DNA of 33,030 nucleotides from Gammaproteobacteria bacterium (GTDB taxonomy: Bacteria; Pseudomonadota; Gammaproteobacteria; Natronospirales; JAJUFS01): contig JAJUFS010000011.1 in assembly GCA_029263725.1 (NCBI GenBank), positions 1-33,030 of the forward strand. The letters run 5' to 3'. Below the pieces are notes generated by a model. That model ran no database searches. It worked only from the letters and a program-made list of their open reading frames with translations, and was not told where the DNA came from. Numbering within the stretch: the stretch's first letter is position 1; each line of letters starts with the position of its first letter. Positions 1 to 33,030 of the stretch are shown here, in pieces. Both the position numbers and the translations under genes were made by a program.

Positions 1-21
1 GACTATGTGCTGATCGACTGA
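1..21 (+). CDS. 3' end of an upstream CDS (partial, ...DYVLID*)
   Basis: In-frame GAC TAT GTG CTG ATC GAC TGA just before the next gene; too short to identify. Confidence 0.35.
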   Translation, partial: DYVLID

Positions 22-37
22 CGGCGCACCGGCCGCG

Positions 38-2104
38 ATGGACGCCAATCCGGTCTTCCGGGACGCCCTGCAGGGACCGCGCGCGTGGCTGGTCGCGGCC
101 ATCATACTGCTGTTCCCCGCCACCACCCTCGTGCTCGAGGGGGCGGCCTCCTTCCTGCTGCTGTTGCTGGCGCTGCTCGGCATCGTGTTCGCGCTGCGCG
201 AACGCGGCGAGCCCCTGTCGCGCGACGAGAAGCTGCTGGTGTTCAGCGTCGCCTTCTTCGTCGGCATCGCCGTGCTGTCCTACCTGCTCGGTGAACTCAA
301 CTATCTCGGCTTCAAGAAGCTCGGCCGCTACGCGCGCTTCCTGCTGCTGATCCCGATCTATCTCGTGGTGCGGCGCATGCCGCACAGCGGCCGTTACTGG
401 TGGACGGGGCTGGCCATCGGCGGCATCGCGGTGGGCCTGTTCAGCCTGCTGCTGCTCATCGATGAAGGCCGCTGGATCGAGGGCAACGACCTCTTCAATC
501 TCACCACCGAGCCGCTGCTGTTCGCCTCGCTGTCGCTGGTGGTGGCCTTCATGAGCCTCGGCGGCGTGGAATATTTCCGCGGCCGCTCGGCCTGGCTGAT
601 GCTGCTGCCGGCGGCGGGCTTCGTGCTCGGCTGCACCGCCACGTTCCTCTCGGGCGTGCGCAGCTCCTGGGTGGCGGTGCCGGGACTGGCGCTGTTCCTG
701 TTCTGGTATTTCGCCACGCGGCGCGCGCCGGCCTGGCGATGGGGCGTACTCGGCGGCCTGCTGGCGATCGCGGTGCTGGTCTACCTCGTGCCGCAGACCG
801 GCGTGGCCGAACGAGTGCACATGCTGGTAGAGGACGTCGGACGCATTCTCGCCGGCGAAAAGGTCGAGGGCGTGATCGGCTACCGCGTGCCGATGGCGAA
901 GATCGCCTGGCATGCCTTCCTGCAGAATCCGCTGTTCGGCGCCGGCGTGGGCGGCTACGCGGTCTACCTGCGCGAGTTCGTAGAGGCCGGGCTGGCACCG
1001 GAGCAGCTGCTGCGCTTCGACCATCCGCACAGCGAATACCTCGCCGTGCTCGCCGGCCGCGGGCTGGCGGGGCTTCTGGCGCTGCTGCTGGTGTTCGGCA
1101 TCCCGCTCAGGCATTTCCTGTGGGGCATCCGCCACCCGGACCGCGACATCGCGGCGCTGTCGTATGCGGGCATCGCGCTGGTGGTCGGCTTCATGCAGTT
1201 CGCGCTCACCGAGGCGATCTTCGACCGCACGCTGCCGATCACCTTCTACGTGTTCTGCCTGGCGGTGATCTACGGCCTGGTGCGCGCCTGCGAGCGCGAG
1301 TACCTGTCACGCTCGACGCAGCGCGCGCAGAGCCTGAGCGTGATCATCATCGCCAAGAACGAGGCCGACCGCATCGGCCAGACGCTGGCGGCGATCCATG
1401 GCTGGGCGGACGAGATCATCGTGCTCGATTCCGGCAGCAGCGATGAAACCGTCGAGATTGCGCGGCGCTACGCCGACAAGGTGCAGGTCACCGACTGGCC
1501 GGGCTTCGGCCGGCAGAAGCAGCGCGCCCTGGATGCGGCGAGCTGCGACTGGGTGCTGGCGCTGGACGCGGACGAAGTGGTTACCCCGGCCCTGCGCAAC
1601 GAGATCGATCATGAATTGACGGCCACACCGCGCTTCCAGGGTTATCGCATTCCGCGGCCGCTGATCATCTTCGGCCAGCATGTGGATTACGGCGGCAGCT
1701 GGCAGGCGCCGCTGCGGCTGTTCCGCCGCACGCTTGCGCGTTACACCGATGTCCCCGTGCACGAGAAGGTGGTGCTGAGCGAAGGAAAGATCACGCTGAT
1801 GCGCAGCGGCCTGCACCACCCCACCTACCGCGACTACCAGCATGCGTTGCAGAAGTTCGTCGATTACGCCTGGCTGCAGGCCGGGGCGCGCTGGAACCGC
1901 GGCCGGCGCAGCAGCATGACCGGCGCGGCACTGCGCGCCGCCTACAACTTCATCTACAACTACTTCATCCGCTTCGGTTTCCTGGATGGCGCCCACGGCT
2001 TCGTGCTGGCTGCCCTGCACGCGCAGTACACCTTCAACAAGTACGCGGCGCTGTGGGCGATGGAACAGGAACCGCACACCGCGCCGCCGCCCGGCGGGGA
2101 ATGA
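38..2104 (+). CDS. O-antigen ligase/polymerase-like membrane protein fused to a WaaE/KdtX-like family 2 glycosyltransferase
   Basis: 688 aa ORF; N-terminal ~420 aa multi-TM with Wzy/WaaL-like 'NPLFGAGVGGYAVYLREF...HPHSEYLAVLAGRGLAGLL'; C-terminal 'SLSVIIIAKNEADRIGQTLAAIHGWADEIIVLDSGSSDETVEIARRYADKV...LALDADEVV' typical of GT2. Confidence 0.85.
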   Translation: MDANPVFRDALQGPRAWLVAAIILLFPATTLVLEGAASFLLLLLALLGIVFALRERGEPLSRDEKLLVFSVAFFVGIAVLSYLLGELNYLGFKKLGRYARFLLLIPIYLVVRRMPHSGRYWWTGLAIGGIAVGLFSLLLLIDEGRWIEGNDLFNLTTEPLLFASLSLVVAFMSLGGVEYFRGRSAWLMLLPAAGFVLGCTATFLSGVRSSWVAVPGLALFLFWYFATRRAPAWRWGVLGGLLAIAVLVYLVPQTGVAERVHMLVEDVGRILAGEKVEGVIGYRVPMAKIAWHAFLQNPLFGAGVGGYAVYLREFVEAGLAPEQLLRFDHPHSEYLAVLAGRGLAGLLALLLVFGIPLRHFLWGIRHPDRDIAALSYAGIALVVGFMQFALTEAIFDRTLPITFYVFCLAVIYGLVRACEREYLSRSTQRAQSLSVIIIAKNEADRIGQTLAAIHGWADEIIVLDSGSSDETVEIARRYADKVQVTDWPGFGRQKQRALDAASCDWVLALDADEVVTPALRNEIDHELTATPRFQGYRIPRPLIIFGQHVDYGGSWQAPLRLFRRTLARYTDVPVHEKVVLSEGKITLMRSGLHHPTYRDYQHALQKFVDYAWLQAGARWNRGRRSSMTGAALRAAYNFIYNYFIRFGFLDGAHGFVLAALHAQYTFNKYAALWAMEQEPHTAPPPGGE

Positions 2105-3166
2105 TCAGAAGGTTTCGAGCGCGTCGGCGATGCGCCGGCTGGCCTGGCCGTCGGTGGGACCGATGAGTTCGCGGGTGTAGCGGCAGCGAACTTCGCTGCG
2201 CTCGGCGGGGAAGGCCAGCGCCTGTTTCACCACCTCCACCAGCGCATTGGGCGTGGCGGCGTGCGAGGCGATGTCGGCGTACTGCTCGATGCTGCGATCC
2301 AGGCGCTTCTCCAGCCGCCATGCCAGCGGGCCGCGATGCGCCCAGCGGCGATGGAAGAAGTCGCACCACACCACCGGCCTGTCCAGTGCCGCGAACTCGA
2401 ACAGCGCCGACGAGGCTTCGCTGACCAGGATGTCGGCCGCGGCCATGAACGGCAGCAGCGAAACCTCACCCGGACCCGCAACGAAGGCGTTGTCGAAGCG
2501 CCGCCAGCTTTCCAGCCGCTTGCGCTGCGGGGCGTAGTAGGACTTGGTCCAGGAAAAGTGGTGCGGTTTCACCAGCAGGTTGCAGCCTTCGAAGCGCGCC
2601 GGCAGGTCGGCCGGCAGGCGCTCGATGGAGCTCGGGTAGTAGGTCGGCGCATACAGCACCGTCGGCAGCGACGGGTCGAGCCCCAGCGCGGCGAGATCGA
2701 GGCGGATGCCGGCGGGGTCGCGGAACAATGGATCCAGCTTGGCGAAGCCGACCGCGCGCAGCTTCGCTTCCGGGTAGCGGCGCTGCAGCTCGCGCTCGCG
2801 GTACTCGCCTTCGACGAAGCGCAGGGTCATGCGCATCAGGCCCGCGCCGTAATAGCAGCGCTTCACGCCGATGCCGTGGTAAAGCAGCGCGGTGCGCGTG
2901 CCGGCGGGCAGCTCGTCGAGGTGATCGTAGCCGTTGCCGAAGATCAGCCAGTCCGGCTGCTGCTTCAGGTACTCGCGGTGCGCGTCGCGCGCGCCCTTCA
3001 CGTGTACCTGTGGCAGCCCCTGGCTGACCACCGCCAGCGCCTCGGCGCACTCCAGTTCCTCGTGAAAGACGAACAGCGTTTCATGGCCGCGCGCCGCCAG
3101 CTCGCGCTGCACCGGCAGGAACTGCGGCAGGTAATAGAGGTGCTGGACGTCGAAGATGACCTTCAT
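2105..3166 (-). CDS. CDP-glycerol glycerophosphotransferase-like (Glyphos_transf) protein
   Basis: 353 aa ORF; 'PTVLYAPTYYPSS...LLVKPHHFSW...AADILVSEASSALFEFAALDRPVVWCDF' typical of the family. Confidence 0.75.
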   Translation of the reverse strand: MKVIFDVQHLYYLPQFLPVQRELAARGHETLFVFHEELECAEALAVVSQGLPQVHVKGARDAHREYLKQQPDWLIFGNGYDHLDELPAGTRTALLYHGIGVKRCYYGAGLMRMTLRFVEGEYRERELQRRYPEAKLRAVGFAKLDPLFRDPAGIRLDLAALGLDPSLPTVLYAPTYYPSSIERLPADLPARFEGCNLLVKPHHFSWTKSYYAPQRKRLESWRRFDNAFVAGPGEVSLLPFMAAADILVSEASSALFEFAALDRPVVWCDFFHRRWAHRGPLAWRLEKRLDRSIEQYADIASHAATPNALVEVVKQALAFPAERSEVRCRYTRELIGPTDGQASRRIADALETF

Positions 3167-4206
3167 TTGACAAGTCCCAGGCGGCGGTAGCGGCGGCGCA
3201 TCTTGAGGCGGCGGAAGAAGTTGCGCGGCTTGGGTTTCAGCGTCGCCATCCGGTTCTCGTTGATGAAGGTCGCAATGGCGTCCAGCACGCGTTCGCTGGA
3301 GCGCCCGTCGCGGCAGGGGTGCATGGCCTCGGCGAAGCGGCGCGCGGCGGCGAGGTCGCCGGGCTGGCGTTCCAGGGCGCGCTCTATGTGCGCCTCAAGC
3401 TCCGCCGCGCGGGTGAAGTTGATGAGGTGCGGCCCGGGACGGCTGTTGCGGAAGGTCACTGCCGGCTTGTCGAGCAGCAGGAATTCCGCGACCACCGACG
3501 AGGTGTCGCTCACCAGCACGTCGGCGGCGCGCAGCAGCGGATTGATGGCCGACGTGCCGGCCACCTGGAGCGTGGCGCCGGCCAGCGCCTGGAAGTGCGC
3601 GATCCACTTGCGATCCATCTTGGGATGGAACTTCACCAGCCAGTTCCAGCGACCGGCCTGCGCCAGCTGCGCGATTTCTCCCGCGAGCGCGGGCGCGCTG
3701 GTGAGCGAGGGCGAGAAGGTGGGCGCGTACAGGATGAGCGGCCGTGCAGGGTCGGCGAAGCCCGCGCGCCAGTCGGGATCGGGGCCTGCCGGCGCGAACA
3801 GCGCGTCGGTCTTGGGCCAGCCGGTTTCATGCACGGCGAAATGCCCGTGGCGCGCCGCCAGCGCCAGGAACGGTTGCGTGGTCAGCGGCCCGTGGGTGCA
3901 GTAGAGATCGAACCAGCCGCGGATGCGGAAGTGACCTTTCTTTTCTATGCCGAAGCCGTGGAAGACCTGCACCTTCACGCCCGGGAAGAACGGCGGCACC
4001 CAGTTGCCGGGCACCAGCACGGCGTCGGGCGCGAAGGCCTTGACCGCATCGAAATCCCGCAGGCGCAGTTCGTCCGTCTGCAGCTGGTCGTTCGCGGTCG
4101 GTTCCAGGAACCAGGCGACTTCATCGCCACGCTGCCGCGCCGCCGCCTGCACCGGGCGAAGGATCTCGTAGGCGTAATCGTGTGTGACGAACATGAGGTG
4201 CTTCAT
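3163..4206 (-). CDS. CDP-glycerol glycerophosphotransferase-like (Glyphos_transf) protein
   Basis: 347 aa ORF; 'LILYAPTFSPSLTS...WLVKFHPKMDRKW...AADVLVSDTSSVVAEFLLLDKPAVTFRN'; overlaps the following gene by 4 bp. Confidence 0.8.
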   Translation of the reverse strand: MKHLMFVTHDYAYEILRPVQAAARQRGDEVAWFLEPTANDQLQTDELRLRDFDAVKAFAPDAVLVPGNWVPPFFPGVKVQVFHGFGIEKKGHFRIRGWFDLYCTHGPLTTQPFLALAARHGHFAVHETGWPKTDALFAPAGPDPDWRAGFADPARPLILYAPTFSPSLTSAPALAGEIAQLAQAGRWNWLVKFHPKMDRKWIAHFQALAGATLQVAGTSAINPLLRAADVLVSDTSSVVAEFLLLDKPAVTFRNSRPGPHLINFTRAAELEAHIERALERQPGDLAAARRFAEAMHPCRDGRSSERVLDAIATFINENRMATLKPKPRNFFRRLKMRRRYRRLGLVK

Positions 4207-5249
4207 CAGGCCCTCGATTCCATCAGCGTGTCGAGCTTGCCAGTGACATCGTCGACGGTGATGAGGTCCATGGCATCCGGGGAGCGCACTCGCGCGCCCC
4301 AGCGGACCTCGTCGACGCTACGGTCGAGGAACTTTCGTAATGCATCCGGGTAGCGATTCACCACCCATTCGCGCCCGTAATACGGACCGGTACGGTCGGG
4401 ATTCGAGGTGGCGTAGAGCCCGATGACCGGTGTGCCCACGGCGTTGGCCATGTGCACGGGGCCGGAATCGGGGGAAACCAGCACGGCCGCGCCTTCCAGC
4501 AGGGCGAGCAGCTGCTTCAGCGAGGTCTGGCCGATCAGGTTCACGCAGGCGGGCAGCTCCCGCTGGATGGCCGCGCCATAGCCGCGCTCCAGCTCGGTGG
4601 GGCCGCCGGTGAGCAGCACGCGCATGCCGTGCTTCGTGATGGCATGCCGGGCCAGCGCGACATAGCGCTCCACCGGCCAGTTGCGGAAGTTGCGGCTGCG
4701 CTGGCTGGAGCAGGGGCTGATGACGAGCGTCGGCGCATCGAGATGTCTCGCCGCGAACTCGCGGGCGTCATCGGGGATCGGAATGTCCCAGCGCACCGCG
4801 CCGCGTGGCACGCCCAGCGCCTCGGCAAAGCCGAACAGGCCGTCCATGACGTGCTGCCGCGGGTGGGCTGGAATCTCGCGGTTGGTGAACAGCCACTGCC
4901 AGTCGCGGGCGCGGGCGCGGTCGAAGCCGAGGCGCAGCGGCGCCTTCACCGCCAGCGAGGCGATGCTCGCGCGCAGTGCGACCTGCATGTGCAGCAGCGC
5001 GTCGAAACGCCGGCCCTTCAGGCGGCGGGCGAGTTCCCGGTAGCCGGCGAGCCCCGCGCGCTTGTCGAAGACGATGAACTCGATCCCGGGAATGTCGCCG
5101 ACCAGCTGGTGCTCGAGCCGGCCGATGATCCAGGTGATGTGGGTGTCAGGCCACCGATCCTGTAGAGTGCGCACCACCGGCAAGGTGTGGCAGATGTCCC
5201 CGATCGCGGAGAGGCGCAACACGCATAGGTTGCCGGGTGAGTCGATCAA
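4206..5249 (-). CDS. Glycosyltransferase family 9 (heptosyltransferase)
   Basis: 'LCVLRLSAIGDICHTLPVVRTLQDRWPDTHITWIIGRLE' and 'LLEGAAVLVSPDSGPVHMANAVGTPVIGLYATSNPDRTGPY' are GT9 hallmarks. Confidence 0.9.
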   Translation of the reverse strand: MIDSPGNLCVLRLSAIGDICHTLPVVRTLQDRWPDTHITWIIGRLEHQLVGDIPGIEFIVFDKRAGLAGYRELARRLKGRRFDALLHMQVALRASIASLAVKAPLRLGFDRARARDWQWLFTNREIPAHPRQHVMDGLFGFAEALGVPRGAVRWDIPIPDDAREFAARHLDAPTLVISPCSSQRSRNFRNWPVERYVALARHAITKHGMRVLLTGGPTELERGYGAAIQRELPACVNLIGQTSLKQLLALLEGAAVLVSPDSGPVHMANAVGTPVIGLYATSNPDRTGPYYGREWVVNRYPDALRKFLDRSVDEVRWGARVRSPDAMDLITVDDVTGKLDTLMESRA

Positions 5250-5302
5250 GCGGGAGAGCTCCGGGAATGCAGGCGTCAGTGCGGGCCATCAAGGGCGGGC
5301 TA

Positions 5303-6010
5303 ATGCTATACGATGCCGCGGAGAGCGGCAAAATCCATGATCACGTTTTCGCGCCGGCCTACTGGCGCGCCCGCAATGCCCTCAGCGAGCCGCTTGGCGG
5401 GCGCGGCGCCGCCTGGCGCATCACTGCTGGCGACATCGACTGGGTGTTGCGCTTCTATCGCCGCGGCGGCCTGCCCGGCAAGGTGCTGCTCGACTGGTAC
5501 CTGTTTACCGGGATGGATCGTTCCCGGCCCTTCCTGGAATGGCATCTTCTCAAGGACATGCATGACGCGGGCTTGCCGGTGCCGCGGCCGGTGGCGGCGC
5601 GCGTCATCCGCTACGGTCTCGGCTATCGCGGCGCCATCATCACCGCTACGGTGCCGGGCGAATCCCTGGCGCGGCTGCTCATCGAGGAGCGGCTGACCGC
5701 CGCCGACTGGCAGGCGACGGGCTACTGGATCCGCAAGTTTCATGATTCCGGTGTATGGCACGCCGACCTGAATGCCCACAACGTGCTCATCCAGCAGGCG
5801 GAATTGTCATCAAAGGTTCACTTGATCGACTTCGATCGCGGCAGATTCCGCCCGCAGGATACGGGCTGGCGAGAGGGGAATTTGTCCCGTCTGCGCCGGT
5901 CGCTCGCCAAGGTCGCGCCTGACAGGGAGGCGCTGATCGAGGCGGGCTGGGCAGAACTGCGGAAGTCATACGACGAGCCATGGGAATACCAGCACCGGAA
6001 CACGAGCTGA
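5303..6010 (+). CDS. kdkA: 3-deoxy-D-manno-octulosonic acid (Kdo) kinase
   Basis: 'WRITAGDIDWVLRFYRRGGLPGKVLLDWYLFTGMDRSRPFLEWHLLKDMHDAGLPVPRPVAARV...FHDSGVWHADLNAHNVLI...LIDFDRGR' is KdkA-like with kinase catalytic motifs; ORF opens at 5237, start at 5303 chosen. Confidence 0.88.
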   Translation: MLYDAAESGKIHDHVFAPAYWRARNALSEPLGGRGAAWRITAGDIDWVLRFYRRGGLPGKVLLDWYLFTGMDRSRPFLEWHLLKDMHDAGLPVPRPVAARVIRYGLGYRGAIITATVPGESLARLLIEERLTAADWQATGYWIRKFHDSGVWHADLNAHNVLIQQAELSSKVHLIDFDRGRFRPQDTGWREGNLSRLRRSLAKVAPDREALIEAGWAELRKSYDEPWEYQHRNTS

Positions 6011-7254
6011 GACTGCTGTTTCTTTCCCGCCCGGGCATTCACGTCCGCTATTTCCGTGCACTTGCCGAAATCCTGCCGCGAAGCCGTGTCGAAGCGGTGA
6101 GAGCGGTGCGGCGCGCCGAGGGCAACGAGTTTCCCGCCGATGACATCCTGGAGCGCCTGCTCCGCGTCCACGTGGCGCGACGCTTCCAGCGCGCGCCGCG
6201 CGTCTTCCGCTACCGGCTGCTGCGGGCAATCTATCTTGCACACCTGCGCCGCGCGGCGCGCCGCCTGTACGCGCACTGGCTGGCGCGCCTTGGCCGCGAA
6301 CGCGGACAGTGGGATGCGGTTGCCGTGTGGAATGGGTTGCGCTACCCGGACGCCGTGCTGGTGGCGGCGGCACGCGAGGCCGGGCTGCCGGTGGTGCATT
6401 TCGAGCTTGGCGCGCTGCCCGAGTCGCTCAGCATCGACCTGCATGGCGTGAACTTCGACAACAGCGTGCCGCGTACCGCGTCCTTCTACCTGCGTCACTG
6501 CGAGCAGCTGCCGCCGGCCACGCCATTGCCGCTGCGCCCGCGCCGTCCGCGGCGCGGCAAGCGGCTCGAAGTCGCCGCGCTGCCGGAGCGCTTCCTGTTC
6601 GCGCCCTTCCAGGTCAACTACGACACGCAGATCGTCGCGCACTCGCCATGGATAGGAAACATGCATCACTGGTACGAGGTGCTCGCCGGCATGCAGCAGC
6701 GGCTAAGCGCGGAAGGCGATCCGCGCGTCATCGTGCTGCGCGAACACCCCAGCGACATGACGCATTACCCGGACCTGCATGAACGCGCGCAACGCGACGG
6801 CATGTTGTTCGCCAACGGCAACGACATGCGGGAGCTGCTCGACCGCATGGACGTGCTGCTCACCATCAACTCGTCCACCGGCATCGAGGCGCTGCTGCGG
6901 GGAAGGAAGGTGATCGTCTGCGGACAGGCGTTCTACGACATCGACGGGCTGGTGCTGCGCGCCCGCGACGGGGACTCATTGCTGGCCGCGATCCGCGAGG
7001 CGGACCACTGGAAACCGGATGGGCTGCTGCGCGAACGCTTCCTCGCCTGGCTGGAACACGAGTATTACGTGCCGCGCTTCCAGCCGAAGGGCCTTGCCAG
7101 TGATGATGCCGCCGAGCGCCGCGAGCACCAGCGCCGCCTCGAGCTTGCCATCAGGCGCATCCACGCGCTGCTGGCGCCGCCGGCAACCGAGACGCGGCCG
7201 CATTTCCATTCGCGACGTGAAATCACGGCGCAGGAGCAGCCGGCCCGCTGGTAG
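5980..7254 (+). CDS. Capsule polysaccharide synthesis (Capsule_synth / KpsS-KpsC-like) family protein
   Basis: 424 aa; 'VIVLREHPSD...ELLDRMDVLLTINSSTGIEALLRGRKVIVCGQAFYDIDGL' resembles the Capsule_synth C-terminal motif; 31-bp overlap with kdkA. Confidence 0.7.
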   Translation: MGIPAPEHELRLLFLSRPGIHVRYFRALAEILPRSRVEAVRAVRRAEGNEFPADDILERLLRVHVARRFQRAPRVFRYRLLRAIYLAHLRRAARRLYAHWLARLGRERGQWDAVAVWNGLRYPDAVLVAAAREAGLPVVHFELGALPESLSIDLHGVNFDNSVPRTASFYLRHCEQLPPATPLPLRPRRPRRGKRLEVAALPERFLFAPFQVNYDTQIVAHSPWIGNMHHWYEVLAGMQQRLSAEGDPRVIVLREHPSDMTHYPDLHERAQRDGMLFANGNDMRELLDRMDVLLTINSSTGIEALLRGRKVIVCGQAFYDIDGLVLRARDGDSLLAAIREADHWKPDGLLRERFLAWLEHEYYVPRFQPKGLASDDAAERREHQRRLELAIRRIHALLAPPATETRPHFHSRREITAQEQPARW

Positions 7255-7263
7255 GTCCTGCCG

Positions 7264-8184
7264 TCAGCGTTTCTCGCGATACGCCTTGGTCTTGAAGCGG
7301 TTGTGGCACCAGAGGTACTGCTCGGGGACGCGCCGCGCTTCCTCTTCGATGAGGGCGTTGACGCGGGCGCTGTCGGCCACCGGATCGGCGCTGGGAAAAT
7401 CCGCGAGCGGCGGATCGATGCGCAGGCGATAACCCTCGGCGCCGGGCAGGCGTTCGACCATGAAGGGCAGCACCGGGCTGCCGGCGCTGCGCGCGATCCG
7501 CGAGGTAGCGGTATTGGTGGGCGCGGGCACGCCGAAGAACGGCAGCATGGCGGAGTTCTTGCCGCGGTAGCCCTGGTCGGGTGCGTACCACACCGGATGG
7601 TTTTCCTTCAGCGAGCGGATCAGCGAGCGCACATCGTCGCGCGGGATGACCTTCTCGAAATGCCTGCGGCGGCTGTTGGAGATGATGATTTCCAGCAGCT
7701 CGGTGCGGTTCGGCCGGTACATCAGGTGGAAAGGATGGAACAGCGCCAGCAGCCGGCCGCCGATTTCCAGCGTGGTGAAGTGCGCCGACAGCAGCAGCGC
7801 GCCGTGCCCCTGGGCGAGCGCCGCCTCGAGATGCTCAAGGCCCTCGATGCGCACCAGCTTGCGCAGCTTGCGGTCCGACGCCCACCAGCAGTTGGCGATC
7901 TCGAACACCGCGATGCCCAGCGCCTTGAAATGCTCGTGCGCGAGCGCGCGGCGCTCGGCTTCGGAAAGCTCCGGGAAGCACAGGTCCACGTTGAGATGCG
8001 TGATGCGCCGGCGGCGTCCCGCGGTGGCGTAGATCAGCCAGCCGATGCCGCGGCCGAGGAACAGCTGCACGCGGTAGGGCAGGTAGACGCTCAGGCGCAT
8101 GAAGCCGATCACCAGCCACAGCGGCCAGTAGAGCGGGTTGAGCACGTGCCTGGGCTGGACCCTGTCGGGATATTTCACTGTAGC
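7264..8184 (-). CDS. lpxL: Lipid A biosynthesis acyltransferase, LpxL/HtrB family
   Basis: 'YWPLWLVIGFMRLSVYLPYRVQLFLGRGIGWL', 'GALLLSAHFTTLEIGGRLL', 'VWYAPDQGYRGKNSAMLPFFGVPAPTNTATSRIARSAGSPVLPFM' typical of LpxL; start MATVKYP at 8184. Confidence 0.9.
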   Translation of the reverse strand, partial: ATVKYPDRVQPRHVLNPLYWPLWLVIGFMRLSVYLPYRVQLFLGRGIGWLIYATAGRRRRITHLNVDLCFPELSEAERRALAHEHFKALGIAVFEIANCWWASDRKLRKLVRIEGLEHLEAALAQGHGALLLSAHFTTLEIGGRLLALFHPFHLMYRPNRTELLEIIISNSRRRHFEKVIPRDDVRSLIRSLKENHPVWYAPDQGYRGKNSAMLPFFGVPAPTNTATSRIARSAGSPVLPFMVERLPGAEGYRLRIDPPLADFPSADPVADSARVNALIEEEARRVPEQYLWCHNRFKTKAYREKR

Positions 8185-8324
8185 CATCCGGGAAAAGCGA
8201 AAGCGGATTCTAGCCCTCCGCTCGATGCGGGTGAACCGCCGCGCGTTAGGGCCTTTCACGGGTCGGGGGTTTTTGATGCTGTGCTACCATGCGCGGCACC
8301 GCCTTCGCAGCCCGATCACGACGC

Positions 8325-9746
8325 ATGAACATCCGCATTCCCGACTTTTCCCAGGTCCGCGTGCTGGTCGCGGGCGACGTCATGTTCGACCGCTACTGGT
8401 ATGGCGCGACCGGAAGAATTTCTCCCGAGGCGCCGGTGCCGGTGGTGAAGGTGGAGCAGGAGGAAGGCCGTCCGGGCGGCGCGGGCAACGTCGCCGCCAA
8501 CATCGTCAGCCTCGGCGGGCGGGCCACCGTGGTCGGTGCCGTCGGCCGCGATGAGGCCGCCGCGCGGCTGCGCAAGGCGCTGGGCGAGCGCGGCGTGGAT
8601 TGCGATTTCGTCGAGCTCGACGGCATCGAGACCACCACCAAGCTGCGCGTCATCAGCCGTCACCAGCAGCTCATCCGCCTGGATTTCGAAAGCACCGACC
8701 GCGACATCGACGCCGCGCTGTTCAACGCGCGCGCCGCGAGCGCGCTGCCCGGCCACCAGGTGCTGATTCTTTCCGACTACGCCAAGGGCACGCTGGGCGA
8801 TCCGCAGGCGCTGATCCGTGCGGCGCGCGAGGCCGGCGTGCCGGTGCTGGTCGATCCCAAGGGCCGCGACTTCCAGCGTTACCGCGGCGCCACCCTGCTG
8901 ACGCCCAATCTTTCCGAGTTCGAGGCCATCGTCGGGCCCTGCCGCGACGAGGACACGCTGGTGGAGAAGGCGCGCCGGCTGCGCGAGGAACTCGAGCTCG
9001 AGGCCCTGCTGGTCACTCGCAGCGAGCACGGCATGACGCTGGTCGCCAACGACGGCGTGCATCACCTGCCGGCGCAGGCGCTGGAAGTCTTTGACGTCAC
9101 CGGCGCCGGCGACACTGCCATCGCCGTGCTGGCGGCGGGGCTGGCCGCGGGCCTGCCGCTGCCCGATGCCGCCGCGCTCGGCAATTTCGCCGCCGGCCTC
9201 GTGGTCGCGCGGCTGGGCGCGGCGAGCGTCACGCCCACCGAGCTCAAGCTCGCCGTCAAGCATCGCACCGGGGGCGCCACCGGCATCCTCGAGGAAGACG
9301 AGCTGGTCGAGGCGGTGCGCGACGCGCGCCAGCGCGGCGAGCGCGTGGTGATGACCAATGGCTGCTTCGACATCCTGCATGCCGGCCACGTCGCCTACCT
9401 GCAGGAAGCGCGCGCGCTGGGGGACCGCCTGGTCGTCGCGGTCAACACCGATGAATCCGTGCGCCGTCTCAAGGGCCCCGAGCGGCCGATCGTGCCGCTC
9501 GCGCAGCGCATGGCGGTGCTCGAGGCACTGGACGCGGTGGACTGGGTGGTGCCGTTCGGCACCGACACGCCGCGCGAGCTCATCGCCAGGGTGAAGCCCG
9601 ACATTCTCGTGAAGGGCGGCGATTACCGGCCCGAGGAAATCGCCGGCTATGAAGAAGTGATCCAGGCGGGCGGCGAGGTTCGCGTGCTGCACTTCGAGGA
9701 AGGCATCTCGACCACCGGGATCATCAGCCGCATACGAAGTCTCTGA
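8325..9746 (+). CDS. hldE: Bifunctional D-glycero-beta-D-manno-heptose-7-phosphate kinase / heptose-1-phosphate adenylyltransferase
   Basis: N-terminal PfkB-type kinase ('[10 protein letters not shown]', '[14 protein letters not shown]') plus C-terminal nucleotidyltransferase ('[34 protein letters not shown]'). Confidence 0.95.
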
Positions 9747-9747
9747 C

Positions 9748-11013
9748 ATGCGCAGCCTGTACAACCTGCTGCTGATCCTGCTGCTGCCGCTGTTCCTGGT
9801 GATCGCCGCGGTGCGCGCCAAGCGGCAGACCGGCAGCTGGGGCCCGGTGCGCGGCCGGCTCGGCCTGGTGAGCGTCCAGTCCGGCGACAACGTCTTCTGG
9901 GTGCATGCCTCTTCCGTCGGCGAGATGCAGGCGGCCGTGCCGCTGGTCAAGGCGCTGGCCGCAGGGTATCCCGAGGCGCGTCTCATCGTCACCAGCTTCA
10001 CCGCGAGCGGCATGCAGCGTGCCCGCGCCGCCTTCGGCGAGACCGTCGAGATCGCGCCGCTGCCCTACGACCTGCCGCTGTTCAACCGCCTGTTCCTGGA
10101 GCGTGTTCGGCCGCGCGTGCTGATCGTCATGGAAACCGAGGTCTGGCCGAACCTGTTCCGCCAGGCCGCGGCCCGCGACATCCCGGTGCTGCTGGTGTCC
10201 GCGCGCATGACCGAGAAGAGCGCAAGGCGCTACGCGCGCATCAGCCGCCTGGTGCGCGATGCGCTCGCCGCGGTGCGCTACGTCGGCGCGCAGAGCGCCC
10301 GCGACGGCGAGCGCTTCCGTAGCCTGGGCGTGCCGCGCGAGCGCGTCACCGTGAGCGGCAACCTCAAGTTCGACATTCCCGAATCCGCCGAGACCCGCGA
10401 GCAGGGCCAGGCGCTGCGCGGCCTGCTGTTCGCCGGCGCCCAGGTGCTGGTCGCCGCCAGCACCCGCGTGGGCGAGGACGAGATCGTGCTGGACGCCTTC
10501 CGGCAGGTGCGACGGCGGCATCCGGATGCGCGGCTGGTCATCGTGCCGCGGCATCCCGAGCGCGGCGCGGCCATCGTGGCCCTGGCGCGCGAGGCGGGCT
10601 TCAGCGTTGCGCAGCGCTCGGTTGACGAGCCCGCCGCGCTCGCCGACGTGCATGTCATCGACACCATCGGCGAACTGAACGCCTTCTATGCCGCGGCGGA
10701 CGCCTGCTTCGTCGGCGGCAGCCTGGTGCCGGTCGGCGGCCACAACCTGCTGGAACCGGCCTCGCTTGGCATTCCCATCGTCACCGGCACGCATCACTTC
10801 GCCACCCCGGACATCTTCCGGGAGATGCGCGAGGCCGAGGCGATCATGGTGGCACGCGACGCGGCTTCGCTGGCGCATGCCTGGAACGAGCTGCTCGATG
10901 ATCCGGTGCTGCGTGACGAGCTCGGCCAGACGGCGCGCGCCATCGTCGAGCGCAACCGCGGCGCGCTCGCCGCGGTGATGCGCGACCTGCAGCCCTTCCT
11001 TCCCGCGGCCTGA
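9748..11013 (+). CDS. waaA: 3-deoxy-D-manno-octulosonic acid transferase
   Basis: 'FWVHASSVGEMQAAVPLVKAL', 'LPYDLPLFNRLFLERVRPRVLIVMETEVWPNLF', 'DACFVGGSLVPVGGHNLLEPASLGIPIVTGTHHFATPDIF' are WaaA/KdtA signatures. Confidence 0.95.
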   Translation: MRSLYNLLLILLLPLFLVIAAVRAKRQTGSWGPVRGRLGLVSVQSGDNVFWVHASSVGEMQAAVPLVKALAAGYPEARLIVTSFTASGMQRARAAFGETVEIAPLPYDLPLFNRLFLERVRPRVLIVMETEVWPNLFRQAAARDIPVLLVSARMTEKSARRYARISRLVRDALAAVRYVGAQSARDGERFRSLGVPRERVTVSGNLKFDIPESAETREQGQALRGLLFAGAQVLVAASTRVGEDEIVLDAFRQVRRRHPDARLVIVPRHPERGAAIVALAREAGFSVAQRSVDEPAALADVHVIDTIGELNAFYAAADACFVGGSLVPVGGHNLLEPASLGIPIVTGTHHFATPDIFREMREAEAIMVARDAASLAHAWNELLDDPVLRDELGQTARAIVERNRGALAAVMRDLQPFLPAA

Positions 11014-11015
11014 CG

Positions 11016-11195
11016 GGTTACTCCGCCGGGCCAGCCCCGAGATCGGCGGCGGTCAGTACCCGGCGTGCCGCCAGGATCGTCTCCAGCGGACCGGTTTCGT
11101 TGCAGCCCCAGGCAGGGATGCCGTCCTCGCGCCGGTAGCCGCACAGCTTCACGCCATCTTCTGCCAGTACCAGGCGCCGGGTGCTGGATGCGTAG
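11016..11195 (-). pseudogene. Orphan coding-like fragment, no ATG (...YASSTRRLVLAEDGVKLCGYRREDGIPAWGCNETGPLETILAARRVLTAADLGAGPAE*)
   Basis: Open minus-strand frame with strong GC bias at third codon positions ending in TAA; no ATG in frame and preceded by the tolC terminator. Confidence 0.35.
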
Positions 11196-11203
11196 AACCC
11201 AAA

Positions 11204-11237
11204 ATGAAAAACGCGGCCGGATGGCCGCGTTTTTCAT
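11204..11237. terminator. Bidirectional rho-independent terminator between waaA and tolC
   Basis: Perfect 15-bp arms atgaaaaacgcggcc-ggat-ggccgcgtttttcat, A-tract one side and T-tract the other. Confidence 0.9.
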
Positions 11238-11249
11238 GGAGTGGCTGTG

Positions 11250-12677
11250 TCAGCCGTTGTCGACGGTTTCCGTCATGCCGGCGGACTCTTCCATCCACTG
11301 CGCGATCTGCTCCACGTCCTGCACGGAGAGGATGCCGGCGGCCTGCTTGAGGCGCAGGTTGTTGAGCAGGTAGTCGTAGCGGGCGCGCTGGTAGGCGACC
11401 AGGGCCTGCAGCTCGTTGCGGCGCGCGTCCAGCACGTCCACCGCGGTGCGCGTGCCGACCTCGTAGCCCGCCTCGGTGGCGCGCAGCGCGGTCTGCGCGG
11501 AACGGTAGGCCTGGCGCAGCGCCTCGACGCGCGAGATATCGGAGATCACGCCGAGATAGGTGTCGCGCGCAGTCGCCTCGGCGTTGCGCATGGCCTGGAC
11601 CAGCGTCGAGCGGGCCGCGCTGGTGCGGTAGGCCGCGGCACGGGTCTGGCTGCTGGTGGCGCCGCCCGAGAACAGCGGGATGCTGAACTCGACGCCGACG
11701 TAGTCCTGGGTGGAGCGGCTGTCCAGCGGCGGCAGCGTGCCGCCGAAGTAGCTGCTGCGCGTCGTACTGTCGGTCTCGGTACGGCGGGCGACGAGATCCA
11801 CTGTCGGCAGGTGGCCGCTGCGGGCGATGTCGGTTTCCGCTTCGGCGGATTCCACCGCGAAGCGGTTGGCGATCACGGTGAGGTTCTGCTCCAGCGCACG
11901 CTGCACCCATTCGTCCGCGGATTCCGGCTGCGGCGAGGCCAGCGGCATGTCGGCCTTGGGACGAGCCACCTGGTCGACGTACTCGCCGATGATGGCGCGC
12001 AGGTTCTCGCGGGCGGTGTTGAGGGTGCGCTCGGCCGCGATCATTTCCGCGGTCGCCTGGTCGAAGGCCGCCTGCGATTCCTGCACGTCGGTGATCGCAA
12101 TCAGGCCGACGTCGAAACGGCGGCGGGTCTGGTCGAGCTGCTGGCCGATGGCCTCTCGATTGATGCGCGCGGCTTCCAGGCTGTCCTGCGCGGCGAGCAG
12201 GTTGAAGTAGCGCTCTGCGACACGGACGATCAGGTTCTGCTGGGCGGCGGTGAATTCCGCCTCGGCGCGCGCCACATCGGCGCTCGCGCGGCTGATTTCC
12301 TTCACGCGCGACCAGTTGAAGATGGTCTGGCGCAGGTTGAGGCTGGCGTTCCAGCCATCGGAATCGCGCATCGAGTCGATGCCGGGGATGACCTGCACGC
12401 TGCCGTCGTCCTGGAAGTTGACCTCGTCACTGGTGGAGTCGGTCTCGTTGAGCAGGGTGTAGCTGCCGTTGATCGAGATCTGCGGCAGGTAGGCGGCGCG
12501 GGCCTGCGGGCTGGCTTCCGCCGCGGCTCGGAAGTTGCCTTCGGCGATGGCGATCTCGGGATCGTTCTGCTGCGCCAGACGATAGACGTCGAGCAGGTCC
12601 GCGGCCATGGCCGGGACCGCGGCGAACGTGCTGCCAAGCAGCGCGCCGATGATCAGGGAGAGTTTCCTGTTCGTCAT
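11250..12677 (-). CDS. tolC: TolC-family outer membrane efflux protein
   Basis: MTNRKLSLIIGALLGSTFAAVPAMAADLLDVYRLAQQNDPEI...; OEP repeats, 'YEVGTRTAVDVLDARRNELQALVAYQRARYDYLLNNLRLKQAAG'. Confidence 0.93.
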   Translation of the reverse strand: MTNRKLSLIIGALLGSTFAAVPAMAADLLDVYRLAQQNDPEIAIAEGNFRAAAEASPQARAAYLPQISINGSYTLLNETDSTSDEVNFQDDGSVQVIPGIDSMRDSDGWNASLNLRQTIFNWSRVKEISRASADVARAEAEFTAAQQNLIVRVAERYFNLLAAQDSLEAARINREAIGQQLDQTRRRFDVGLIAITDVQESQAAFDQATAEMIAAERTLNTARENLRAIIGEYVDQVARPKADMPLASPQPESADEWVQRALEQNLTVIANRFAVESAEAETDIARSGHLPTVDLVARRTETDSTTRSSYFGGTLPPLDSRSTQDYVGVEFSIPLFSGGATSSQTRAAAYRTSAARSTLVQAMRNAEATARDTYLGVISDISRVEALRQAYRSAQTALRATEAGYEVGTRTAVDVLDARRNELQALVAYQRARYDYLLNNLRLKQAAGILSVQDVEQIAQWMEESAGMTETVDNG

Positions 12678-12754
12678 GTGGGTCGTCCTGATACGGGTTG
12701 TTCGGGGTAAGGTGTTATAGTGCAATATATCACTAGCACGATGAGTTGCAAACC

Positions 12755-13078
12755 TCAATAACGCGGCATTTGCGGCTCCAGCAGCCGCGCCCAGGCGTCG
12801 ATGCCGCCGGCCAGGTTGGCAAGATCGCCGAAGCCTTGCATTTGCAGCATGCAGGCGGCGTGCCAGCTTCTCAACCCATGGTGGCAGTACACAAGGACAG
12901 GCAGGGCGCGATTAAGTTCAGTCCAGCGTTGCGGGAGTTCACCCAGCGGGATCAGCGTGGCGCCGGGCAGGTGGACCAGTTCGTATTCCCAGTGTTCGCG
13001 GACGTCCAGCAGCTGTCCGCGGCCGCCGTTCAGCCATTCCCTGGCTTGCAGCGGGCCGAGCTGCTGGACGGCGCTCAT
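12755..13078 (-). CDS. Rhodanese-like domain protein
   Basis: 107 aa; 'LLDVREHWEYELVHLPGATLIPLGEL...LPVLVYCHHGLRSWHAACMLQMQGFGDLANLAGGIDAW'. Confidence 0.9.
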   Translation of the reverse strand: MSAVQQLGPLQAREWLNGGRGQLLDVREHWEYELVHLPGATLIPLGELPQRWTELNRALPVLVYCHHGLRSWHAACMLQMQGFGDLANLAGGIDAWARLLEPQMPRY

Positions 13079-13080
13079 TC

Positions 13081-13755
13081 TCAGAAGGGGAAGCGCTGCG
13101 GGTTCCAGGCATTGACCAGCGGCGGCACCACGGTGTCGAACAGGCTGGCGATGGCCCAGTCATTCTCGCCGGTGCGGGTATGAAGCTGCGCTTCCATGAC
13201 CTGGTCCTGGCCCACGATCGCGAGCAGCCGGCCGTTCGGCTTGAGGCGCTGCCGGAAGGAGTCATGCAGCACCGGCATGGAGCCCGTCACCACGATCACG
13301 TCGTACTGCTGCTCGAAGCCATCCAGCGTGGACGCGTCGCGGGTTTCCAGCGTGACGTTGTCGATGTCGAGCGCCTTGAGGTTGCGGGCGGCCCGCTGCG
13401 TGAACTGCTCGCGGATGTCCACGGAGTGGACCTGGCCGCCGAGGCCGGCCAGCAGGCTGGTGAAGTAACCGGTGCCCGTACCGACCTCGAGGATGCTGTC
13501 GCCGCGGGTGATGGCCAGCGCCTGGAGCATGCGGCCTTCGACCTTCGGTGCGAGCATCACTTCGCCTTCGCCGATCGGCACGTTCATGTCCGCGCAGGCC
13601 AGCGCGCGCATGCTGTCGGGAACGAAGCTTTCGCGCGGCACGACCTTCATCAGGTCGAGCACCGCCTGGTCGAATACCTCCCAGGTGCGGATCTGGCGCT
13701 CCACCATGTCTTCACGGATGCGGTCGAAATCGAGGCTGCGAGCTGCTTCGGTCAT
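13081..13755 (-). CDS. pcm: Protein-L-isoaspartate O-methyltransferase family protein
   Basis: 'MVERQIRTWEVFDQAVLDLMKVVPRESFVPDSMRALACADMNVPIGEGEVMLAPKVEGRMLQAL...ILEVGTGTGYFTSLLAGLGGQVHSVD'; start MTEAARS at 13755. Confidence 0.9.
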   Translation of the reverse strand: MTEAARSLDFDRIREDMVERQIRTWEVFDQAVLDLMKVVPRESFVPDSMRALACADMNVPIGEGEVMLAPKVEGRMLQALAITRGDSILEVGTGTGYFTSLLAGLGGQVHSVDIREQFTQRAARNLKALDIDNVTLETRDASTLDGFEQQYDVIVVTGSMPVLHDSFRQRLKPNGRLLAIVGQDQVMEAQLHTRTGENDWAIASLFDTVVPPLVNAWNPQRFPF

Positions 13756-13821
13756 TTCAGAAAGTCCCGGAAATGCGTGAATACGCGGAAGAAATGAGAG
13801 GATGCAAATGGTATTGGCTGA

Positions 13822-15771
<1,950 letters not shown>

Positions 15772-15844
15772 ATTTCGCTTCGCACCGCAGGAGTTGCGGC
15801 TTGGGTGAGCGATGTGAACCCCGGGGATTCGAGAGGAGCCATGC

Positions 15845-16231
15845 ATGAAACGCTTGTGGACCATCATCGGCGTCTCGAACGTGGCTCGCAGTTTCGCCTG
15901 GTACCAGTCGCTGCTGGGCTTGCCGGAAACTCAGCCGGCCCATGAGCACTTCGGGCAGCTCAGGGACGAGGACGACACCGTCCTCATCTGCCTGCATCGC
16001 TGGGGCGATCACGAGCATCCGCCGCTGGCGAGTCCCGAACGTGCCGAGCCGGGGAACGGCTTGCTGCTGTTCTTCCGTGTCGATGATTTCGAGCGGGCAT
16101 TGGCGCGAGCCCGGATGCTGGTCCCGGCGCTCGCGGAGGAACCTCACGTCAATCCCGGCACCGGCACGCGCGAGTTCGCCTTGCGCGATCCGGACGGGTA
16201 TTACGTCATGGTCAGCGCTCTCGCTGACTGA
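15845..16231 (+). CDS. VOC (glyoxalase/bleomycin resistance) family protein
   Basis: 128 aa 'WTIIGVSNVARSFAWYQSLLGLPET...FFRVDDFERALARARML...EFALRDPDGYYVMVS'. Confidence 0.85.
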   Translation: MKRLWTIIGVSNVARSFAWYQSLLGLPETQPAHEHFGQLRDEDDTVLICLHRWGDHEHPPLASPERAEPGNGLLLFFRVDDFERALARARMLVPALAEEPHVNPGTGTREFALRDPDGYYVMVSALAD

Positions 16232-16401
16232 GCGAGCGGAAGGGACCTCCTTACAGCTTGAAACATTCGGGCGAGTGCATGCGGATCGATACCACGTCCT
16301 GACCTGTCCAGATGACGTGGTCAAGCACTTCGAGGTTGAGTGTCTTCCATGAATTATTCCATCATTCCCGAGTGTCCGGTCGTCGCTCGTCCCCTGTCGC
16401 A

Positions 16402-17010
16402 ATGGCACGAGACCTGGTCATGAAGCTCCTCGCGACCGTACTGGCGTTCCTGGCCGTCGCCTGGCTGATCGGAACGCTGCTCGTCTTCCAGCGCCGCAAG
16501 CTGTTCTACTCACCGGTGCGCCAGACCATCGGCGAGCTTGCCGAATTCGGCTTCCCGCCGTTCCGCGAGGTGTCGCGTCATGGTTTCCTGCCGACCGGCC
16601 TCCTGGTCATCGCTTTCTGTGCCAGCGCCGCGCTCGCGCTTGACGATGAAACCCTGCAACAGGCGCTCGCCCTGTATGCGCTCGTCGGCGTGAGCTACAT
16701 CGGTTGTGCATTCTTCCCTGTCGATTCCGGGGCGCCCATGACCGGCAGCTGGCGCAACAACATCCACATGATGTTCGCCATTGCCGGCTACCTGGGCGGC
16801 ATAGCCGCGCTGTACCTGCTGGAGCGCCATCTCGTCGCGGGCGGAAGGGAGGCGGCAGCCGCCGTGCTGCGCACGCTTGCCTTCGCGGTGATTGCCGGTG
16901 TGGTGTTGATGAACCAGGGCTGGCTGGCGCGCTGGCGCGGCGCCGTGCAACGCGTCGTCGAGCTTGCGCTGTTCAGCGCCATGCCGCTGTTCGTGCTCCT
17001 GTTCCTGTGA
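16402..17010 (+). CDS. DUF998-like integral membrane protein
   Basis: Multi-TM; 'RRKLFYSPVRQTIGELAEFG', 'YIGCAFFPVDSGAPMTGSWRNNIHMMFAIAGYLGGIAALYLL'; alternative start 16420. Confidence 0.65.
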   Translation: MARDLVMKLLATVLAFLAVAWLIGTLLVFQRRKLFYSPVRQTIGELAEFGFPPFREVSRHGFLPTGLLVIAFCASAALALDDETLQQALALYALVGVSYIGCAFFPVDSGAPMTGSWRNNIHMMFAIAGYLGGIAALYLLERHLVAGGREAAAAVLRTLAFAVIAGVVLMNQGWLARWRGAVQRVVELALFSAMPLFVLLFL

Positions 17011-17125
17011 TCAGGGAGTTGACCGCGAACAAGACGTATTGGAGGTTTCGAAGTCGATTCCCACGCCAAGGCGCACCTGATATCAGTCAGGCTCGTGTTG
17101 GCCTTCGTCAAGGGCGAAACAGCTG

Positions 17126-17872
17126 ATGAAGAAAGTCATGCTTGTTACAGGTGGAAGCCGAGGCATCGGCGCTGCGACATCCTTGCTTGCCGCTCAGGCG
17201 GGATACCACGTTGCCGTGAACTACAGAGTGAATGAAGACGCGGCAAGCGAGGTGGTGGCAACGATCAAGAAACAAGGCGGCACCGCGATTGCGGTCAGCG
17301 CAGACGTTGCGGTCGAGGAAGACATTGTCCGGATGTTCCGTGAGGTGGATGAGAAACTGGGGCCCATCACCGCCCTTGTCAACAACGCGGGCATTCTTCA
17401 GAAGCAATGCAAGGTCATTGATCTCGACGGGCCGAGGTTGCAGCGGATCCTTGCCGTCAATGCAATCGGTCCCATGCTCTGCTCGCGCGAGGCGATCAAG
17501 CGCATGGCGCGAAGCAGCGGCGGGAACGGAGGTGCGATCGTCAACATATCCTCGACGGCGATCAAGCACGGCGGTGCCTTCGAGTATGCCGATTATGCCG
17601 CTTCGAAAGGCGCCGTGGAGGTGTTCACGCTGGGGCTCGCCAGGGAAGTTGTCTCCGAGGGCATCAGGGTCAACGCCGTACGGCCGGGAAGCGTGCATAC
17701 GGATATTCATGCCGACGGCGGGGAGTCCGCCCGCGTTGACCGGATCAAGGATGATATTCCGTTGAAGCGGGGCGGCCAGCCCGAGGAGATCGCAAGGGCG
17801 GTGCTTTGGCTGCTTTCCGATGCAGCGTCTTATTGCACGGGTTCGATACTTGATGTTTCCGGAGGGAAGTAA
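17126..17872 (+). CDS. Short-chain dehydrogenase/reductase (SDR) family oxidoreductase
   Basis: 'VTGGSRGIGAATSLLAAQAGYHVAVNY', 'NNAGI', 'YADYAASKGAVEVFTLGLAREVVSEGIRVNAVRPGSVHTDI'. Confidence 0.93.
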   Translation: MKKVMLVTGGSRGIGAATSLLAAQAGYHVAVNYRVNEDAASEVVATIKKQGGTAIAVSADVAVEEDIVRMFREVDEKLGPITALVNNAGILQKQCKVIDLDGPRLQRILAVNAIGPMLCSREAIKRMARSSGGNGGAIVNISSTAIKHGGAFEYADYAASKGAVEVFTLGLAREVVSEGIRVNAVRPGSVHTDIHADGGESARVDRIKDDIPLKRGGQPEEIARAVLWLLSDAASYCTGSILDVSGGK

Positions 17873-17957
17873 CCGGGCATCCATGAGGTCGTTCACTTTT
17901 TTTGTTCCGGAAGACAGGCGTCAATCCCCGTTTCCCATTTCTGGATCGAAATTTCCG

Positions 17958-17989
17958 CTTGACCCTGACGTTGCGTGACCCCGCAGAGT
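17958..17989 (+). promoter_or_regulatory. Candidate MerR-type promoter/operator upstream of the MerR-TipAS gene
   Basis: cTTGACCctgacgttgcgtgaccccgCAGAGT: -35-like box with ~19-bp spacer containing an ACG-TTG-CGT dyad, 24 bp before the ATG. Confidence 0.5.
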
Positions 17990-18012
17990 GCGCTCCCGGA
18001 GGCGATCGGAAC

Positions 18013-18777
18013 ATGCGCGAATACACCGTCAAGCAACTCGCGAGGCTCGCCGGCGTCAGTATCCGGACGTTGCATCACTACGATCAGATCCGCCTGCTCA
18101 GGCCGAAGACGCGCACGGCCGGCGGTTACCGCGTCTACGGCGAGGCGGAGCTGTTGCGGCTGCAGCAGATCCTGTTCTACCGCGAGCTCGGCGTGCCGCT
18201 GGAGGAGATTCGCGACATTCTCGATGATCCCGCCTTCGATCCGGTCGCGGCCTTGCACGCACATCGCGAGCGCCTGCAGGCCAGGGTCGAGACGTTGACG
18301 CGCCTCCTTGAAACCGTGGATGCAACCATTGCCCGCTACAAGGGAGAGCATGAGATGGACGATCATGAGCTTTACGCAGGGTTCCCGAAGGAAACGGCGG
18401 AACGTTACCGGCGCGAAGCGCAGCAACTGTACGGCGAACGCGTGGCGGAATCGGAGCGGCGGCTGAAGCGCCTGGGCAAGGAGAAGCTGGCGGAAATCCG
18501 GCAGGAAGGCGAGGAGGTTGCCCGCCTGCTGGCGGAGGTCATGGACCAGCCGGTCGAGTCCGACGAGGTCCAGGCGCTGGTGGCGCGTCATCATCGCTGG
18601 ATCGAGAACTTCTATCCGGCGCCTGCAGAACTGTACGAAGGGCTCGGGAAGCTTTACGTCAGCAACCCGGAGTTCCGTGCCTACTACGACCGGCATCGCG
18701 AAGGACTGGCGGCCTTCCTCTGCGAAGCCATGGTCTGCCATGCGCGCACCCGGCTGGCGAAACCCCAGGATGAGTGA
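18013..18777 (+). CDS. MerR family transcriptional regulator with C-terminal TipAS-like domain
   Basis: 'YTVKQLARLAGVSIRTLHHYDQIRLLRPKTRTAGGYRVYGEAELLRLQQILFYRELGVPLEEI' MerR HTH; 'LARHHRWIENFYPAPAELYEGLGKLYVSNPEFRAYYDRHREGLAAFLCEAM' TipAS-like. Confidence 0.9.
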   Translation: MREYTVKQLARLAGVSIRTLHHYDQIRLLRPKTRTAGGYRVYGEAELLRLQQILFYRELGVPLEEIRDILDDPAFDPVAALHAHRERLQARVETLTRLLETVDATIARYKGEHEMDDHELYAGFPKETAERYRREAQQLYGERVAESERRLKRLGKEKLAEIRQEGEEVARLLAEVMDQPVESDEVQALVARHHRWIENFYPAPAELYEGLGKLYVSNPEFRAYYDRHREGLAAFLCEAMVCHARTRLAKPQDE

Positions 18778-18801
18778 AGCCGAGGGTATGCCATGAGCGA
18801 C

Positions 18802-18827
18802 AAGGCGGGTCTTCGGGCCCGCCTTTT
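18802..18827 (+). terminator. Rho-independent terminator after the MerR-TipAS gene
   Basis: aaggcgggtc-ttcg-ggcccgcctt followed by tt; 10-bp stem with a UUCG tetraloop. Confidence 0.85.
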
Positions 18828-18927
18828 CATTTCGGATATCACTTCTGCGAGAACCTCGGCGATACCTGGCGCGAGTACGCGAGGTTGGTCATGCTTTCGG
18901 TGAAACGCATTCCATGGAGCGATCACG

Positions 18928-19671
18928 ATGAGCGAGTTCAAGGATCATTTCTCGGCCCACGCGGACAGTTACGCGAAGGCACGCCCGACCTATCCGCGCG
19001 AACTTTTTTCCTGGCTTGCGGAACAATGCGAACGGCGCGAGCTTGCCTGGGACTGCGCGACGGGCAACGGCCAGGCGGCGATTGCGCTGGCGGAATTCTT
19101 CGACGCCGTGCATGCCACCGATGCGAGTGCCGCACAGATCGGGAATGCCTTCGCGCACGAGCGGGTGCGCTATGCGGTGGCGCCCGCGGAAGCGTCCAGG
19201 CTGCCGGAGGCGAGCTGCGATCTCGTCACCGTCGCGACGGCATTGCACTGGTTCGACCACGCGCGCTTCAACGCGGAAGTGCAGCGCGTCCTCAAGCCGG
19301 GCGGCGTGATTGCCGCCTGGGCTTATGGCCTGACGCGCGTCGCTCCGGAGATCGACGCCATCACCGCTACCTTCGATGAAGCCATCGTCGGACCCTGGTG
19401 GCCGCCGGAGCGCCGGCACGTCGATACGCGGTACGCCGGCATTCCTTTCCCCTTCACGCGCATCGCCGCCCCGGAATTCGAGATGCGGGTGGAATGGGAT
19501 CGCCGCCAGTTCCTGGCATACCACTCGACATGGTCATCGGTGCAGCGTTATCGCAAGGCGCGCGGTCATGATCCGCTGGTGTGGCTGGAAGCGGAGCTGG
19601 CGAGTTTCTGGCCGGCGGAGGAAGTGCGCAGCGTGCGCTGGCCGCTGTTCATGCTGGCAGGACGGCGCTGA
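18928..19671 (+). CDS. Class I SAM-dependent methyltransferase
   Basis: 'FKDHFSAHADSYAKARPTYPRELFSWLAEQCERRELAWDCATGNGQAAIALAEFFDAVHATDASAAQI...ALHWFDHARFNAEVQRVLKPGGVIAAW'. Confidence 0.92.
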   Translation: MSEFKDHFSAHADSYAKARPTYPRELFSWLAEQCERRELAWDCATGNGQAAIALAEFFDAVHATDASAAQIGNAFAHERVRYAVAPAEASRLPEASCDLVTVATALHWFDHARFNAEVQRVLKPGGVIAAWAYGLTRVAPEIDAITATFDEAIVGPWWPPERRHVDTRYAGIPFPFTRIAAPEFEMRVEWDRRQFLAYHSTWSSVQRYRKARGHDPLVWLEAELASFWPAEEVRSVRWPLFMLAGRR

Positions 19672-19759
19672 AGGCGTGTAATTGAACCTCCCGCGTCGAC
19701 ATGCGGATTAACCTCAGGATGGAGGGGCTTGCGAGGAAGTCGAGTGGGCAGGAGGTTTG

Positions 19760-20209
19760 ATGCGCACCTATTCCGTAACCCAGCTTGCCGCTTTCGCCGG
19801 AATCACGCCGCGTACCTTGCATCATTATGATGAGATCGGTCTGCTGTCGCCCCGGGCACGCAACGGCTCGGGTTCGCGTCTTTATGGCGTCGAAGAGTTG
19901 CGGCGGCTTCAGCAGATACTGCTGTACCGTGAGCGCGGCCTCGCCTTGAAGGAGATTGCGGAGAGGCTGGAATCGCCGCAGTACGATCCGGAGACCGCCT
20001 TGCACGAGCATCGTGAATGGCTGGTGCAGGAGATCGAACGCCTGCAATTGATGCTCGCGACGGTCGAAAGGACGATGAGCGGAGAAGGCATGCTGGGCCG
20101 CGAGTACTTTGCCGGCTTCGCCAGCGAGACCAGCCTGCCGCCGGTTACGAAACGTCAAGGCAATGAAGGCGGCTACATGAACCTCGCATCGCAGCGGGGG
20201 AATTCATGA
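19760..20209 (+). CDS. MerR family transcriptional regulator, short (no effector domain)
   Basis: 'MRTYSVTQLAAFAGITPRTLHHYDEIGLLSPRARNGSGSRLYGVEELRRLQQILLYRERGLALKEIAERLESPQYDPETAL'; RBS aggagg upstream. Confidence 0.88.
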   Translation: MRTYSVTQLAAFAGITPRTLHHYDEIGLLSPRARNGSGSRLYGVEELRRLQQILLYRERGLALKEIAERLESPQYDPETALHEHREWLVQEIERLQLMLATVERTMSGEGMLGREYFAGFASETSLPPVTKRQGNEGGYMNLASQRGNS

Positions 20210-20241
20210 GCGACGATATCGTCACAAGACCCCTCATGTTG

Positions 20242-20268
20242 ACGGCGGCCATCGTGCCGCCGTTTTTT
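20242..20268 (+). terminator. Rho-independent terminator after the short MerR gene
   Basis: acggcggc-catcgt-gccgccgt followed by a T-tract. Confidence 0.88.
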
Positions 20269-20308
20269 CTTTTCTCTCCTTTCATTTCATCGTTCGCTCT
20301 TCCCCTTA

Positions 20309-20329
20309 CGTGACGTCAGACGAATGACG
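20309..20329. repeat. Three period-7 units (NNNGACG)
   Basis: CGTGACG TCAGACG AATGACG; on the minus strand CGTCATT CGTCTGA CGTCACG. Confidence 0.5.
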
Positions 20330-20427
20330 TCGCGCGTTTGAACTGAACGGCCTTTCCCGAAGATGCACGGAAGGAGCGCAACTGCGCTCGCAAAGACCTT
20401 TCCCAACCCATGAGAGGGAGGCTATTC

Positions 20428-23163
20428 ATGAAAACTATAAAGAGAGCGAAGGCGCGGCTGCTCGCGCTGGCGGTGGGAGTGGCAAGCGCGGCCGTGTTGC
20501 CCGCACATGCCGCTGACCAGGAGGACGTCGCCGAGCTGCAGCGCGTGCAGGTGACCGGTTCGCGCATCACGCGCATGGATGTCGAGGGGCCGCAACCGGT
20601 GGTCACCATCACGGCGGAAGACCTGCGCGCGACCGGTTACGGTTCGCTGTCCGACGTGCTGCGTGATTCGACCTTCAACTCGTTCGGTTCTTTCCAGGGT
20701 GGCTCCGGCTTCGGCGGCGGTGCGCAGGGTGCATCGCAGCTGAACCTGCGCGGCATCGGCGCCCAGTACACGCTGGTGCTGGTCAACGGCCGGCGTCTTT
20801 CCAACTCGCCGGCGTTCTCCGCAGACCAGCAGAACGTCAACAACATTCCGGTCGCGGCCATCGAGCGCGTCGAGATCCTGCGTGATGGCGCATCCGCGAT
20901 CTACGGTTCGGATGCCATCGGCGGCGTGATCAACGTGATCCTCAAGAAGGACTACGAGGGCATGGTGGTCGGCGGCCAGTCGAGCCGTCCCGAGGCCGAG
21001 GGCGGTGATGATGACCTGTTCTACATGAACCTCGGCATCACCGGCAATCGCGGCAGCCTGCTGTTCAGCTACGAGAACTATGTCCGCGACATCATCCTTG
21101 CCGGTTCCCGTCCCGGCCTGCTTGGCCCCGCCGATCTCAGCACGCCGGAAGGCGTCAGCGAGGCAGCGCTGCTGGGCCTCATCAGCCCGACAGGCTTCCC
21201 GGGACGCTATCGCCGCCTGGACGCGGACGGCAACCTGTTCCCGGTCGGCGATCCGCGCCGCGCCTGGGAGGCGGGTCCGGGTTGTCCGGAATCGTTCGGC
21301 GAAGACAGCAACTTCCCGCGTTCCGGCATCGTCGATGCCGCCGACTTCGGCCTCGGCGAAGGCACGGTCTGCGGCTATGACTTTGCCGCCATCGCCGGTT
21401 TCACCGCGGCCATGAACCGCGACAACATCGCGGTGGTCGGCGACTATGAAATCAACAACGACGTGAGCGCCTTCGTGCGTGCGGTGTATGCGCGTACCAA
21501 GTCCTTCGGCCGTTTCGCGCCGACGCCGAGCACGCTGGCGATCGTCGTGCCGGGTGACGCGGAGTACAACCCGACGCTCGGCGAAGTCGGTCCCGGCATG
21601 GGATATGACCTTGCGGTCAACATCCGCTTCGACCCGCTCGGTCCCCGCGATTCCTATGTGCACGACTACATGCAGGACATCCAGGGCGGCCTGATCGGCA
21701 ACGTCGACTGGTTCGGCGGCGCGGAATGGGAAATTGCGGTCGGCAACTCGCGCAACAAGCAGGACGGCTACGGTTACAACTACGTGATCCAGCCGCTGCT
21801 GCAGCGTGCGGTCGACGAGGGCCTCAATCCGTTCGACTACGACGCGGTCGCCGAATCCGCCGCGACCTTCGCGACCACCATCACCAACGACAACTACTAC
21901 CGTGATCGCTTCGCCGATGCGCGGCTTGGCTGGGACATCGCCGACATCGGCGGCCGGCCGGTGGGCTTCGTGATCGGCGCCGAGTATCACGACATCTCCT
22001 ACGCCTCCATCACCGACCAGCAGTCGCAGACCGGCGGCGTGGTCGGCTCCTCGGGCGCGACCTCGGGCGGTTCGCGCACCTGGGGTGCGGGCTACTTCGA
22101 GACACTGCTGCCGCTGACGGATACCGTGGAGGTGAACATCGCGGGCCGTTATGACCGGTTCAGCGACTTCGGCAGCGAGTTCTCGCCGAAGCTCTCCATC
22201 GGCTGGCGGCCGACCGACACGCTGCTGGTGCGGGCCAACTTCGGCGAAGGCTTCAAGGCGCCGAACATGGACCAGCTCTACAGCGCGCCGTCACAGAGCT
22301 TCAACCCCGGCCGCGACCGTCGTGAATGCGCCGCGCTCGGCATCGATCCGTTCTCCGCGGATTGCGCCAACGTGCAGCGCGAGACCTTCCTGCCGTCGAA
22401 CACGGAACTGGAAGCGGAAACGGCCACGCAGTGGACCTTCGGCGGCGTGTGGAACCCCGTCGATGACTTCTCCATCGCGCTGGACTACTACAGCATCGAG
22501 ATCGAGAACCAGATTCGCCGCCTGACCACCCAGGACGTGCTCGACGCCGAGTACCGTTGCGTGGTGGAAGGCATCGAATCGTTCTGCGATACCGATTTCT
22601 GGGGCGAGGTGGATCGCAGCAACCTCGGCGGCATCATCGTGACTCGGCCGCTGGCGAATACTGCGGCGATCAAGACCAGCGGCATCGACATGGACATGGC
22701 CTACCTGTTCAACACCGGGATCGGCTCGCTCGAGACCAACCTGAGCATCAGCCACATCTTCGAGTTCGAGACCGAAGCGGTGCCGGGCTCGGGTCTGGTC
22801 GACAACATCGGCTACCGCGGCTTCCCGCAGCTGCGCGCCAACCTGACGCTGACCTGGACGAACGGTCCGTTCAACGCCACCGTCATCGGCAACTACACCG
22901 ACGGCTGGAAGGACTGCCCGCAGCGCGTCGCCGCCGCGGATCCGGAAAGCCCCGAGTGCGAAGGCGACCCGCGCATCTCCTCGTTCACCACCTGGAATGC
23001 GCAGCTCGGCTACGAGGCGCCGTGGGACGGCCGGTTCTCCATCGGCGTGCGCAACGCCTTCGATCGCCAGGCGGAACTGCAGAACGACGGCAACATCGAT
23101 GCCACCCATACCATCGGCATCTACGGCAGGACGCTGTACGCCGCCTACGAACAGCGCTTCTGA
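20428..23163 (+). CDS. TonB-dependent outer membrane receptor
   Basis: Signal peptide; plug 'VQVTGSRITRMDVEGPQPVVTITAEDL...LNLRGIGAQYTLVLVNGRRL...IERVEILRDGASAIYGSDAIGGVINVILKKDY'; beta-barrel ending 'YAAYEQRF'. Confidence 0.95.
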   Translation: MKTIKRAKARLLALAVGVASAAVLPAHAADQEDVAELQRVQVTGSRITRMDVEGPQPVVTITAEDLRATGYGSLSDVLRDSTFNSFGSFQGGSGFGGGAQGASQLNLRGIGAQYTLVLVNGRRLSNSPAFSADQQNVNNIPVAAIERVEILRDGASAIYGSDAIGGVINVILKKDYEGMVVGGQSSRPEAEGGDDDLFYMNLGITGNRGSLLFSYENYVRDIILAGSRPGLLGPADLSTPEGVSEAALLGLISPTGFPGRYRRLDADGNLFPVGDPRRAWEAGPGCPESFGEDSNFPRSGIVDAADFGLGEGTVCGYDFAAIAGFTAAMNRDNIAVVGDYEINNDVSAFVRAVYARTKSFGRFAPTPSTLAIVVPGDAEYNPTLGEVGPGMGYDLAVNIRFDPLGPRDSYVHDYMQDIQGGLIGNVDWFGGAEWEIAVGNSRNKQDGYGYNYVIQPLLQRAVDEGLNPFDYDAVAESAATFATTITNDNYYRDRFADARLGWDIADIGGRPVGFVIGAEYHDISYASITDQQSQTGGVVGSSGATSGGSRTWGAGYFETLLPLTDTVEVNIAGRYDRFSDFGSEFSPKLSIGWRPTDTLLVRANFGEGFKAPNMDQLYSAPSQSFNPGRDRRECAALGIDPFSADCANVQRETFLPSNTELEAETATQWTFGGVWNPVDDFSIALDYYSIEIENQIRRLTTQDVLDAEYRCVVEGIESFCDTDFWGEVDRSNLGGIIVTRPLANTAAIKTSGIDMDMAYLFNTGIGSLETNLSISHIFEFETEAVPGSGLVDNIGYRGFPQLRANLTLTWTNGPFNATVIGNYTDGWKDCPQRVAAADPESPECEGDPRISSFTTWNAQLGYEAPWDGRFSIGVRNAFDRQAELQNDGNIDATHTIGIYGRTLYAAYEQRF

Positions 23164-23179
23164 AAAAGCGCACATGCAG

Positions 23180-23207
23180 AAAGGCCCGCGTATGCGGGCC
23201 TTTTTTT
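23180..23207 (+). terminator. Rho-independent terminator after the TonB-dependent receptor
   Basis: aaaggcccgc-gtat-gcgggccttt plus T-tract. Confidence 0.93.
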
Positions 23208-23211
23208 GCAG

Positions 23212-23233
23212 TTAGAAGGTAGAAGAAGAGTAG
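23212..23233. repeat. Low-complexity period-7-like repeat (TTAGAAG GTAGAAG AAGAGTAG)
   Basis: Direct reading; minus strand is CTACTCTT CTTCTAC CTTCTAA. Confidence 0.45.
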
Positions 23234-23258
23234 CGTCTTCTCTCTTCTCCCTCCTTGA

Positions 23259-24161
23259 TCAATCCGAATACCTCCGCAACGACGCCACCGGCAGCTTCAC
23301 TTCCTCGATGGTCTCGGGCTGCAGGGTGATGTGGTCGATGGCGTATTCCTGGGCGAGGTGCGCCTTCAGCCTGCGCAGCACGGGTTCCCATTCCGCCAGG
23401 TTGTCGACGACGACGTGCGCGGACAGCGACACGGTGTGCGAATCCAGCCGCCAGATGTGCAGGTCGTGCACCGAGCGCACGCCGTCGATCGCCGCCATGC
23501 TGTGCCCCACCTGCGGCAGGTTGATTTCCGGCGGCACGCCTTCCATGACGACATGAAAGGCTTCGCGCAACAGGCGCAGCGCCGAGACCATGATCAGCAG
23601 GCTGATGAACAGCGACAGCAGCGGATCGATGGGCGTCCAGCCGGTGAGCAGGATCACCACGCCGGACATCAGCGCCGCGACCGAGCCAAGCAGGTCGCCC
23701 ATGACGTGCAGCAGGGCGCCGCGCACGTTCAGGGTGCGCTCGCCATGACTCAGGATGATGGCAACGACGATGTTCACGCCGAGTCCGATACTGGCGACCA
23801 CCAGCACCATGGCGCCCTTCACCTCCGGAGGTTGCTGCAGGCGCTGGATGGCATGCAGCACGATGCTGCCGACGATGATCAGCATGAAGATCGCGTTGAT
23901 GATGGCGGAGACGACCTCGGCGCGGCCGAAGCCGAAGGAAAGCCGCTCCGATGCCGGCCGCTGCGCCAGCCTTGCGGCGAACGCGGCGAGCGCGAGCGAG
24001 ATGGAGTCGGTGACCATGTGCCCGGCATCGCCGAGCAGGGCGAGCGAGTTCGCGAACCAGCCTGCAGCCGCTTCCACGCCGGCGAACGCCAGCGTGAAGC
24101 CGACCGCGAAGAACAGCTGGCGGGAACTGCGGTCGGCGTGATGGTGGTCGTGCTCGAACAT
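23259..24161 (-). CDS. Cation diffusion facilitator (CDF) family transporter, CzcD/ZitB-like
   Basis: His-rich N-terminus MFEHDHHHADRSSRQ; 'ALLGDAGHMVTDSISLALAAFAARLAQRPASERLSFGFGRAEVVSAIINAIFMLI', 'ALLHVMGDLLGSVAALMSGVVILLTGWTPIDPLLSLFISLLI'. Confidence 0.93.
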   Translation of the reverse strand: MFEHDHHHADRSSRQLFFAVGFTLAFAGVEAAAGWFANSLALLGDAGHMVTDSISLALAAFAARLAQRPASERLSFGFGRAEVVSAIINAIFMLIIVGSIVLHAIQRLQQPPEVKGAMVLVVASIGLGVNIVVAIILSHGERTLNVRGALLHVMGDLLGSVAALMSGVVILLTGWTPIDPLLSLFISLLIMVSALRLLREAFHVVMEGVPPEINLPQVGHSMAAIDGVRSVHDLHIWRLDSHTVSLSAHVVVDNLAEWEPVLRRLKAHLAQEYAIDHITLQPETIEEVKLPVASLRRYSD

Positions 24162-24227
24162 GCCGGCATCATAGCGCAGGCGCCGCTGCGGGGAGGGAGA
24201 AGGATCGCAGGCCTTCACGCTACCGAT

Positions 24228-24287
24228 CTTCTGCCTTCTACCTCTACCTCGACCCCTCGAGGGCGTCGTCTCACGTCTTACGTCACG
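24228..24287. repeat. Period-7 intergenic repeats: CTTCTGC CTTCTAC CTCTAC CTCGAC, then CGTCTCA CGTCTTA CGTCACG
   Basis: Direct reading of two adjacent blocks with about 7-bp periodicity between the CDF gene and ppa. Confidence 0.5.
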
Positions 24288-24290
24288 CGA

Positions 24291-24316
24291 AAAAAAGCCC
24301 CGTTACCGGGGCTTTT
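24291..24316 (-). terminator. Rho-independent terminator after ppa
   Basis: gccccg-ttac-cggggc stem flanked by A6 / T4; the A-run is the U-tract on the minus strand. Confidence 0.88.
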
Positions 24317-24331
24317 CGTTCGTCGAGCTGG

Positions 24332-24880
24332 TCAGAAGCTCGGCTTGTCCGGCGCGCGCAGGTACTTCTCCACGCTGGCGTTGATTTCCTCGCGCGCGGC
24401 ATCGAGGCCCTTCCAGCCGTCGATCTTCACCCACTTGCCCTTTTCCAGGTCCTTGTAATGGGCGAAGAAGTGCGCGATGCGCTCCAGCATCAGCGGGTTC
24501 ACGTCCTCGATGGACTTGTAGTCCTTGTAGGCGGGGAAGACCTTGTCGTGCGGCACCGCAAACAGCTTGGCGTCCTCGCCGGATTCGTCGGTCATGTACA
24601 GCACGCCGAGCGGACGGCAGCGGATCACCGAACCCGGCTGCACGGGCACCGGCATCATCACCAGCACGTCCAGCGGGTCGCCGTCGCCGCACAGGGTGTG
24701 CGGGATGTAGCCGTAGTTGCACGGGTAGTGCATGGGCGTGGTCAGCACGCGATCGACGAACAGCGCGCCGGTGTCCTTGTCCACCTCGTACTTGACGGGT
24801 TCGCTGTTCATCGGAATTTCGATGATGACGTTGATGTCGTTCGGCAGGTCGCGGCCGCTGCTGACGTCTTGCAGGCTCAT
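24332..24880 (-). CDS. ppa: Soluble inorganic pyrophosphatase (family I)
   Basis: '[62 protein letters not shown]...[16 protein letters not shown]'. Confidence 0.96.
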
Positions 24881-25076
24881 TGCAGTCGTTGCTCCGGAGG
24901 AAGGGGTGGTCGGAAAAGCCGCGCATTATACGGGAAGGGCGCCGGGGATTCATGGCGGAAAGCCCGCCGCATCGCGGTTTTTACAGCGCATACGCGCAAG
25001 GATATGATCGGACGGCCGTCGCGGCAGGGGAGCCGGGCGGAGCGTCCATACCAATATCAATAAACGAGGGGATCCT

Positions 25077-27074
<1,998 letters not shown>

Positions 27075-27079
27075 CTGAC

Positions 27080-27112
27080 GACGGGAACAGGCCCGAGCGG
27101 CCTGTTCCCGTC
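27080..27112 (+). terminator. Strong hairpin downstream of hppA
   Basis: gacgggaacaggcc-cgagc-ggcctgttcccgtc, 14-bp perfect arms; no clear T-tract. Confidence 0.65.
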
Positions 27113-27133
27113 CCTGCTTTCCCGGAGATACCG

Positions 27134-27532
27134 ATGCGAACAGTACGTGGCATTTTCGTGCCGTTGCTGGCCTGCGTGCTCGTTTCCTGTGCCAGCGTCG
27201 CGAAGGACGACGCGCCGACCTGCAGCTCCGCCGCGGAGTGCGACGCGAAGTGGAAAATGGCGGAGAGGTGGATCGTGCATCGTGCCAGGCGGAGCGTCGA
27301 GCACAAGGGCGATGACTACATGGAATCCGTCGGCACCTACGGCAAGGCGCTTGTCGTGCGCGTGCGCAAGGTGCCGCAGGGCGATGGCAGCTGGCGCATC
27401 GAGGCGCATATTCGCTGCGGCGAGCCCATCGGCTGCGATCCCAGTGTCGAGGAGGCGCGGCGATCCTTCAGGCAGTTCGTCGAGATGGCCTGGTTTGAGC
27501 CTCCTTCCCGCAAGACGGAGGGCTCCGACTGA
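27134..27532 (+). CDS. Small putative lipoprotein
   Basis: [26 protein letters not shown]: signal peptide with LVSC lipobox; 132 aa. Confidence 0.7.
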
Positions 27533-27549
27533 TCAACGAGGTAGGCAGG

Positions 27550-28152
27550 ATGAGAATTGTCGACGTCACCAGCGAGAACTTCGAAGAGGCGGCGGCCGTG
27601 CTGGGCGCCGCGTTCAGCGACTACGCCGTTTTCACTTTCGTGCTGCCGCCGGAAACCGCGGACCGGGAGCGCAAGCTGCTGGCGCTGATGCGCTATTACG
27701 CCTGGCGGCGCTTCGTGAGGAGCTGGCCGCTGCTGGCGGTGGAAGAGGATGGGCGCTTGCTCGCCGTGATTGCCGCCAATCCTCCCCATGACGGCACGCC
27801 GCCGCCCGGTGAGGCGGAGGCCGAGCGCGAGCTGGTCGCCGTCATCGGCGAGGAGGCGGAACAGCGCCGCCGCGCCTACGAATCCGCGAGCGGCGGCGGC
27901 TTTCCCGAGGTGCCGAAATTCTTCGTGGGCATGATCGGGGTGCGTCCCGAGGCTCGGGGCCGGGGGCTGGGCAAGGCGCTGATGACGGAAATCCTGCACC
28001 GTTCGCGCGCTCATCCCGAATCGCGCGGCATTGCGCTGTGCACCGAAAGCCGCGACAACCTGCCGTTCTACCGGGCGCTCGGCTTTGATGTCGTCGATCA
28101 TGCCGATGGGCAGATCGAAAGCTGGTCGCTGTGGCGCTACAACGACGGCTGA
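27550..28152 (+). CDS. GNAT family N-acetyltransferase
   Basis: 'FFVGMIGVRPEARGRGLGKALMTEILHRSRAHPESRGIALCTESRDNLPFYRALGFDVVDH'. Confidence 0.9.
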   Translation: MRIVDVTSENFEEAAAVLGAAFSDYAVFTFVLPPETADRERKLLALMRYYAWRRFVRSWPLLAVEEDGRLLAVIAANPPHDGTPPPGEAEAERELVAVIGEEAEQRRRAYESASGGGFPEVPKFFVGMIGVRPEARGRGLGKALMTEILHRSRAHPESRGIALCTESRDNLPFYRALGFDVVDHADGQIESWSLWRYNDG

Positions 28153-28156
28153 CCTT

Positions 28157-28198
28157 GCGGCCGCCGCGCTCGCCGCAGGGCGAGCACGGGGCGGCCGC
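28157..28198. repeat. Nested inverted repeat between the GNAT gene and the small membrane protein gene
   Basis: Outer arms GCGGCCGC (28157-28164 and 28191-28198); inner gctcgcc-gcag-ggcgagc (28168-28185). Confidence 0.6.
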
Positions 28199-28234
28199 GC
28201 TACAATCCGCGTTCCTTCCCCCGCGGAGCGTTCC

Positions 28235-28435
28235 ATGAAGGTTCTTCTCGTGCTTCTGCTGTGGGCGCTGCTGCTGGCGCTGTGCTGGCCGCTCGCGCTG
28301 CTGGTGCTCGTGCTCTGGCCGGTCCTGTGGCTGCTGTCCATTCCCTTCCGCATCATCGGCGTGCTGATGGAAGCCCTGCTCGCGTTCGCGCGCGCGCTGT
28401 TGATGCTGCCGGCGCGGCTCCTGGGAGAGCGATGA
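28235..28435 (+). CDS. Small hydrophobic protein (66 aa)
   Basis: MKVLLVLLLWALLLALCWPLALLVLVLWPVLWLLSIPFRIIGVLMEALLAFARALLMLPARLLGER; stop overlaps the next start (ATGA). Confidence 0.65.
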   Translation: MKVLLVLLLWALLLALCWPLALLVLVLWPVLWLLSIPFRIIGVLMEALLAFARALLMLPARLLGER

Positions 28436-29670
28436 GCCCACCCCTGGACGCGGCGGTGATCGGCGGCGGCCCCGCCGGACTGATGGCCGCGGAGCGCCTT
28501 GCCGCCGGCGGACTGCAGGTGGAGGTCTTCGATGCCATGCCTTCGGTGGGGCGCAAGTTCCTGCTCGCCGGCATCGGCGGCATGAACATCACCCACTCCG
28601 AACCCTTCGATGATTTCGTTCCGCGTTACCGCGAGCGCGCCGCGGAGTTGCGGCCGCTGCTCGAAGCCTTCGGGCCGGCGGCGCTGCGCGACTGGATCCA
28701 CGGCATTGGCATCGAGACCTTCGTCGGCACGTCGGGGCGCGTGTTCCCGCGCGAGATGAAGGCCGCGCCGCTGTTGCGTGCCTGGCTGGCGCGCCTGCGC
28801 ACGGCCGGCGTGCGCTTTCATCCGCGGCATCGCTGGCTGGGATGGAACGCCGATGGCGGCCTGCGCTTCCTCACGCCCGGCGGCGAACATTCGGTGAACG
28901 CAGGAACGACCGTGCTTGCCCTGGGCGGCGCCAGCTGGCCGCGGCTCGGTTCGGATGCCGCCTGGGTTCCGTTATTGCAGGAAAAAGGCGTGGAGATCGC
29001 GCCCCTGCGGGCCGCGAACTGCGGCTTCGAGATCGCCTGGAGCGAGTTCTTCCGCGCGCGCTTCGCCGGCGTGCCGGTGAAGCCGGTGACGCTGTCATTC
29101 CGCGATGTGAACGGCGAGCATTGCGTCCGTCACGGCGAGTTCGTGGTCACCGCGCACGGCATCGAGGGCTCCCTGGTCTACGCCGTCTCGGCGCCGCTGC
29201 GTGATGCATTGGAGCGCGACGGACAGGTGCGCATTACGCTGGACCTTGCGCCGGGACGCAGCGAGACGGCGCTGCGCAACGCATTGGCAGCACCGCGCAA
29301 GGGCCGTTCGCTGTCGGAACACCTGCGGCGGCGCGCGGGCATCCATGGCGTGAAGGCGGCGCTGCTGCGTGAGGCGCAACCAGAGCTGCCAGCCGATGCC
29401 GGCGAGCTTGCTCAGCTCATCAAGTCATTGCCGCTGCTCATCACCGCGGCCCGGCCCGTCAAGGAAGCGATCAGCACCGCGGGCGGCATTTCCTTCACGG
29501 CGATCGACGGGAACATGATGCTCAAGGACTTGCCGGGCGTGTTCGTTGCCGGCGAGATGCTCGACTGGGAAGCGCCGACCGGCGGCTACCTGCTGACGGC
29601 GTGTTTCGCGACGGGCTACGCGGCCGGCGAGGGCGCGTTGCGCTGGAGACGGATGACGCCGGAAGCCTGA
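28432..29670 (+). CDS. NAD(P)/FAD-dependent flavoprotein, HI0933/BaiN-YhiN family
   Basis: 'AAVIGGGPAGLMAAERLAAGGLQVEVFDAMPSVGRKFLLAGIGGMNITHSEP', 'ALGGASWPRLGSDAAWVPLL', 'KEAISTAGGISFTAIDGNMMLKDLPGVFVAGEMLDWEAPTGGYLLTACFATGYAAG'. Confidence 0.92.
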   Translation: MSPPLDAAVIGGGPAGLMAAERLAAGGLQVEVFDAMPSVGRKFLLAGIGGMNITHSEPFDDFVPRYRERAAELRPLLEAFGPAALRDWIHGIGIETFVGTSGRVFPREMKAAPLLRAWLARLRTAGVRFHPRHRWLGWNADGGLRFLTPGGEHSVNAGTTVLALGGASWPRLGSDAAWVPLLQEKGVEIAPLRAANCGFEIAWSEFFRARFAGVPVKPVTLSFRDVNGEHCVRHGEFVVTAHGIEGSLVYAVSAPLRDALERDGQVRITLDLAPGRSETALRNALAAPRKGRSLSEHLRRRAGIHGVKAALLREAQPELPADAGELAQLIKSLPLLITAARPVKEAISTAGGISFTAIDGNMMLKDLPGVFVAGEMLDWEAPTGGYLLTACFATGYAAGEGALRWRRMTPEA

Positions 29671-29680
29671 GCTTCCGGCG
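29657..29680. repeat. Perfect inverted repeat at a convergent gene junction, stop codon in loop
   Basis: cgccggaagc-ctga-gcttccggcg; the TGA stop of the flavoprotein (29668-29670) is in the loop. Confidence 0.7.
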
Positions 29681-29686
29681 CGTACA

Positions 29687-29956
29687 TCAGTTCAGCCGGT
29701 CGCGCCCGGGAAGGTCGCTGTCGGAGAAGCGCGTGTCCTGCTCCCAGCGGGAAAGTTCCTCCTCGGCCTCCTTGCGCGACTTGCCATAGGTTTCCTGGAT
29801 GGCGCCGAGCAGCTTGTCGCGGTTGCCCTCGATGCGGTCCAGGTTGTCGTCGGTGAGATCGCCCCAGCGCTCCTTGATCCTGCCCTTGAACTGTTTCCAG
29901 TTGCCCTTGGCGATGTCCCAGTTGGCGCTGCGGGACTGATTGGATTGCTCTCGCAT
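29687..29956 (-). CDS. CsbD family (UPF0337-like) protein, copy A
   Basis: 'NWDIAKGNWKQFKGRIKERWGDLTDDNLDRIEGNRDKLLGAIQETYGKSRKEAEEELSRWE'. Confidence 0.9.
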   Translation of the reverse strand: MREQSNQSRSANWDIAKGNWKQFKGRIKERWGDLTDDNLDRIEGNRDKLLGAIQETYGKSRKEAEEELSRWEQDTRFSDSDLPGRDRLN

Positions 29957-30211
29957 GTGGTTCTCCGCGGTGTGAGTTCCTGTTCATGGAACCCTTGTTC
30001 GGGCAGTCCGCGCAAATCATGAAACTGCTGAAGGCAAGGTGCTCAACGGCAAAGCGCGCCAGGGCGATTTGTGTCGGCCTGTGGCGACAGCGATGAGCGT
30101 GTAGCCCCCTCGATTGCACAAAATAATCAGAATTAGCACCGATGAAATATATACGCTGAAACGCTCAAGCTTTGTCTCCGGCGGCGGTTGCGTTTCTGTC
30201 ATCACACCTCG

Positions 30212-30231
30212 CGCAAGGTCGTGTCCTTGCG
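30212..30231. promoter_or_regulatory. Candidate dyad operator upstream of the Crp/Fnr gene
   Basis: CGCAAGG-tcgtgt-CCTTGCG, 7-bp perfect arms with N6 spacer, 26 bp before the ATG. Confidence 0.4.
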
Positions 30232-30257
30232 TGGAACCGGAAAAGGTGGAGGCTTCA

Positions 30258-31076
30258 ATGCTTCGCAGAAACCTTCTGCAGGAGAACGCCGTGCTCGCGG
30301 CCATGAGCGCCAGGGACAGCGAACTGATACGAGCCATGCTCGAACCCGTGACGTTGCATGCCGGCGACACGCTCTATGAACCGCGCCGGCCGCTGCGCGA
30401 CATTTACTTCCCCGTCAGCGCGTCCATTGCGCTGCTTCTTGCCGCCGAGGAGGACTCGGCGGGCATTGCCATGGTCGGCAACGACGGCATGCTCGGCACC
30501 GGCCTGATGCTGGGCGTGGAGATCGCCGCCAGCCGTGCCGTGGTGGTCAGCGCCGGCGATGCCTATCGCATTGCGGGCAACCGCCTCAAGGCGGTCGCGG
30601 AAGAATCCCCGGAGCTGCGCATGCTGTTCCTGCGCTGCGCGCACCTGCTCACCCTGCAGGCAGCGCTCACCGCGGTATGCAACCGGCGGCACCTGGTGAA
30701 ACAGCAGCTGTGCCGCTGGCTGTCATGGATGATCGATCACACCCCTTCCTGGGATCTTTACGTCACCCACAGCGCGATTGCGGTCAGTCTCGGCGTGCGT
30801 CGCGAGGCGATCACGGAAGCGCTCGGGAAACTGCAGGACGCAGGCGCGGTCGCCTGTTCACGCGGGCGCATCTCGGTGCTCGAGCCGCGGCTGCTGCACC
30901 AGGGCGCGTGCAGCTGCTATTCGCTGCTCAAGGCCGAGCATGGACGCCTGCTGGGGATGGATGCCGGCGAGGATCAGTGCGAGCCGCCGGAATCGCGGCC
31001 GCGCTCCAGCGTCTCCAGGTTGGCCTTGACGAACGCGTCGACCTCGGCTTCGGCCTGGGCGCGATCCAGCCCGTAA
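30258..31076 (+). CDS. Crp/Fnr family transcriptional regulator
   Basis: 'LEPVTLHAGDTLYEPRRPLRDIYFPVSASIALLLA...AMVGNDGMLGTGLMLG' cNMP-binding fold; 'DLYVTHSAIAVSLGVRREAITEALGKLQDAGAVACSRGRISVLE' HTH_Crp. Confidence 0.9.
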   Translation: MLRRNLLQENAVLAAMSARDSELIRAMLEPVTLHAGDTLYEPRRPLRDIYFPVSASIALLLAAEEDSAGIAMVGNDGMLGTGLMLGVEIAASRAVVVSAGDAYRIAGNRLKAVAEESPELRMLFLRCAHLLTLQAALTAVCNRRHLVKQQLCRWLSWMIDHTPSWDLYVTHSAIAVSLGVRREAITEALGKLQDAGAVACSRGRISVLEPRLLHQGACSCYSLLKAEHGRLLGMDAGEDQCEPPESRPRSSVSRLALTNASTSASAWARSSP

Positions 31077-31243
31077 ACCTTCTGCAGCTTGCCGGCCAGC
31101 TTCTCGTGGCGGCCGGCGATTTCCTCGATCTCGTCGCGCGTCAGCCGGCCCCAGCGCTGGCGCGCGGCGCCTTTCAGGATGGTCCAGTTGCCGGCAAGGC
31201 GAGACCGCAGCCCGACATGTGGTGGTGGTTCGCGCATCGTCAT
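30974..31243 (-). CDS. CsbD-like protein, copy C
   Basis: 'LAGNWTILKGAARQRWGRLTRDEIEEIAGRHEKLAGKLQKVYGLDRAQAEAEVDAFVK' aligns with copies A and B; start MTMREPPP. Confidence 0.8.
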   Translation of the reverse strand: MTMREPPPHVGLRSRLAGNWTILKGAARQRWGRLTRDEIEEIAGRHEKLAGKLQKVYGLDRAQAEAEVDAFVKANLETLERGRDSGGSH

Positions 31244-31244
31244 G

Positions 31245-31577
31245 TCAATGCCGGGTGGGATGATCGCCGGTTTCGTTGCCGCTGCCGTACTCGCGCATGC
31301 GCTCGGTGGGTCCGCGGCCGCTGGCGCCGGCCACGCTCCTGCCGCCTTCCTCGAACTCGCGGACCTGCGCTTCGGCGGCTTCGGCATCAAGGCCGTACAT
31401 GCGCTGCAATTCTTCCAGCAGCTTTTCGCGCCGGCCGGCGATGCCTTGCACCTGCTCGTCGCTCAGCTGGTTCCAGCGCGCCTGTATCTTGCCCTTGAAG
31501 GTCTCCCAGTTGTTGCCGGCCTCGTCCCAGTTCATGTTCTGGCGGCGCTGCTCGTTGGAATCGATGCGGTTCTTCAT
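31245..31577 (-). CDS. CsbD-like protein, copy B
   Basis: 'NWDEAGNNWETFKGKIQARWNQLSDEQVQGIAGRREKLLEELQRMYGLDAEAAEAQVREFEE'; stop lies next to the start of copy C. Confidence 0.85.
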   Translation of the reverse strand: MKNRIDSNEQRRQNMNWDEAGNNWETFKGKIQARWNQLSDEQVQGIAGRREKLLEELQRMYGLDAEAAEAQVREFEEGGRSVAGASGRGPTERMREYGSGNETGDHPTRH

Positions 31578-31668
31578 GTGCCGATTGCTCCGATCACCTT
31601 AGTCATCCGCAATCTAGCCGCCGCCCCGTATTCGACCCATTCCGAATTGCCATTAGGGGAAAGACCAT

Positions 31669-32331
31669 TCACTCACGCAGAAGGTAACGGCCGGTGAAGC
31701 TCACGTTCCTGCCGCCGCAGCGTCCGCTGTCCTTCACATCCAGCGCCGCGCCGGCAAGCCGCATCTCGATGCGGCAGGCAGGATCGTTGCTGTCGTCCCC
31801 GAGCGCCTTCGCGTCGTAGAGCAGCATTCCCTCGCGTGGCGAAAGCACGGCCTCGAACTCGCCGAAGTTCATCGCGAGCTCGCTCACCTGGTAGCTTGCC
31901 TCGCCGCGCACCCGGTAGCCGTTTTCCGTTGCGATGATCACGATGCCCGCCTCGCGCGCGCCGCCATCCCGCAGGACCCAGTGGCCGGCCCAGGCGGCGA
32001 CAGGCCGTAGCGTCAGCGTGAGGCCGTCGGCGGGAAAGCGCGAGGCTTGATCGCAATCGAAGAGCTCGAGCCACGCCGCCTCGTATTCCAGTGCGACCGC
32101 CACGGTGACGCCGCAGCGCTCGAAGCGGCCGTGATGCAGCCGAGCGGGCAGGGCGAGATCATCGAGATCGCGCACCTCGATGTCCTCGCTCGCGGCAAGG
32201 TCAGCGGTGTGGCTGCCATGACTCACGCGGACGCGGTCAGCCGCCGCCTTGATGCGCCAGTCGACGCCGGCGTGCTGCAGCTCGAACTGGTGGGTATCGG
32301 CAAGGAACAGGAAAATAAGCGCCGTGATCAT
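31669..32331 (-). CDS. Hypothetical protein, possibly secreted
   Basis: 220 aa ORF with short hydrophobic N-terminus MITALIFLFLADTHQ; no recognised family. Confidence 0.6.
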   Translation of the reverse strand: MITALIFLFLADTHQFELQHAGVDWRIKAAADRVRVSHGSHTADLAASEDIEVRDLDDLALPARLHHGRFERCGVTVAVALEYEAAWLELFDCDQASRFPADGLTLTLRPVAAWAGHWVLRDGGAREAGIVIIATENGYRVRGEASYQVSELAMNFGEFEAVLSPREGMLLYDAKALGDDSNDPACRIEMRLAGAALDVKDSGRCGGRNVSFTGRYLLRE

Positions 32332-32453
32332 CGCCAGGCTCCTCGAATGAACAGGCGGCGCAGGCTAGCAGGCGGCGAGCCCCGGGAAAGTCAGGGGCTG
32401 CCGGAATCGGCGTTGCCTCGGTACCATCTGGCAAAAAAAGGAGGAAGGCCGCC

Positions 32454-32855
32454 GTGCATGAAGTTCGTCATCTTTCCGTCAGCATTGCCTGCCCGCCGCA
32501 GCGGGTCTACGAGTACGCCGCCGATCCCGCCAATCTCGCGCACTGGGCGAGCGGCGTGGGCGCGAGCATCCACCAGGAGGACGGTCGCTGGCTGGTGGAC
32601 GTGCCGGACGGCACCCAGGCGGAAATCCGCTTCACCCCGCGCAACAGCCACGGCATTCTCGATCACGAAGTGATACTCGCGGATGGCAGCGTGGTGCCCG
32701 TGCCGATGCGGGTCGTCGCCAACGGCAAGGGCGCGGAAATCATCTTCACGCTGTTCCGCCTGCCCGGCATGAGCGAGGCGGAGGTGGAGCGTGATCTCGC
32801 GACGATACGAGAGGATCTCGGCAGGCTGAAGCGGATACTGGAGGAAGGCCGGTAA
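32454..32855 (+). CDS. SRPBCC (START/polyketide cyclase-like) family protein
   Basis: 'VRHLSVSIACPPQRVYEYAADPANLAHWASGVGASIHQEDGRWLVDVPDG...VILADGSVVPVPMRVVANGKGAEIIFTLFRLPGMSEAEVERDLATIREDLGRLKRILE'. Confidence 0.8.
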   Translation: MHEVRHLSVSIACPPQRVYEYAADPANLAHWASGVGASIHQEDGRWLVDVPDGTQAEIRFTPRNSHGILDHEVILADGSVVPVPMRVVANGKGAEIIFTLFRLPGMSEAEVERDLATIREDLGRLKRILEEGR

Positions 32856-32900
32856 AAAAAAGGTTCTTCACGGATTAGCGGGGCCCGTGAGATATAGAAA

Positions 32901-32966
32901 GCGGCGCTCCTTCGGATAGATTTGGAAGGGACACGACTCCAATCCACTTCTGCGAAGGACCGCCGC
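32901..32966 (+). promoter_or_regulatory. Long imperfect inverted repeat in the 5' UTR of the last gene, covering its Shine-Dalgarno
   Basis: gcggcgctccttcg (32901-32914) pairs with cgaaggaccgccgc (32953-32966), 13/14 positions; nested TTGGA/TCCAA stem inside. Confidence 0.65.
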
Positions 32967-32967
32967 C

Positions 32968-33030
32968 ATGGCAGAGCCTAAAGTGCTTTCCCTGTTCTGG
33001 GAAGGCTTCGAACTTCACGATGTCCATGAA
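32968..33030 (+). CDS. 5' end of a CDS truncated by the window end (MAEPKVLSLFWEGFELHDVHE...)
   Basis: ATG preceded by cgaaggaccgccgcc (SD-like gaagga); frame open to the window end. Confidence 0.55.
   Translation, partial: MAEPKVLSLFWEGFELHDVHE

Follow-up and report, generated by a model that had tools for sequence, protein, structure and literature searches.

Gene organisation of the csbD locus

The window, that is, the whole stretch of 33,030 nucleotides that was analysed, contains three csbD genes bracketing the gene of a Crp/Fnr-type transcription regulator. The csbD-A gene (29687–29956, minus strand), encoding an ordinary YjbJ-type CsbD protein of 89 amino acids, is divergent from the regulator gene (30258–31076, plus strand; 272 amino acids), with an intergenic gap at 29957–30257 and a start-to-start distance of 301 bp. 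The csbD-B gene (31245–31577; 110 amino acids) and the csbD-C gene (30974–31243; 89 amino acids) are arranged in tandem on the minus strand and converge on the regulator. Their junction reads TGA-C-ATG, the csbD-C start lying one base past the csbD-B stop, and the two are probably co-translated. All four open reading frames were present in the arrangement described in the original prediction. The regulator stop at 31076 falls within csbD-C, which is encoded by the opposite strand, and by the ORF coordinates the two genes overlap tail to tail at their 3' ends (30974–31076). This antisense overlap of 103 bp involves an unusual C-terminal extension of the regulator and the 3' end of csbD-C.

An Rfam search of positions 28000–33030 gave no match, sigma-70 promoters and terminators at the locus did not score above shuffled sequences, and no sigma-70-like match was identified in the gap between csbD-A and the regulator. 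The remaining contig includes LPS/capsule genes (window positions 38–11010; O-antigen ligase, PfkB plus cytidylyltransferase, Kdo transferase) and a gene encoding a membrane H+-pyrophosphatase (25077–27071).

The three CsbD proteins

To our knowledge, no function has been assigned to the CsbD proteins, a widespread group of stress proteins. Searches with the Pfam CsbD family (PF05532; cut-off 40 bits) resulted in scores above the cut-off for csbD-A (66.9 bits) and csbD-C (45.1 bits), and in a score below it for csbD-B (18.2 bits, E = 0.0024). Against the NCBIfam model PRK10428 (YjbJ), A, B and C scored 86, 53.7 and 54.3 bits, respectively (E = 1.6e-14 for B and 1e-14 for C), and none of them reached the equivalog cut-off of 113 bits; judged by these profiles, the three belong to the YjbJ family, yet are not YjbJ equivalogs. 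A phmmer comparison of csbD-A with YjbJ (1RYK) gave an E value of 2.5e-19. The predicted model of csbD-B, which is of moderate confidence (mean pLDDT 69), had its best matches in the PDB, and the sole convincing ones, with 1RYK (TMt 0.73, E = 3e-3) and 1YWW (PA4738; TMt 0.76). Membership of csbD-B in the CsbD family is therefore based on the PRK10428 match, the alignment and the fold match rather than on its Pfam score. The claim of three CsbD-family genes was thus borne out by Pfam for A and C, with B being placed by PRK10428 and fold, and the family assignments at the locus are far from chance.

The sequence core NW..(F/L)KG....RW..L...(D/E)....I.G...KL....Q..YG is common to the CsbD/YjbJ family and to A, B and C, as is the predicted helical fold. 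The residues of this shared motif had been read correctly in the original prediction, but the spacing is KG-x4-RW and not x3. The window differs from the family at large in having three diverged copies in one place, one of them (B) under the Pfam cut-off and none an equivalog. Pairwise identities among A, B and C were 40–47%, in agreement with their earlier description as diversified paralogues. In a tree of 41 CsbD proteins, B and C were sisters (support 96/94), and csbD-A grouped, though weakly supported, with an ordinary YjbJ-type protein of relatives. From this placement, csbD-B and csbD-C look like products of a tandem duplication and csbD-A like a separate, conventional copy.

A Crp/Fnr-type regulator

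The longest open reading frame of the regulator starts with TTG at 30114 and would encode 320 amino acids. This start was rejected on homology, the similarity to relatives beginning near the ATG at 30258; the latter is favoured because of this homology and a preceding GGTGGAGG ribosome site. The encoded protein has in common with the Crp/Fnr superfamily (CRP, FNR, NtcA, GlxR) the overall fold, its predicted model being CRP-like (TMt about 0.75), and an HTH_Crp_2 domain (40.3 bits, above the cut-off of 27). It differs from the superfamily in its ligand domain, the cNMP_binding score of 16.6 bits being below the Pfam cut-off of 27.5, and from FNR proper in the N-terminal Fe-S cysteine cluster, as no cysteine is present in its N-terminal 100 residues. 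Its relatives are further set apart from the superfamily by a distinct palindrome of their own, TGTRCG-N4-CGYACA.

The identity of the window regulator to the relatives found did not exceed 48%, and the genomes searched yielded no close orthologue. Its recognition helix reads GVRREAITEA compared with GVRREGVTEA in relatives, a similarity that would predict the canonical palindrome as its site. The last about 40 amino acids are absent from relatives, which end soon after a CxCY..VK motif. This tail was modelled with pLDDT below 50 and its last 27 residues as disordered; given this disorder and the earlier termination of the relatives, the tail is probably a read-through extension.

Recurrence of csbD and the regulator in gammaproteobacterial islands

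The neighbourhood was surveyed in 370 gammaproteobacterial genomes, in which regulators of the subgroup were called at an E value of at most 1e-15. Besides the genome of the window, CsbD was found in 75 genomes, the regulator subgroup in 47 and both in 31. Over these 369 genomes, the two co-occurred with an odds ratio of 12 (p = 1.5e-13, uncorrected for relatedness). The nearest csbD-regulator pair lay within 5 kb in 15 of the 31 genomes with both, compared with 0.35 expected from random placement. The original prediction had made its case depend on recurrence of the association in other genomes, and the pairing does recur. Both families are widespread, and the two genes of the window might be chance neighbours drawn from them; for the family, chance proximity is rejected by these pair counts and contradicted by the operator statistics given below, and we regard it as highly unlikely even for this one genome, where it could still hold.

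The islands around such pairs have in common genes for BON, DUF3185, PRC-barrel, DUF883, OmpA-like, PAS-kinase and GGDEF proteins, and both gene orders of the window occur among them, with csbD divergent from the regulator (L062) or convergent with it (L064). A csbD gene was located within about 8 kb in only 19 of the 80 nearest regulator loci, and csbD therefore appears as one of several partners of the regulator. As in the window, the regulator subgroup adjoins csbD in the gammaproteobacterial CsbD/BON/PRC/GGDEF islands (L050–L066, L078–L157). The window differs from these islands in having three csbD genes that bracket the regulator, in the absence of the canonical operator and in the absence of other recognised island genes; none were recognised elsewhere on the contig among the ORFs scanned. 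The description of the locus as a 'self-contained' module did not hold up, since in relatives the corresponding unit is embedded in larger islands and further genes are also preceded by the operator.

Two regulators were often adjacent within an island (L050, L054, L057, L058, L059, L061 and L066), the neighbours representing different sub-branches (GVRREGVTEAA as opposed to GVRRxxVTxAA).

A palindrome upstream of csbD and regulator genes in relatives

Inspection of csbD promoters in relatives gave the pattern TGTNCG-N4-CGNACA. A 24-bp position weight matrix (PWM) was built from 17 island loci (consensus GGTCTGTRCGNTANCGYACAGACC) and applied to a test set of 80 named, non-overlapping loci that had no near-identical sequence in common with the training set. 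The palindrome TNTGTRCG-N4-CGYACANA was found at 257 PWM sites compared with 5.2 in shuffled sequences, and 67 of the 80 test loci were positive. In 47 of the 80 loci, the regulator start was preceded by a site at a distance of at most 400 bp (median 100 bp). Of 19 nearby csbD genes, 13 had a site within 500 bp upstream. Among 131 predicted ORFs beside sampled sites, many of them possibly spurious, were those of 15 Crp-type regulators, 7 BON, 5 GGDEF, 3 OmpA, 3 CsbD and 3 PRC proteins.

The association extended to csbD genes that were not adjacent to a regulator: a site was present at 10 of 20 such genes from genomes with the regulator and at 2 of 40 from genomes lacking it (p = 1e-4). Of the ten positives, L175 is situated 4 kb from a regulator and overlaps with a training locus, and for a few more a regulator is located within 10–30 kb. 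In one genome (G091), 11 of 16 exact palindrome matches fell inside 90 kb around its five regulators. Its location and co-occurrence suggest that the palindrome serves as the operator for a Crp/Fnr subgroup of wide distribution.

The palindrome was absent altogether from twelve Pseudomonas loci (L083, L085, L093, L094, L096, L100, L101, L103, L109, L110, L131 and L140), which may use a different operator. Two genomes, G314 (L185) and G194 (L209), had a strong operator upstream of csbD and no regulator at E 1e-15; they may carry a more diverged one.

Promoter regions in the window

The canonical operator was absent from both csbD promoter regions of the window, as judged by pattern and PWM searches. 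The best PWM score in the gap between csbD-A and the regulator was -0.1 bits (stretch at 30146; p = 0.29 against shuffles), and that upstream of csbD-B was -13.8 bits. Elsewhere in the same genome, on another contig, a site of 26.9 bits (C80:17459–17476) precedes a paralogous regulator (C80:17622); a second site, of 15.3 bits (C80:43018), lies near another paralogous regulator. The original prediction had the Crp/Fnr protein controlling the csbD genes. The palindrome links its subgroup to csbD promoters in relatives and supports this regulatory idea for them, but with the operator missing from the window the idea is unproven at this locus, where control of the three csbD genes by the local regulator can only be inferred.

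Two other dyads were noted, both of them weak leads. The dyad TGTCGGCCTGTGGCGACA (TGTCG-N8-CGACA; 30072–30089), the only exact match in the window, is a weak candidate for an alternative site, and the dyad ATTCGACCCATTCCGAAT (ATTCG-N8-CGAAT; 31630–31647) lies upstream of csbD-B. They have the same spacing and TCG core and occur one per csbD promoter region (p about 0.015, post hoc). Relatives showed no enrichment of TGTCG-N8-CGACA (5 in 1.16 Mb), and it was rejected as an alternative operator conserved among them.

Interpretation of the locus

Taken as a whole, the locus is probably a reduced and rearranged member of a family of stress islands, with loss of the operator at its csbD promoters. 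The family spans the Gammaproteobacteria, the former Betaproteobacteria included. Its regulator, with a CRP/FNR fold and a degenerate ligand domain, would bind TNTGTRCG-N4-CGYACANA as a dimer, control its own gene and switch on or off csbD, whose products are predicted to be small helical stress proteins, together with envelope-stress genes (BON, PRC-barrel, OmpA, glycine-zipper) and signalling genes; the direction of control, the signal and the rewiring are parts that we infer. In the genome of the window, the csbD set appears to have been duplicated and the usual operator lost or changed at the csbD promoters while being kept at a paralogous regulator elsewhere. If so, the local regulator would have lost these targets or would read a changed site, and the csbD genes of the window would be under sigma-factor control or the control of a rewired site.

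The second of these outcomes in its simplest form, in which csbD-A and csbD-B/C are at present direct targets of the local regulator via a diverged site such as TGTCG-N8-CGACA or ATTCG-N8-CGAAT, is possible but doubtful. It is consistent with the gene arrangement, with the RRE..TE residues of the relatives being retained in the helix GVRREAITEA and with the equally spaced TCG-core dyads in both csbD promoter regions (p about 0.015). However, these dyads were chosen post hoc and have an outer spacing of 18 bp instead of 16 bp, the TGTCG form is not enriched in relatives, and a conserved helix predicts the canonical site that is absent here. A broader version, with a Crp/Fnr stress regulon acting through TNTGTRCG-N4-CGYACANA on csbD, BON, PRC-barrel, OmpA and diguanylate-cyclase genes and a window regulator rewired to a TCG-N8-CGA-type operator for an expanded csbD set, we consider unlikely. 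Only tentatively can it be proposed that sigma factors of the general stress response (RpoS- or AlgU-like) alone control the csbD genes of the window, with the regulator a leftover neighbour acting elsewhere. The missing operator and the sigma-factor control of CsbD/YjbJ genes in studied bacteria argue for this, but the pairing is maintained, as the recurrent linkage and the operators found in relatives show. Finally, the three paralogues might hetero-oligomerise, as suggested in the original prediction, and might differ in their roles. The presence of three diverged copies in one place, two of them (B and C) likely on one transcript, would favour this, whereas the solved structures of relatives, 1RYK and 1YWW, each consist of a single small domain; we consider this reading quite unlikely.

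In published work, CsbD genes are reported as targets of stress sigma factors, for example, RpoS and RpoT (PMC10294668, PMC5437024). In Salmonella, YjbJ depends on sigma-S (PMC5437024), and dependence on AlgU has been described for a CsbD-like protein of Azotobacter (PMC10651043). In the open-access literature, we found no paper tying CsbD to a Crp/Fnr regulator and no description of TNTGTRCG-N4-CGYACANA as the operator of a subgroup. Control of CsbD is thus tied to stress sigma factors in the papers cited, and the relatives point to a second layer, namely a Crp/Fnr subgroup of wide distribution that has a precise palindrome in front of csbD and of genes for envelope stress. This palindrome and the regulon predicted from it in relatives go beyond the original observation and are the more interesting result, and the window, as a case in which the genes were kept together and the operator appears to have been lost, would be useful for the study of regulon rewiring.
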